Shown one piece after another: positions 1 to 64,000 of a stretch of DNA of 64,000 nucleotides. The stretch is from Microbacteriaceae bacterium (GTDB lineage: Bacteria > Actinomycetota > Actinomycetes > Actinomycetales > Microbacteriaceae). Position 1 is the first letter of the stretch, and each line of letters begins with the position of its first letter. The position numbers and the translations under genes were made by a program. Below the pieces are notes generated by a model. The model did no database searches. It had not been told where the DNA came from and worked only from the letters and a program-made list of their open reading frames with translations. The stretch is from the NCBI GenBank assembly GCA_024639935.1, contig JAHEFZ010000008.1:27240-91239 (forward strand), in the 5' to 3' direction.

Positions 1-680
1 AACCGCCCGAGGGTGGCTAATCCCAAGGTTTCTGACGATAAGCGCATCGTGAAAACACCGGCATCCTGATCGACGACCTCGCTCTCGTGACTCATGAGTT
101 CGTTCGAATTTATCGACATCACCTCGTTTCCACTAAGCCAACGAATCATGTCCACTTCATGAACCCCCATGTCAACAAGAATTCCTCCGGATGTGTTTCG
201 GAACTCTGGAGCGGGTGGGCGGTGGTCCCATTGACTCGCGTGGAGAACGAGAAGGCGACCGAATGTTCCCGCATCGATTCGAGCCTTCAGATTTTGGAGT
301 GCCGGGACGTAGCGACGCCAATATCCGATTTGGAGTCTTGACCGGGAGTCGCCCACTATTTGCTGAATTTCGCTTGCCTCAGCAACGGATAAGCCAGCAG
401 GCTTTTCGCACAAAATGGGTAATCCAGCCGGCGAGAGTTGGCGCACTGCCTCGACGTGAAGAGCGCTCGGAGTAGCGACGAGGAAACCATCGACATCTCC
501 TGCTGCGACGAGAGCCTCCGCGGAATCATGGGTGATGAATCCTTGAGATGACAGTGATGCCGCGACCTCCGCGCGCGGCTCGACGATCGCGGTCACGGTG
601 ACCGTTGCCGACGTCGAAATCGCGGCCAAATGGGTTTGCCCCATTCGACCGGCCCCGACCAGCCCGAGCCTGAACGTCAC
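1..680 (-). CDS. Gfo/Idh/MocA-family oxidoreductase (inositol 2-dehydrogenase-like), C-terminus runs off the window
   Basis: Reverse-strand reading from GTG at 680 gives VTFRLGLVGAGRMGQTHLAAIS...LCEKPAGLS: N-terminal GxGxxG Rossmann motif and EKP motif. Open to the window edge. Confidence 0.85.
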   Translation of the reverse strand, partial: MTFRLGLVGAGRMGQTHLAAISTSATVTVTAIVEPRAEVAASLSSQGFITHDSAEALVAAGDVDGFLVATPSALHVEAVRQLSPAGLPILCEKPAGLSVAEASEIQQIVGDSRSRLQIGYWRRYVPALQNLKARIDAGTFGRLLVLHASQWDHRPPAPEFRNTSGGILVDMGVHEVDMIRWLSGNEVMSINSNELMSHESEVVDQDAGVFTMRLSSETLGLATLGR

Positions 681-681
681 C

Positions 682-1611
682 CTAGACACCCAACGTACGG
701 AGATATTCTCGATTGATTCGCTGGTCGTCGATGGCCTGGGCGAATCGTTCGACTGTGGTGGGGAAAATGTCTTGTTCGACCACGAGCCAACCCTGAAAGT
801 CGCTCGCCATGAGCATCCCAATGAAACGAGCGACGTCAAAGTCGCCGTCACCGAGCCGGGGGAATGCTTCGTTTGCCCAAACTGCAGAGGAAGGTTGTGA
901 CATTCTGACGATTTCGTCGAACACGCTCATAGTGACGTCCTTCAGGTGAACGTGATTCACCCGCGGCGTCCATTTGCGGAAAAAGTCCAGCGGGTCGCCG
1001 CCACCCAACAACTGGTGCCCGGTTTCGAGACAAACATCGATATCGGTCAACTCCAACACCTTTTCAATCTCGGCGGTGGATTCGATAAAAGAGCCTGTTT
1101 CGCAATGCAGAGTGGGCTCGTAGCCTCGTTCACGACATCGCTCAAGCACGCGATTCATTCCGAATACGAACGCGTCCCACTGTTCGTTCGTTAGCCCAGA
1201 ATCGGGATTGCGTGCTCCTGAACCGGGTGCAGAATGCCTCATCTCACTTCCCGCGTCGGCGATTGTCGGCCGTGGGATGGGGGCGTCGGTGAACGCGGCA
1301 ACGGCATCGAAAGTGTCTAACATCGCGTTGAGCTCGGGAATCTGCGACGCGACGCGCTCGGTGTCGTGAAAAGTGAATTCGATATATGCGCCAGCGAGGC
1401 CAAGCCCTCGTTCGGCTAGACGCCGGCCGAGCACTGCGCCGGTGCCCAAGTAACCAACAGGACCCAAATCGATCCCGTCGTAGCCTCCGGCAGCAACTGC
1501 ATCGAGTAACGCGAGGCCATCCGGGACGTTGGGGTCTTTTCCGACGGTCACCTCAAATGCGCCATAACTGACGGGTGCGTTGGCGACATAAATGCCGTTT
1601 TCCTTGGACAC
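682..1611 (-). CDS. Sugar phosphate isomerase/epimerase, xylose-isomerase-like TIM barrel (IolE/IolI-like)
   Basis: 309 aa ORF; CLETGHQLLGGGDPLDFFRKW..VNHVHLKDV metal-site style motifs; adjacent to Gfo/Idh and sugar ABC genes. Confidence 0.85.
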   Translation of the reverse strand: MSKENGIYVANAPVSYGAFEVTVGKDPNVPDGLALLDAVAAGGYDGIDLGPVGYLGTGAVLGRRLAERGLGLAGAYIEFTFHDTERVASQIPELNAMLDTFDAVAAFTDAPIPRPTIADAGSEMRHSAPGSGARNPDSGLTNEQWDAFVFGMNRVLERCRERGYEPTLHCETGSFIESTAEIEKVLELTDIDVCLETGHQLLGGGDPLDFFRKWTPRVNHVHLKDVTMSVFDEIVRMSQPSSAVWANEAFPRLGDGDFDVARFIGMLMASDFQGWLVVEQDIFPTTVERFAQAIDDQRINREYLRTLGV

Positions 1612-1619
1612 TATTCCTG

Positions 1620-2420
1620 CTAACTTTTTCGGGAAGGTCGAGTACCAGGTTTGCGTTCGAGTTCGTTTGCCAATGTCGACATTTCATCCGCGCCGGCCAT
1701 GAGTTTCGTCATCTTCTCGATGGTGAGTTCGCTCTTGTCGAAGTAACCGATGCTCGCCCCGAGTTTCAGAAGAAGGAATTTATCTCCGACCGGATACGCG
1801 TGATTGGGATTGTGGGTGATGAAAACTACGCCGAGACCGCTATCACGCGCCTTGGCGATGTATTTGAGAACGACGCTAGCCTGTTTGACCCCGAGGGCCG
1901 ACGTAGGTTCGTCCAAGATGATTGCTTTTGCACCAAAATAGACGGCCCTCGCTATTGCAACGGCCTGGCGTTCGCCACCGGAAAGTGTCCCGATCGGCTG
2001 CTCGACATCTCGGAGCGATATTCCCATATCGCCCAATTGTTGCTTGGCGATGCTGCGCATCGATGCCGCGTCGAGGCGTTTGAAAATTCCGAAACCCTTT
2101 CGCAGTTCGGAACCGAGGAAAAAGTTCCGCCATACCGGCATGAGCGGTACTACGGCGAGATCTTGATAAACGGTGGCAATTCCCGCATCGAGGGCATCTC
2201 GGGGCGAGGAGAGAATGGTCGTGACACCGTTAACTTTCACGGTGCCCTCGCTCGGCACGTGGACTCCCGACAGTATCTTGATGAGAGTGGATTTTCCCGC
2301 CCCGTTGTCACCGAGGATGCATAGCACTTCGCCCGCGACTACTTCTGCGGAAATTCCTCGGATTGCCAATACGGTCCCGTACGACTTCCCTACATTTACT
2401 ACGGAGAGAATTTCGGTCAC
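1620..2420 (-). CDS. Sugar ABC transporter ATP-binding protein (single ABC domain)
   Basis: Walker [10 protein letters not shown], signature [14 protein letters not shown], Walker [13 protein letters not shown]; 266 aa, one domain only. Confidence 0.93.
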
Positions 2421-3454
2421 GATCGATCCCCCGCTCGGCGGCGAACGTAAAGATTGACGAGAACCGCGAGTAACAAGAGCACTCCAAGGAAAAGCTTCAG
2501 CCAGTTATTGTCCCACTGGGCGAAGACAATCCCTTGAAGGGTCATGCCATAAATCAGGGCACCTACGGCAGCGCCAATTGCGGAACCGTAGCCACCGGTC
2601 AAAAGGCATCCACCGACGACGGCGCAGATCACGTAGCTAAACTCTTGGCCCAATCCGGTTGTCGCTTGGACGGTTGACACTCCAAAGAGCTGTAGCATTC
2701 CGACGAGCCAGCCGGCGGCCGATGTTGCCATGAAAAGCCCCATGCGGACTTTGACAACGGGAATGCCAACTTGGCGAGCGCTCGTGAAGGCGCCACCCAC
2801 GCCAAAAATCCAATTACCGGTCCGCGTTCGCAACAACACCCACGATGCGACGACCGTCACGGCAAGCCACCATACAATCGAAATCTTGATGTCCATACCG
2901 CCAAAATTGAGCGTCGAGCCGAAAATTGCCTTGGCAGATTCGTACCCGGTGACGTCGGGCATCCCTTGGATGGAAACAGTGCCGGTCAACAGCTTCGTGA
3001 TGGCGAGGTTTGCGCCTTGCAGAATAAACAATGCCGCGAGAGTCACGATGAACGAGGGCACGCCTGTTTTCATCGAGATGTAGGCATTTGCGGCTCCGAT
3101 CGATAAGGCAAAACTTAAGGCGAGGATTATGGAGAGCCAAATGTTGATCCCATACTCAGTTGTCATGATGCCGACAATGAGTCCCGTTGCTCCTGTCATC
3201 GCACCGACGGACAGGTCGAACTCACCGCCGATCATCAAGAGTGCGCCAGCGACCGCCAGCACGCCAAAAAGTGAGGAGGAGTATAACCACGTCGATACAC
3301 CAGCGGTGGACAAGAACGCTGTAGTGGTGCTCGAAAAATACGTGAATATCAAGAGCGCGGCAACGGCAGCGCCCACCTCCGGTCGGCGCAAGATGCGAGC
3401 GAACCGACCCGACATGATTTGTCGGTCATCTTTTTGGATGCTGACGGTCGTCAT
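2417..3454 (-). CDS. Sugar ABC transporter permease (RbsC/BPD_transp_2 family)
   Basis: Multi-TM 345 aa protein with [16 protein letters not shown] and [22 protein letters not shown] motifs; 4-nt overlap with the ATPase gene. Confidence 0.93.
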
Positions 3455-3457
3455 GGT

Positions 3458-4417
3458 TTAGCGGGTTCCGTTCTTGGCGAACTCTGCAACCGAGGCCACG
3501 TTATCCTTTGTCACGTAACCTGGACCCGAATAAATCGGCTCACCACCGCCAACCTCGTTTCCGTTGATCTTGTGGAGGTAGAGGAAGTTCACGGCCAGGT
3601 ACCCCATGAGGTACGGCTGTGCGTCAACAGCAAAGAGAATCTTTCCGGATTCGATGAGCGTGGTGACATCTTCGGAAAGGTCGAACGTCGCGAGCATTGC
3701 GCTGCTTCCCGCTTCGTCCAGCGCTGCCGATGCCGAGACGGCCATCGGGGGGCCGAGGGTAACGACGGCGTCGATGGATGGGTCGGCGAGTAATTTAGCC
3801 TTGACGGTGTTCTGCGCGTCGGCGAGGTTGTTGATGTCAACCTGAACGTTCTCTACAGCACCACCGAGTGTGTCCAGAATTCCACGACAACGATCCTCGA
3901 GTCCAACATTTCCGGCTTCGTGGATAACGCAGATGACGTTCTTTGCCCCGGCGGCCGCAAGCTTTTCTCCAGCGCCTTGACCCGCAATGTATTCGCTCTG
4001 GCCGATGTGAGTCAGGAGACCGAATTCTTTGAACCGTTCCAGACCCGAGTCAACGGAGATTACCGGGATTCCGGCTGCGATGGCGTTGGTGATGGATTCT
4101 TTGAGCCCATCAGGGTTGGCCATCGATACGACAATTCCGTCGACACCTTCGGCGACGGCAGAGTCAATGAGCGAGCTTTGCTTCACGGGGTCGGGATCCG
4201 ATTGATAGGTGACGTTGATTCCGAGGTCTTCTGCTGCCCGGATTTCACCGCTCTTGACGACATCCCAATAGGTGTCGCCAGGGGCACCATGGGTGATGAA
4301 TGCAATATTCACATCAGCGGTAGCACCGGTGTCCGTGGGCGTTGCTGTTGGGCTACAACCGCTCAGGATGAGTGGGATTGCGGCAAGTGCCGCTACCCAG
4401 GCGAGTCGTTTTTTCAT
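3458..4417 (-). CDS. Sugar ABC transporter substrate-binding lipoprotein (periplasmic-binding protein 4 / RbsB-like)
   Basis: Lipobox LILSGC; ITHGAPGDTYWDVVKSG...; C-terminal GGGEPIYSGPGYVTKDNV. Confidence 0.93.
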   Translation of the reverse strand: MKKRLAWVAALAAIPLILSGCSPTATPTDTGATADVNIAFITHGAPGDTYWDVVKSGEIRAAEDLGINVTYQSDPDPVKQSSLIDSAVAEGVDGIVVSMANPDGLKESITNAIAAGIPVISVDSGLERFKEFGLLTHIGQSEYIAGQGAGEKLAAAGAKNVICVIHEAGNVGLEDRCRGILDTLGGAVENVQVDINNLADAQNTVKAKLLADPSIDAVVTLGPPMAVSASAALDEAGSSAMLATFDLSEDVTTLIESGKILFAVDAQPYLMGYLAVNFLYLHKINGNEVGGGEPIYSGPGYVTKDNVASVAEFAKNGTR

Positions 4418-4524
4418 CGTGAAATGCTCCTTTACATTTTGTGATTTAACGGTGTGCGCGATTCGAACCCTTTACCATCTCCGCAGGCGGCGGAGGGGTA
4501 GAGGGCGTTGGTGCACATGCTCGG

Positions 4525-4530
4525 AATATA
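4525..4530 (-). promoter_or_regulatory. Candidate -10 box TATATT of the minus-strand sugar ABC operon
   Basis: Reverse strand reads TGAAACGTTTCAGGTGTATATT, upstream of the binding-protein gene. Confidence 0.45.
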
Positions 4531-4534
4531 CACC

Positions 4535-4546
4535 TGAAACGTTTCA
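4535..4546. promoter_or_regulatory. LacI-family operator palindrome TGAAACGTTTCA
   Basis: Perfect 12-bp palindrome with the central CG typical of LacI-family operators, between the ABC operon and the lacI-type gene, 4 bp from a -10-like TATATT. Confidence 0.75.
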
Positions 4547-4617
4547 TTTGTCTCTCCTTGGACGGAAAGTTATCACGTCGTCGCACCATTTCGGTTTCAT
4601 CCTGCTCACCAACCAAA

Positions 4618-5652
4618 TTAGGTGTTTGCAGATTTGCCAAGTCGCGACACTGTCGTTGACTCGCGGATAACCAGCGACGGTTGGAAAACCAGCTGTTTTG
4701 GATGGGAGCCTGCGTTGCTATCTGATTCCTCGATGAGAAGTTTCACAGCGTGCTTCCCGATGTCCGCTGAGGGTTGTCGAATTGAGCTCAGGGGAATGAT
4801 GGCCATTTCGGCAAAGGAGATGTCGTCATAGCCGATGAGTGCAAGATCTCGTGGAATCGAAATACCCGGTGACACAACAACTGCCTGCATAACCCCAATC
4901 GCGAGCAAGTCGTTGGCAGCAAAAATCGCGTCGGGCCGGTCGTGAATCGGACGCGCGATGATCTCTTCCCCAATTCGACGACCTTCGAGGACCGTCAGAC
5001 TGTCCGTCTCGAGAACTTCGAGCGACACGTCGTGATGATTTTTGACGGCCTTGAGGGCTCCCTTGAGGCGCTCGCCAATGGGAAAGTCGCTGAGCGGCCC
5101 ACCTGCAAACGCGATGCGGCGCCTGCCGGTCTCGATGAGATGCGTGACGGCCATTGCACCTCCAGCGACGTCATCAACGGACACTGAGCTGATTGACTTG
5201 TCTCTGGATTTCTGGTCAACCACGACGATAGCGTTCCCTCGGTTTTTCATCTCTCGCAGAGTTTCGAGGTCGATACCGACCGGGGTTACGAGAACGCCGA
5301 GGACTCTCTGTTCTTCGAAAAGACCAAGAATGAATTTTTCACGTTCGCTGTCATCATCTGAATCCGCGATGAGGATCCCGAGTTGGTTCTCCGCGGCAGC
5401 GTCCTCTGCTCCTCGCGTCAGCTCGGCAAAGAAGGGGTTACGAATGTCCTGAACAATCACACCGATTCCTCGGCTTCGACCAGCGCGTAGTTGGCGCGCC
5501 GCGTCGTTCCGCACATACCCGAGTCGCTGGATTGCGTCCTTGACTTTTTTCACGTTGTGGGGTGCAACGTTGTGAGGATTGTTGAGGACGTTCGAGACAG
5601 TACCCAGAGAAACTCCCGCTTCGCGCGCCACTTCTCTCACGCTGACCGCCAT
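4618..5652 (-). CDS. LacI-family transcriptional regulator
   Basis: N-terminal HTH VREVAREAGVSLGTVSNVLNNPHNV and periplasmic-binding-like domain. Confidence 0.95.
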   Translation of the reverse strand: MAVSVREVAREAGVSLGTVSNVLNNPHNVAPHNVKKVKDAIQRLGYVRNDAARQLRAGRSRGIGVIVQDIRNPFFAELTRGAEDAAAENQLGILIADSDDDSEREKFILGLFEEQRVLGVLVTPVGIDLETLREMKNRGNAIVVVDQKSRDKSISSVSVDDVAGGAMAVTHLIETGRRRIAFAGGPLSDFPIGERLKGALKAVKNHHDVSLEVLETDSLTVLEGRRIGEEIIARPIHDRPDAIFAANDLLAIGVMQAVVVSPGISIPRDLALIGYDDISFAEMAIIPLSSIRQPSADIGKHAVKLLIEESDSNAGSHPKQLVFQPSLVIRESTTVSRLGKSANT

Positions 5653-5727
5653 GCGCTGATCCCCTTTGTTCTCTTAGCAGTGTAGGTAACTTATGCGGTT
5701 GACGGACAGGTCCAGGTTGCAAAAAAT

Positions 5728-6684
5728 TTAGTCCACGGTGAGAGGACTCACCGTTCCGCCATCGATTTCGAGGCGGAACGCACCCAGGAGGTCATGGAGC
5801 GGCTGGGGCCCGATTCCCAGAACCGATTTGGTGTGCTCGTTAGCGAGGCTTGAATCCACGGGGACTGGGCCCGGAAACAGCTCCGCAGCCGGAGGCTCTC
5901 CTTCGGTAATCAAATGCCGCGGCAGGTCGAACACGTCGCACGCCGCATACGCCAAATCCATGCGGGTGACGGCAGTGTCGCCGACGAGGTGAAATGTGCC
6001 TGTCGCATCCCGCTCGATGATTCTCGAGATTTGTGCCCCTGCTTCGGATGCGAGGGATGGAGTCGTGATCTGGTTGACGTTCGGTCCGCCCCACACCTGA
6101 AATTCATTACCTGCACGAAGCGACCGCACGAGGGTGTCGACGTAAAACCCAAATCCGACATCCTGCAACCGCGGCGCTTCGGCGATGCGATGACGCCCCA
6201 TCACTCCAGCGACCCGAGCGACGACCCCCCGACCGTCCAATGAGCTGTGAACGGCTTGCTCAGCGAGACTTTTCAGAAAACCGTAATAGTTGATGGCGTT
6301 GCCATGATTGGATTCGAGTTCACGATGTCCCGTGCCGTCCATAACCCAGTCCGTCGAAATGAAAATGAACTTTTGGCCTTTGGAGTCCGCGATCCGAGCG
6401 AGCCGTTCGGTCAGTACGACGTAATTGTCGTAGGCGGCTTCCCTGTCGTTGAGGAGGCGCCGAAAGTCGTCCGCGATCGCGCAGTGAACGACCGCGTCTG
6501 CGTCGTCGAGTGCGCGGGAAATCGATTCGTCGGACGAATAGTTGACGTCAACTAAAGGCCACGTCGCGGTGTAGCTGGATCCGTTTCGCGTGAGACCGAC
6601 GACTGAGTGCCCTAACAGGCCTAGGGCTTCGGAGATATTGCTGCCGACGAATCCCGTCGAGCCGGTTACCGCGATGCGTGCCAT
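5728..6684 (-). CDS. NAD-dependent epimerase/dehydratase (RmlD-like SDR)
   Basis: MARIAVTGSTGFVGSNISEALG Rossmann start; start set at internal Met 6684, the ORF extends to 6735. Confidence 0.82.
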   Translation of the reverse strand: MARIAVTGSTGFVGSNISEALGLLGHSVVGLTRNGSSYTATWPLVDVNYSSDESISRALDDADAVVHCAIADDFRRLLNDREAAYDNYVVLTERLARIADSKGQKFIFISTDWVMDGTGHRELESNHGNAINYYGFLKSLAEQAVHSSLDGRGVVARVAGVMGRHRIAEAPRLQDVGFGFYVDTLVRSLRAGNEFQVWGGPNVNQITTPSLASEAGAQISRIIERDATGTFHLVGDTAVTRMDLAYAACDVFDLPRHLITEGEPPAAELFPGPVPVDSSLANEHTKSVLGIGPQPLHDLLGAFRLEIDGGTVSPLTVD

Positions 6685-6722
6685 GGGGCCTCCCTCGGTT
6701 TCGAACGTATCTATATTGTAGA

Positions 6723-6736
6723 TTTGTCCTAACAAA
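6723..6736. promoter_or_regulatory. Inverted repeat TTTGT-CCTA-ACAAA, candidate GntR-type operator
   Basis: Perfect 5-bp arms, 4-bp spacer; core TTGTCCTAACAA matches TTGTACGAACAA at the gntR-type promoter at 10 of 12 positions. Confidence 0.45.
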
Positions 6737-6749
6737 AGAAAGGAACGCT

Positions 6750-7757
6750 GTGAGCGATCTTAACATCGGACTCATCGGTTCGGGCCGAATCGGGCAGGTT
6801 CATGCGGGCAGTATCGCCGACACCAAGGGCGCTAACCTCGCATGGATCTGTGACCCGTTCATTGACGGTGCGTCAACACTTGCAGCGGAGTTTGGGGGGA
6901 AGGTCACGGCGGACCCCGAGGACGTATTTAATTCGGGCGAGGTGGACGTCATTGTGGTGGCATCGCCCACCCCCACCCACCTCGACATGATTGACCGAGC
7001 GATTGATGCCGGAATTCACGTCCTGTGCGAAAAGCCGATTGACCTCGACATCGCCAAGGTCGAAGTTCTTCGCGACAAGGCAAACGCGGCGAAGGTTCAC
7101 ATCGCGATCGGATTTAATCGACGGTTTGACCCTCAATTTGAGTCGATTCAGAAACGCGTTGCCGCGGGTGAAGCCGGAAAACTTGAGCAGCTCGTCATAC
7201 TTTCCCGCGACCCCGGACCAGCACCGCGCGCGTACATCGCCGTGTCGGGAGGAATCTTCCGTGACATGACCATCCACGACTTCGACATGGCGCGCTATTT
7301 TGTGCCCGACATCGTCGACGTGTACGCGGCCGGAACAAACGTTTTCAGTGACGACATCAAAGCCGAGAACGACTTCGACTCGGTGTCGGTCACGATGCGC
7401 GGTCGGGATGGCGAACTCATCGTCATTGTCAACTCACGTCACTCGGCATACGGCTATGACCAGCGCCTCGAGGCGTTCGGTGACAAGGCGATGTTTCACG
7501 CGCACAACGTTTCACCGACGACAGTTCAAAAGTACGATGCGACGGGAACAGGACAGGCCGAGCCGTTCATCGACGCCTTCCTCGTTCGGTACGCGGTGTC
7601 GTATCGCCGCGAACTCGCGCTTTTCCTTGACGGGATTCGCGACGGGAAAAACTACAACCCGACGTTCGACGACGGCCGCGCCGCGTTGATACTCGCTGAC
7701 GCTGCCACGGAATCGGCTCGAACGGGCAAGTCCGTGTCCGTTGACGGCAGGCTCTAA
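6750..7757 (+). CDS. iolG: Gfo/Idh/MocA-family oxidoreductase, inositol 2-dehydrogenase-like
   Basis: GTG start after AAAGGAA; VSDLNIGLIGSGRIGQVHAGS, VLCEKPIDLD, RRFDPQF motifs. Confidence 0.85.
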   Translation: MSDLNIGLIGSGRIGQVHAGSIADTKGANLAWICDPFIDGASTLAAEFGGKVTADPEDVFNSGEVDVIVVASPTPTHLDMIDRAIDAGIHVLCEKPIDLDIAKVEVLRDKANAAKVHIAIGFNRRFDPQFESIQKRVAAGEAGKLEQLVILSRDPGPAPRAYIAVSGGIFRDMTIHDFDMARYFVPDIVDVYAAGTNVFSDDIKAENDFDSVSVTMRGRDGELIVIVNSRHSAYGYDQRLEAFGDKAMFHAHNVSPTTVQKYDATGTGQAEPFIDAFLVRYAVSYRRELALFLDGIRDGKNYNPTFDDGRAALILADAATESARTGKSVSVDGRL

Positions 7758-7772
7758 GAGTGAATGGCAAAC

Positions 7773-7794
7773 GGCCCGAGAATGTACTCGGGCC
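7773..7794. terminator. Hairpin between convergent genes
   Basis: GGCCCGAG-AATGTA-CTCGGGCC perfect 8-bp stem. Confidence 0.6.
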
Positions 7795-7809
7795 TATTGC
7801 CCTTGATCG

Positions 7810-8682
7810 CTATTCGCCCAGCAGAGAACGAAGATAGGTGACGCTCGCGCGTGCGTCGATGATGGGACCCTCGCCGGCTGCGGGCTCAGCGGTAACAACA
7901 AAGTCCTGCTCGAGCACGTACCAGCCGGTGAAACCCGCAGCCTCGAGAGAGCGCACAATTTCCGCAACATCTACGTCACCCTGACCAAGCGGAACATACA
8001 TCCCGGCGGCGACTCCCTCGTAATAGGTCCATTCGCCGGATTTCACCTTGTTGGCCAAGGCAAGGCTGACATCTTTTGCGTGCACGTGTTTGACTCGATT
8101 GGCGTGATCGCGCGCAAAGGTGACGGGGTCGGCTCCGCCGATGAGCATATGACCCGTATCCAGGCAGAAACCTATTGATGTTCCGGCTAGAACCCGCGCG
8201 ACGTCCTCTGCCGATTCGATGATCGTACCCATGTGGGGGTGAAGGACCGCGAGAATGCCGTATTCGGCGGCGAGTGCCTCTAGTTCAGTGAGGTTGGTGA
8301 ACAACGTCTGCCACTGAGCATCACTGAGGACGGGTCGACTGTCGTAACCTTCACTTCCGCTACTCGCGGCGAAAACCATCACCTCGGCGCCAGCAGCTTC
8401 GAACACCTCGAGTTCAGCGAGGATTTCGGGTTTCGGGTCGTGAGTTTCGTCGTGAAGAAGGACGGGCACGAATCCACCCACGGCGGAAAGTCCATGTTCG
8501 CGAAGTGTTGCAACCCTAGCCTTGGCTTCGATGGGCAGGAATCCCAGTGGGCCGAATTCACAGGCGCTGTATCCGAGTTGGGTCATCTCACTGAGGACTC
8601 GATCTTGACTCATTTGGTGGCCCCAGCCGGACACTTCTATGACACCCCACGAAATTGGTGCCCCAGCAATCTTTGCGCTCAT
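7810..8682 (-). CDS. Sugar phosphate isomerase/epimerase (TIM barrel), paralog of 682-1611
   Basis: AGAPISWGVIEVSG..., CLDTGHMLIGGADPVTFARDHANRVKHVHAKDV. Confidence 0.87.
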   Translation of the reverse strand: MSAKIAGAPISWGVIEVSGWGHQMSQDRVLSEMTQLGYSACEFGPLGFLPIEAKARVATLREHGLSAVGGFVPVLLHDETHDPKPEILAELEVFEAAGAEVMVFAASSGSEGYDSRPVLSDAQWQTLFTNLTELEALAAEYGILAVLHPHMGTIIESAEDVARVLAGTSIGFCLDTGHMLIGGADPVTFARDHANRVKHVHAKDVSLALANKVKSGEWTYYEGVAAGMYVPLGQGDVDVAEIVRSLEAAGFTGWYVLEQDFVVTAEPAAGEGPIIDARASVTYLRSLLGE

Positions 8683-8861
8683 GACGGGTGTCTTCCTTTC
8701 AGTGATTCGACCACGACGTCGAAACCTGCGAACTGAAATCGATTCCGAAAAATTGCCGAATTAAATGATACAACTGTCGTTTGATATGACATAGTTAACC
8801 TTGTCGTGTATCGCCCTAGGTGCACGAAGGACAATTAAAAACTCAAGGAAGAGAGGCTTCA

Positions 8862-9836
8862 ATGTCCTGGAAGAAATTTGCGGTAATCGCCGCAGTATCA
8901 TCGCTCGCTCTCGCGGGCTGTGCAGCGACCGGTGGCGACACCGCTCCCGCTGCCGGTGGTGACAACGCTGACATCAAGATCTGTGTCTACACGCACGGTG
9001 ACGGTGGCACGTTCTGGTCAGTCGCTCAGAAGGGTGCCGAAGCTGCAGCTGCAGACCTCGGTGTCACTCTTGACTACCAAGGTTCGACGAACGACTCGGC
9101 AAAGCAGGCTTCGACTATTGAAGCTGGCATTTCGGGTGGTTGCTCGGGTATCGCCGCTTCGGCTCCCGATGCTGATGCCATCAAGGACGCAATGCTCGCC
9201 GCACACGACGCTGGCATCCCCACCGTCACGATGAACTCCGGTTCGTCGGTGTTCCGCGACCTCGGTGCATTCACGCACGTTGGTCAGGACGAAATCGTTG
9301 CTGGACGTGAAGCTGGCCTTCGCTTCAACGACCTCGGTGCAACCAAGATTCTCTGCCCCATCCAGGAAGCAGCGAACTCTGGTTTGACCGACCGTTGTGC
9401 AGGAGCTCGTGAGACCTTTGCCGGTGAAGTTATTGACTTCAACATCGACGGTGGACTCGCTGATCTCGCTGGTTCGGCTACCAAGATCCAGGCTGCACTC
9501 GAGGCCGACCCGGCCATCGATGGCATCTTCGCGCTCAACGCAGACATCGCAACCGGTGCAGCACTTGTTGCTTCGGAAGCCACTGGTCGCAACGCGATCA
9601 TCGGAACCGTCGACATGTCGGCTGATGCACTCACCGCTATCAAGGACGGAAAGATGGCCTTCGCCGTAGACCAGCAGCAGTACGCGCAGGGCTACATGTC
9701 GGTCGTTCTCTTGTTCCTCAACATCACCAACGCTCACGAGCTTGGCGGTGGACTCCCCATCTACACCGGCCCCGGTTTCGTTACCGCGGACAACGTAGAC
9801 AAGGTCATGGAACTGGTTGCGGCAGGTACGCGCTAG
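8862..9836 (+). CDS. Sugar ABC transporter substrate-binding lipoprotein, paralog of 3458-4417
   Basis: MSWKKFAVIAAVSSLALAGCAA lipoprotein signal; GGGLPIYTGPGFVTADNV C-terminus. Confidence 0.93.
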   Translation: MSWKKFAVIAAVSSLALAGCAATGGDTAPAAGGDNADIKICVYTHGDGGTFWSVAQKGAEAAAADLGVTLDYQGSTNDSAKQASTIEAGISGGCSGIAASAPDADAIKDAMLAAHDAGIPTVTMNSGSSVFRDLGAFTHVGQDEIVAGREAGLRFNDLGATKILCPIQEAANSGLTDRCAGARETFAGEVIDFNIDGGLADLAGSATKIQAALEADPAIDGIFALNADIATGAALVASEATGRNAIIGTVDMSADALTAIKDGKMAFAVDQQQYAQGYMSVVLLFLNITNAHELGGGLPIYTGPGFVTADNVDKVMELVAAGTR

Positions 9837-9857
9837 TCTCTAGCAACACAAAAGCGG

Positions 9858-9889
9858 GCGGCTGGCGCAGGGAAACCGGCGCCAGCCGC
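9858..9889 (+). terminator. Intra-operon hairpin between binding protein and permease genes
   Basis: GCGGCTGGCGC-AGGGAAACCG-GCGCCAGCCGC, 11-bp perfect stem followed by CTCCTTTATT. Confidence 0.6.
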
Positions 9890-9935
9890 TCTCCTTTATT
9901 ACGAGAACTACTGAACGAGAAAGGTGGAGTCAACG

Positions 9936-10976
9936 ATGACCGCCATCAAAATAGATGAGCGCGTGCAACGCGTGTCACTCATTACCAAGGCACTTCGCCG
10001 CCCCGAACTGGGCGCACTCATCGGAGCGCTCGTCATTTTTACCGTCTTCGCCGTCGTTGACACGACAGGTCAGTTCGCACAACTTCAAGGTGCGGCGGGT
10101 TGGACCAAGTTCGCCGCCCCAATTGGAATTGTCTCTATTTTTGTTGCTCTTCTCATGATCGCCGGAGAATTTGACCTCTCGTCCGGTGTGATGGTCGGGT
10201 CTGCAGGTCTTCTCCTGGGGAACCTCATCAGCGAGGCTCACATGGGAGTCTGGCCAGCGATCCTGACGACGCTCGTCTTTGCCGCCCTAGTGGGCCTGGC
10301 AAACGGGTTTCTTGTAATCAGAACAGGGCTGCCATCATTTATCGTGACGCTCGCGACATTCTTCGTCCTCAAGGGCGTGAACCTCGCCGTCACGAAACTC
10401 ATCACGGGTACTGTTCGCGTCGATGGTGTGGACACCGGCGAGGGTTTCGATAGCGCCCGCAGTTGGTTTGCAACGAAAATTGAGTTCGGCGGAGCGTCGT
10501 TTCAGGTATCGGTAATTTGGTGGATCGGGTTCACCATTTTTGCTACGTGGCTTTTGACACGAACGACCTTCGGAAACTGGATTTTCGCCTCGGGTGGTGA
10601 CGCCAATGCGGCACGCAACGCGGGTGTCCCCGTTGCTCGAACCAAAATCACACTCTTCGTCCTGACATCGGTCGCGGCCGCCCTCGTCGGCTGCATGACA
10701 CTTTTGGAACTACGCGGTATGCAGGCTGGACAGGGAATCGGACAGGAGTTCTACTACATCATCGCCGCCGCGGTAGGTGGCACCTTGCTCACCGGTGGTG
10801 CTGGTTCAGCAATCGGTGCATCCATTGGCGCCACAATCATGGGTTTCGCTGCCATCGGCATCCCCTACGCTCTGTGGGACCAAGACTGGGTTTCCACCTT
10901 CCTCGGAGTCATCCTTTTCCTCGCAGTTTTGGTTAACACCTGGCTTTCGAAGCAGGCGAAGGGAGCACGAAAATGA
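9936..10976 (+). CDS. Sugar ABC transporter permease (RbsC-like)
   Basis: [52 protein letters not shown]; paralog of 2417-3454. Confidence 0.93.
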
Positions 10977-11773
10977 ACGCCAAAAAGTCTGCTGATCCAA
11001 TCCTCGAACTCAAGGGTGTTGGCAAATCATTCGGAAACGTCGTTGCCCTTCGTGATGTCGACATTGCGGTGTATCCGGGGCAGGTGACCTGTGTTCTCGG
11101 TGACAACGGTGCCGGAAAATCCACTCTGATCAAGATTCTGTCGGGAGTGCACAAGGCAAGCGAGGGCGAATTCCTCATCTCCGGGCAAAAGACAGAGTTC
11201 AATTCACCGCGTGATGCGATGTCGAAGGGAATCGCGACGGTTTTCCAAGACCTGGCGACGGTTCCACTAATGTCCGTCTGGCGAAATTTCTTTCTCGGGA
11301 ACGAACCAAAGAAGTGGTGGAAGCCGCTCGGGATTTTACACACGAAGTTCGCAAAGGAAACGGCCAAGACCGAACTCATGAACATGGGAATCGATCTTCG
11401 CGACACGAACCAGGCAATCGGGACCCTTTCGGGCGGTGAGCGCCAGGCCGTTGCGATCGCCCGAGCGGTGTACTTCGGTGCGAACGTGCTGATCCTCGAC
11501 GAACCGACTAGCGCACTCGGTGTTCGTCAGTCGGGAATCGTGCTCAAGTACATACTCGCCGCCCGTGAACGCGGTGTCGCGGTGATTTTCATCACCCACA
11601 ACCCACACCACGCGTTCCTCGTTGGCGACCATTTCTACCTGCTCAACCGCGGTCGCATGAACGCATCGTTCGTGCGCGAGAAAGTGCAGTTGGACGAGTT
11701 GATTCAGGCCATGGCTGGTGGAGCTGAACTCGACACGCTGACTCACGAAATCAGCGTTATCCGTCAGGACTAG
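10973..11773 (+). CDS. Sugar ABC transporter ATP-binding protein (single ABC domain)
   Basis: [49 protein letters not shown] overlap with permease. Confidence 0.93.
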
Positions 11774-11781
11774 GTTGGACC

Positions 11782-11820
11782 ACAACACAGCGGCGCGGGG
11801 AAACCCCGCCGCTGTGTTGT
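11782..11820. terminator. Bidirectional hairpin terminator between convergent genes
   Basis: ACAACACAGCGGCGCGGGG-AAA-CCCCGCCGCTGTGTTGT: 13 bp plus 4 bp stem with a 2-nt bulge. Confidence 0.75.
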
Positions 11821-11828
11821 CGTGAGTG

Positions 11829-12581
11829 CTATTTCTCGACGAGGGTGACTTCGAACGAATACAAGTCGGGCCGGTAGTAGTGGGATCCGTATTCGATGCC
11901 CACCCCGGAATTGTCAAAGGCCGCGCGCTCCATCGTCAGTAACGCTGTGCCGCGGTCGATGTCGAGGTGACCCGCTTCCATCGCGTTGGCGGTACGTGCG
12001 CCGATTTTTTGTTTCGCGACCCGAATCGTGACCCCACGACCTCGAAGGATTTCGTAAAGTCCACGGACGGAAAGTTCGCTTTCAGAGATGTCGAGGAAAT
12101 GCTCGGGTAGCCAGTTCTCGAGCACCGCGACGGGCACGCCGTTGGCGATACGAAGTCGGCGGATGTGCAATACCGGTGAACCGAGCGGAACCCCGAGACG
12201 GTCCGCCACTGTGTCGTTTGCCATGTCTGACGAGTACGACAGCAGTTGTGTGGCTGGTCTTTGCTCACCCTTTGTGAGGTCGTCAAACAACGAGGTCAAC
12301 TCGACGCCGCGGGTGACGCGGCCATGAACGACTTGGGTGCCGACGCCCCGACGGCGGACCAATAATCCTTTGTCGACGAGGTCGTGGATGGCACGCCGGA
12401 TCGTCGGTCGGCTGAGCTTGAGGCGTTCGCCGAGGGCGACTTCGTTTTCGAGTCGAGCACCTGCGGGGATGACGCCATCCAAGATTGCCTTTTCTATCCG
12501 TTGTTCCACCTGGAAGTACAGCGGGATAGGGCCGGAACGGTCGAGGTCGGTGAAAAGGTTTGACATGATGTGCTCGTTCAT
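11829..12581 (-). CDS. GntR-family transcriptional regulator (UTRA/HutC-type)
   Basis: GPIPLYFQVEQRIEKAILDGVIPAGARLENEVALGERLKLSRPTIRRAIHDLVDKGLLVRRRGVGTQV; start at Met25 of the ORF after GGAAGG. Confidence 0.93.
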   Translation of the reverse strand: MNEHIMSNLFTDLDRSGPIPLYFQVEQRIEKAILDGVIPAGARLENEVALGERLKLSRPTIRRAIHDLVDKGLLVRRRGVGTQVVHGRVTRGVELTSLFDDLTKGEQRPATQLLSYSSDMANDTVADRLGVPLGSPVLHIRRLRIANGVPVAVLENWLPEHFLDISESELSVRGLYEILRGRGVTIRVAKQKIGARTANAMEAGHLDIDRGTALLTMERAAFDNSGVGIEYGSHYYRPDLYSFEVTLVEK

Positions 12582-12623
12582 GTGACACCTTCCTGTGAGC
12601 GAACAAAAGCGCCGTGCTGTCAT

Positions 12624-12637
12624 ATTGTACGAACAAT
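12624..12637. promoter_or_regulatory. Inverted repeat ATTGT-ACGA-ACAAT, candidate GntR autoregulatory operator
   Basis: Perfect 5-bp arms, about 43 bp upstream of the gntR-type start codon. Confidence 0.5.
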
Positions 12638-12662
12638 TAGACAAACCTCGCACAGGTAACGC

Positions 12663-12668
12663 TACGCT
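12663..12668 (+). promoter_or_regulatory. -10 box TACGCT, 6 nt from ATG 12675 (leaderless)
   Basis: TACGCT-GGCGTG-ATG. Confidence 0.6.
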
Positions 12669-12674
12669 GGCGTG

Positions 12675-13559
12675 ATGCGAGCTGCCCGGTTGTACACGCC
12701 TGCTGTGCTCGCAATGGCCTTTTGGGCGACCAATTTTGCCTTCTCCCCGCTGGTTTTAGAGTCGATTGGGCCAATTCAGTTGACGGGAGTGCGGTGGTTG
12801 ATCGCGCTCATCGCTCTCGTCCCGCTCGCATTGATTATGGAGAATACGACGCGGGCGATCATTGCCGCCGAGTGGAAGACGCACGTCGTTCAGGCGCTGC
12901 TCGGCTATGTCGGGTACACCCTGCTTCTGTATTTTGCACTTGCGATGACCTCGCCCGTTACCGCCGCAGTTCTGGTGTCACTAAACCCCGCCACGATCGC
13001 CATTGCGGCTCGGTTTGTTCGTCACGAAAATTTGGCGAACCGAACGGTAGTTGGAATTGCCATCTCGTTTTTTGGTGCCGTCGTCGTTGTGCTCGGTTCA
13101 GGAGTAGCCGGGGAGTTCACGGTTTCCTACGGAGACCTCCTGTTGCTCATCGCCACCGTTTTGTGGACCGCCTATTCGATGGTCTCACCCCAGCTGAAAA
13201 CGCCACCCATCACGGCGACGGCTGTACAAGCGGGAATTTCGGGGATCCTGATGGTTCCCGTGATGGCCATCGACATTGGTCTCGGGAACGAGTCCTGGGC
13301 GAATCTCGACGGAGTCGATTGGCTCGGAATTGTGTGGATTGGACTTATCCCCTCGGCCGGGGCGTATTTCCTCTGGAACATCTCATCCGGTCTCATTGGA
13401 CCAACACGGACGGGGGCGTTCCTGAATCTGATTCCGGTCTTTACCGCCCTTCTCGTCTTACTTTTCGGGGGTTCGGTGTCACCGGCACAGCTCATGGGCG
13501 GCGCTCTTGTCTTGCTCGGCGTGACCTACGCCAATCGATCAACGCGAACCGTCCGCTGA
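12675..13559 (+). CDS. EamA/DMT-family transporter
   Basis: About 10 TM helices with duplicated EamA pattern; ATG 12675 preferred over GTG 12672 from promoter spacing. Confidence 0.88.
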   Translation: MRAARLYTPAVLAMAFWATNFAFSPLVLESIGPIQLTGVRWLIALIALVPLALIMENTTRAIIAAEWKTHVVQALLGYVGYTLLLYFALAMTSPVTAAVLVSLNPATIAIAARFVRHENLANRTVVGIAISFFGAVVVVLGSGVAGEFTVSYGDLLLLIATVLWTAYSMVSPQLKTPPITATAVQAGISGILMVPVMAIDIGLGNESWANLDGVDWLGIVWIGLIPSAGAYFLWNISSGLIGPTRTGAFLNLIPVFTALLVLLFGGSVSPAQLMGGALVLLGVTYANRSTRTVR

Positions 13560-13567
13560 GCCTCGCT

Positions 13568-13573
13568 TAGACT
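13568..13573 (+). promoter_or_regulatory. -10 box TAGACT, 6 nt from ychF ATG (leaderless)
   Basis: TAGACT-TGCCCA-ATG. Confidence 0.6.
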
Positions 13574-13579
13574 TGCCCA

Positions 13580-14653
13580 ATGGCTCTTTCCATCGGCATC
13601 GTCGGACTCCCCAATGTGGGGAAATCGACTCTGTTCAATGCGCTCACGCGTAATAACGTACTCGCGGCGAACTATCCGTTCGCCACGATCGAACCGAACG
13701 TCGGAATCGTCAACCTGCCTGACCCGCGTCTCGATGTCCTCGCAGCGATTTTCGGAAGCGAACGGATCCTACCCGCACCGGTGTCGTTCGTCGACATCGC
13801 CGGAATTGTCAAGGGCGCTTCGGAGGGCGAAGGGCTGGGCAACCAGTTTCTCGCTAATATTCGCGAATCGGACGCAATAGCCCAGGTGGTGCGCGGTTTC
13901 GCCGACAACGATGTCGTTCACGTTGCGGGCAAGGTTGATCCCAAGGACGACCTTGAAACCATCAATACTGAATTAATCCTTGCCGACCTCCAAACGCTCG
14001 AGAAAGCGATTCCGCGATTTGAAAAAGAGGTCAAGGGCAAGAAAATGGAGCCCGATGTCCTCACGGCTGCCCTCGAGGCGCAGAAGATTCTTGACAGCGG
14101 GCTGACTCTGGCGCACGCCAAGTTCGATGCCAGTCCGATTCGGGAACTCGGGTTACTCACCGCCAAGCCGATTCTGTACATCTTTAATGTCGACGAGGCA
14201 GTGCTGTCGAACGACGAAAAGAAGTCGGAACTTGCCGAACTCGTGGCTCCGGCGAAGGCTGTGTTCCTCGATGCCAAGGTCGAAAGCGAACTCATTGATC
14301 TTGACCCAGAGGACGCCCGGGAATTGCTTGCCTCGATGGGACAGACCGAGAGTGGGCTGGACCAACTCGCGCGCATCGGTTTCGACACGCTGGGCTTACA
14401 AACGTATTTGACCGCGGGACCGAAAGAGGCGCGCGCCTGGACCATCGGTAAGGGGTGGAAAGCGCCGCAAGCGGCTGGAGTCATCCACACAGATTTTGAA
14501 AAGGGATTCATCAAGGCTGAGGTGGTGGGATACGCGGATCTTGTCGAATGCGGATCTGTTGCGGACGCTCGGGCAAAGGGCAAGGCTCGGATTGAAGGCA
14601 AAGACTATGTCATGCACGACGGCGACGTCGTCGAGTTCCGATTCAATGTCTGA
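13580..14653 (+). CDS. ychF: Redox-regulated ATPase YchF (Obg-like)
   Basis: SIGIVGLPNVGKSTLFNALTRNNVLAANYPFATIEPNVGIV...; C-terminal TGS-like domain ending DGDVVEFRFNV. Confidence 0.97.
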   Translation: MALSIGIVGLPNVGKSTLFNALTRNNVLAANYPFATIEPNVGIVNLPDPRLDVLAAIFGSERILPAPVSFVDIAGIVKGASEGEGLGNQFLANIRESDAIAQVVRGFADNDVVHVAGKVDPKDDLETINTELILADLQTLEKAIPRFEKEVKGKKMEPDVLTAALEAQKILDSGLTLAHAKFDASPIRELGLLTAKPILYIFNVDEAVLSNDEKKSELAELVAPAKAVFLDAKVESELIDLDPEDARELLASMGQTESGLDQLARIGFDTLGLQTYLTAGPKEARAWTIGKGWKAPQAAGVIHTDFEKGFIKAEVVGYADLVECGSVADARAKGKARIEGKDYVMHDGDVVEFRFNV

Positions 14654-15110
14654 ATACTTGTATTCCGTTGAACGTGAATTCGACGCGACCGTCGATGAAG
14701 TGTGGCAGGCGTGGACGGACGCAAACGCCCTAGAGCAGTGGTACTCGCCGACCGCGCTGAGCGTCGTCCGCGGTTCAGTCGTCTCCGAGCCAAAGGTCGG
14801 AGGATGGTGGACGGTTGGCGTCGATGTTCCCGATAACGGATTTGTCGCATATTTCTATGGAACGTACACCGAGGTTGTGCCTCAATCACGGTTGACACAC
14901 ACGATGAACTACACGCAAGACGCCGCCGAGTTCGCGGCGCGCATCGAAACGCCCGACCACCACGTCATCGAGATCGACATCGAATCGCGCGGCAATACAA
15001 CCTGGGCGCGATTTACCCAATTCGGTGAATTGCCCGAAGGCCAGGCCGAAATGGCGCAGGCGGGTATGGAATCGTATTTCGACAATCTTGAGATGTATCT
15101 GACTCGATAG
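14646..15110 (+). CDS. SRPBCC/AHSA1-family protein
   Basis: MSEYLYSVEREFDATVDEVWQAWTDANALEQWYSP; overlaps the ychF end by 8 nt. Confidence 0.82.
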   Translation: MSEYLYSVEREFDATVDEVWQAWTDANALEQWYSPTALSVVRGSVVSEPKVGGWWTVGVDVPDNGFVAYFYGTYTEVVPQSRLTHTMNYTQDAAEFAARIETPDHHVIEIDIESRGNTTWARFTQFGELPEGQAEMAQAGMESYFDNLEMYLTR

Positions 15111-15127
15111 TCACGAGCCTTCCCCTC

Positions 15128-15133
15128 TAGGCT
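15128..15133 (+). promoter_or_regulatory. -10 box TAGGCT, 6 nt from ATG 15140 (leaderless)
   Basis: TAGGCT-GTGCAC-ATG. Confidence 0.6.
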
Positions 15134-15139
15134 GTGCAC

Positions 15140-15583
15140 ATGGAAATCAACTGGCTTGCCGTCGTAATCGCATCTGTGTCAATGTTCTTCATCGGAGCGT
15201 TGTGGTTCATGCCCCAAACGTTCTACAACGTGTGGATGACGGCGCAGGGCCGAAAGATCCCGACCGAGCGCGTCGAGATGTCTGCCGGGTCGACCGCTCT
15301 GATGTTCGGTGGAACCTTTATCGCAACCCTCGTGCAGGCCGTCACTCTCGCAATCATCATCACCCTCACTCACACCGTCGATCCCACCATTGGCGCGTTC
15401 GGAGGTGCGGCGGTTGGCGCACTCCTCGGTTTCGGAATCGGTGCCGCCGCGTCGTTCAGCCACCGTCAATTCGGCCAGAGCAACCACAGGCAATTCGACG
15501 CGGTGTGGGTGTGGCTCATCGAAATTGGGCAGGACGTCGTGTCGTTGACTGTCGCCGGAGCCATCATCGGGGCCTGGGTCTAA
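15140..15583 (+). CDS. DUF1761 membrane protein
   Basis: MEINWLAVVIASVSMFFIGALWF, four predicted TM segments. Confidence 0.75.
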   Translation: MEINWLAVVIASVSMFFIGALWFMPQTFYNVWMTAQGRKIPTERVEMSAGSTALMFGGTFIATLVQAVTLAIIITLTHTVDPTIGAFGGAAVGALLGFGIGAAASFSHRQFGQSNHRQFDAVWVWLIEIGQDVVSLTVAGAIIGAWV

Positions 15584-16224
15584 TGCCACGAATTGCGGGG
15601 ACTGCCCTCGTGGTTGTCGGGCTTGCGCACGCGCTGTTGCTGGCTGGATGTGCGAGTTCGTCTCCGATGGGAACGCCCTCCATCTCTAGTGCGCCAAGCG
15701 CGTCGCCTGCGCCCACGAGCACCGAAGTGCCAGCGGATGTGAGGGCCGCGTTTCGTGACATCGCTCACGCCAGTTGTGACAAAGCGAATTCCGAAGGTGT
15801 TGTCGAGACCTCGGAGAATGGAACTCAGAAGGCCATTCTGATTCCCAAGTCGGCTGCCTACAAGGATTTCAGTGCCGTTTTTGTCGACGACACTGGGACT
15901 CCGACTCTGATCTGGGAGACCGATAGTTTCGCAGCCTGTTTCGCGTCCAACGGTTTCGCGCTGGCGGAAGAAGCGGGCCAAGAATTCGAGATTGAACTTA
16001 CGTTCAACGAAGCGGATGGCACTTTTCACACGTCGCTGGACCAAGGTTCTGACCTGGCACCCTTCGTCTCCACCTATTCAGTGTCCAATGGGCTGATCGT
16101 GCGAGAAAGCATCTCCGCCGACTGGGGTGAAACCACCATCGACGTTACTTACGGGATGCCGTCTGACGATGACATTTCATTCTTGCGTCTAGCGGTCGAT
16201 GAATTTCTTGCCGAAAACGGGTAG
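15583..16224 (+). CDS. Hypothetical lipoprotein
   Basis: TAATG overlap with previous gene; signal peptide with lipobox LLLAGC followed by a Ser/Pro/Thr-rich linker. Confidence 0.7.
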   Translation: MPRIAGTALVVVGLAHALLLAGCASSSPMGTPSISSAPSASPAPTSTEVPADVRAAFRDIAHASCDKANSEGVVETSENGTQKAILIPKSAAYKDFSAVFVDDTGTPTLIWETDSFAACFASNGFALAEEAGQEFEIELTFNEADGTFHTSLDQGSDLAPFVSTYSVSNGLIVRESISADWGETTIDVTYGMPSDDDISFLRLAVDEFLAENG

Positions 16225-16257
16225 TAAGGTTTCATATTTCAGAAGCGAAGGAACCCC

Positions 16258-16632
16258 ATGAGCGCCGCCGACATTGACGCCTACCTCGACACTGTCCCCG
16301 AACCAAAAAAATCGACGTTGAACGAGATGCGCCGTCGAATCCTTGCTGTTGTTCCGGACGCGGAGCAGAAGATCTCGTATCAAATGCCGGCTTTTGCGGT
16401 GGGGGGGAAAGTCGTCGCCGGATTCGCGGCGTTCAAGAACCACCTCGCGTATCTTCCCCACAGTGGCCGGGTATTGAGTCAACTCGATAGCGAACTGACA
16501 GGTTTCGTGCGGACACACGGATCGCTGCATTTTGCCATCGACCAACCGCTTTCAGAAGAACTTATCGCCGGGCTGATAGACGCCAAAATGCGCGTCCTCG
16601 AGTCTGACGGAAACTGGACGCGCCCCGAATAA
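16258..16632 (+). CDS. DUF1801 (YdhG-like) domain protein
   Basis: IDAYLDTVPEPKKSTLNEMRRRI...ISYQMPAFAVGGKVVAGFAAFKNHLAYLP; AAGGAA RBS. Confidence 0.82.
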   Translation: MSAADIDAYLDTVPEPKKSTLNEMRRRILAVVPDAEQKISYQMPAFAVGGKVVAGFAAFKNHLAYLPHSGRVLSQLDSELTGFVRTHGSLHFAIDQPLSEELIAGLIDAKMRVLESDGNWTRPE

Positions 16633-16705
16633 TGCGGGGGACACGTTGTCCACAGAGTCGTGTTGTGTGGCTTTGCTGAGCCTCGTTCATGGTGGGATTG
16701 GTGCG

Positions 16706-16743
16706 AGGAGTGGGGCTTTCATGGAGCGTGGAGCCCCGCTCCT
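16706..16743 (+). terminator. Hairpin terminator candidate
   Basis: AGGAGTGGGGCT ... AGCCCCGCTCCT, 12-bp stem with one G-T pair. Confidence 0.5.
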
Positions 16744-16753
16744 TTCCGGTTGG

Positions 16754-16759
16754 TAGGGT
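16754..16759 (+). promoter_or_regulatory. -10 box TAGGGT, 6 nt from ATG 16766 (leaderless)
   Basis: TAGGGT-GAACCC-ATG. Confidence 0.6.
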
Positions 16760-16765
16760 GAACCC

Positions 16766-17962
16766 ATGACAAAAACGGTGAGCCAGTACCGGTCCTCGGT
16801 CTGGTTCGTGACCGTCTTTTCGATGTTCTTTGGCCGCGGGATTCTCAACGCCTCCTGGACGAGTCGTGGCCCGGATGTTCGCGACACACTCGGAGTGTCG
16901 ACCGCGGATATGGGGATTATTGCAACCGTGTTCGCCGCCGGCGCGATCATCGGCGTTCTTGCATCGGGCTCCATCATTGAACGTTACGGGTCGCGCGTGA
17001 TGGCGCTAGGAACGTATATCGTCATGCCGATCTCGCTCATCGCGGCGATTTTTGGAATTCAGACCCATTCATTTTTTGCCACCACCGTTGCGTTGTTCTT
17101 TTTTGGGCTTCCGTTCGGTGCCGCGGATTACGTGTCGAACATCGAGGCTTCTGAACTGGATCGCGCATCGGCAAAGAGCAGACTGCCCATGCTGCACGGC
17201 GGATATTCGATCGGAGTTTTGGTCGGCGCGTTGATTACCAGTGTCTTGATTCTGGCCAATGTCCCTATCGAAATTCAGCTAGTCGGAACCGCGGTTCTGA
17301 TCGGGGGCTGGACGTTATATCGAGTGTCCGGTTTGCCGGCGCACCACGGCAAACACCCTGACCACGAGAGCGGCACGAAAACCGCTCGAATCGTGCAGAC
17401 TCCCGAGGGTCGCCGTCGGACCCACCTCATCTCGGTTATCGCGTTCGTGTTTGTTTTTGCCGAAGGGGCTGCCGCGGTTTTCATTCCTCTCGCCCTAACG
17501 GAAGCGGGTCGGTCTCCCGCGGAAGCTGCGTTCGCCTACACGCTCTACTCGCTCGGAATGGCCTTCTCGCGAGTCGTGGGTGGCCGCATCGTCGATCGTA
17601 TTGGTCGTCGTGCGGTGGTGTTGTATTCCTCGGTGTTGTGTGCTTTTGGTGTCGGCCTTTTCTCCTTCGCGCAGTTCGCTCCGGTTGAATATGTCGCTGT
17701 CCTCTTTTGGGGAGTAGGCGGTTCGCTGTCCATCGCCATGTCCGTTTCCGCCGTTTCGGACAACAAATCGACGCTCACCCAAGCCCAGAGCACGCTGTGG
17801 ACATGGGTTTACTTCGCCAATCTCGGAGTCGGCCCGGTGTTGGGTGGAATTTCGATTGTGACGGGAATCTTTGGTTCGTTCCTCGTGCCGGTCATCCTTT
17901 TGGTGGGCGCCGCGTCGATCAGCTCTGTCACTCGACCGGATCCGGAACTCACGCGCACCTAA
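16766..17962 (+). CDS. MFS transporter
   Basis: 398 aa, about 12 TM helices, GxxxxRxGRR-like loop motif (GGRIVDRIGRRAVV). Confidence 0.9.
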   Translation: MTKTVSQYRSSVWFVTVFSMFFGRGILNASWTSRGPDVRDTLGVSTADMGIIATVFAAGAIIGVLASGSIIERYGSRVMALGTYIVMPISLIAAIFGIQTHSFFATTVALFFFGLPFGAADYVSNIEASELDRASAKSRLPMLHGGYSIGVLVGALITSVLILANVPIEIQLVGTAVLIGGWTLYRVSGLPAHHGKHPDHESGTKTARIVQTPEGRRRTHLISVIAFVFVFAEGAAAVFIPLALTEAGRSPAEAAFAYTLYSLGMAFSRVVGGRIVDRIGRRAVVLYSSVLCAFGVGLFSFAQFAPVEYVAVLFWGVGGSLSIAMSVSAVSDNKSTLTQAQSTLWTWVYFANLGVGPVLGGISIVTGIFGSFLVPVILLVGAASISSVTRPDPELTRT

Positions 17963-18011
17963 ACCTCTAAAGGAACGCCGAGTCGGTCCGAACTCGCGAG
18001 GGGTTTGGCGT

Positions 18012-18017
18012 TAGACT
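18012..18017 (+). promoter_or_regulatory. Candidate -10 box TAGACT for the riboswitch-gcv transcript
   Basis: TAGACT about 30 nt before aptamer 1. Confidence 0.4.
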
Positions 18018-18045
18018 TTCCCCACAACTTAAGATGACCGCTCAT

Positions 18046-18220
18046 CGATGCGGGAGAGACCGGCCCCGAGCCGGTCACCGAAGGAGCAAGCCTCCCCGCC
18101 AATCTCTCAGGTACGCGTACCGCATCGTCAGGTCACTCTGGAAAGCGAAGCCCGGGCTTCCGCCGTAGGGGAAAGTGTGCAACTCGCACGAAACTCTCAG
18201 GCACAGAAACAGAGGGGGAG
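18046..18220 (+). ncRNA. Tandem glycine riboswitch (gcvT element), two aptamers
   Basis: Aptamer 1: GCGGGAGAGACC...CACCGAAGGAGCAAGC...AATCTCTCAGGTACGCGTACCGC. Aptamer 2: TCACTCTGGAAAGC...GCCGTAGGGGAAAGTGTG...AACTCTCAGGCACAGAAACAGAGGGGGA. Directly upstream of gcvT. Confidence 0.95.
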
Positions 18221-18264
18221 TCCCGTCGCCGATCGCCGGCAACGAGTCGACTTTCGGAGTCTTC

Positions 18265-19377
18265 GTGACTGAATCCCTCAAACTCTCTCCTCTCGATGGA
18301 ATTCATCGCGAGCTCGGCGCATCGTTTACTGATTTCGCTGGATGGGACATGCCCGTCCGTTATTCATCGGATTTAGCCGAGCATCACGCAGTTCGTTCCG
18401 CGGCCGGAATTTTTGATCTGTCGCACATGGCCGAGATCTATGTGGGTGGGCCAGGAGCGGGAGCCGCGCTGGATTTCGCGCTCTCGGGAATACTGTCGAA
18501 CATTCCTCTCGGTCGGGCAAAGTATTCACTTCTCCTCAACAATCAGGGGTGCATCGTCGACGACCTCGTTGTCTATCGCACGGGTGATGAAGAATTCTTG
18601 GTTGTGGCGAATGCGGGAAATCGTCATGTCGCCGTTGAGGCAATTCGCGAACGAGCGCGTGGTTTCGAATGCGTCGTCAGGGACGATTCCGACAGTGTCG
18701 CCCTCGTCGCCATTCAGGGGCCAAACTCGCTCGACATCCTTGAGAACATTGACGGACTCGAAGCCGGCGGCCTTGCGGAACTCGGATACTACCGATGCCT
18801 CTCGGCGACATTCCGCGGCACCACGGTTCTGATTGGACGCACCGGCTACACCGGCGAAGACGGATTCGAGGTTTATGTTCCGGCGTCGGATGCGGCCGAA
18901 TTGTGGCGCGCAGCAACCGTCGCCGGAGAATCACGCGGGCTTCAGGCGTGCGGACTTGCCTGTCGCGATACCCTGCGCCTCGAAGCGGGGATGCCACTGT
19001 ACGGACATGAACTCAATGAATCCCTCAAACCGGTGCAGGTCAATGCCGCACGTGCCGTCGATCTGACCAAAGATAACTTCGTCGGGCGCGATGGAATTAT
19101 GGCTGGGGTAACGGCAAGCGCTGCGGTTCTCGTTGGGCTGAAATCGGATGGAAAACGCGCTGGCCGCGCCGACTATGCCGTCGAGTCGAACGGTCGCACC
19201 ATTGGCACCGTAACGAGCGGAGCTCTGTCACCCACTCTCGGGTATCCCATCGCTTTCGCACTGATTGAGCCGGAATTTGCCGAACTTGGTACCGTTGTCA
19301 GCATCGATGTCCGAGGAACGGCAATTCCCGCAACCGTTGTATCCCTTCCCTTCTACTCTCGAAAGGCACGCGCATGA
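18265..19377 (+). CDS. gcvT: Glycine cleavage system aminomethyltransferase T
   Basis: GTG start; [48 protein letters not shown]. Confidence 0.97.
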
Positions 19378-19745
19378 GCATCCCTACCGACCTTCAGTAC
19401 ACCAGTGAACACGAATGGGTTCGTTTCGACGGCGACCTCGCTGTTGTGGGAATCACACAGTACGCCGCCGACGCTCTCGGTGACATCGTCTATGTCGACC
19501 TCCCCAAGGCAGGGAAGACAATCGTCGCGGGCAGTGTCGTTGGAGAAGCCGAATCGACGAAGTCTGTCGGGGAACTGTTTGCGCCCGTCTCAGGCGAAAT
19601 CGTCGAGGGGAATCAATCGGTCGTTGACTCGCCCGAGCTTGTAAACTCTGACCCGTACGGTGATGGCTGGCTCTTTTCCGTTCGCGTTTCGAGTCTCGGC
19701 GAGCTGATTTCCGCCGACGCCTACGCGGCACTCATTGCGGAGTAA
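19374..19745 (+). CDS. gcvH: Glycine cleavage system protein H
   Basis: [35 protein letters not shown]..., lipoyl-lysine region [19 protein letters not shown]. Confidence 0.98.
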
Positions 19746-19748
19746 CCC

Positions 19749-22706
19749 GTGAGTGAATTCCGTAACCGACACATCGGAACCGCCGGCGAAGCCCAGAGCA
19801 TCATGCTGGGGTCTTTGGGGTACTCAACGCTCGACGAGTTGATGGACGCCGCGGTGCCTTCGGCGATCCGCCAAGAATCTTTTCTGTCCCGTATTCCTGA
19901 CGCGGCCAGCGAACGAGAGACGCTCGCCGAACTTCGGGCGATAGCCCAAGAGAACACTGTTGGTCGCAACATGATCGGCCTTGGGTATTACGACTCGATC
20001 ATGCCGAGCGTCATCAAACGGAACATCTTCGAAAACCCTTCGTGGTACACGGCGTATACGCCGTATCAACCAGAGATTTCACAAGGTCGTCTTGAGGCTC
20101 TGATCACATTTCAGACGATGGTGTGCGATTTGACCGGCATGGGCACTGCGAATGCCGGCATGTTGGATGAAGCGTCCGCTGCGGCGGAAGCAATGCTCAT
20201 GGCGCGTCGCGTCTCGGGAAGCGAATCTAACGTTTTCGTGGTCGACACTGACGCATTCCCTCAGACGAAAGCGGTCCTAACGACCCGAGCCGAACCAATC
20301 GGTGTCACTCTCAAATTTGTTGATTTTGCGGCTGGGGAGGTCGCCGGTGCGCTCGACGATGGCGCATTCGGCGCGCTCATTCAGTACCCGGGTTCGTCAG
20401 GGCGAATTCGCGATATCTCCGCGGACATCGCTGCCGTTAAGGGTGTCGGTGGTGTGGTTGTCGTTGCGAGTGACTTGCTTGCCCTCAACCTGCTCGTCTC
20501 GCCAGGGTCGCTCGGCGCTGAGATCGTCCTGGGCTCGTCGCAGCGCTTTGGTGTCCCCCTCGGTTTCGGGGGACCACACTCGGCGTTTTTCGCCGTGGCC
20601 CAGGGGCTCGAACGACAGATGCCTGGCCGGCTCATCGGTGTCTCGCGGGACGCCGACGGTCGACCCGCGTACCGCCTGACTCTGCAAGCTCGCGAACAGC
20701 ACATTCGGCGAGACAAGGCGACTTCCAATATCTGTACGGCACAGGTTCTCCTCGCCGTTCTCGCGGCGATGTACGCCGTGTATCACGGACCGGGGGGGCT
20801 TCGGCAGATTGCAATCGATGTGGCGGAAAAGGCGAATCGATTCGCTCGTCGTGCATCGGCCGCCGGTCACGAGGTGGTTCATACCGACTTCTTTGACACT
20901 GTTCAGGTTCGCGTCAAGGGCGAGGCAAAGGTGCTGGCGTCGACGGCCCACGCCGCCGGTCTGTTGCTCCATGTGGTGGACGAGGACACTATTCAAATCA
21001 GTTTCGACGAATTGTCCACCGGTGTTGCAACGGGAATTCTGGCGGGGGGCGACGACGTTCTCATAGACCCGGTCTTTGGGCTCACTCCCGAGCCGATATC
21101 AGCAACCGTGCCGTCGGCCTCCGACACCTCGGTACCGAGCAGTCTTCTCCGCACGGACGAAATCCTCACTCACCCGGTTTTCAACACCCACCACAGCGAA
21201 ACATCGATGATGCGATTCCTCAAGCGTCTCGCGGACAAGGATTTCGCGCTCGACCGCGGGATGATTCCTCTCGGGTCGTGCACGATGAAGCTCAATTCCG
21301 CGACCGAAATGGAAGCCGTCACGTGGCGCGAATTCGGCGGGGTACATCCCTTTGCGCCAGCAACGGATGTCGGCGGATACATGCTCCTCATTTCGCAGCT
21401 AGAAGAGTGGCTCACCGAATTGACGGGGTACGACACCGTCAGCCTCCAGCCGAACGCGGGCAGTCAAGGCGAACTCGCGGGCTTGCTCGCGATTCGCGGC
21501 TACCATCTCGCCCGCGGAGACCACCAGCGTGACACGTGTCTCATTCCCTCAAGCGCCCACGGTACCAACGCGGCATCCGCCGTCCTTGCGGGAATGAAGG
21601 TCGTGGTCGTGTCGTGCCGCGACAATGGTGACGTTGACATCGACGACCTTCGTGCCAAGATTGCAGAACATGGTGACCGACTAGCGGCGCTCATGGTCAC
21701 CTACCCATCCACTCACGGTGTGTATGAGCACGGAATTCGAGAAATTACCGCTGCCGTTCACGACGCCGGTGGACAGGTCTACATCGACGGTGCAAACCTT
21801 AACGCGCTTCTCGGATTCGCGCGCTATGGCGATATCGGTGGTGACGTGTCACACCTCAACCTGCACAAGACTTTCGCTATTCCACACGGTGGAGGTGGAC
21901 CCGGTGTTGGCCCGGTGGCCGCGAAGGCACACCTCGCGCCCTTCCTGCCCGGACACCCGATGGCACAGGCGGTGTCCCACCCCGCGTTCGATTCGACAAC
22001 TGGCGGTGCCGGACCGTACGTCCACGGCGGCGGTCCCGTCACTGCCGCACCCTTCGGTAGCCCGAGCATTCTTCCCATCTCGTGGGCCTATGTGCGCATG
22101 ATGGGTTCGGACGGGCTTCGTCACGCGACCGCGGCAGCCGTTTTGTCGGCGAACTATGTCGCTACGCGACTCCGCGAGCACTATCCCGTTTTGTATGCGG
22201 GCGAGAACGGACTGGTTGCCCACGAGTGCATCCTTGATCTTCGCCCGCTCACTGCCGAAACAGGAGTGACGGTCGACGACGTCGCCAAGCGACTGGTCGA
22301 TTACGGTTTCCACGCACCGACGATGTCGTTCCCGGTTCCGGGAACGCTCATGGTCGAACCGACGGAGAGCGAAGATCTTGGCGAACTCGATCGATTCATC
22401 GAAGCAATGATCGGCATTAGGCGCGAGGCAGACGCCGTCGCCTCTGGTGTATGGCCCGTGGAGGACAACCCATTGGTCAACGCCCCACACACTGCCGAGT
22501 GCCTCGTCGCAGGAGAGTGGAATCACGCGTATTCGCGTGAAATCGCGGCGTATCCGTTCCGCGGTGTCGTGTCCGACACGGTCTCGGGTCTGTTCTCCCG
22601 GGTCGATCAGCTTAAGTACTGGCCGCCAGTGCGCCGAGTCGACGGTGCCTATGGTGACCGGAACCTTGCGTGTGCTTGTCCTGACCCGTCCGCCTTCGCC
22701 GACTAA
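19749..22706 (+). CDS. gcvP: Glycine dehydrogenase (decarboxylating), P protein
   Basis: 985 aa; [28 protein letters not shown] site [21 protein letters not shown]. Confidence 0.98.
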
Positions 22707-23464
22707 GCGAACAAGCCGGGAAAGATCACGATCGCGAGCGGGTAGCCGACGAACGCGGCGGTGTCGATGAGCACGTGAGCAATGATTAATGGCGCGAGCC
22801 TTCGCTTCCACGCGTAGACCATTCCAAAAACAAGACCCATCGCGATGTTTCCGACGAACCCCCCGAACCCTTGGTACAGGTGGTAGGTACCGCGCAACAC
22901 GGCGGCGGCGGTGATGATGATCCACGGCGACCATCCCAGCAACTTGAGTCGATCAAAAAGGTAGCCGACCACGATCACCTCTTCGCCGATTCCGGCGCGA
23001 AGAGCCCACAGAATCAGAACGGGGATCGTCCACCAGTGGGCATCGAGCGCACTGGGGACCACAGTCACCCCGAGGTTGAGGGAACGCGCGGCAAGGTACA
23101 CGCCAATTCCGGGGATGCCAATCAGTGCCGCGAGGCCGAAGCCAGTGGCAACCTCATTTCGCAGTTTTCGCCACGAAAAGCCATCTGCCCAGCCGACGCC
23201 GATAGCGCCCAGGCGCGGCGCGGTGTCTCGCCACACGAGCCACACCACGAGTGCGACGGGCGCGAGACCCGAGACGACGCCGAGCACTTGATAGATGAAG
23301 TCGAATAGTTCTTGCGTCGCAAGCGGCCGATTCAGTGTCGCCGTTTGCTGGGACAGGGGTGTCGGTTGGGTGAGGCGATTCGCGATTCCGACGACGGAAT
23401 ACAGAGCAGACATGCCGTAGCTCAACAGCAGAACCACGACGATTTCCCACTTTGCACGGGTCAT
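22703..23464 (-). CDS. CPBP-family intramembrane metalloprotease-like protein
   Basis: [20 protein letters not shown] and [34 protein letters not shown]; start at internal Met with GAGGAG RBS. Confidence 0.85.
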
Positions 23465-23539
23465 CGACAACTCCTCTTTCTCGTGCGCGGGCACGCAGAA
23501 TTACTTTTTCTAATCTAACCGATTCATCTCGATTGACAT

Positions 23540-23551
23540 TTTTGGCCAAAA
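23540..23551. promoter_or_regulatory. Palindrome TTTTGGCCAAAA in the peptide-ABC promoter
   Basis: Perfect 12-bp palindrome immediately after TTGACA (23533-23538) and before TAGTCT (23558-23563). Confidence 0.45.
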
Positions 23552-23632
23552 GGGCAATAGTCTAGGCTGAACAATGGCATGGAACGCGCACCGCGCGTTG
23601 CTCATCCACCGTGCCTACCTAGGAGGAAATCA

Positions 23633-25441
23633 GTGAAAACCAAGCGAATTCTCGCTTCGGTAGCCGCCGTCGGAGCGAGCGCCATCGTTCTTTCCGGCTG
23701 TGCGCTTCCGTACCAATCCCAAGTCATTGAAGGAACATCGATTTCGGTCGCCTGGAATGACATTGCCTCGGAGTTCAACTCGGCATCCGCCAGCGGCAAC
23801 AATGTTGCTAACGCGATCCCGGCTTACATCGCGAACTCTGGTTTTAACTACTACAACGCAACGCCGGAACTTCTTAAGCAAGAAGAATTCGGAACATATG
23901 AGAAGACCAGCGATGAACCGCTCACGGTCAAGTACACGATCAACGACGCCGTCACGTGGTCAGATGGTGTCGCCGTTGACGGTGCCGACATGCTCCTCTC
24001 GTGGGTTGCCGGCTTTGGCTACTTCAAGAACGCCGATGGCTCGTACATGTTCCTCCACGCGGCTCCTCGCGATGACCTCGCGTCGACCATCCCGACGATT
24101 GACGGAAAGTCGCTCGAGTTCTCTTATGACAAGGCTTACGTCGACTGGGAAATCAACTTTGGTGTTGGTGTTTCGGCGCACGGTACCGTCATGATGGCAT
24201 ACCCCGAGATCACGGACCCCGCAGAGGCGAAGGCCAAGTTCATTGAAGCCGTCATGACTGGAGACGAAGCATGGCTCCAGCCTGTTGCGGACGCCTGGAA
24301 CACGGGCTACCAGAAGACTGATGCAACGGCGGAAGAGACCGACCCGACGACTGGTTCGCTCAAGAACCTGTTCCTCTCGAACGGCCCTTACCGCGTTGAA
24401 GAGGTCGTCACCGATGACCACGTCACGCTCGTTGCGAACCCTCTCTACACCTGGGGCCCCTCGCCGAAGTACGAGCGCATCACCATCCGCGAAATTGCCG
24501 ACCCGACCGCTGCTGTTCAGGCCGTCGACAACGGTGATGTTCAAGCCGCATCGGGACAGCCTACGGCTGACCTTTTGGCCCTCGTTCAGGGTCTCCAGAA
24601 CGGTTCGTACGTCGGTGGTGACGAGGCTGCTTACGAGCACGTCGACCTCACTTTCAACAACGGTGGACCGTTCGACCCCGCGGCATACGATGGGGACGCT
24701 GCTAAGGCACTCGCAGTTCGCCAGGCATTCTTGCTGACGATCCCGCGCGACCAGATCCTCGACACCATCATCAAGCCCTTGAACCCGAACGCAGTTCTTC
24801 GTAACTCGCTGTTGACGATCCCCGGATCGCCCAACTACGACGCCATCGTTGCTGCCAACGGTTCGGACTTCTACTCGGGAACCGACGCCGAACGCGTAGA
24901 CAAGGCGAAGGGCATTCTTGCCGACGCCGGAATCACGACGCCGATCGACGTCAAGTTCTGGTACCCCACTGGCAACGTTCGTCGCCAGCAGGAACTCGAA
25001 CTGATCCAGGCGAACAGCCTTCAGGCCGGATTCAACGTCATTGACACGTCGGAACCGAACTGGGAGTTCACCGACCCGTCGATGTACGAGATCAACCCAC
25101 ACGACGCGGTCATCTTCGCATGGAGCTCGACCAGCCTCGCAATCACGGGTAACGACCAGCAGTACGGAACCGACAAGCCGTCGAACTTCCAGGACTACGC
25201 GAACTCGACGGTCGACGAAAACCTGTCGGCTCTCGAGACGGAACTCGACCCAGCCAAGCAGGTTGAACTGCAGACCGCCGTTGAGGCGGCTCTGTGGGGA
25301 GACGCTGCGTCGCTTCCGATCTTCCAGTTCCCCGGTTTGACTTGGTGGGACAACGGACTGACCGGTGTTGTTCCGAACCCGCTGTCGCCGAACTACTTCT
25401 GGAACTACTGGGAGTGGGCGCCGGCTGCTGCAGCGCAGTAA
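23633..25441 (+). CDS. ABC transporter substrate-binding lipoprotein, family 5 (peptide/oligopeptide)
   Basis: GTG after AGGAGG; lipobox VLSGC; PLTVKYTINDAVTWSDGVAVDGADMLLSW, FLSNGPYRVEEV. Confidence 0.94.
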   Translation: MKTKRILASVAAVGASAIVLSGCALPYQSQVIEGTSISVAWNDIASEFNSASASGNNVANAIPAYIANSGFNYYNATPELLKQEEFGTYEKTSDEPLTVKYTINDAVTWSDGVAVDGADMLLSWVAGFGYFKNADGSYMFLHAAPRDDLASTIPTIDGKSLEFSYDKAYVDWEINFGVGVSAHGTVMMAYPEITDPAEAKAKFIEAVMTGDEAWLQPVADAWNTGYQKTDATAEETDPTTGSLKNLFLSNGPYRVEEVVTDDHVTLVANPLYTWGPSPKYERITIREIADPTAAVQAVDNGDVQAASGQPTADLLALVQGLQNGSYVGGDEAAYEHVDLTFNNGGPFDPAAYDGDAAKALAVRQAFLLTIPRDQILDTIIKPLNPNAVLRNSLLTIPGSPNYDAIVAANGSDFYSGTDAERVDKAKGILADAGITTPIDVKFWYPTGNVRRQQELELIQANSLQAGFNVIDTSEPNWEFTDPSMYEINPHDAVIFAWSSTSLAITGNDQQYGTDKPSNFQDYANSTVDENLSALETELDPAKQVELQTAVEAALWGDAASLPIFQFPGLTWWDNGLTGVVPNPLSPNYFWNYWEWAPAAAAQ

Positions 25442-25463
25442 CCGAATCATCGCATTATGGCTG

Positions 25464-25489
25464 GGGCCGGGCGTGAAAACGCCCGGCCC
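25464..25489 (+). terminator. GAAA-tetraloop hairpin between binding protein and permease genes
   Basis: GGGCCGGGCGT-GAAA-ACGCCCGGCCC, 11-bp perfect stem. Confidence 0.65.
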
Positions 25490-25590
25490 TTCGCCGATTA
25501 ATTGCGTGAGCGAACGATGCGCGGAGGTAATGACTAGAATTACCCCAACACCCACACGCGTCCAACAATGCAGTTGCAGGTAGGAAAAGC

Positions 25591-27141
25591 ATGCTCAGTT
25601 TCATCACTCGCCGACTCGTTGCGACGCTCGCGGTGTTACTCGTTGCGTCTTTCGTGGTCTACATGCTGACCGCGAACTCGGGTGACCCGCTCGAAGCGCT
25701 TCGTACCCAAAACGACCCCGCTTCGGTTGCTAAAAGAGCAACGCTCACCGAAAAGCTCGATCTTGACACCCCACCGTTTTTTCGCTACTTCAAGTGGTTG
25801 GGCGGAGCGGCGAGTTGCGTCATCGGACAGTGCAATTTGGGCGTTTCCGTGATTCGCGGCGACGAGCCGGTTGCCAATGCGTTGGGTAACGCGATGCAAT
25901 CGACTCTGTCTCTTGTCATTCTCGCGACGGTTCTGTCGATCTTGTTCGGCGTCGCAATCGGGATGACCACCGCGCTTCGCCAGTACAGCGGTTACGACTA
26001 CACCGTGACTTTCGCCGCATTCATCTTTTATTCACTTCCGATCTTTTGGGTCGCGGTTTTGCTCAAGGAATTTGGCGCGATTCGGTTTAATGAGTTTCTG
26101 GGCGATCCATCCATTCCGTGGTGGATCGCACTGACGGTTGGCTGCGTGCTCGCTCTTGTGGTCCAAGCAGTAGTCGGCGGGCACTTGAGATTACGCATTC
26201 GAACCGCGGGAATCTCGTTCGCCCTGACGTCGGGGATTCTTATCCTTCTCGACATCACTCAGTGGCTGAAAAGCCCGTCAATCGGAATCATCGGTGTCGC
26301 GCTAATGGGAATCGGCGTTGGCGCGCTGATGTTATTCATCACATCCAACTTGACAAAACGAACCTTACAGTTTTCGGTGGGCGCGACCGTGATTGCCGTG
26401 GTAGCAATGTGGTTTCCGCTCCAGTTTGTCTGGTTCTACTTCAACAACCCTCTCGCCATCGTCGTCGTCGCTCTGTTGCTCGCAGGGCTCGGTGTAGTCG
26501 CAGGATTTTTCCTCGGTGGTGACGACCGCACCGAGGCGATGCGCGTCGCGGCGATAACTGGCGCCTTGTCCACGGCGCCTCTCGTGCTGGACCAAATGTT
26601 CATGCGCTGGGGTGATTATGTACAGATTATCCCTCTGCGATCGGGAGTGATTTCGACGATCGGCGCAAACACCCCCGTTCTGGCAAACAGCGACGACACG
26701 TGGATGCGAATGCTGGACTCATCGACGCACCTCATTCTTCCCACCGCTGCCCTCATGATCATTTCGGTTGCCGGATACACGCGCTACACACGCGCGACTC
26801 TGCTCGAGGTTCTCAACCAGGATTATGTGCGGACGGCTCGCGCGAAGGGGCTTCCCGAGACGACGGTCATCATGCGTCACGCGTTCCGAAACACTCTTAT
26901 TCCGATAGCCACAATTGTGGCGTTCGACTTCGGGGCCGTCATCGGCGGGGCAATCATCACCGAACGGGTGTTCGCCTGGCAGGGAATGGGTGCGCTGTTT
27001 AATCAGGGACTTCGAGAGGTCGATGTCAATCTCGTGATGGGCGTATTCCTTGTCACCGGCGTCGCCGCCGTCGTATTCAATATCCTCGCCGACTTGGCGT
27101 ATTCCGCCCTCGACCCGCGAATTCGCATTACGGAGGCGTGA
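25591..27141 (+). CDS. Peptide ABC transporter permease (DppB-like) with large internal TM insertion
   Basis: 516 aa; C-terminal EAA-loop region DYVRTARAKGLPETTVIMRHAFRNTLIPI; insertion about residues 175-360. Confidence 0.92.
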   Translation: MLSFITRRLVATLAVLLVASFVVYMLTANSGDPLEALRTQNDPASVAKRATLTEKLDLDTPPFFRYFKWLGGAASCVIGQCNLGVSVIRGDEPVANALGNAMQSTLSLVILATVLSILFGVAIGMTTALRQYSGYDYTVTFAAFIFYSLPIFWVAVLLKEFGAIRFNEFLGDPSIPWWIALTVGCVLALVVQAVVGGHLRLRIRTAGISFALTSGILILLDITQWLKSPSIGIIGVALMGIGVGALMLFITSNLTKRTLQFSVGATVIAVVAMWFPLQFVWFYFNNPLAIVVVALLLAGLGVVAGFFLGGDDRTEAMRVAAITGALSTAPLVLDQMFMRWGDYVQIIPLRSGVISTIGANTPVLANSDDTWMRMLDSSTHLILPTAALMIISVAGYTRYTRATLLEVLNQDYVRTARAKGLPETTVIMRHAFRNTLIPIATIVAFDFGAVIGGAIITERVFAWQGMGALFNQGLREVDVNLVMGVFLVTGVAAVVFNILADLAYSALDPRIRITEA

Positions 27142-27143
27142 CC

Positions 27144-28208
27144 ATGGCACGCAAAAAAATTTCCGCACCAAACACAGAGCAAATCGCGCTGTCGGAACTA
27201 ACAATCGAGCAGCGACAGATTGAAGGACTCAGCCTCTCGACGGTCGTTCGCCGCCGTTTCTTCCAGCACAAGGCTGCCGTTACAAGCCTTATCGTCCTCG
27301 GAATAATCGTCGTGCTCGCGTTCACGTCGGTTGGCACCATCATTGGCGGCACGGGTCGACTGGCCGCGGACACCGACAGCGGAGAAATCATTCTCGACGG
27401 ACTGCGGATTAGCGGCTGGTGGCCGTTCGACTGGTACAAAAACTACCCCATCACAACCCCGGGCGGACTGCCGTCGTGGGAACACCCATTCGGTCAAGAC
27501 ACTCTGGGCAAGGACATCTTTGCGCGTGTGATGCGCGGGATCCAACAATCCCTCACTGTCGTCACGCTGATTGGAATTCTCGCCACAGTTCTCGGGGTAG
27601 TCATCGGGGCGGTTGCGGGGTTCATTCGCGGGTGGCTCGACAACCTTCTCATGCGAATGACCGACGCGATAATCATCATCCCGGGGCTCATTCTGGGCGC
27701 CGTCTTGGGTCGCACAATCGGCGGAAACGCAATCTCGCTCGGAATCTTGCTCGGGCTTGTGTCCTGGACGGGACTTGCCCGTTTAGTTCGCGGCGAATTC
27801 CTTGCCCTGCGGGAACGAGAATTCGTCGACGCGGCGCGGGTTGCCGGCGCCTCCAATTTCCGCATCATTTTTCGGCACATCCTTCCGAACTCCATCGGTA
27901 TCGTCGTGGTCAACGCGACACTTCTCATGAGCGCGGCAATACTCACGGAGACCGCACTATCATTCCTCGGGTTTGGTATCACCGCGCCGGATATCTCGCT
28001 TGGTCAAATCATCTCGCAGTACAACGAGGCCTTCAAAACCCGCCCGTGGTTGTTTTGGTGGCCCGGATTCTTCATCGTCGTTGTGGCTCTGTGTATCAAT
28101 TTCATCGGTGATGGGTTGCGAGACGCCTTTGATCCACGTCAGCGCCGAATGCCTAAGTTGACGAGCTTGTCCCGCCAAATCCGTGAACTGACGGGCGGTG
28201 GACGATAA
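27144..28208 (+). CDS. Peptide ABC transporter permease (DppC-like)
   Basis: HPFGQDTLGKDIFARVMRGIQQSLTVV and EFVDAARVAGASNFRIIFRHILPN. Confidence 0.94.
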   Translation: MARKKISAPNTEQIALSELTIEQRQIEGLSLSTVVRRRFFQHKAAVTSLIVLGIIVVLAFTSVGTIIGGTGRLAADTDSGEIILDGLRISGWWPFDWYKNYPITTPGGLPSWEHPFGQDTLGKDIFARVMRGIQQSLTVVTLIGILATVLGVVIGAVAGFIRGWLDNLLMRMTDAIIIIPGLILGAVLGRTIGGNAISLGILLGLVSWTGLARLVRGEFLALREREFVDAARVAGASNFRIIFRHILPNSIGIVVVNATLLMSAAILTETALSFLGFGITAPDISLGQIISQYNEAFKTRPWLFWWPGFFIVVVALCINFIGDGLRDAFDPRQRRMPKLTSLSRQIRELTGGGR

Positions 28209-28222
28209 TGGCCGGCGTCACG

Positions 28223-28795
28223 TCAGATAGCCAAGGCGCCTGCTGCCGCGGCGCCCAACACAAGAAGGGCGATAACCAGCCGCAGGTCGACGCGCGACTC
28301 GACGCGAGCACTGTCGTTCCCCCGTCGCTCCCAGTGGCGGCGAACGAGAGCTGCTGCTCCGCCCGAGTCACTGGTGATGAGATCGCCGGGACGAACCGTT
28401 CCCGCGAGGTAGGTGGTCTCGGGCAGGTGCTGCCCTTGATCGCGGCTAGCAGCCATGGCCGCGTAGCGACTGGGTGCGGGTGCGGCCCAGACCGAGATGC
28501 GTTTGTTGTGAAGAAAGAGGGTCAGCCCCCACTTGGTGTCGATTCGCTTAATCGCTCCCCACTCGATCTCGTGGGTCGCAACGATGTTGCGAACGTTGAC
28601 ACCGGTTTCTCGGATCATCAGTCGGGGTCGCCACAGTGTTGCGTAGATGGCCAGTGCGAGGAATGCCGTAACTGCGACTCCGCGAAGGACGACGACAATG
28701 TCGCCTGTTGCGGCGGTGGTTGCTGCGGCTCCACTAAAGATGAGGACAAAAACGACGGCCAGTATGCGGCCAGAGCGGGATACGAACGTCGTCAT
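28223..28795 (-). CDS. PH-domain-like membrane protein, antisense-oriented inside the peptide ABC operon
   Basis: Two N-terminal TMs, WRPRLMIRETGVNVRNIVATHEIEWGAIKRIDTKWGLTLF, C-terminal TM. Confidence 0.75.
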   Translation of the reverse strand: MTTFVSRSGRILAVVFVLIFSGAAATTAATGDIVVVLRGVAVTAFLALAIYATLWRPRLMIRETGVNVRNIVATHEIEWGAIKRIDTKWGLTLFLHNKRISVWAAPAPSRYAAMAASRDQGQHLPETTYLAGTVRPGDLITSDSGGAAALVRRHWERRGNDSARVESRVDLRLVIALLVLGAAAAGALAI

Positions 28796-28824
28796 GCTCT
28801 CAATGGTGTCATGGAGGTGACGCG

Positions 28825-30477
28825 ATGAGTGCGAAGAGCGTTGTCATCGAGGCACGAAAACTCGGAGTTGATTTTTGGGTTGACGGCGAATGGGTGATGG
28901 CCGCCGAAGATGTGAATTATTCTGTGCGCGCTGGCGAGGTTCTTGCCATCGTGGGCGAATCGGGTTCTGGAAAGTCGGCGTCCTCAATGTCGTTACTGGG
29001 CCTTCTGCCGTCAAATGGCCGCGCGACCGGACATGTTCTGCTCAGCGGCGAGGACACTCTCACCGCGACTCCGGAACGTATTCGTGCGATTCGTGGACGC
29101 GAAATTGCGGTCATTTTCCAAGAGCCGATGACGGCGATGAACCCTGTCTACACGATTGGTTTTCAAATCGTTGAGGCACTTAAGGTGCATTTCCCGAAAC
29201 TCTCGCGAGCCGCAGCAAAGGCGCGGGCCATCGAACTTCTTGGCTTAGTTGAGCTGCCGGATCCGCAAAAGGCTTTCAATTCGTACCCCCACCAGTTGTC
29301 GGGCGGTCAACGCCAGCGCGCGATGATTGCCCAGTCCATTTCGTGCGACCCCAAGGTGCTCATCGCCGACGAGCCCACCACGGCTCTCGATGTGACAATT
29401 CAGGCGGAGATTCTTGATTTGCTTCGGTCGCTCAATGAACGACTGGGAACGGCCATCATACTCATCACGCATGACATGGGTGTCGTCGCCGACATGGCCG
29501 ATCACGTTCTCGTCATGAAAAACGGACAGATTGTCGAATCAGGTTCTGTCCTCGACATTTACAAGCACGCGAAGGTTGCCTATACGCAGGAATTGCTCGC
29601 AGCAGTCCCGCACCTCGGTACCGGCGCGGCATCGGGGAAGAAAGCCGCCTCGCACGCGGGAGAGACTCCGGTTCTGTCGTTAAAGAACGTCGATATCACG
29701 TACCCCAAGCGCGGGCGGGTCGCGGCGTTCCGCGCCGCCGAAGACGTTTCGATTGACATTTACCCCGGTGAAGTTCTTGGCCTGGTCGGTGAGTCAGGTT
29801 CCGGCAAGACCACGATCGGACGTGCGGTTGTCGGACTGTTGCCCGTGTCCGGCGGAGCCATTACCGTCGCCGGCCAAGACATGGTCAACGTGTCAGTGAA
29901 AGAACTGCGTGAGGTTCGCCGACAGATTGGAATCGTTTTCCAAGACCCAGGCTCGTCACTCAACCCCCGTTGGCCCATCGGTCAAAGCATCGGAGAACCA
30001 CTCGTTCTCAACGGCGGGTTCAGCACGGAACAAATTTCTGCCCGCGTCGAAGACCTTCTCGATATGGTCGAGCTGCCGCGGACGTACCGCAACCGTTACC
30101 CTCACGAACTCTCGGGTGGACAACGTCAACGCGTGGGAATCGCCCGGGCGCTGGCGCTCAACCCCGCAATCCTGGTGGCGGACGAGCCGACCTCCGCGCT
30201 CGATGTCTCGGTTCAGGCCCGAGTGTTGGAACTTTTGACGACAATTCAGAAGGTGCAAAAGTTTGCGATTTTGTTCATCTCCCACGACCTCGCGGTGATT
30301 GATTTGCTGAGTGACCGCATTGCGGTCATGCATCACGGTAAAATCGTAGAGCAGGGTTCGACGGACCAGATTCTGCGTAACCCGCAAGACCCTTACACAA
30401 AGAGGCTCATCGCCGCCGTGCCCGTTCCGGACCCCGAGGAACAACGCGTGCGTCGACGTGCGCGCACTACTACCTAA
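28825..30477 (+). CDS. Peptide ABC transporter ATPase, fused DppD-DppF type
   Basis: Two complete ABC domains: GESGSGKSASS/LSGGQRQRAMIAQ/LIADEPTTALDV and GESGSGKTTIG/LSGGQRQRVGIARA/LVADEPTSALDV. Confidence 0.95.
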   Translation: MSAKSVVIEARKLGVDFWVDGEWVMAAEDVNYSVRAGEVLAIVGESGSGKSASSMSLLGLLPSNGRATGHVLLSGEDTLTATPERIRAIRGREIAVIFQEPMTAMNPVYTIGFQIVEALKVHFPKLSRAAAKARAIELLGLVELPDPQKAFNSYPHQLSGGQRQRAMIAQSISCDPKVLIADEPTTALDVTIQAEILDLLRSLNERLGTAIILITHDMGVVADMADHVLVMKNGQIVESGSVLDIYKHAKVAYTQELLAAVPHLGTGAASGKKAASHAGETPVLSLKNVDITYPKRGRVAAFRAAEDVSIDIYPGEVLGLVGESGSGKTTIGRAVVGLLPVSGGAITVAGQDMVNVSVKELREVRRQIGIVFQDPGSSLNPRWPIGQSIGEPLVLNGGFSTEQISARVEDLLDMVELPRTYRNRYPHELSGGQRQRVGIARALALNPAILVADEPTSALDVSVQARVLELLTTIQKVQKFAILFISHDLAVIDLLSDRIAVMHHGKIVEQGSTDQILRNPQDPYTKRLIAAVPVPDPEEQRVRRRARTTT

Positions 30478-30488
30478 AGGATTTCATC

Positions 30489-32396
30489 ATGGCAATCGCC
30501 ACACGCAACGATCTTCGAAATGTGGCGATCGTCGCTCACGTTGACCACGGCAAGACCACGCTTGTCGACGCGATGCTCCGGCAGACGGGCTCTTTCGCGG
30601 CGCACGGTTCAGTCGAAGACCGCGTCATGGATTCGAACGACCTTGAGCGCGAAAAGGGCATCACGATCCTCGCGAAAAATACGGCGGTGTCGTATTCCGG
30701 AAAGCACGCGACCAACGGTCCGATCACGATCAACGTCATCGATACCCCCGGTCACGCCGACTTTGGCGGCGAAGTTGAACGAGGGCTATCAATGGTTGAC
30801 GGTGTCGTTCTTCTCGTCGATGCAAGCGAAGGCCCACTTCCTCAGACCCGATTCGTATTGCGTAAAGCGCTCGAAGCGAAACTCCCCGTCATCCTTCTCG
30901 TGAACAAGACCGACCGTCCCGACGCGCGAATCGATGAAGTCGTGCATGAATCACAAGATCTACTGCTCGGCCTCGCATCCGACCTTCATGACGATGTTCC
31001 TGACCTTGATCTCGACGGAATCCTCGACCTCCCCATCGTGTACGCATCGGGTCGCAACGGCGCCGCCTCGTGGAACCGCCCGGCCGACGGCGCGCTTCCC
31101 GACAACGACGACCTCGAGCCGCTTTTTGACGCAATTCTCAAGCACATCCCTGCTCCGACCTTTGACACGGATCACCCGCTGCAGGCTCATGTCACCAACC
31201 TTGACGCATCGCCGTTCCTCGGACGAATTGCGCTTCTCCGCATCTTCAATGGTGAACTGAAGAAAGGTCAGACCGTTGCGTGGATGAAACACGACGGAAC
31301 GGTCGAAAACGTTCGAATCACGGAGTTACTAACGACGAAGGCACTCGAGCGTGTCCCCACCGACTCGGCGATGGCGGGGGACATCGTCGCGGTTGCTGGA
31401 ATCGAGAACATCACCATCGGCGAAACAATTGCGGACATGAACGACCCCCGCGCACTTCCCGTCATCACGGTGGACGAACCCGCGATCTCGATGACGATTG
31501 GTACCAACACTTCGCCGCTCGTGGGCAAAGTCAAGGGTCACAAGCTCACGGGTCGAATGGTCAAGGACCGCCTCGACCGCGAACTAATCGGAAACGTGTC
31601 CGTTCGACTGGTTGACATTGGTCGCCCCGACGCCTGGGAGATTCAGGGTCGAGGCGAACTGGCGTTGGCCATTCTTGTCGAGAACATGCGGCGCGAAGGC
31701 TTTGAACTCACCGTCGGAAAGCCCCAGGTTGTCACAAAGAAGGTGGACGGTGCGACCCACGAACCGTTCGAACACCTCACGGTGGATGCTCCGGAAGAAT
31801 ACCTCGGAGCGATCACGCAACTCCTCGCCGCTCGTAAAGGCCGCATGGAGGGAATGACGAATCACGGAACCGGTTGGGTTCGCATGGAGTTCATTGTCCC
31901 GTCCCGTGGACTCATCGGATTCCGCACCGAATTTCTCACAATTTCCCGCGGTACCGGTATAGCGAACGCCATCGCCCACGGTTACGGTCCGTGGGCTGGG
32001 CAGATTGTCACGCGTCAAAACGGTTCGATTGTGTCCGACCGCCAGGGCGTCGCGACGCCATTTGCGATGATGGCGTTACAAGAGCGCATGGCGTTCTTTG
32101 TTCAGCCCGGTGACGAAGTTTACGAGGGCATGGTCGTCGGAGAGAATGCGCGGGCCGATGACATGGACGTCAATGTGACGAAAGAAAAGCAGCTGAACAA
32201 CATTCGCTCGTCAACCTCAGAGATTCTCGAAAAGATGACGCCGCCCCGTGACATGACACTCGAAGAGTGTCTCGAATTCGCGCGGGAAGATGAGTGCGTC
32301 GAGGTGACTCCCGCAAAGATTCGCATCCGCAAGGTCGAACTCGAGCAAACCCTTCGCGCGCGCGCTGCGTCACGCCTAAAGCGCCAGAACGATTAG
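30489..32396 (+). CDS. typA: Translational GTPase TypA/BipA
   Basis: NVAIVAHVDHGKTTLVDAML, DTPGHADFGGEVERGL, 635 aa. Confidence 0.97.
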   Translation: MAIATRNDLRNVAIVAHVDHGKTTLVDAMLRQTGSFAAHGSVEDRVMDSNDLEREKGITILAKNTAVSYSGKHATNGPITINVIDTPGHADFGGEVERGLSMVDGVVLLVDASEGPLPQTRFVLRKALEAKLPVILLVNKTDRPDARIDEVVHESQDLLLGLASDLHDDVPDLDLDGILDLPIVYASGRNGAASWNRPADGALPDNDDLEPLFDAILKHIPAPTFDTDHPLQAHVTNLDASPFLGRIALLRIFNGELKKGQTVAWMKHDGTVENVRITELLTTKALERVPTDSAMAGDIVAVAGIENITIGETIADMNDPRALPVITVDEPAISMTIGTNTSPLVGKVKGHKLTGRMVKDRLDRELIGNVSVRLVDIGRPDAWEIQGRGELALAILVENMRREGFELTVGKPQVVTKKVDGATHEPFEHLTVDAPEEYLGAITQLLAARKGRMEGMTNHGTGWVRMEFIVPSRGLIGFRTEFLTISRGTGIANAIAHGYGPWAGQIVTRQNGSIVSDRQGVATPFAMMALQERMAFFVQPGDEVYEGMVVGENARADDMDVNVTKEKQLNNIRSSTSEILEKMTPPRDMTLEECLEFAREDECVEVTPAKIRIRKVELEQTLRARAASRLKRQND

Positions 32397-32408
32397 ACGC
32401 GACGTGGA

Positions 32409-32414
32409 TAGGCT
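32409..32414 (+). promoter_or_regulatory. -10 box TAGGCT, 6 nt from GTG 32421 (leaderless)
   Basis: TAGGCT-GAACGC-GTG. Confidence 0.6.
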
Positions 32415-32420
32415 GAACGC

Positions 32421-33200
32421 GTGAAGGTTGTCCGGTTTCGTCATAGCGGGGAGCCCCGTTACGGCGTGATTGAGGGAAACGACGTCATTCTGCTCGAGGG
32501 TGACCCGATTCACGATGGGCTCACGACGACCAACGACACGGTCGCACTGGCGGATATCGTGCCGATGGCACCGGTCTCCCCGTCAAAAGTAATTTGTGTC
32601 GGTATGAATTTCGCCGAACACGCGGCCGAGATGCACCACGATGGACCGCAAACCCCGCTCGTCTTCCTCAAGCCTCCAACCGCAGTCATCGGCCCGGGCG
32701 AAGAGATCATCCTTCCCCCCGTCGAGGGACGAATCGTGCACGAGGGCGAACTTGCCATCGTGATCGGATCTGTTGCCCATCGCGTACCGGAAAAGAACTG
32801 GGCCGAGGCGATTTTTGGATACACCATCGCCAATGACGTGTCCGCGCGAGACGTCATGTTTGCCGATGGGCAGTGGGCGCGCGCCAAGGGATTCGATACG
32901 TTTTGTCCGATCGGCCCGTGGATCGAGACCGAATTCGATCCGTTCGCGCATAACGAGATCACGACGCGCGTGGATGGCGAAGTCCGTCGTCACGGCTTCA
33001 CCGGCGACATGACCCACAAGGTTCCCGAGATTATTGCGTTTGTGTCGAATGCTTTCACGCTGTACCCCGGCGACATCATCTGCACTGGAACACCCGCGGG
33101 GCTCGGCGGATTCGTCGACGGACAAACTGTCGAAATCACCATCGAAGGCATTGGCACTCTCTCAAACCCTGCCAAAAATCGCGACGACCGAGTTTCCTGA
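32421..33200 (+). CDS. Fumarylacetoacetate hydrolase (FAH) family protein
   Basis: KVICVGMNFAEHAAEMHHDGPQTPLVFLKPPTAVIGPGEEI; FGYTIANDVSARDVMFADGQWARAKGFDTFCPIGPW. Confidence 0.93.
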   Translation: MKVVRFRHSGEPRYGVIEGNDVILLEGDPIHDGLTTTNDTVALADIVPMAPVSPSKVICVGMNFAEHAAEMHHDGPQTPLVFLKPPTAVIGPGEEIILPPVEGRIVHEGELAIVIGSVAHRVPEKNWAEAIFGYTIANDVSARDVMFADGQWARAKGFDTFCPIGPWIETEFDPFAHNEITTRVDGEVRRHGFTGDMTHKVPEIIAFVSNAFTLYPGDIICTGTPAGLGGFVDGQTVEITIEGIGTLSNPAKNRDDRVS

Positions 33201-34402
33201 TGTCCAGTCCAACCGACGATATCCGCCGAATTCGTCGAGCGCTTATCGCGGGGCAAGTCTTCGCGGGAATAGGTCTCGGGTCTGCCGTGTCCGTCGGCTC
33301 ACTTCTCGCCGCGCACATCGCCGGCGGAGATTCGGCTGCGGGGCTCGCCGCCACCATGTCGACACTGGGTTCCGCAGTCGCGGCAATCCCGCTGGCGCGG
33401 GTTGCGTTGCAGCGCGGTCGACGACGTGCGCTGACCTTGGGCGCGTCGATCGCGATTCTCGGAGGGTCGCTCATCATCGTCGCGGGGGGACTAATGTCCC
33501 TTCCGCTCGTGCTTCTCGGACTATTGGGGCTGGGAGTCGGTGGCGCAGTAAATCTTCAAGCGCGGTTCGCGGTAACCGACTATTCCAGCGCGGAAAATCG
33601 TGGACGTGACCTTTCCATGGTCGTGTGGGCGACGACCATCGGGGCAATCGTCGGCCCCAACCTCAACGGAGTTGGTGTGGCGATCGGCGACGCGCTCGGA
33701 ATGCCGGAGTTGACGGGGCCCTTCATTTTTACTGTTGCCGCTCAAATCGCTGCCGCGTCGATGTACTGGTGGGGAATCGGGCCTCACGTTCCCACGGTGA
33801 CGGTCACGAAAACAGCGGCAACCACGGCGGCAACGCTCTCGCGAGCCGTCCCATTCGCAATCGCGGTGATCGGACTCGGCCACGCCACAATGGTCGCCGT
33901 CATGGCCATGACTCCTGTTCATTTGGTGCACGACGGGGCAACGGTCGGCGAGGCAAGTTTCGTCATTTCGCTGCACGTTGCGGGGATGTACGCGATGTCC
34001 CCCCTGTTCGGCATTCTCAGCGACAAGATTGGGCGAATTCCGGTGTTGATATTCGGGCAGGTCATCTTGGCCGTCAGTCTGGCGCTCACCGCATTTTTTC
34101 CTATGGACCACACCATCGTGACCATTGGACTGATTTTCCTCGGTCTTGGCTGGAGTGCGAACACGGTGGCGGGTAGCGCGCTCATCGGCGAACTTTCTCA
34201 GGGACCACGGCGACTGACCATTCAGGGGCGAAGCGATGCGGCCATGAGCGCTTCCGGCGCCCTCGCAGGAGTCCTTGCTGGCCCCGCGGTCACGGCGTTG
34301 GGCTATTCCGGGCTTTCCGTTGCCTCCTTCGCGTTCGTCGCCTCGGCCGCCGCCCTTATCGCCCTGATTGTCAGCCTGCGGTCCCGCGAATCCACGGAAT
34401 AG
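33200..34402 (+). CDS. MFS transporter
   Basis: 400 aa, about 12 TM, GILSDKIGRIPVLIFGQ motif; TGATG overlap with FAH gene. Confidence 0.9.
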   Translation: MSSPTDDIRRIRRALIAGQVFAGIGLGSAVSVGSLLAAHIAGGDSAAGLAATMSTLGSAVAAIPLARVALQRGRRRALTLGASIAILGGSLIIVAGGLMSLPLVLLGLLGLGVGGAVNLQARFAVTDYSSAENRGRDLSMVVWATTIGAIVGPNLNGVGVAIGDALGMPELTGPFIFTVAAQIAAASMYWWGIGPHVPTVTVTKTAATTAATLSRAVPFAIAVIGLGHATMVAVMAMTPVHLVHDGATVGEASFVISLHVAGMYAMSPLFGILSDKIGRIPVLIFGQVILAVSLALTAFFPMDHTIVTIGLIFLGLGWSANTVAGSALIGELSQGPRRLTIQGRSDAAMSASGALAGVLAGPAVTALGYSGLSVASFAFVASAAALIALIVSLRSRESTE

Positions 34403-34414
34403 ACTGGCACCCAT

Positions 34415-35911
34415 ATGAAGACACCGTTCTCGACCGCAACGGGCAGTGACATCCGGGTTCGTTTTTGTCCGTCCCCAACCGGTACTCCACACGTCGGCCT
34501 GATTCGAACCTGCCTTTTCAACTGGGCCTACGCGCGGCACGTCGGCGGCACGTTTATCTTTCGCATCGAGGACACCGATTCTGAACGAGACTCGGAGGAA
34601 TCCTACGAACAGCTTCTCGACGCTCTGAGCTGGCTCGGTCTCGATTGGGACGAGGGCGTGGTCAAGGGTGGCCCTCACGAGCCGTATCGTCAATCGCAAC
34701 GCACCGAGATTTACCAGGAAATCATCGACTCTCTTGTCACATCGGGGCACCTCTACGAGTCGTTTGTCACTCCGGAGGAAATGGAAGCCCGCAACGTCGC
34801 CGCCGGTCGAGACCCCAAGATGGGATATGACAATTTCGAACGCGACCTTTCGGCCGACGAACGCGCGGCATTTCGCACCGAGGGCCGCCGGCCAGCGTTG
34901 CGACTTCGTGTTCCCGCGGAAGACCTCGGTTTCGACGATCTGGTTCGTGGGCCCATCACCTTCCCCGTCGGAACGACGTCAGACTTCGTCGTTGTGCGTC
35001 CCAACGGTGCGCCCCTGTACACATTCGTCAATCCGGTGGACGACGCTCTCATGGGCGTCACTCACGTGTTGCGCGGCGAAGACCTGTTGGCGTCAACCCC
35101 CCGTCAGATCGCCCTCTACCATGCGCTCATCGAGGTTGGTGTGACGACTTTTGTGCCGCGATTCGGCCACCTTCCGTACGTCATGGGCGAGGGCAACAAG
35201 AAGCTGTCCAAGCGCGACCCGGAATCGAACCTTTTCCATCATCGAGACCGCGGGTTCATCCGCGAGGGCCTTCTCAACTACTTGTCACTGCTCGGTTGGT
35301 CAATCGCGTCGGATCGCGATGTCTTCGGCATAGACGAGATGGTCGCCGCGTTTGATGTTGCGGACGTCAACCCGAATCCCGCGCGATTCGACCTGAAAAA
35401 GGCCGAGTCGATTAACGGTGATCAGATTCGTCTGTTACCGCGTGATGTGTTCGTCGACCGATCGCTACCGTACCTCCACGCGGCCGGATTGGTCGATGAC
35501 AATCCGACCAGTCACCAGCGTGCTCGCCTGACCGAAATTGCGCCGCATATTCAGGACCGGACCCAGTTGATGGGCGAGATTCCCGAGATGATTCGGTTCC
35601 TCTTGACGGACGACGGTGATCTGGCCGTTGCCGACGATGCCCGAGCGACGCTCGACGCCGATGCCGCTCGAATTCTCGATGCCGCTCACGGTGCCCTCTC
35701 GGACCTCGTGGATTGGTCGACAGGCAACATCGAAGAAACTCTTCGAACCAGTCTGATTGAGGGACTCGAACTGGGGCCACGAAGCGCGTTTGGTGCGGTT
35801 CGAACGGCCATTTCGGGCCGTCGAATCAGTCCTCCGCTCTTCGAATCGCTGGAGATTCTTGGTCGTGAATCCAGCCTTGCCCGCATTGTCTCTCTACGGA
35901 GTTCGTTGTGA
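34415..35911 (+). CDS. gltX: Glutamate--tRNA ligase
   Basis: [53 protein letters not shown] (KMSKS equivalent). Confidence 0.97.
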
Positions 35912-35988
35912 CCGCTGTCGACGTTGCGCGCCAATTTCGCGCGGTCCGTGTCGTTTGGTAGGCTGACGCGAAGCGGCTCTACCGCCGG

Positions 35989-36063
35989 TGGGGTGTGGTG
36001 TAATTGGCAACACGGAGGTTTCTGGTACCTTTGTTCTTGGTTCGAGTCCAGGCACCCCAGCCA
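35989..36063 (+). tRNA. tRNA-Gln(CTG), CCA encoded
   Basis: TGGGGTGTGGTGTAATTGGCAACACGGAGGTTTCTGGTACCTTTGTTCTTGGTTCGAGTCCAGGCACCCCAGCCA; anticodon CTG. Confidence 0.94.
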
Positions 36064-36093
36064 TAATTTCCTCGAATAATCGGGCATCTGCGC

Positions 36094-36099
36094 TACTGT
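36094..36099 (+). promoter_or_regulatory. -10 box TACTGT, 6 nt from ATG 36106 (leaderless)
   Basis: TACTGT-TTCGGA-ATG. Confidence 0.55.
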
Positions 36100-36105
36100 T
36101 TCGGA

Positions 36106-37023
36106 ATGACACCGTTGTCGCGCCCCCTCATTGCGGTCGCGGTAAACCCGAGTGCTGCGCGGGGCGCGCATCGAGATTACGGGACCCGATTGGCCGAGGC
36201 GTTACGAGCAACAGGCCGCCGAGTCTCGGAATTGTCGGCCGATTCTTATGAGCAACTGGAGTCGATGGCGCGCGCCGCAGTTGGCGACGGTGTTGACGCC
36301 CTCATCGTCGTTGGGGGCGACGGAACCGTGCAATTGGGGACAAACGTGTGCGTGAACACGGACACGCCCCTGGGCGTTTTACCGAGTGGAACCGGAAACG
36401 ATACCGCCGAAGGAATCCTCGGAATGCCTATCGGCGACATCGATGCTGCAATCCGCCGGTTGATGGGGGCGCTCGATAAACCCTTGTGGCGAATCGATGC
36501 AGGTCGCATGTCGTGGAACGGCGGTGAACGGTGGTTCTGTTCGACGATGTCCGCCGGATTTGACGCGCTTGTCAACGAGACGGTAAATCACCTCGCTTTT
36601 CCGAAGGGTCCTTCGCGGTACACCGTCGCCATGCTCATCGAACTGGCAAAATTGAAGCCGATCCGCTACACCGTAACTATCGACGGAGTGCAGAACGAGG
36701 AAGAGGCCATCCTGGCAACCATCGCGAACAACAGTCAATACGGCGGTGGCATGAGGATTTGCCCAATGGCGAAACCCGACGATGGCCTGCTCGACTTGAT
36801 GATGGTGCGACCACTTTCCCGTTTGGATTTCATGCGGATTTATCCCAAAGTTTTCAAGGGAACCCACGTCACTGACCCTCGCGTGGTGATTCGCCAAGGT
36901 AAAAAGTTCCGACTCGAGTCGTCCAACCTCGTCGGGTACAGCGACGGTGAGCGTATCGCGCCTCTTCCGATGGAGGTCGCGGTCGCTTCGCGCGCGCTTC
37001 CCGTGCTCGACACTCGTCTTTAG
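36106..37023 (+). CDS. Diacylglycerol/lipid kinase family protein
   Basis: AVAVNPSAARG, LIVVGGDGTVQLGTN, GVLPSGTGNDTAEGIL. Confidence 0.93.
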   Translation: MTPLSRPLIAVAVNPSAARGAHRDYGTRLAEALRATGRRVSELSADSYEQLESMARAAVGDGVDALIVVGGDGTVQLGTNVCVNTDTPLGVLPSGTGNDTAEGILGMPIGDIDAAIRRLMGALDKPLWRIDAGRMSWNGGERWFCSTMSAGFDALVNETVNHLAFPKGPSRYTVAMLIELAKLKPIRYTVTIDGVQNEEEAILATIANNSQYGGGMRICPMAKPDDGLLDLMMVRPLSRLDFMRIYPKVFKGTHVTDPRVVIRQGKKFRLESSNLVGYSDGERIAPLPMEVAVASRALPVLDTRL

Positions 37024-37078
37024 AGGGACGAGTTTGCGCGCGGTTCCCCGCCTGTGCGATACTTGAGCCGTTGTGTTC

Positions 37079-37151
37079 GGCCCCATCGTATAGCGGCCTA
37101 GTACGCTGCCCTCTCACGGCGGTAACGCGGGTTCGAATCCCGCTGGGGTCA
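37079..37151 (+). tRNA. tRNA-Glu(CTC), CCA not encoded
   Basis: GGCCCCATCGTATAGCGGCCTAGTACGCTGCCCTCTCACGGCGGTAACGCGGGTTCGAATCCCGCTGGGGTCA; anticodon CTC. Confidence 0.95.
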
Positions 37152-37236
37152 CAACTCGCCTTGGACGGTTCGCCGTCGAAGGTTTAGTGGAAAAGTCGAG
37201 AGCTCTGCCCGCACCCGCTGGTAGAATCGCAGGAAC

Positions 37237-38241
37237 ATGGACAATGCCCTCCCTTTCTGGTTCGAAATCACCTCGTACGCGGTTTTGGCAGCGATTCTCG
37301 TTTTCGATTTGTTTCTTGTTGTAAGACGGCCGCATATCCCATCAACTCGAGAATCCACTTTGTGGATCAGCTTTTACGTGAGCCTCGCCATCGTCTTTGG
37401 ACTGTTAATAGTTGTCGTCGCCAATGATTCGGGGCTGAATGGAACCGAGCTGGGATTCCAATTCTTCGCGGGTTGGCTCACGGAATATTCCCTGTCGGCG
37501 GACAACGTTTTTGTCTTCCTCATCATCATGGCCCAGTTCCGAGTTCCGAAAAAAATGCAGCAAGAGTTACTCATGATGGGAATCGTTCTCGCCCTGATTT
37601 TCCGCGCGATTTTCATCGTCCTCGGCGCATCACTCCTCGAGAGTTATTCGTGGCTGTTTTACATTTTCGGTGCGTACCTCGTGTATGTCGCTGTTCAGCA
37701 ACTGCGTGAGAAAGACGAACACGGTAGTGGCGAGGACAACTTCGTTATCTCCTGGCTCAAGAAAGTCCTGCGAGTGCACCCCGAATGGAGGGACAGCGAT
37801 CGTTGGCGCACCATGGTTAACGGCGAGAAATTCCTTACCCCCGCCATCCTCGTCCTTGTGTCGCTCGGCACAATTGATCTCATCTTTGCCCTTGATTCGA
37901 TCCCGGCGATTTTCGGAATCACCACGAGCCCGTTCCTGGTGTTCACGTGCAACATTCTCGCCTTGATGGGCCTTCGGCAGCTCTACTTCCTCCTGGGTGA
38001 CCTGGTCGATCGCCTGCACTACCTCGGCCACGGAATCGCGGCCATACTCGCATTCATTGGATTCAAACTTGTCAACCACGCGCTGCACCTCAACGAACTC
38101 CCATTCATCAACGATGGACAACACGTCGAGATCGTTCCCGAGATACCAACCTGGGTGTCACTTGTCGTGATCGTGCTCACTCTGACGGTCGCGGTTTTCG
38201 CGAGCCTTACGCGAACAAAGCGCGACAAGTCCGCAAAATAA
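37237..38241 (+). CDS. TerC-family integral membrane protein (Alx-like)
   Basis: [61 protein letters not shown]. Confidence 0.95.
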
Positions 38242-38256
38242 CGCTTCTCACGCTGA

Positions 38257-38262
38257 TAAACT
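38257..38262 (+). promoter_or_regulatory. -10 box TAAACT, 7 nt from leuC ATG (leaderless)
   Basis: TAAACT-AGGGCGG-ATG. Confidence 0.6.
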
Positions 38263-38269
38263 AGGGCGG

Positions 38270-39691
38270 ATGAACGCCGCCTCTCCACGTCCCCGGACAC
38301 TTGCCGAAAAGGTCTGGGACGACCACCTTGTCGTCAAGGGGGAAAACGGAGAGCCCGACCTGCTGTACATCGACCTTCACCTCGTTCACGAAGTCACCAG
38401 CCCACAAGCGTTCGATGGGCTACGACACGCAGGGCGACCCGTTCGCCGGCCCGACTTGACGATTGCGACCGAGGATCACAACACCCCAACCCTGAACATC
38501 GGCGCACAGATCGCTGACCCCATTTCACGAACCCAAATCGACGCGCTTCGAACGAACGCTACAGAATTCGGCATCCGGCTGCACTCCCTCGGCGACATCG
38601 AGCAGGGAATCGTTCACGTTGTCGGGCCGCAACTGGGCCTGACAATGCCCGGCATCACCGTGGTGTGCGGCGACAGCCACACATCGACACACGGCGCGTT
38701 CGGAGCGATGGCGTTCGGCATCGGCACTTCCGAGGTCGAGCACGTCCTCGCGACCCAAACCCTTCCACTCACCCCGTTCAAGACGATGGCAATAACGGTC
38801 AACGGTCACTTGCGCGCAGGAGTCACGGCAAAGGACATCATTCTTGCGGTCATCGCAAAAATTGGCACCGGCGGGGGACAAGGCTATGTCCTCGAATATC
38901 GTGGCAGCGCAATTCGTGAATTGTCGATGGAAGGCAGAATGACGATCTGCAACATGTCGATTGAAGCGGGCGCGCGAGCCGGAATGGTTGCACCCGACGA
39001 GACAACGTTTGCGTACCTCAAGGGGCGCGCGCATGCGCCTGAGGGGTCCGATTGGGATGCTGCGGTTGCCTACTGGAGGACCTTGCCCACCGACGAAGAC
39101 GCAACTTTCGATGCTGAAGTAGTGCTGGACGGCAGCCTGCTTGAGCCGTTCGTCACGTGGGGCACGAACCCCGGACAGGGAGTTGCGCTTTCCGATTCGG
39201 TGCCGAATCCTGCGGATTTCACCGACCCCAACGAACGAGCCAGTGCCGAGCGAGCACTCGAATACATGGACCTCGTTGCCGGAACCCCGATGAAGGACAT
39301 CAGAGTCGACCAGGTGTTTATGGGGTCGTGCACGAATTCCCGCATCGACGATTTGCGGGCATTCGCGAGTGTCATTAAAGGGAAAAAACTTGCCGACGGC
39401 GTCAAACTCATGGTGGTGCCCGGCTCGGCGCGAGTCCGTTTGGAAGCCGAGGCCGAAGGTATTGACACAATCGTCACCGAATTTGGTGGCGAATGGCGAT
39501 TTGCCGGATGCTCGATGTGTCTCGGGATGAACCCCGATCAACTTCAGCCGGGGGAACGCTGTGCGTCGACGTCGAATCGAAACTTCGAAGGGCGCCAGGG
39601 TGCCGGCGGCCGGACTCATCTGGTCTCTCCTCTTGTCGCCGCCGCGACAGCAATTCGCGGAACTCTGGCAAGCCCCTGGGATATCGAGTAA
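38270..39691 (+). CDS. leuC: 3-isopropylmalate dehydratase large subunit
   Basis: [74 protein letters not shown]. Confidence 0.97.
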
Positions 39692-39693
39692 TC

Positions 39694-40290
39694 GTGGATA
39701 AAGTCTCGACAATCACGGGTATCGGAGTGCCGCTTCGTCGAACGAACGTGGATACCGACCAGATCATCCCCGCCGAGTTTCTCAAGCGCATCACGAAAAC
39801 AGGGTTTGATGACGCATTGTTCGAACGCTGGCGCAAGGATTCCGATTTCGTCCTCAACAGGGAGCCGTTTTCACACGGCACGGTGCTCGTCGCCGGAGCG
39901 GACTTCGGAACCGGTTCATCGCGCGAACACGCAGTGTGGGCACTTCGCGACTTCGGATTCCGCGTCGTCGTCGCGCCGCGATTTGGCGATATCTTCCGCG
40001 GAAACTCGGGCAAACAGGGGTTGGTGACGGCGGTTGTCCCTGATGACGTCGTTGAACGAATCTGGTCAGCTCTGGAAGCCGCCCCCGGAACCGAAGTGAT
40101 CGTTGATATTGAGTCGCGAACGGTAACGTGTGGAAGCGTGACGAGCGCATTCGAGATTGACGATTACACCCGATGGAGACTCATGGAAGGCCTCGACGAC
40201 ATTGGCTTGACGATGCGCCATGAATCCGACATTGACGGGTTCGAATCGCGCCGCGAATCGTGGCGCCCGACGACGTTGCCAGCCCGATGA
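39694..40290 (+). CDS. leuD: 3-isopropylmalate dehydratase small subunit
   Basis: GTG start; [40 protein letters not shown]. Confidence 0.96.
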
Positions 40291-41654
40291 CGGCACACGA
40301 CGACGACGCGCGTGCCCAAGGAGCAAAAGTTGGCTTGTCGGCAGACACGCTTGTCATCCGTGGCGGAAAGCCGCTGCGCGGCCGGGTGGATGTGCGCGGC
40401 GCAAAAAACCTCGTGACCAAAGCCATGGTCGCCGCCCTGCTCGGGGATTCTCCGTCCGTTTTGAGAGATGTCCCCAACATTTCCGATGTTGCCGTCGTGC
40501 GCGGGCTCCTCGAAGCCCACGGCGTCCATGTCACCGACTCGGCCGAAGGCGAACTCACGCTCGACCCGACGAACGTCACCAGCGCACACTTTGCCGAGAT
40601 CGATGCACACGCAGGCTCGAGCCGTATCCCCATTCTTTTTTGTGGCCCATTGCTCCACCAACTCGGGGAAGCCTTCATTCCCGACCTCGGTGGCTGCCGT
40701 ATCGGTGATCGCCCCATTGATTTCCACCTGGACGCATTACGTGCTTTCGGAGCGGTGGTCACCAAGCAACCGCAGGGCATTCACCTCACAGCGTCCGAGC
40801 GACTCAAGGGAGCGCATATCGAGCTTCCGTTCCCGTCCGTCGGGGCGACCGAACAGGTCTTGCTCACGGCCGTTCGTGCCGAAGGAGTAACCGAACTCAA
40901 GAACGCGGCAATCGAACCCGAGATCATGGACCTCATTGCGATTCTGCAAAAGATGGGCGCAATAATTTGGGTGGAACCAAACCGCACCATCTTCATCGAA
41001 GGAGTCGAAAGCCTGCACGGCTACGAGCATCGGTCACTTTTCGACCGAAACGAGGCCGCGTCGTGGGCGTGTGCTGCACTCGTAACCAAGGGCGATATCT
41101 TTGTGCTCGGCGCCAAGCAGCAAGAACTTCTCACTTTCCTCAATGTCTTTCGAAAGGTCGGCGGAGAATTCGAGGTCCACGAAGACGGAATTCGATTCCG
41201 ACACCCGGGTGGCCGGCTCCATCCAGTGGTCGTTGAGACGGATGTGCACCCTGGCTTCATGACCGATTGGCAACAACCATTGGTTGTCGCCCTGACGCAG
41301 GCCGAGGGCACCTCGATTGTGCACGAGACGGTCTATGAGAACCGCTTTGGTTTCACCGAATCGTTGAACAAGATGGGTGCGAACATCGAAATTCATCACG
41401 ATGGAATCGCGTCAATTACGCGTCGAGTCCCACGGCGCAAATTGGAACAGGCCGCGGTCATAGAGGGCCCGACCCCGCTTCACGGTGCGGACATCCGTGT
41501 TCCCGACCTTCGCGGAGGATTCTCTCACCTCATTGCCGCCCTGGCCGCGACGGGAACCAGCACCATCAGCAACGTCGGAATCATCGCCCGAGGCTACGAG
41601 CACTTCATTGACAAGCTCCGCGATCTCGGGGCTGACTTTGAGCTCGCGGACTAG
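40287..41654 (+). CDS. murA: UDP-N-acetylglucosamine 1-carboxyvinyltransferase
   Basis: ATGA overlap with leu[32 protein letters not shown]. Confidence 0.94.
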
Positions 41655-41673
41655 GCTTTCCGCAAAGAGGAGC

Positions 41674-42408
41674 ATGATGACGAAGACCGAAAAATCTGCG
41701 GGCTGGCGCTTCACCGCGGGCTTAGCCCTGCCCCTCATGGCACTTATTTCTCGCATCACGGTTCGAGGAATGGAGAACATACCCGCGAAGGGCGCATTCA
41801 TCCTTGCACCATGCCACTTCAGCGCGATCGACCCGGTAGTGATGGGCATTGCCTTGTGGAAAGCCGGGCGTACCCCTCGATTTATGGCAAAAGAATCGCT
41901 GTTTCGTGTGCCCGTACTCGGCGCGGTTCTTCGCGGGCTCGGGCAAATCCCGGTTGACCGGGCGGGGCAGCAGCGGGCGTTAGGGCCGATGAAGGCCGCG
42001 CGATCTCTGACAAAATCAGGCGGGGGAATTGTGGTGTATCCCGAGGGTTCCTTGACCCGCGACCCCGATCTGTGGCCGATGCGAGGCAAAACCGGCGCCG
42101 TTCGAATGGCGCTCGACGCAGACATCCCTTTAATTCCCGCGGCGCACTGGGGGACGCAGATTCTGATGCCGAGGTATTCGGGACGGATTCGATTCTTTCC
42201 ACCGACCCCGATCACCGTCCTCATCGGTCGCCCAATCGATCTGTCCGCTTTCAAGGGAAAAGTGCTCGATCAGAAATCGCTCACGGCAGCGACCGAAATT
42301 CTCATGGTTGCCATCGCCGAACTTCAAGGTCAGTTGCGCGGAGAAAAACCTCCAACCCAGCGTTGGGACCCTGTCGAACACAACCAGACGACCACGGGGA
42401 AGTTTTAG
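41674..42408 (+). CDS. plsC: 1-acyl-sn-glycerol-3-phosphate acyltransferase (PlsC-like)
   Basis: PCHFSAIDPVVM (HX4D), VYPEGSLTRDPDL; ATG after AAAGAGGAG. Confidence 0.93.
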   Translation: MMTKTEKSAGWRFTAGLALPLMALISRITVRGMENIPAKGAFILAPCHFSAIDPVVMGIALWKAGRTPRFMAKESLFRVPVLGAVLRGLGQIPVDRAGQQRALGPMKAARSLTKSGGGIVVYPEGSLTRDPDLWPMRGKTGAVRMALDADIPLIPAAHWGTQILMPRYSGRIRFFPPTPITVLIGRPIDLSAFKGKVLDQKSLTAATEILMVAIAELQGQLRGEKPPTQRWDPVEHNQTTTGKF

Positions 42409-43409
42409 TGGCTACCGTCGCAGTCCTGGGAGCGGGCGCGTGGGGAACGACGTTTGCGAAGGTGCTGGCCGATGGCGGCGCGGACGTTCAATTGTGGGCT
42501 CGACGCGACGAAATTGCGCGCGAGATTAACGAAACCCACCGCAACACCACCTATCTGCAACGCGTCAATCTGCCCTTGACCATCACCGCATCCACCTCCC
42601 TGTCTGCGACTCTCGCCGGAGTTGATGAAGTGTATCTGTCCGTCCCGTCGCAGTCGCTGCGATCGGTCCTCGAGGGAATTGGCGGTCAATTGGGTGATTC
42701 CGTTCCCATCGTGTCACTGATGAAGGGCGTTGAGCGAACGTCGGGACTCCGGATGAGTGAAGTGATCCGAGAAGTGACCGGTGTGGATGAAGGTCGCATC
42801 GTCGTGGTTTCTGGACCAAACCTCGCTCTCGAACTTGCCAAGGAAGAACCGACTGCGTCGGCGGTCTCGTCGACCAGCACCGACGCTGCTGTTGCTGTCG
42901 CCGCGACCTGCCGCAATGGTTACTTCACGACCCTGACCAACACCGACGTGATTGGCACTGAGTTCGGTGGAGTACTCAAGAACCTCATTGCTGTCGCGGT
43001 GGGAATCGCCGATGGCGTGGGGTACGGCGACAATACGAAAGCATCCATTATTACGCGCGGATTAGCGGAACTGTCGGCATTCGCCTCAGCGTACGGCGCT
43101 CGTCCGGAGACGATGTGGGGACTAGCGGGTCTGGGGGACCTCATCGCAACCTGTGAATCACCGCTCTCTCGCAACAACACTGCGGGCAGGCTTTTGGGGC
43201 AGGGCTATTCGTTTGACAGGGTGATTCGGCAGATGGATCAAACTGCGGAGGGTTTGTCGTCCGTCGATCCGATCCTCGTCCTCGCCGCCGCTAAAGGTGT
43301 ATCCATGCCGATAGTGTCGCAGGTTCAACGGGTGCTGCAGGGAACGCTCGACCCGCGAGAACTCGCACCGCACCTGGCAACCGACTCCGAGATTCCGTCG
43401 GAGGAATAG
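42408..43409 (+). CDS. gpsA: NAD(P)H-dependent glycerol-3-phosphate dehydrogenase
   Basis: TAGTG overlap with plsC; VAVLGAGAWGTTFAKVLADGG; GGVLKNLIAVAVGIADGVGYGDNTKA. Confidence 0.96.
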   Translation: MATVAVLGAGAWGTTFAKVLADGGADVQLWARRDEIAREINETHRNTTYLQRVNLPLTITASTSLSATLAGVDEVYLSVPSQSLRSVLEGIGGQLGDSVPIVSLMKGVERTSGLRMSEVIREVTGVDEGRIVVVSGPNLALELAKEEPTASAVSSTSTDAAVAVAATCRNGYFTTLTNTDVIGTEFGGVLKNLIAVAVGIADGVGYGDNTKASIITRGLAELSAFASAYGARPETMWGLAGLGDLIATCESPLSRNNTAGRLLGQGYSFDRVIRQMDQTAEGLSSVDPILVLAAAKGVSMPIVSQVQRVLQGTLDPRELAPHLATDSEIPSEE

Positions 43410-44138
43410 GTGGCCATACAGGCTCTGGCAGACGGCCGGGTGCTCGCCGAACGAATCGGCAGCGCCCCCACGCGAGTCGTCGCTCTACACGGATGGGGAC
43501 GGTCAGGAACGGATTTCGCGGGCGTTCTCGCGGGACTGAGTGCTCTGGCAATCCATTTGCCCGGTTTCGGACCCACCGGGCCGCCCGAGACAGCGTGGGG
43601 TACAGCGGAATATGCGGAACTCGTTGCCGAGGCAATAAAACCGCTCGGTCCCGTCGTCCTCGTCGGTCACTCATTTGGAGGCCGCATTGCCGTTCGACTC
43701 GCAGCGGCGCGGCCTGAATTGGTCTCTGGACTTGTGTTGACAGGCGCCCCACTGGTCCGACTCGACCCAGTCTCTAAACCAAAGTTGTCGTATCGAATTG
43801 CAAAAATACTTGGTCGAATCGGCTTCATCCCCCAATCGGCTTTGGACGCTCGACGCAGAAAGGCGGGGAGTGCCGACTACAACGCCGCTCAGGGCATCAT
43901 GCGTGACATTTTGGTCAAGACCGTGAACGAAAACTACGACGACGATCTCGCGCGCATCACCGCACCGACGTGGCTGGTGTGGGGGCAGAACGACACTGCT
44001 GCCCCGACGGCGGCGGGCAAGGTCGCGTCGGAGCGAATTCGGGGCGCACGCTGGACCGTTGTTCCCGGTGAGGCGCATCTGTTGACTCCCGTTCTGGGGG
44101 CTGCCGTTCGTGCCGCCATCGATGAGGCTCTCGCATGA
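43410..44138 (+). CDS. Alpha/beta hydrolase
   Basis: VVALHGWGRSGTDFAGVLAGL, VLVGHSFGGRIAVRLA nucleophile elbow. Confidence 0.9.
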   Translation: MAIQALADGRVLAERIGSAPTRVVALHGWGRSGTDFAGVLAGLSALAIHLPGFGPTGPPETAWGTAEYAELVAEAIKPLGPVVLVGHSFGGRIAVRLAAARPELVSGLVLTGAPLVRLDPVSKPKLSYRIAKILGRIGFIPQSALDARRRKAGSADYNAAQGIMRDILVKTVNENYDDDLARITAPTWLVWGQNDTAAPTAAGKVASERIRGARWTVVPGEAHLLTPVLGAAVRAAIDEALA

Positions 44139-45664
44139 TTGAGATTTTCTCCTGGTCAATCATCGGGCTTCTTCCGGTATTTCTCGGCTTCAAGTGGCTG
44201 AGAGTCGCGCAACGTGAGCACTACATTCCCGGCTGGACGACGCGAATCGCCCTCGGCTGGGGTCGTTCGCGCCAGGTGTCATGGTGGCCTCTCATCGCAG
44301 CAGTTGCGGTGGAATTTGTCTTGTCGAGCATTTCAACCGAGGCGTGGTGGATCTCACTTGCCGTGCCGTCCGTGGTTTTCGCTCTGGTGCTGTGGTGGCC
44401 CTGGGGCCTCCGTTTTCGCGGCACGTCGTCCCCGTTGCAATGGACTGGCCGACTTCGACGCCTCGCGGTACTGTGGCTCGTTCTATCGTGGATCGTAATT
44501 TTCGTGACCAGCATGTTAGGGCTGTCGTACGCGGTCGTGCTTTTCGGTTTCGTCGCTCCTGGAGTAATGGACCTCGCCTTGGTTGTTGCCCAGCCCATGG
44601 AGAAAACATTGTCGAAGAAATGGCTCGTCGCGGCGCAAAAGAAACTCGCTCAGGTGAAACCGACCGTCGTCGCCCTCACCGGCTCGTACGGGAAGACATC
44701 CACCAAGGGCTATGCAGCCCACCTCGTTTCCACCAAGTATTCCACGGTGCCCAGTCCCGCGTCGTTCAACAACCTCATGGGATTGGCGCGCGCGGTGAAC
44801 GACAAGTTGACCCCGGGAACCGAGGTGTTCATCGCCGAGATGGGAATGTATGGCGAGGGTGAAATTCGCGAACTGTCGAGACTGTTCCCGCCGGACATTG
44901 CCGCGATCACCACAATCGGTGAGGCGCATCTTGAACGGTTAGGAAGTCGTGACGCAATTCTTCGAGCCAAGAGCGAGATCGTCGAGAACGCAGCTACCGT
45001 TGTTTTGCCGATTGATGACCCCGAACTTTCGGCGCTCGCCAACCGGTGCGAGTCGGAGGGAAAGCGCGTCATTCGCGTAAGCGCTCAGGGGGCACAAGCG
45101 GATGTATCGGTCAGCCCCTCGAAGGGCACGGTCACAATCGGGCGAGAATCGGTTCCCGTCACGATTTCAGGAGTTGGTCACGCGGTCAACGTTGCCGTCG
45201 CGGTGGGAATCTCCCATGCGCTCGATGTACCTCTCGCCCTACTGGCACCGCGACTCGGAGACCTACCCACCGCGGCACATCGCGCCGAGCCACAACTGGC
45301 CCCGAGCGGGGCAATAATTATCGATGATTCGTACAACGCGAACCCAATCGGGTCCGCTCGCGCGGTCGAGGGCGGAGCAGCGATGGCGAAGAACCGCAAG
45401 GGTCCGTTCATCGTCGTCACTCCCGGAATGATTGAACTCGGTGGGGTGCAATCGCAACGCAATCGCGCCTTGGCGGCCCAGGTCGCACAAGTCGGCGGCG
45501 AACTCTTCGTGGTGGGGTTCACGAACCGCGCGGCTTTAGTTTCGGGCCACCCCTCTGCGAAGGTTTTCGCCGACAGGCCCCCCGCGATGGCCGCCGCCCT
45601 CGAACGCGCTGGCGCTTCGGGCGTTATTCTTGTCGAAAACGACCTGCCTGATCATTACGCGTAA
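44135..45664 (+). CDS. Membrane-anchored Mur ligase-family protein (MurF-like)
   Basis: N-terminal about 170 aa with 4-5 predicted TMs, then VVALTGSYGKTSTKGYAAHLV, FIAEMGMYGEGEIRELSRLFPPDIAAITTIGEAHLERLGS, IIIDDSYNANPIG. Confidence 0.88.
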   Translation: MIEIFSWSIIGLLPVFLGFKWLRVAQREHYIPGWTTRIALGWGRSRQVSWWPLIAAVAVEFVLSSISTEAWWISLAVPSVVFALVLWWPWGLRFRGTSSPLQWTGRLRRLAVLWLVLSWIVIFVTSMLGLSYAVVLFGFVAPGVMDLALVVAQPMEKTLSKKWLVAAQKKLAQVKPTVVALTGSYGKTSTKGYAAHLVSTKYSTVPSPASFNNLMGLARAVNDKLTPGTEVFIAEMGMYGEGEIRELSRLFPPDIAAITTIGEAHLERLGSRDAILRAKSEIVENAATVVLPIDDPELSALANRCESEGKRVIRVSAQGAQADVSVSPSKGTVTIGRESVPVTISGVGHAVNVAVAVGISHALDVPLALLAPRLGDLPTAAHRAEPQLAPSGAIIIDDSYNANPIGSARAVEGGAAMAKNRKGPFIVVTPGMIELGGVQSQRNRALAAQVAQVGGELFVVGFTNRAALVSGHPSAKVFADRPPAMAAALERAGASGVILVENDLPDHYA

Positions 45665-45703
45665 TTGCCGGCTTCCGGGGCAGGGGAGCCAGACGGGAAT
45701 CCG

Positions 45704-46840
45704 ATGAGCGCCACACGACCCTGGGCCGTCGTATTTGGCGGGCCGAGCCCCGAACACGAAATTTCGATTCTCACTGGATTGCAGGCAGAGCGAGTCTTGA
45801 CCGATGGCGGCGATTCCGTTCACCCCATTTATTGGGCACCGTCGGGCGAGTGGTTTCTTGTACCGAACGGCACGGAAGCAAAGGACTACCTCGAGGGCGC
45901 GCCGAAGTCGGCCAAGCAGCTCGAAGTGCGACTCGCTCCCGAGCCCGGTTTCTACGTTAAGAAGTCTTTTGGGTCCGGAACACTCGATATCGACGCTGCG
46001 TTGCTCTGTCTTCACGGCGGAATCGGTGAAGGGGGCGGAGCCGCCGCGATTTTCGATGTGATGGGAATCCCGGCCACCGGTTCGACACTTTTCGCCGGTG
46101 CGGTCGGCATGGACAAACTCGCGTTTGGTGGATTGATGGAATCTGCAGGAATCCCGACCTTGCCGCGGCGTGCGGTTTCGACTACAACCGAACCCGGCTT
46201 CACGGGCCCATACATTGTCAAGCCGCGGTTCGGAGGTTCGTCTATCGGCATCGAGATCGTCGATGACCTTTTGTCAGCACGGGCACTCGCACAAAACAGC
46301 CCGCACCTGAAGAACGGTGCTGTGCTCGAGCCGTACAAACCAACCCTGGTGGATCTCAATATCGGGTTCCGAACTTTCCCAGCCCTCGAATTGACTGACC
46401 TCGAAAAACCGCTGCGTGGGGAAGGGGACTCAGGCCTCTATTCCTATGCCGAAAAATATCTTGCCGGCGGTGCTGGTTCGGACGCGGGACTTTCGAGCGC
46501 TCCCCGCGAATTCCCTGCGAAGTATCCCGCAAAGGTGCATGAGCGCGCGGCGGAACTCGCGCGCGCGGTGTCCGATGTCACCCGATTGACGGGCGTGGTT
46601 CGACTCGACCTGTTGTTCGACGAAAAATCGGGCGACCTTTTCGTCAACGAAGTGAATTCGATTCCTGGAGCGCTGTCGCTCTACCTTTGGGCTCCCAAGC
46701 ACCCCGCACTGACAATTCTGCGTGATGCTCTCAACGAGGCACGCGACCGCCGTGTCGTTTTCCCCCAGGCTGGACACGGTGGCGGGGTGGCCCTGCGCGC
46801 CGCGGGCGGGATATCCTCGAAACTCCTCGGCCTCGGCTGA
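45704..46840 (+). CDS. ddl: D-alanine--D-alanine ligase
   Basis: VVFGGPSPEHEISILTGLQ, LHGGIGEGGGAAAIFDVMGIPATGSTLFAGAVGMDKLAF, NEVNSIPG. Confidence 0.95.
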   Translation: MSATRPWAVVFGGPSPEHEISILTGLQAERVLTDGGDSVHPIYWAPSGEWFLVPNGTEAKDYLEGAPKSAKQLEVRLAPEPGFYVKKSFGSGTLDIDAALLCLHGGIGEGGGAAAIFDVMGIPATGSTLFAGAVGMDKLAFGGLMESAGIPTLPRRAVSTTTEPGFTGPYIVKPRFGGSSIGIEIVDDLLSARALAQNSPHLKNGAVLEPYKPTLVDLNIGFRTFPALELTDLEKPLRGEGDSGLYSYAEKYLAGGAGSDAGLSSAPREFPAKYPAKVHERAAELARAVSDVTRLTGVVRLDLLFDEKSGDLFVNEVNSIPGALSLYLWAPKHPALTILRDALNEARDRRVVFPQAGHGGGVALRAAGGISSKLLGLG

Positions 46841-46865
46841 CTACGCGCGCAGTCCCATCGGGTTC

Positions 46866-46954
46866 CTGCAGACATTTCGGTCCTCAGCACCTCTAAATGC
46901 AAAATTTCTTGAGATGTCTGCACGAACGAGGCGTGAGCACCGAGATGTCTGCAG
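46866..46954. repeat. Imperfect inverted repeat (19/21) plus an extra direct copy of GAGATGTCTGCA
   Basis: CTGCAGACATTTCGGTCCTCA (46866-46886) versus reverse complement of TGAGCACCGAGATGTCTGCAG (46934-46954); additional GAGATGTCTGCA at 46911-46922. Confidence 0.75.
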
Positions 46955-47029
46955 AAACGGGTGGAGATTTTGTGTTGAGGCGGAACGACGCGGAAGCGCC
47001 CATAGAGGTGACAATTCCGAAGTCGGGAG

Positions 47030-47494
47030 TCAGTTCCCGAGGACGTCCGTCGCATCGACACAGACGCGCAGCGGTTCGAGCGTTCCCACTGCGATCGACA
47101 AATCCGTGAGAGCAGCGGTTCCGCTCACCGCGGTCGAATCAATCAACACCTCGACTGCGGGGTTTCGGCCGTAGGAAAGGAAGGTGAAGGTCGGATCGTC
47201 CGCCGCATCGCGTAGCCAATCCACGTTGTCGACGGTGAAACAGGGGAGTGCCGACGGCCCGCCATCGGGAACTCCGCATCGCAGAATCACGGCAGCCGGA
47301 TCACCCCAGGCCGCCGTGGATTGTGCGTTGGTGGAGCGTCGGTCCAATCCCGCAACTACGTCGGGTACGCGAACCATGACCTCGGCGCACGCTGGATTGT
47401 TCGCGGCATCGGCGGGTTGGAGCGCAACGATTCCGGCGCAACCTGACAGCAGCCCGAGGAGGGCGACGCTGGGGAAAAGGAGTCGTGCACGCAT
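47030..47494 (-). CDS. DUF3515-family lipoprotein
   Basis: MRARLLFPSVALLGLLSGCAG lipobox; conserved position between ddl and thiL. Confidence 0.82.
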   Translation of the reverse strand: MRARLLFPSVALLGLLSGCAGIVALQPADAANNPACAEVMVRVPDVVAGLDRRSTNAQSTAAWGDPAAVILRCGVPDGGPSALPCFTVDNVDWLRDAADDPTFTFLSYGRNPAVEVLIDSTAVSGTAALTDLSIAVGTLEPLRVCVDATDVLGN

Positions 47495-47501
47495 CGCTTT
47501 C

Positions 47502-47507
47502 AGGCTA
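47502..47507 (-). promoter_or_regulatory. -10 box TAGCCT (minus), 7 nt from DUF3515 ATG
   Basis: Reverse strand TAGCCT-GAAAGCG-ATG; overlaps the thiL -10. Confidence 0.6.
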
Positions 47508-47511
47508 CCGT
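47506..47511 (+). promoter_or_regulatory. -10 box TACCGT, 6 nt from thiL GTG
   Basis: TACCGT-TGAAAC-GTG. Confidence 0.6.
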
Positions 47512-47517
47512 TGAAAC

Positions 47518-48501
47518 GTGAACGCGACAGAGGCCACGATTGGCGAAATCGGTGAAGGCGCAACTCTCGCGCGAATCTTTCCGATTTTGCCGACGTCCCG
47601 GCGCACCATTCTCGGTCCTGGCGATGATTGCGCGATTGTGGCGGTTCCCGATGGCCGAGTCCCCGTGACGACCGATCTCATGATCGAAGGCCCCGATTTT
47701 CGCATCGGATTGTCGACGGGCTATGACATCGGATGGAAGGCGTGTGCGACGAATCTCGCGGATATCGCGGCAATGGGAGCAACACCGACGGCTGTCGTCG
47801 TCGGGTTGGCCGCACCGGCCACCACCACCGTTCGATTCGTCGAAGACATCGCTCGCGGGTTTCGGGACGCCGCAACGGCTCTTGCGCCGGGCTGCGGGGT
47901 CGTGGGTGGGGACTTGTCGAACGCTCCGCTCGTGATGCTCTCGGTCACGGCGCTCGGGGAGTTCGATGGTGTCGAGCCAGTGACTCGTTCTGGCGCATCC
48001 ATTGGAAACGTTGTTGCCGTCGCGGGTGGTCTCGGGAATGCCAAGCGTGGTCTCGACATTCTTTTCGATCGCGCGGTTTCCCCGGACGGAATCATCGATC
48101 CGGCGGCGGTAGCAGAAGCCTGGGCTTCACACCCCGTCACTGTTGCTGCCCAATTACGCCCCGAGCCTCCGATTGCCGCCGGGCGAGATGCCGCGATTGC
48201 GGGTGCAACGGCGATGATGGATGTCAGCGACGGGCTGGTGTTAGACGCGCGCCGTATCGCCGTTGCGAGCGGCGTCGCCATCGATTTCGAACTCTCCGCC
48301 GTGGGGGACATCGATGCTCTGACCGGCGGTGAGGATCACGCGATGTTGGCCTGCTTCCCTCTCAACGCGAAACTGCCGAGCGAATTCCGCGCAGTGGGGC
48401 GAGTCGCTCCGGGCGAGGGGGTCCTGGTCGACGGTGTGCCCTTCGTTTCGCGCGGCGGGTGGGACCCGTTCGCTGACTATTCGGCGACGTCAAGCCAGTA
48501 A
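47518..48501 (+). CDS. thiL: Thiamine-monophosphate kinase
   Basis: TILGPGDDCAIVAVPDGRVPVTTDLMIEGPDF; MMDVSDGLVLDARRIA. Confidence 0.95.
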   Translation: MNATEATIGEIGEGATLARIFPILPTSRRTILGPGDDCAIVAVPDGRVPVTTDLMIEGPDFRIGLSTGYDIGWKACATNLADIAAMGATPTAVVVGLAAPATTTVRFVEDIARGFRDAATALAPGCGVVGGDLSNAPLVMLSVTALGEFDGVEPVTRSGASIGNVVAVAGGLGNAKRGLDILFDRAVSPDGIIDPAAVAEAWASHPVTVAAQLRPEPPIAAGRDAAIAGATAMMDVSDGLVLDARRIAVASGVAIDFELSAVGDIDALTGGEDHAMLACFPLNAKLPSEFRAVGRVAPGEGVLVDGVPFVSRGGWDPFADYSATSSQ

Positions 48502-49037
48502 ACGCGGGTCTCGCCGTAATCCTTGGGGGCGAGAATCCCGTAGCCGCGCGGCCATTCGGGTTCAGGGTCTCGACTCGCACGTTCTACCGCGACGACGGCA
48601 TCGGGTGACAGCCTTGGAAACAATAGTGCCATCGTCGTGACCAGCGCTGCGTTATCCAGGTCGTAAGGCGGGTCAATAAACACCGCGTCCCATGTTTCGG
48701 AACTGGCACCGACATAACCGGCGACACTCGACCGATGGACGCGAATCGAACAGTTCGGAACGGCAGGGGACACGAGTGCGGTGTTTTTCGTGATCACCCT
48801 TACCGCCTTTTCCGAGTTGTCGACGAGGTCAACGCGCGAGGCCTCGCGTGACGCCGCCTCGAGTCCGATCGCCCCGCATCCTGCATAAAGGTCGAGGAAT
48901 CGAGCACCCGCAATCGTTGTCAGGGCCTCAAAGCGGGAAAAGACGGCTTCGCGAACGCGGTCAGCGGTCGGCCTGGTTCCCGTCGCTGGAACGGTGAGGG
49001 TACGGCCTCCTGCGGCTCCAAAGATGATTCGCGTCAC
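48477..49037 (-). CDS. rsmD: 16S rRNA (guanine(966)-N(2))-methyltransferase
   Basis: GTG start; TRIIFGAAGGRTLTVPATGTRPTADRVREAVFSRFE, DLYAGCGAIGLEAASR, VFIDPPYDL. Confidence 0.95.
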   Translation of the reverse strand: MTRIIFGAAGGRTLTVPATGTRPTADRVREAVFSRFEALTTIAGARFLDLYAGCGAIGLEAASREASRVDLVDNSEKAVRVITKNTALVSPAVPNCSIRVHRSSVAGYVGASSETWDAVFIDPPYDLDNAALVTTMALLFPRLSPDAVVAVERASRDPEPEWPRGYGILAPKDYGETRVYWLDVAE

Positions 49038-49043
49038 GCCCCA

Positions 49044-49049
49044 AGATTA
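49044..49049 (-). promoter_or_regulatory. -10 box TAATCT (minus), 6 nt from rsmD GTG
   Basis: Reverse strand TAATCT-TGGGGC-GTG. Confidence 0.6.
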
Positions 49050-49090
49050 GCGACCAGGGGCCCAATCACGGAAAGCCCTGATCTCAGGGG

Positions 49091-49096
49091 TAGCGT
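49091..49096 (+). promoter_or_regulatory. -10 box TAGCGT, 6 nt from recG GTG
   Basis: TAGCGT-AAAACC-GTG. Confidence 0.6.
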
Positions 49097-49102
49097 AAAA
49101 CC

Positions 49103-51250
49103 GTGACTGAAACCGCCGTTTTCCTTGACACCGCACTTCCGCGGGTCATCGGCGACCGAACGGCAAAGGTGCTGACCAAAGCATTTGGGTTTGACACTGT
49201 CGGCGGACTGCTTGGCCACTACCCGCGGCGTTATGCCGAACGTGGCGAACTGACCGCCCTCGATTCGCTTCCCCTCGATGAGTCGGTGACCATCGTGGCC
49301 GAGGTGCTTCGGGTCAATAATCGGCCGATGAATGGGCGAAAAGGTTCGCTTCTCGAAGTCGTGATTTCCGACGGAACCGGAACACTGGCTCTGACGTTCT
49401 TTAACCAAGCGTGGCGCGCGAACGCTCTTCACCGCGGTGTGCGCGGAATCTTTGCGGGCAAGGTCGGCGAGTTTCGAGGGCAACGCCAACTGACACACCC
49501 CGACTATGAATTGTTTGACGAGGACGAGAATGTTTCGGACGAAGTCGCCGAGTTGTGGGCGAAGACACCCATTCCGATTTATCCGGCGACGAGTTCGGTC
49601 GCGTCGTGGCAAATCGCGAAAGCGCTGGGCGTTGTGCTCGATGGGCTCCCCGAGCTCGATGATCCGGTGCCTGACGCGGTGAAGGCCGACCGCGGGCTTG
49701 TGTCGCTGACTGCGGCGATTCGCGCAATTCACCGTCCGGCCGACCACGCCGAATGGAGGACTGCGCGCGATACTCTTCGATTTCACGAGGCCTTCCTCGT
49801 TCAAACCGCGCTACTTCGCGACCGTATTCGAGCCGCCGAGGCCGTGTCGATGCCCAGAACGCCGGGTGCTCTTCGCGCCGCGTTCGATTCGGCATTGCCG
49901 TTCGACCTTACGGCCGACCAGTTAACGGTGGGCGCCGAAATCGACGGTGATATGGCGCGCGCTCGGCCGATGAATCGTCTTGTCCAGGGCGAGGTCGGAT
50001 CCGGAAAGACCCTTGTCGCTATTCGTGCGATGCTCACGGCAATCGAAGACGGTGGGCAAGCGGCGTTAATCGCTCCGACAGAGGTCCTCGCTGCGCAGCA
50101 CTCCCGATCAATCGTTGCCACGTTGGGGAACCTTGCCGACGGGTTGAATCCGACGTTGCTTGTGGGCAGTCTCCCGGCCGCGCAAAAGAAGCGGGCTCAA
50201 CTCGCGGTCGCAAGTGGTATGGCTCGACTCATCATCGGCACTCACGCGCTTCTCGCCGACGCCGTGACCTTCAACGACCTCGCTCTCGTCGTCGTAGACG
50301 AACAGCACCGTTTCGGAGTCGAACAGCGCGACACACTCAAACGCAAGGGGAACTCGCCACACGTCCTCGTGCTCACCGCAACCCCGATTCCCCGCACGGT
50401 CGCGATGACGGTGTTTGGTGACCTGGACATTTCCACGATTCGCACACTGCCCGCCGGCCGCGCCCCCATCGTCTCGCACGTCGTTCCTCTTGCTGACCAC
50501 CCCGCGTGGATTTCACGGGTGTGGACGAGGCTTGGCGAAGAAATCGACGCCGGTCGGCAGGGCTTTGTCGTGTGTTCCGCCATTGACGCGACATCCGCCG
50601 ACGCCGGCACCGATTTGTTCGAGGACATCCCCGCGTCGGCACCGCGCGCCAGTGTGACCGACATTCTTCCCGTGGTCCGCGCTGCGCTTCCCGGTCGCCG
50701 GGTCGAGATGATTCACGGTCGACTTTCGGGTGACGAGAAGGACGCGACAATGTCAGCGTTCGCCGCGGGGGAGATTGACGTTCTTGTCGCCACAACGGTC
50801 ATCGAGGTCGGCGTCGACGTCCCCAACGCCTCGACGATGGTCGTACTCGACGCGGATCGATTCGGCGTAAGTCAGTTGCACCAACTTCGAGGCCGGGTTG
50901 GGCGCGGCGGAGTCCCCGGACTGGCACTCTTCGTGACCTACGCCGACGAAAGCACGCTTGCCCGCGATCGTGTCGAGGCGGTGGCATCAACGCTCGACGG
51001 TTTTGAACTCGCTCAGAAGGACCTCGAACTGCGCCGCGAAGGTGACGTGTTGGGCGAAAGCCAATCGGGCGGCCGCAGCGGCCTCGTCCTCGTGAGAGTG
51101 ACGGTCGATGGTCCCGTGATCGAGGCAGCGCGCACCCATGCACAGGCGGTGCTCGACGTCGACCCGACTCTCGAGGCCCACACGGCGTTGCGTGATGCAC
51201 TGGATCGTCGGTTGTCGCAACGCGAACGGGAATTCCTCGCCAAGAACTGA
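49103..51250 (+). CDS. recG: ATP-dependent DNA helicase RecG
   Basis: [59 protein letters not shown]. Confidence 0.96.
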
Positions 51251-51269
51251 CATCGGAGGCTCACGCGAT

Positions 51270-51275
51270 TACGCT
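51270..51275 (+). promoter_or_regulatory. -10 box TACGCT, 6 nt from coaD ATG
   Basis: TACGCT-GGGACC-ATG. Confidence 0.6.
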
Positions 51276-51281
51276 GGGACC

Positions 51282-51773
51282 ATGACGTCGCTTGCCGTGG
51301 TTCCCGGTTCGTTCGACCCCGTGACTCTGGGTCACCTTGATGTCATCGATCGCGCGCGGAACCTTTTTGACGAGGTCCATGTTGTCGTCGTGCACAACCC
51401 CGCCAAATCCGCACTGTTGCCTGTCGCTCGTCGTGTTGAACTCATCGAACAGTCTCTGGCCGATGCAGGAATTTCAGACCGAGTCAGAGTCACAAGCTGG
51501 AGCGTGGGGCTGTTGGTGGACTATTGCCAAGAGGTTGGCGCGAACGCGATCGTGAAGGGGATTCGCACCGAGGTGGATGTCACGTACGAAACGCCGATGG
51601 CCATCGTCAATCGAGACCTCGCCGGTATTGAAACCGTTTTTGTATTGCCCAACCCCGAGCACAGCCACGTGTCGTCGTCGCTCGTCCGGCAGGTCGCGGC
51701 ACTCGGTGGTGACGTGTCGCCGTATGTTCCGGGTGCTGTCTCGACTTTCATGAAATCCGCCGAGTACTCGTAG
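51282..51773 (+). CDS. coaD: Pantetheine-phosphate adenylyltransferase
   Basis: [39 protein letters not shown]. Confidence 0.96.
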
Positions 51774-51794
51774 CGATAGATCGAGGTCGGGCGT

Positions 51795-51800
51795 TACGCT
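51795..51800 (+). promoter_or_regulatory. -10 box TACGCT, 6 nt from GTG 51807
   Basis: TACGCT-TTAAGA-GTG. Confidence 0.6.
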
Positions 51801-51806
51801 TTAAGA

Positions 51807-52364
51807 GTGAAGACCTCGTCCTCTAACCCCTACCACGTCAACGTTTTTGATGTGTCACATCGCATCGGCGAAGATCGCGAAAAGCACCTTGAATTCCCCG
51901 CACCGCAACGTTTGGGCGAAGGAGTCGCCGTCGTCCACGAAGGCACCCCAATCGTGATGGATGTTCGCCTCGAGGGACTCCACGACGGCATTTTGGTATC
52001 CGCCGAGGTCGAAACAACGGCCGAAGCGGAGTGTGTTCGCTGCCTCGATCAGGTCACGGTCCCGGTCGAAGTGGAATTTCACGAACTTTTCGCGTATTCT
52101 CCTACGGAGGAACTCGAGTATTCGGTTCACGATAATCACGTGGATTGTGAACAGCTTGTTCGAGACGCGGTGGTGTTAGAACTGCCGTTCCAACCACTGT
52201 GCGACGAGGACTGTCTGGGGCTCGATCCGGAAACGGGCGACAAGCTGATGGAACCGCGTCCCAACGATATGCCGCACATCGATCCACGATGGGCAGCCCT
52301 AGAGGCTTTGGCTTCTGACGACACAACCACGGCCGATAAACCGGCCGCGAAAAAGAGGAAATAA
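51807..52364 (+). CDS. YceD/DUF177-family protein
   Basis: [35 protein letters not shown]; immediately upstream of rpmF. Confidence 0.92.
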
Positions 52365-52366
52365 TC

Positions 52367-52570
52367 ATGGCAGTTCCCAAGCGCAAACAGTCGCGTTCCA
52401 ACACGCGCTCTCGCCGATCGCAGTGGAAGGCTGAAATCCCCACGCTCGTCAAGACCGTGGAGAACGGCAAAACCGTCTACAGCCTCCCGCACCGCGCCAA
52501 GGTTGTCACCGATTCCGTCGGCACGGAACTCTTTATGGAGTACAAGGGCCGCAAGGTTGCCGACGTCTAA
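52367..52570 (+). CDS. rpmF: 50S ribosomal protein L32 (cysteine-free form)
   Basis: [46 protein letters not shown]. Confidence 0.96.
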
Positions 52571-52583
52571 ATCTTTGTGAACG

Positions 52584-52618
52584 ACAGCGCGTCAGGAAGG
52601 TAGATTCCGGCGCGCTGT
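52584..52618 (+). terminator. Bulged hairpin between rpmF and rnc
   Basis: ACAGCGCG-TCA-GGAA-GGTAGA-TTCC-GG-CGCGCTGT. Confidence 0.45.
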
Positions 52619-52628
52619 TCTCATTCTC

Positions 52629-53321
52629 ATGACCGCGACTCCAGGATTCCGTGACCCCGCCGAACTCGCGGGGATACTCGGGGTGTCGATTCCCTCGGAC
52701 CTTCTCGAGCAGGCTCTCACTCATCGCTCCTTCGCCTATGAACACGGGGGTAGCCACTACGAACGCCTCGAATTCCTCGGTGATGCGATTCTGCAACAGG
52801 TCATCACTCTCGAGTTGTATGAACGCTTTCGTGATCTTCCCGAGGGTGATTTATCCAAGCGCCGTGCGGCGCTCGTCAGTACATCCGCCCTCGCCGAGGT
52901 TGCGCGGTCAATTGACCTCGGCGGTTTCCTTCGGCTCGGCAACGGCGAAGTGTCGACCGGCGGTCACGACAAGTCCTCGCTTCTCGCTGACATTGTCGAA
53001 TCACTAATTGGCGCAACGTATCTCAGCCTGGGCCAGAAGGCCGCATCCAAATTGGTCATCCGGTTGATCGGGCCACTTTTCGCCCAGTCGGACCGCTTTG
53101 GTTTCTCGATGGACCACAAGACCGCGCTGCAGGAGCACTGTGACCGACTTTCCATGGGCAAGCCCGTTTACGCCGTCACCGCGGAAGGTCCCGATCATTC
53201 GCGCGTGTTCCAGGCAACGGTCTCGTGCGACGGGGTTTCGTTGGGGGCGGGACGCGGCTCGAGCAAGAAGGCCGCCGAAGCCGCGGCAGCGTTCGCGGCA
53301 CTTGACGAGCTGTCTCGATAG
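52629..53321 (+). CDS. rnc: Ribonuclease III
   Basis: THRSFAYEHGGSHYERLEFLGDAILQQVIT; C-terminal dsRBD. Confidence 0.96.
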   Translation: MTATPGFRDPAELAGILGVSIPSDLLEQALTHRSFAYEHGGSHYERLEFLGDAILQQVITLELYERFRDLPEGDLSKRRAALVSTSALAEVARSIDLGGFLRLGNGEVSTGGHDKSSLLADIVESLIGATYLSLGQKAASKLVIRLIGPLFAQSDRFGFSMDHKTALQEHCDRLSMGKPVYAVTAEGPDHSRVFQATVSCDGVSLGAGRGSSKKAAEAAAAFAALDELSR

Positions 53322-53324
53322 CCG

Positions 53325-54209
53325 ATGCCGGAACTTCCCGAGGTCGAAGTCGTCCGTCAAGGACTAGTGACGCATCTCGTCGGCGCTCGTGTGTCCGAGG
53401 TGACCATTTTTGACACGCGCGCGCTCAAGCGTCACCCCGGGAGCACCGAGCATTTCGCCTCCACGCTGACGGGTGCCCGGATCGAGTCGGCGGTTCGACG
53501 GGGCAAATTCGTCTGGTGTCCTCTTGACACCGGAGACGCGTTGGTTATTCACCTCGGAATGAGTGGCCAGATTCGTGTTGTTGACGATGGGCCTATCCGT
53601 CATGAACGGGTCCGTCTGTCTCTCGATGGACGGCCGGCCATCGCATTCGTCGACCAACGTCTCTTCGGTTCACTTGCACTGGACGCGCTGGTCGACGGGC
53701 AGGACGGATTTCCTGCTGGCGAAGGCTCGGACTCCCCGAACCTGCCGTCCTCGGTGATGCATATTGCGCGGGACGTCCTCGACCCCGCCCTCGACATCGA
53801 CGCCCTGATCGCACGATTTCGTCAGCGAACAAGCGGTGTGAAGGCCGCACTTCTCAACCAGGGTCTCGTCTCGGGAATCGGAAATATTTATGCCGACGAG
53901 GCGCTGTGGGCTGCTCAGATTCACTATGGGACGCCCGCAAATCAAATTCGCCCGATTGACTACCGACGACTCTTTGAGGCCGTTCGTGGGGTGATGACCA
54001 TGGCGCTCGAGGCCGGCGGCACATCATTTGACGCGCTCTATGTCAATGTCAATGGTGACTCAGGGTACTTCGATGTGTCGCTCAACGCCTACGGTCAAGG
54101 CGGCAGGCCCTGTGCCCGATGTGAAACTCTCATCGTCCGAGTGCCGTGGCAGAACCGCTCGTCGCACTTCTGCCCGCGCTGTCAGCGGTCTGCGCGAACC
54201 CGCCGTTAA
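53325..54209 (+). CDS. mutM: Formamidopyrimidine-DNA glycosylase
   Basis: MPELPEVEVVRQGL; zinc finger CARCETLIVRVPWQNRSSHFCPRC. Confidence 0.97.
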   Translation: MPELPEVEVVRQGLVTHLVGARVSEVTIFDTRALKRHPGSTEHFASTLTGARIESAVRRGKFVWCPLDTGDALVIHLGMSGQIRVVDDGPIRHERVRLSLDGRPAIAFVDQRLFGSLALDALVDGQDGFPAGEGSDSPNLPSSVMHIARDVLDPALDIDALIARFRQRTSGVKAALLNQGLVSGIGNIYADEALWAAQIHYGTPANQIRPIDYRRLFEAVRGVMTMALEAGGTSFDALYVNVNGDSGYFDVSLNAYGQGGRPCARCETLIVRVPWQNRSSHFCPRCQRSARTRR

Positions 54210-54229
54210 TTTTCCTCGGAACAGTCGGG

Positions 54230-54235
54230 GATAAT
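54230..54235 (+). promoter_or_regulatory. -10 box GATAAT, 6 nt from smc ATG
   Basis: GATAAT-AGAGAA-ATG. Confidence 0.55.
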
Positions 54236-54241
54236 AGAGAA

Positions 54242-57200
54242 ATGTATCTGAAGTCCCTCACCCTCAAGGGCTTCAAGTCGTTCGCGCAACCGACGACCTT
54301 TCAGTTCGAGCCAGGGGTCACTGCTGTCGTCGGCCCCAACGGATCGGGCAAGTCGAACGTCGTTGATGGACTCGCGTGGGTCATGGGTGAGCAAGGCGCA
54401 AAGACGCTTCGCGGCGGGAAGATGGACGACGTCATCTTTGCCGGAACGGCCACGCGCGGCCCACTTGGCCGGGCCGAGGTAACACTCACTATCGACAACT
54501 CGGACGGCGCGTTACCCATCGAATACACCGAGGTGACGATCTCGCGCATTCTTTTCCGCAACGGCCAGTCGGAGTACGCCATCAATGGCGAGTCCTGTCG
54601 GCTTCTCGACGTCCAAGAACTGCTGTCGGATTCAGGGCTGGGTCGCGAGATGCACGTCATCGTGGGCCAGGGTCGCCTCGACACGGTGCTGTCGGCAACG
54701 CCCGAGGACCGCCGCGGTTTCATCGAAGAAGCCGCCGGAATTCTCAAGCACCGCCGTCGCAAGGAAAAGACAGTTCGAAAACTTGACGCGATGCAGGCGA
54801 ACCTTACGCGACTGACGGACCTCTCCGGGGAGATTCGACGTCAACTCAAGCCTCTCGGGCAGCAGGCCGAAGTCGCGCGCGAGGCACAAAACATTGCATC
54901 GGTCGTTCGTGACGCTCGTGCGCGAATTCTTGCCGACGATGTCGTGGCGTTGCGCCGCGACATCAATGATCACCAACAAACGGAGACGGAACGCCAAACC
55001 GAAAGACTTGTCGTCGCCGACCAACTTGACCATGTTTTGCTTCGGATTCGAACCCTCGAACTCGATTTGACGTCGGATGTAGTCGATGGCCACCGCCGGG
55101 TCGCATTTGAACTCGAGCAGGTGAGAGAACGTTGTCGAAACCTCAGCCAAATCGTCCGCGACCGCATCACGCTCTTGTCCCAGGACATCTCGGAATCCAC
55201 TCCAATCCTCGCGATTTCAGACGAGATGGTCGAGGTCGCACGACGTGACGTTTCCGCGCTCGAACTCCAGGTCACGGAAATGGAAGCTAACGTCGGAGCT
55301 GCTGCCGCAACGACCGCGACAGCTGCAGCAAACCTCGAGGCCATCGATCACGAGATAGCCGACCAGAGCGTGCTCATTACTCAGCACGACCTTGACCGCG
55401 CTTCGCTCGAGGGTCGCGTCGATCTCGCGCGTTCGCGGGTGGCGAGTGCACAGGGTGAACTTTTGCGCAGCGAGAGTGCTCGCGAGGCGGCCGCACTTCG
55501 TCAGACCGAGGCCGAGTCCGCACTGTCCGAAATTGATGATGCTCCCGGTGGAACGAACACGGAACTAGAGCGTGCCGTGACGACGGCGGATTCGCGGGTT
55601 CTCGAGTTGCACTCTAAGGTCGACGCCGACCGGGAAGCCCTTCACACTCTCGAACGTGAACGCGACGCTCTTGCCGCCCGTGTATCGGCATTGTCGTTGG
55701 CGTTGGAATCGAAAGATGGACGCGATTCAGTCACGGGTCGTCGTGGAATCCGCGGTCTTGTCGCCGACAACATTACGGTGACTCCCGGTTTCGAGGCGGC
55801 GATCACGGCAGCCTTAGGAGGCTTGGCTGACGCGATTCTTGCCGACACGCGGGATAGTGCAATCGATGCTCTCGCTCACGCGACCGAGACCGACGCTGGT
55901 CGCGTAGAGGTAGTGCTGGCAAAAACCGACGGTCCGACGCCAGACGTGATCGCCGTGGCGGGCGTGAAATCTGCGTCGGAGTTTGTCGTGGGGCCGGCCG
56001 GAGTTGCCGGAGTCTTGTCCCGCACATACGTCGCCGACGACCTCGATGCGGCTCGAGCTGCGTGGCCATCAATTGTCTCGGCGGGAATCGCCGATTCCGC
56101 AATTCTGGTGACTCGCTCAGGCGAGGTGATGACTCGATTTGTCCTGCGCGGCGGACACGGCGCTCAACAATCGCGGATCGAATTGGCTGGCGAGCGCGAT
56201 CAGGCGAAGACAGCACTGGGAACCGTCTCGACTGAAATCGAACGCCGGCGCAATGCGCTCGACTCTCTTCGCGACGAACTGAACTCCGCCAAGATGATCG
56301 CCGCGACAGCACTTGCTGACTTACGCTCGGCCGACGCGCGCAACGCCGAAGTTGTCTCCGAGAAGTCGAGGCTTCGGGCTCAGGCGGACGCTGCAGGCTC
56401 GGAAATTGAGCGCATCAGCCTGGCCCTCGACAAGGCGACGAGCGCCGTCGACGAAGCCGAAGCGCACCTCGGTGACACGGTTCGCGCGCTCGAGGCGTTC
56501 ATTGCAACCCCGCGTCCGTCACTCGACGCATCCTCGCGTGACAACGCCGTGTTGGCTCTCGAGGCGTCTCGAGCGGTCGAATTGCAGGTTCGAATTGATA
56601 TGGAGACCATTCGTGAACGGGTTCGCTCGGAACGCGATCGAGCGGACGAAATGGCACGAACGCTTGAAGCCGATCGCACGGCAGCCGCTGAGCGCGCCGC
56701 ACAGCGGGTCCAGCGGCGGGGCCAACTCGAAAATGCGGAGAGAATTTCGAGCGACATCCCCCCGATACTTGCGGCACTCGATGCGAGTGTGTCGGAGGCG
56801 CAGGTCAGACTTGCAGACGCTGAACGCGCCCGTGCCGCCAGTTCGGGGGAACTGACCGACCTTCGATCCCGGGAAACGGAACTGAGAACGCGCCTCAGTG
56901 CCGTGACCGACGGCGTCCACGGGCTCGAGATGCAGATCTACGAGAAGCGCCTTCACCTGGGCAATCTTCTCGAGCGAGCTGCGGACGAGATGGCGTTCAC
57001 CGAACAGGTTCTCGTCGACGAATACGGCCCTGACACACTCGTTCCCGTGTTGGCCGGCGACCCGGTGCCTTTTGTGCGAATCGAACAGGAAGCGCGCTTG
57101 AAGGCTGCCGAGAAGTCGATGGATCAACTCGGTCGAGTGAACCCACTCGCCCTCGAAGAATTTGCGGCTCTCGAACAACGCCATCAATTCCTTACCGAAC

Positions 57201-57736
57201 AGTTGGCTGATCTCGAGAAGACACGACTTGACCTCCTGCAGATTATTGACGACCTTGACGAGCGCATGCAGTCGATTTTCGTGGACGCCTTCCGCGACAC
57301 AAAGGCAGCGTTCGACGCGATTTTGCCAATCCTGTTCCCTGGCGGAACAGGACATCTCACCCTCACCGATCCTGATTCGCCGTTGACCACGGGCATCGAA
57401 GTCAGCGTCAAGCCCGCCGGAAAGAAGATTGAACGTCTGTCGTTATTGTCGGGCGGGGAGCGTTCGCTTGCGGCCGTTGCCCTCCTAGTCGCCATCTTCA
57501 AAGCGCGTCCGTCACCGTTCTACATCCTTGACGAGGTGGAGGCTGCTCTTGATGACGCAAACCTCGGTCGTCTGTTGAGCATCTTTGAAGAATTACGCGC
57601 GTCGTCGCAGCTGATCATCATCACGCACCAAAAGCGCACGATGGAAATTGCGGACGCGCTCTACGGTGTCTCGATGCGTAACGACGGGGTCAGCGCCGTC
57701 GTCGGTCAGCGCGTCGCGGCTGCGGTCGAAGCGTAG
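54242..57736 (+). CDS. smc: Chromosome segregation protein SMC
   Basis: MYLKSLTLKGFKSFAQPTTFQFEPGVTAVVGPNGSGKSNVVD; LSGGERSLAAVALLVAIF; FYILDEVEAALDDAN. Confidence 0.98.
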   Translation: MYLKSLTLKGFKSFAQPTTFQFEPGVTAVVGPNGSGKSNVVDGLAWVMGEQGAKTLRGGKMDDVIFAGTATRGPLGRAEVTLTIDNSDGALPIEYTEVTISRILFRNGQSEYAINGESCRLLDVQELLSDSGLGREMHVIVGQGRLDTVLSATPEDRRGFIEEAAGILKHRRRKEKTVRKLDAMQANLTRLTDLSGEIRRQLKPLGQQAEVAREAQNIASVVRDARARILADDVVALRRDINDHQQTETERQTERLVVADQLDHVLLRIRTLELDLTSDVVDGHRRVAFELEQVRERCRNLSQIVRDRITLLSQDISESTPILAISDEMVEVARRDVSALELQVTEMEANVGAAAATTATAAANLEAIDHEIADQSVLITQHDLDRASLEGRVDLARSRVASAQGELLRSESAREAAALRQTEAESALSEIDDAPGGTNTELERAVTTADSRVLELHSKVDADREALHTLERERDALAARVSALSLALESKDGRDSVTGRRGIRGLVADNITVTPGFEAAITAALGGLADAILADTRDSAIDALAHATETDAGRVEVVLAKTDGPTPDVIAVAGVKSASEFVVGPAGVAGVLSRTYVADDLDAARAAWPSIVSAGIADSAILVTRSGEVMTRFVLRGGHGAQQSRIELAGERDQAKTALGTVSTEIERRRNALDSLRDELNSAKMIAATALADLRSADARNAEVVSEKSRLRAQADAAGSEIERISLALDKATSAVDEAEAHLGDTVRALEAFIATPRPSLDASSRDNAVLALEASRAVELQVRIDMETIRERVRSERDRADEMARTLEADRTAAAERAAQRVQRRGQLENAERISSDIPPILAALDASVSEAQVRLADAERARAASSGELTDLRSRETELRTRLSAVTDGVHGLEMQIYEKRLHLGNLLERAADEMAFTEQVLVDEYGPDTLVPVLAGDPVPFVRIEQEARLKAAEKSMDQLGRVNPLALEEFAALEQRHQFLTEQLADLEKTRLDLLQIIDDLDERMQSIFVDAFRDTKAAFDAILPILFPGGTGHLTLTDPDSPLTTGIEVSVKPAGKKIERLSLLSGGERSLAAVALLVAIFKARPSPFYILDEVEAALDDANLGRLLSIFEELRASSQLIIITHQKRTMEIADALYGVSMRNDGVSAVVGQRVAAAVEA

Positions 57737-57739
57737 GCT
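57734..57739 (+). promoter_or_regulatory. -10 box TAGGCT, 6 nt from ftsY ATG, overlapping the smc stop codon
   Basis: TAGGCT-CGGTTC-ATG; TAG is also the smc stop. Confidence 0.6.
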
Positions 57740-57745
57740 CGGTTC

Positions 57746-58621
57746 ATGGCGTGGTCCTTATCGAAGGCATTCAGAGGCCTCTTTGCGGGGGCGCGTGAAG
57801 TCGAGCCACAGGACTGGGAAAACCTTGAGGACACCCTGCTGCGGGCCGACTTCGGGCCGCGAGTAACCGACGAGGTCATCGAGGCGGTTCATGCGATTGC
57901 TGATGGGTCAAAACCGCTTGACACCGACGACCTTCGTCGTATCCTCGGCGAGGTTCTCGAGGAACGGCTCGCGTCGTTCGATCCGACCCTGTCCTTGACC
58001 TCCGAATCCGGAAAACCCGCAGTCGTCCTTGTTGTCGGTGTAAACGGTGTCGGAAAAACCACGACCATTGGAAAATTGGCGAAGTTCATCGCCACCCGCG
58101 GAAAGCGCGTCCTCGTGGGCGCGGCGGACACGTTCCGCGCCGCGGCGGTCGATCAACTCGCTACGTGGGCGGAGCGCGCCGGCGCTGATATCGTCAAACC
58201 GCAACAGGACGGACAGGACCCCGCTTCCGTCGCTTTTCAAACGGTCGAGCGCGCTGTTGCGAGTGGCCACGAGATTGTCATCATCGACACGGCCGGGAGA
58301 CTTCACACCAAATCGGGGTTGATGGATGAACTCGCCAAGATCAAGCGCGTCGTACAGAAAAGCGTTCCCATTTCCGAGGTCCTTCTCGTTCTTGATGCGA
58401 CAACGGGGCAAAACGGCCTCAATCAGGCCGAAGCGTTTCTCGAACAGGCCGGCGTCACGGGTCTGGTTCTCACAAAACTGGATGGAAGCGCACGCGGTGG
58501 ATTTGTCTTCGCGGTTCAAGAACTAACGGGTATTCCCGTCAAGTTGGTTGGGCAGGGTGAGGGAATCGATGACTTGACCGGGTTCACGCCACACGTGTTT
58601 GTTCGCCAGTTGCTTGACTAA
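57746..58621 (+). CDS. ftsY: Signal recognition particle receptor FtsY
   Basis: VVLVVGVNGVGKTTTIGKLAKFIA, DTAGRLHTKSGLMDELAKIKRV; short N-terminus. Confidence 0.97.
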   Translation: MAWSLSKAFRGLFAGAREVEPQDWENLEDTLLRADFGPRVTDEVIEAVHAIADGSKPLDTDDLRRILGEVLEERLASFDPTLSLTSESGKPAVVLVVGVNGVGKTTTIGKLAKFIATRGKRVLVGAADTFRAAAVDQLATWAERAGADIVKPQQDGQDPASVAFQTVERAVASGHEIVIIDTAGRLHTKSGLMDELAKIKRVVQKSVPISEVLLVLDATTGQNGLNQAEAFLEQAGVTGLVLTKLDGSARGGFVFAVQELTGIPVKLVGQGEGIDDLTGFTPHVFVRQLLD

Positions 58622-58626
58622 CCGCA

Positions 58627-58632
58627 TACTCT
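58627..58632 (+). promoter_or_regulatory. -10 box TACTCT, 7 nt from ATG 58640
   Basis: TACTCT-TGAGGGC-ATG. Confidence 0.55.
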
Positions 58633-58639
58633 TGAGGGC

Positions 58640-59149
58640 ATGAAGCGCACATTCGATGGACACGATCCGGTCGTTGCCGATGGCGCATGGATATCGCCCA
58701 CGGCGATGCTCATCGGACGCGTCACAATCGGGTCGATGGCTTCGGTGTACTTCGGCGCGGTACTGCGAGGAGACGTCAATTCGATTTCCCTCGGCGACGG
58801 TTCGAACATCCAGGACAACGTCGCGGTTCATTGCGACAGCGACAAACCGACCGTTATTGGCCGTGGAGTATCGGTTGGGCACGCCGCGGTCGTTCATGGT
58901 TGCACCATTGGCGACGATTGCCTCATCGGGATGAACGCGACAGTGCTGTCCGGGGCGGTCATCGGGAACGAATCGCTGGTTGCTGCGGGCTCTGTCGTAC
59001 TGGAGGGGACAATAATTCCACCTCGGTCACTGGTGGCGGGCGTTCCCGGAAAAGTGCGCCGTGAATTGACCGATGCCGAGGTCGAGGGTATTCGCCACAA
59101 CGCGCGTCACTATCACGAACTCAGTCTTCACCACGCGCGCGAAGACTAG
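58640..59149 (+). CDS. Gamma-carbonic-anhydrase-like left-handed beta-helix protein
   Basis: Hexapeptide repeats: TAMLIGRVTIGSMASVYFGAVLRGDVNSISLGDGSNIQDNVAVHCD..VGHAAVVHGCTIGDDCLIGMNATVLSGAVIG. Confidence 0.92.
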   Translation: MKRTFDGHDPVVADGAWISPTAMLIGRVTIGSMASVYFGAVLRGDVNSISLGDGSNIQDNVAVHCDSDKPTVIGRGVSVGHAAVVHGCTIGDDCLIGMNATVLSGAVIGNESLVAAGSVVLEGTIIPPRSLVAGVPGKVRRELTDAEVEGIRHNARHYHELSLHHARED

Positions 59150-59161
59150 TCTGGAAGGGTT

Positions 59162-60709
59162 ATGGCCGTCTTTGGAACCCTCTCCGAGAAACTCACGTCC
59201 GCCCTCTCGAATCTTCGCACGAAGGGTAAACTCAGCGCAGCGGATGTCGATGGAACTGTCCGCGAGATTCGCCGAGCGCTGCTCGATGCCGACGTTTCGC
59301 TCGACGTAGTCAAGTCATTCACGGGAAAGATTCGCGATCGGGCATTGTCGGATGCGGTCAACAAAGCCCTCAATCCGGCGCAACAGGTCGTTCAAATTGT
59401 CAACGAGGAACTGGTCGAGATTCTCGGTGGCACACAGTCACAATTGACCTTCGCTAAGACCCCTCCAACCGTCATCATGTTGGCCGGCCTACAGGGTTCG
59501 GGCAAGACGACGTTTGCGGGGAAACTTGCGCGGTACCTCAAGTCCCAGGGGCACACCCCGGTGCTGGTCGCGTGTGACCTCCAGCGCCCCAACGCGGTCA
59601 CGCAGTTGACGGTGGTCGCGGAGCAGGCAGGTGTGCAGATCTTTGCTCCTGAGCCAGGCAACGGCAAGGGAAACCCTGTCTCGGTCGCCAAGGACGGCGT
59701 GAAGTATGCAAAGCAAAAGATGTACGACACGGTAATCATTGACACCGCGGGACGCCTCGGTGTCGACGAGGACCTGATGCGTGAGGCGCGAGCCGTTCGA
59801 GACGCAACGAATCCCGACGAGGTCCTGTTCGTTCTCGATGCGATGATCGGCCAAGATGCGGTCCTCACCGCAAAGGCCTTCCAGGACGGCGTCGACTTCA
59901 CGGGTGTTGTGCTGACAAAACTCGACGGTGATGCCCGAGGCGGCGCCGCACTCTCGGTTAGCGGACTGACGGACCGCCCTATCGTGTTCGCCTCGACCGG
60001 CGAAAGCCTCGATGCACTGGAACCCTTCTACCCCGACCGAATGGCGAGTCGAATTCTCGATCTCGGGGACATTCTCACGCTCATCGAACAGGCGCAAAAA
60101 AACTTCGACGAGGAAGACGCCAACAAGGTCGCCGAAAAGATTCAGTCGAACTCCTTTACGCTTCAAGACTTCCTCGAACAGCTGCAGCAGGTGCGCAAAA
60201 TGGGGTCGATGAAGGGGCTTCTCGGAATGATGCCGGGGGCTGGCAAAATGCGTGAGCAGATCGACAATTTTGACGAAAAGGAAATCGACCGCACCGAAGC
60301 CATCATTCGGTCGATGACTCCCGCCGAGCGTGAAACCCCTCGATTGCTCAACGGTTCGAGACGACTTCGAATCGCGAAGGGTTCGGGAATGACCGTCACC
60401 GACGTGAACCAACTCGTCATCCGATTCGAATCCGCCGCAAAGATGATGAAGACGGTCGCCAAGGGCGGAACCCCGAACATCCCTGGCATGGGGCCGGTTC
60501 CCGGGGTTCGCCCGAAGGGCAAAGCGATTACCGCCAAAAAAGGGTCGCGTTCGGGGAACCCAGCCAAGCGCGCCGCTGAAAACGCGGCGATTCACTCGGC
60601 GTCGTCCCCCACGGGAAATAGTTTTGGGCTCGGTTCAGAACCGACTTCCGAATTAGGCGACAAGGATCACGAGACACTGCGTCGTCTTTTGGAACGCGGC
60701 GGACTGTGA
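59162..60709 (+). CDS. ffh: Signal recognition particle protein Ffh (SRP54)
   Basis: VIMLAGLQGSGKTTFAGKLARYL, IIDTAGRLGVDEDLMREAR, C-terminal M domain. Confidence 0.98.
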   Translation: MAVFGTLSEKLTSALSNLRTKGKLSAADVDGTVREIRRALLDADVSLDVVKSFTGKIRDRALSDAVNKALNPAQQVVQIVNEELVEILGGTQSQLTFAKTPPTVIMLAGLQGSGKTTFAGKLARYLKSQGHTPVLVACDLQRPNAVTQLTVVAEQAGVQIFAPEPGNGKGNPVSVAKDGVKYAKQKMYDTVIIDTAGRLGVDEDLMREARAVRDATNPDEVLFVLDAMIGQDAVLTAKAFQDGVDFTGVVLTKLDGDARGGAALSVSGLTDRPIVFASTGESLDALEPFYPDRMASRILDLGDILTLIEQAQKNFDEEDANKVAEKIQSNSFTLQDFLEQLQQVRKMGSMKGLLGMMPGAGKMREQIDNFDEKEIDRTEAIIRSMTPAERETPRLLNGSRRLRIAKGSGMTVTDVNQLVIRFESAAKMMKTVAKGGTPNIPGMGPVPGVRPKGKAITAKKGSRSGNPAKRAAENAAIHSASSPTGNSFGLGSEPTSELGDKDHETLRRLLERGGL

Positions 60710-61575
60710 GCAACGACCGAATCTCACCGAAGGTCCTCGTCGCCATCGTTGGAACAGTCCTTGCCTGGTCGAGCGCTTTTGTCGTGATTCGTGCGGTCTT
60801 GCCGGTATTTTCACCGGGTGAACTGGCATTTCTTCGGCAACTGGTTGCGGTGCCACTTCTCGCCGTCTGGATGATCGGACACAAGTGGGTGTGGCCCACC
60901 GTTCGCGAATGGGTGCTCATCGCAGTTTTCGGACTCACCTGGTTTTCGACTTACATCGTGGCGCTCAACACCGCAGAACTGACACTTGATGCGGGGACCG
61001 CGTCGTTCATCGTCAACATCGGGCCCCTGCTGATTGCGGTGGGAGCGTTCGTGTTCCTCGGTGAAAAACTTTCGCGGAACCTCCTCGCCGGTGCACTGAT
61101 CGCCCTTGCTGGAGTTGGCCTGATTGCATGGGGCACATCATCAAGCGATCGGGTAGACCTTGTCGGTTTGCTGTGGGCGCTCGTCGCAACGGCGACGTAC
61201 GCCATCGGTGTACTGACCCAGAAGCCAGCTCTCGCGCGACTCTCGTCAAACCAGGTAACTCTTTTGGGTGCGGCGATCGCGTTGATTCCGTTGTTCTGGT
61301 GGGCGCCCGAAGCTTTCTTTCACGCGCAAACAGCGCCTATCGAGGCACTCGGGGGAGCAATCTGGCTCGGGGCAATTCCGACCGCGCTCGGCTTCGGGTT
61401 GTGGGGCTACGCGCTCAAACGAATGCCCGCGGGACGACTTGGTGTCTCGACCTACGTCGTTCCGCCGCTCGTTATTTTGGAGTCCGCTCTGGTTCTCGAC
61501 GAATGGCCTCACCCGGTCGCTCTCGTCGGCGGAGTGATCGCACTGGCGGGAGTGTGGTGGTCCCGACGGTCGTGA
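60706..61575 (+). CDS. EamA/DMT-family transporter
   Basis: 10-TM pattern; GTGA overlap with ffh. Confidence 0.9.
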   Translation: MSNDRISPKVLVAIVGTVLAWSSAFVVIRAVLPVFSPGELAFLRQLVAVPLLAVWMIGHKWVWPTVREWVLIAVFGLTWFSTYIVALNTAELTLDAGTASFIVNIGPLLIAVGAFVFLGEKLSRNLLAGALIALAGVGLIAWGTSSSDRVDLVGLLWALVATATYAIGVLTQKPALARLSSNQVTLLGAAIALIPLFWWAPEAFFHAQTAPIEALGGAIWLGAIPTALGFGLWGYALKRMPAGRLGVSTYVVPPLVILESALVLDEWPHPVALVGGVIALAGVWWSRRS

Positions 61576-61723
61576 TTGGCAAACTCGGGGTTTTTCTGGC
61601 AGACTGAGGACTTGTGTCCATCTCGTAGGACCCTCTAACCCTGCGAAATGGCGTCCTGCTTCCGCATTCGAGCAACCCCACGCTTGAAACGCGGTGCGTC
61701 ATCGCAAACAAATCTGGAGAATC

Positions 61724-62308
61724 GTGGCTGTCAAAATCCGCCTTAAGCGCATGGGGAAAATCCATTCGCCGCACTATCGCATCGTTGTCGCTGATTCGCG
61801 CACTAAGCGTGATGGTCGTTCGATTGAAGAAATCGGCAAGTATCACCCCACCGAGAACCCCTCTCTCATGGAAATCAATTCCGAGCGCGCGCAGTACTGG
61901 TTGTCAGTCGGCGCCCAACCGAGTCCTCAGGTTCTCGTCATCCTCAAGCTCTCGGGCGACTGGGGAAAATTCAAGGGCGACAAGTCCGCAAAGAACATGA
62001 TCATCTCGAAGGACGCGAAGACGGTTTTCGCGGAAGACGCGGGGAAAAAATCGGTTATCCGGCCCCGTGTCGAAAAAAAGGTTGAGGAGGTTGCTCCGAT
62101 TGTTGAGGTCGTCGAAGAGACCACCGAATCCTCGGTCGAGATTGTTGAATCGACATCTGAACGTGCTATGGAAACGGTTGAGACGGTGGTCGAAACCGCA
62201 GACGAGGTAGTGGCTGACGAGACCCCCGCCGACGAGGTAGTGGCTGACGAGACCCCCGCCGACGAGGCAGTGGCTGACGAAGCACCCGCCGACGAAAAGG
62301 CTGAATAA
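61724..62308 (+). CDS. rpsP: 30S ribosomal protein S16 with long acidic C-terminal extension
   Basis: [45 protein letters not shown] start after TGGAGA. Confidence 0.97.
62201..62290 (+). repeat. Three tandem 30-bp repeats within rpsP
   Basis: GACGAGGTAGTGGCTGACGAGACCCCCGCC x2 (identical) plus one diverged copy; encodes [30 protein letters not shown]. Confidence 0.97.
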
Positions 62309-62313
62309 GGCTG

Positions 62314-62550
62314 ATGCTTGCGGCCGCCCTCAAGCACCTTGTCTCGGGAATCGTCGATCACCCGGAGAGCGTCACTGTTGTGGCAAAAAGCACTCCGCGT
62401 GGGGATCTTCTCGAGGTTTCGGTGCACCCTGACGATCTCGGTCGTGTCATTGGGAAGGGCGGACGCACAGCAAAGGCCCTGCGCACACTAGTCGCAGGAA
62501 TCGCCGACGGTAAGCGCATCCGCGTCGACATCGTCGACACAGCAGAGTAA
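62314..62550 (+). CDS. khpA: RNA-binding KH-domain protein (KhpA/YlqC-like)
   Basis: VHPDDLGRVIGKGGRTAKALRTLVAG. Confidence 0.93.
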   Translation: MLAAALKHLVSGIVDHPESVTVVAKSTPRGDLLEVSVHPDDLGRVIGKGGRTAKALRTLVAGIADGKRIRVDIVDTAE

Positions 62551-63125
62551 TGGCCTCGGCGAAGCGGCCCGAAACGGGTCTGCGGGTTGGTCGTCTTCTC
62601 AAAGCGCACGGACTCAAGGGGGCGATCAAACTCGAGCTGTACACCGATGATCCCGCACTGAGGTTCGTGCCCGGCTCGGTCTACACGCTTCAAGTCCCGG
62701 ATGAGTCGCCCTGGATGGGCAAAACGATCACGCTCAAAGAACTCAAGTGGTACAACGACCATGCAGTGGTATTCCTCGAAGGAATCGATGATCGAGACGC
62801 CGCGGAATCGCTGGTGAAAGCGATTCTGTGGGTCGACGAGGACGACGATTCCCGTCCGGCGGAAGAAGACGCGTGGTACGACCACCAACTCATTGGGTTG
62901 ACGGTGCGCCGAGATGGGCACGCGGTCGGTGTCATTTCTCGAGTCGACCATTTTCCGGCACAAGACCTTCTCGTCATTGATACGGGTGAAAGTGAGGTTC
63001 TCGTTCCGTTCGTTAAGGCAATCGTCACAAGGGTCGACATCGAGGTGGGATTTGTGGACATCGATCCTCCAATCGGACTATTTGAGGACCCTGTCGATGA
63101 CGAGCCCGAAGCGGCTGGCGCATAG
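62550..63125 (+). CDS. rimM: Ribosome maturation factor RimM
   Basis: [26 protein letters not shown]-terminal PRC-like domain [26 protein letters not shown]. Confidence 0.95.
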
Positions 63126-63128
63126 GGT
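63123..63128 (+). promoter_or_regulatory. -10 box TAGGGT, 7 nt from trmD GTG, overlapping the rimM stop codon
   Basis: TAGGGT-TCCTGTC-GTG. Confidence 0.5.
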
Positions 63129-63135
63129 TCCTGTC

Positions 63136-63816
63136 GTGCGAATTGACATCGTCACCATTTTCCCTGAGTTCTTCGCTGTGCTCGACGTGTCGCTCGTCGG
63201 CAAGGCACGTGAATCTGGTCTTTTGACAATCGAGGCGACGAATCTGCGTGACTTCACACATGACGTCCATCGGACCGTCGACGATAGTCCTTACGGCGGT
63301 GGTGCGGGGATGGTCATGCGCCCCGAGCCTTGGGGTGAAGCGCTTGATTCGCTCGTGGCTGACGACACGGTACTTATCGTTCCGTCGCCCGCCGGGGAAC
63401 TCTTCACGCAGGCCACGGCTCGGGCCTTGTCGCACGAGTCGCACCTCGTTTTCGCGTGTGGGCGATACGAGGGAATTGACCAGCGCGTCATCGATCACTA
63501 CGCGAGCAGAATCCGCGTTCGCGAACTTTCGCTCGGAGATTATGTTCTCAACGGCGGAGAGGTCGCGACGATGGCGATGATTGAAGCGATCGCTCGGCTT
63601 GTCCCCGGTGTGGTGGGCAACCCGGCTTCTCTCGATGAAGAAAGCCATGAAGGCGGTCTTCTCGAGCACCCGTCCTACACCAAGCCACACGAGTGGAGGG
63701 GGCTCACAGTCCCCGAGGTGCTCCTCGGTGGTCATCACAAGAAGATCGCCGACTGGCGTCACGAGCAGCAGGTGGAACGAACTCGTCTACGACGTCCTGA
63801 TTTGCTCGGCGACTGA
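63136..63816 (+). CDS. trmD: tRNA (guanine(37)-N(1))-methyltransferase
   Basis: [54 protein letters not shown]. Confidence 0.97.
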
Positions 63817-63887
63817 CTCTGACAAAACCCGCTATCCCTTTTCGGGTTGGGGAGGGTTCGCTGTCACATTTGTTCCCCTGTTAACGG

Positions 63888-63922
63888 CACTACGGCCCCA
63901 GCTCAATGCTGGGGCCGTAGTG
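63888..63922. terminator. Strong bidirectional hairpin between convergent genes
   Basis: CACTACGGCCCCAGC-TCAAT-GCTGGGGCCGTAGTG, perfect 15-bp stem, 5-nt loop. Confidence 0.85.
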
Positions 63923-63956
63923 TTTGCCCTGAAGGGCGTCAAACAGTCAGAACCGA

Positions 63957-64000
63957 CTAGCGGTCGACGACCACTGACTCGTTCATGTACCAGCTACGGT
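63957..64000 (-). CDS. C-terminal end of a minus-strand gene entering from the right (product unknown)
   Basis: Reverse strand ...RSWYMNESVVVDR*; sits just beyond the convergent terminator. Confidence 0.4.
   Translation of the reverse strand, partial: RSWYMNESVVVDR

Follow-up and report, generated by a model that had tools for sequence, protein, structure and literature searches.

The window analysed here, a 64,000-nucleotide stretch of the genome of a Microbacteriaceae bacterium, encodes a membrane-embedded ligase of the MurF type (mMurF) that belongs to a three-gene module made up of an alpha/beta hydrolase, mMurF and a D-Ala-D-Ala ligase (Ddl), hereafter the triad. The triad and canonical MurF are almost mutually exclusive: the triad replaces the canonical enzyme and is not an addition to it. 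We consider it probable that mMurF is the sole ligase adding D-Ala-D-Ala in its host and the core of the module, with a lipid-linked MurNAc-tripeptide as its most likely acceptor. The architecture of the protein, its position and that of its Ddl as the only enzymes of their kind, the conservation of the module and the replacement of canonical MurF are all supported by the observations described below.

A MurF-type ligase with a membrane domain

Residues 182–358 of mMurF match Mur_ligase_M (PF08245, 103 bits) and residues 390–500 match Mur_ligase_C (PF02875) at 24.9 bits, just under the cut-off of 28.4, while the Pfam search gave no match for residues 1–180. The NCBIfam murF profile (TIGR01143) covers the protein only over profile positions 64–403, with 190 bits against a cut-off of 288.6. 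Since this match begins at profile position 64, the MurF N-domain is absent from mMurF. Homologues from other phyla likewise score under the TIGR01143 cut-off, and the UDP-substrate domain is missing from all of them.

Hydropathy and the AF2 model (mean pLDDT 83; helices at residues 2–27, 47–64, 71–87, 105–126 and 130–159) support the presence of about five transmembrane (TM) helices at the N-terminus, and the positive-inside pattern points to an N-out/C-in topology. The motifs TGSYGKTSTK, IAEMGMYGEGEIREL and DDSYNANP are all present and conserved, the first of them invariant in the A1 set of mMurF homologues, and the best matches of the model among solved structures, identified by Foldseek, are MurF enzymes. 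No similar solved structure was found by sequence for the N-terminal domain. Across 69 homologues from different phyla, Q26, Y30 and T104 are invariant and R106, R109 and E156 are conserved at 97, 90 and 94%, respectively; these residues are predicted to lie in cytosolic loops or in the helix leading into the Mur core (Table 1). A preliminary description of this DNA had proposed a membrane-embedded MurF-like ligase, with TM helices standing in for the N-domain ahead of a full Mur core, and had suggested structural prediction as a check. The Pfam matches, TIGR01143 span, hydropathy, AF2 model and Foldseek search bear out this proposal, the helical N-terminal region of the model being consistent with about five TM helices within residues 1–155.

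Table 1 Features of the triad locus and related loci. Positions are those of the window unless a locus is named.
Feature	Position	Strand	Details
murA, host operon	40260–41654	+	TIGR01072, 435 bits, above cut-off
gpsA, directly upstream of the triad	42408–43409	+	NF000942, 404 bits, above cut-off
Alpha/beta hydrolase, triad gene 1	43410–44138	+	Pfam Abhydrolase_6, 66 bits; catalytic S88 (GHSFGG), D195, H223
mMurF, membrane-embedded MurF-type ligase	44135–45664	+	509 aa
Predicted N-terminal polytopic membrane domain of mMurF	44135–44599	+	Residues 1–155, ~5 TM helices; hydropathy, AF2 helices, no Pfam match
Predicted first cytosolic loop of mMurF	44210–44224	+	QxxxY motif (Q26, Y30), 100% in 69 homologues
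Predicted second cytosolic loop of mMurF	44444–44461	+	TxRxxR motif (T104 100%, R106 97%, R109 90%)
P-loop of mMurF	44678–44707	+	TGSYGKTSTK, residues 182–191
Mur C-terminal domain motif of mMurF	45323–45346	+	DDSYNANP, residues 397–404
C-terminal tail of mMurF	45635–45658	+	ENDLPDHY, residues 501–508, family-specific
Triad D-Ala-D-Ala ligase (Ddl)	45665–46840	+	TTG start 45665 or ATG 45704; Pfam Ddl N and C
MurF C-domain relic in the dcw murF site, same genome	L007:5908–6336 (G000:C19)		Outside the window; homologues in L138–L157
Additional canonical murF beside a native-type ddl, G165	L282:7763–11708		Outside the dcw cluster

Canonical MurF (TIGR01143; PDB 4qf5, 1gg4 and 2am1) gives the best fold and profile matches and shares with mMurF the Mur middle and C-terminal domains, the P-loop and the DDxYNxNP motif. 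mMurF differs from it in having the predicted TM helices in place of the UDP-substrate N-domain, a SYGKTSTK variant of the P-loop and an ENDLPD tail, in scoring under the MurF cut-off, and in its genetic tie to the triad's hydrolase and divergent Ddl. MurT of the GatD/MurT lipid II isoglutaminyl synthase (PDB 6gs2 and 7q8e) is, like mMurF, a Mur ligase without an N-domain, but it has no TM domain, carries its own C-domain (MurT_C) and is partnered by a glutamine amidotransferase. In Pfam, MurT_C is not matched in mMurF, whose partners are the hydrolase and Ddl, and the profile scores of mMurF are 12.5 bits against MurT and 190 against MurF. The low MurT score and the presence of a separate MurT/GatD pair in the same genome rule out mMurF as a MurT.

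In this MurT/GatD-like pair (L009:5491–6237 and L009:4070–5494; G000:C2), GatD lacks the catalytic Cys (FTHNAMECLG, as against ICGLYQLFG in other families) and the HG His, and the Cys is also lacking in two relatives from the same family (L307 and L308). Going by these residues, this GatD may no longer amidate D-Glu. In B-type peptidoglycan the D-Glu carboxyl carries the cross-bridge, and a link between the Cys-less GatD and this peptidoglycan type is possible.

A MurF and a Ddl-type ligase also stand side by side at vanHA clusters, for example in Nocardioides YR527 (L284). The MurF there is canonical, with its N-domain (421 bits), and has VanH and a D-Ala-D-Lac ligase as neighbours, whereas the triad has no VanH, none being found among the genes neighbouring it in the window, and its Ddl has the K-Y omega-loop of D-Ala-D-Ala ligases. 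A van-type identity is ruled out for the window's triad and explains the canonical MurF of YR527 instead. In that genome (L284:4436–8026) the canonical MurF, the only one present, is divergently oriented relative to the adjacent VanH and D-Ala-D-Lac ligase genes; YR527 also carries the triad, and its dcw cluster is without murF. It may be that a van cluster requires a dedicated soluble MurF.

A conserved hydrolase, mMurF and Ddl module

ORF coordinates confirm that mMurF starts with an ATGA overlapping the stop of the hydrolase gene and that ddl lies directly downstream, as previously described. The neighbours leuC, leuD, murA, plsC, gpsA, the hydrolase gene and ddl had been named correctly; leuC, leuD, murA, gpsA and the PlsC-type acyltransferase gene were confirmed, as was thiL. 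Most triad loci of the family show the order gpsA, hydrolase, mMurF, ddl.

Relatives of mMurF were sought by a scan of 84,980 species genomes. Among the matches listed, they occur in Actinomycetota, Bacillota, Bacteroidota, Acidobacteriota, Poribacteria, Synergistota, Chlamydiota, Chloroflexota, CPR and others, and the order hydrolase, mMurF, ddl is retained on one strand in most of these listed relatives. Across phyla the hydrolase gene is found upstream of mMurF, and intergenic gaps within the triad are mostly −3 to +50 nt. Clustering of all ORFs around the listed loci yielded just three widely recurrent families, present in at least 66, at least 56 and at least 50 loci, and no further recurrent partner besides hydrolase, mMurF and Ddl. 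At a Poribacteria locus (L187) the gene order is mraW-ftsI-murE-hydrolase-mMurF-ddl-mraY-murD-ftsW, the triad filling the place of murF in the dcw cluster. The three genes are conserved as a module across phyla, and the earlier view of the hydrolase as a linked partner is upheld.

The catalytic residues of the hydrolase are strongly conserved (S88 in 96%, D195 and H223 in 100% of the 57 triad hydrolases compared), and the protein is most probably a true serine hydrolase. The triad Ddl is the single Ddl match found in the genome and conserves omega-loop residues K251-Y252 and the catalytic residues, as in D-Ala-D-Ala ligases. It is of a divergent type, its identity to the native Ddl of triad-free family members reaching no more than 34%; the Ddl, like MurF, has been swapped. 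What places triad Ddls from different phyla in the same subfamily is synteny together with conserved residues rather than a tree, and those of L187 and other loci are only 26–30% identical to the Ddl in the window.

In a further family of Actinomycetota (f37: G401, G463, G473, G516, G526, G579, G606 and G664), the best MurF matches score like mMurF (E ~1e-55 to 1e-60), and these genomes are absent from the N-domain profile matches at E ≤ 1e-10. These proteins are possibly a more divergent membrane MurF.

The sole MurF of the genome and a relic in the dcw cluster

Six Mur-ligase middle domains were found in the genome (1.31 Mb, 23 contigs, 95.8% complete): MurE, MurD and MurC in the dcw cluster, one taken as FolC, MurT, and mMurF. 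No full canonical MurF was found in this assembly, and mMurF appears to be the genome's sole MurF-type ligase. Its gene lies between gpsA and ddl, away from the position between murE and mraY in the dcw cluster. A search of that cluster for a canonical murF, which the preliminary description had advised, revealed just a 142-aa ORF between murE and mraY, at the canonical murF slot, whose stop overlaps the mraY start. As the genome has no canonical murF and the dcw site holds only this C-domain relic, mMurF must supply the normal MurF product. The earlier suggestion that mMurF works beside a canonical MurF on another acceptor is not supported, in view of the same two observations. It had also been argued that the proposal would fail if mMurF were the only murF and had normal soluble-substrate activity; the first half of this describes the genome, in which mMurF is the only MurF.

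Compared with family sequences from outside the genus, whether canonical MurF C-domains or relics of them, the 142-aa product shows mostly 35–48% identity. In the predicted structure (pLDDT 93) it adopts a well-folded MurF C-domain whose best fold match is E. coli MurF. The product lacks the DAYNASP, GEMAELGE and VKSSK motifs; sequence and model both indicate a non-catalytic MurF C-domain. The relic is present in all 20 triad dcw clusters examined in the family. Its length varies between genera from 142 to ~340 aa with differing truncation points, and the C-domain is always kept, with a conserved ARHIHNAAGLEGSWDGES-like stretch. An assembly gap is ruled out as the cause of the missing murF, since the dcw cluster is contiguous, the relic recurs in those 20 clusters, and complete single-contig genomes such as G190, G220 and G286 are alike.

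Within the genus, dN/dS of the relic is 0.16–0.22 where dS is finite, and 0.18 in the closest pair (dS 1.35), for which mraY gives 0.02 and ftsL 0.15; constraint on the relic is weaker than on most of its neighbours. The in-frame comparison of murE within the genus gave 76–90%. Such dN/dS values, together with the nearly invariant motif EGSWDGES, speak for a protein that is being maintained and against a dying pseudogene. A non-catalytic MurF C-domain thus seems to have been retained in one family after the enzyme was displaced, and its retention suggests a second, perhaps scaffolding, role of this domain. MurE-MurF binds MurG in Bordetella (PMC6420597).

Displacement of canonical MurF

In the family, mMurF was matched at E ≤ 1e-30 in 31 of 300 genomes, representing 8 of 84 genera, and 29 of these 31 have a close homologue of full-length type. 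Canonical MurF above the cut-off was lacking in 17 of 18 triad genomes and in 3 of 182 non-triad genomes (200 family genomes; Fisher p ~1e-20), a computed tally one shorter than the hand list of family genomes under the MurF cut-off. Two of the three non-triad exceptions are fragmented assemblies. The third, G160, is MurF-less only by score, and this reading is ruled out by the presence of a canonical MurF with an insertion. The single family triad genome with a canonical MurF, G165, encodes it outside the dcw cluster beside a native-type Ddl (Table 1). In Actinomycetota, canonical MurF was found in none of 27 triad genomes, compared with 263 of 297 genomes of the phylum (a total that includes the triad genomes). 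murE adjoins mraY, with no murF between them, in G034, G356, G358–G362, G376, G377 and Nocardioides YR527. Canonical MurF occurs alongside the triad in several Bacteroidales and a few others.

On a tree of mraY and murE from the family, the MurF state changes six times, and the mMurFs of the family form one clade (SH-aLRT 99). Either an old acquisition with differing losses or transfer within the family would fit this pattern. The two states interchange even inside one genus (g117), where G198 has the triad and G140 and G249 have canonical MurF.

In the triad genome of Aquibacillus kalidii (G383, L281:8606–9514), a degenerate MurF of 302 aa lies between murE and mraY. It consists of the N-domain and a decayed middle domain without the C-domain, and appears to be an independent murF remnant of the opposite end.

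Proposed mechanism and alternatives

The lipid acceptor, the reordered pathway and the role of the hydrolase are what we infer from these data. The triad Ddl would produce D-Ala-D-Ala in the cytosol, and the five predicted TM helices would hold the Mur core at the inner face of the membrane, where it would use ATP to activate the tripeptide carboxylate, then joined to D-Ala-D-Ala. The most likely acceptor would be undecaprenyl-PP-MurNAc(-GlcNAc)-tripeptide (lipid I/II), since a membrane domain carrying conserved QxxxY and TxRxxR motifs on its predicted cytosolic side takes the place of the N-domain that binds UDP/MurNAc. The MurF step would then come after MraY, perhaps after MurG, rather than before. 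The hydrolase would work with the MurF step, perhaps in clean-up or proofreading; the idea that it disposes of incorrectly formed esters or peptides is a guess.

The N-domain of canonical MurF binds the uridine and MurNAc parts of the substrate. MurT, which acts on lipid II and has no N-domain, offers a precedent: its authors remark that a UDP-binding domain would not be needed there and would collide with the membrane (PMC6113224). The proposed order of steps requires MraY and MurG to accept tripeptide forms. When MurF is depleted in S. aureus, tripeptides turn up in the peptidoglycan (PMC9603463), which suggests to us that both enzymes accept tripeptides there. We lean towards a widespread alternative route of this kind in triad bacteria, in which MraY, and perhaps MurG, would use tripeptide precursors, the TM-domain MurF would complete the pentapeptide on the membrane, and the relic would serve in another role. 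Of the two acceptors put forward earlier, the lipid-linked one stands as the best inference, given a polytopic domain in place of the UDP-binding domain; a different peptide acceptor does not fit with mMurF as the sole MurF. In the open-licence literature, where silence is not proof of absence, we found no membrane MurF, MurF paralogue or lost-murF description of the mMurF family, and no biochemistry or experiment on any of its members.

As a counterpoint, the membrane domain could be merely an anchor, with the Mur core alone binding UDP-MurNAc-tripeptide, and the binding partner of the conserved loop residues could be the hydrolase, MraY or a phospholipid rather than the acceptor. mMurF would then be an ordinary MurF still using UDP-MurNAc-tripeptide, its TM domain serving only to position the enzyme beside MraY for channelling. 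The same end product is needed, the Mur core is intact, and triad and canonical MurF interchange in single genera such as g117, all of which would suit an anchored enzyme. We nevertheless regard this, the main rival, as unlikely, since every homologue is without the UDP-substrate domain and the cytosol-side residues conserved across phyla exceed the needs of a plain anchor.

That mMurF acts as an accessory ligase beside a canonical MurF, attaching D-Ala-D-Ala or some other dipeptide to an acceptor of another kind (teichoic acid or a second precursor pool), would accord with the triad genomes, mainly Bacteroidales, that retain the canonical enzyme. It is very improbable here: with no other MurF in this genome or in most Actinomycetota triad genomes, mMurF must carry out the essential step, and in L187 the triad occupies the murF slot itself. 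We give equally little credence to a two-part enzyme, in which mMurF would work together with the MurF C-domain protein kept in the dcw cluster. Such an arrangement would account for the retention of that domain in 20 of 20 clusters, for purifying selection on it within the genus and for its well-folded model, but mMurF has a complete C-domain of its own, triads outside the family occur without a relic (murE adjoining mraY), and Aquibacillus keeps a fragment from the N-terminal side. A lipid-linked acceptor for a membrane-held, sole MurF is the reading we retain.

Significance

Teaching presents MurF as universal, the final cytosolic reaction ahead of lipid I, and the enzyme is also being pursued as a target for drugs. 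With an unrecognised membrane MurF present across several phyla, many genomes annotated with 'murF' may make their pentapeptide elsewhere in the cell and in another order. If the proposal is true, the textbook order of peptidoglycan steps is changed in triad bacteria. It offers a use for the conserved hydrolase, MurF and Ddl operon, and the membrane domain with its conserved residues is testable. The relic of the dcw cluster would be evidence for a second role of the MurF C-domain, one that outlives catalysis.
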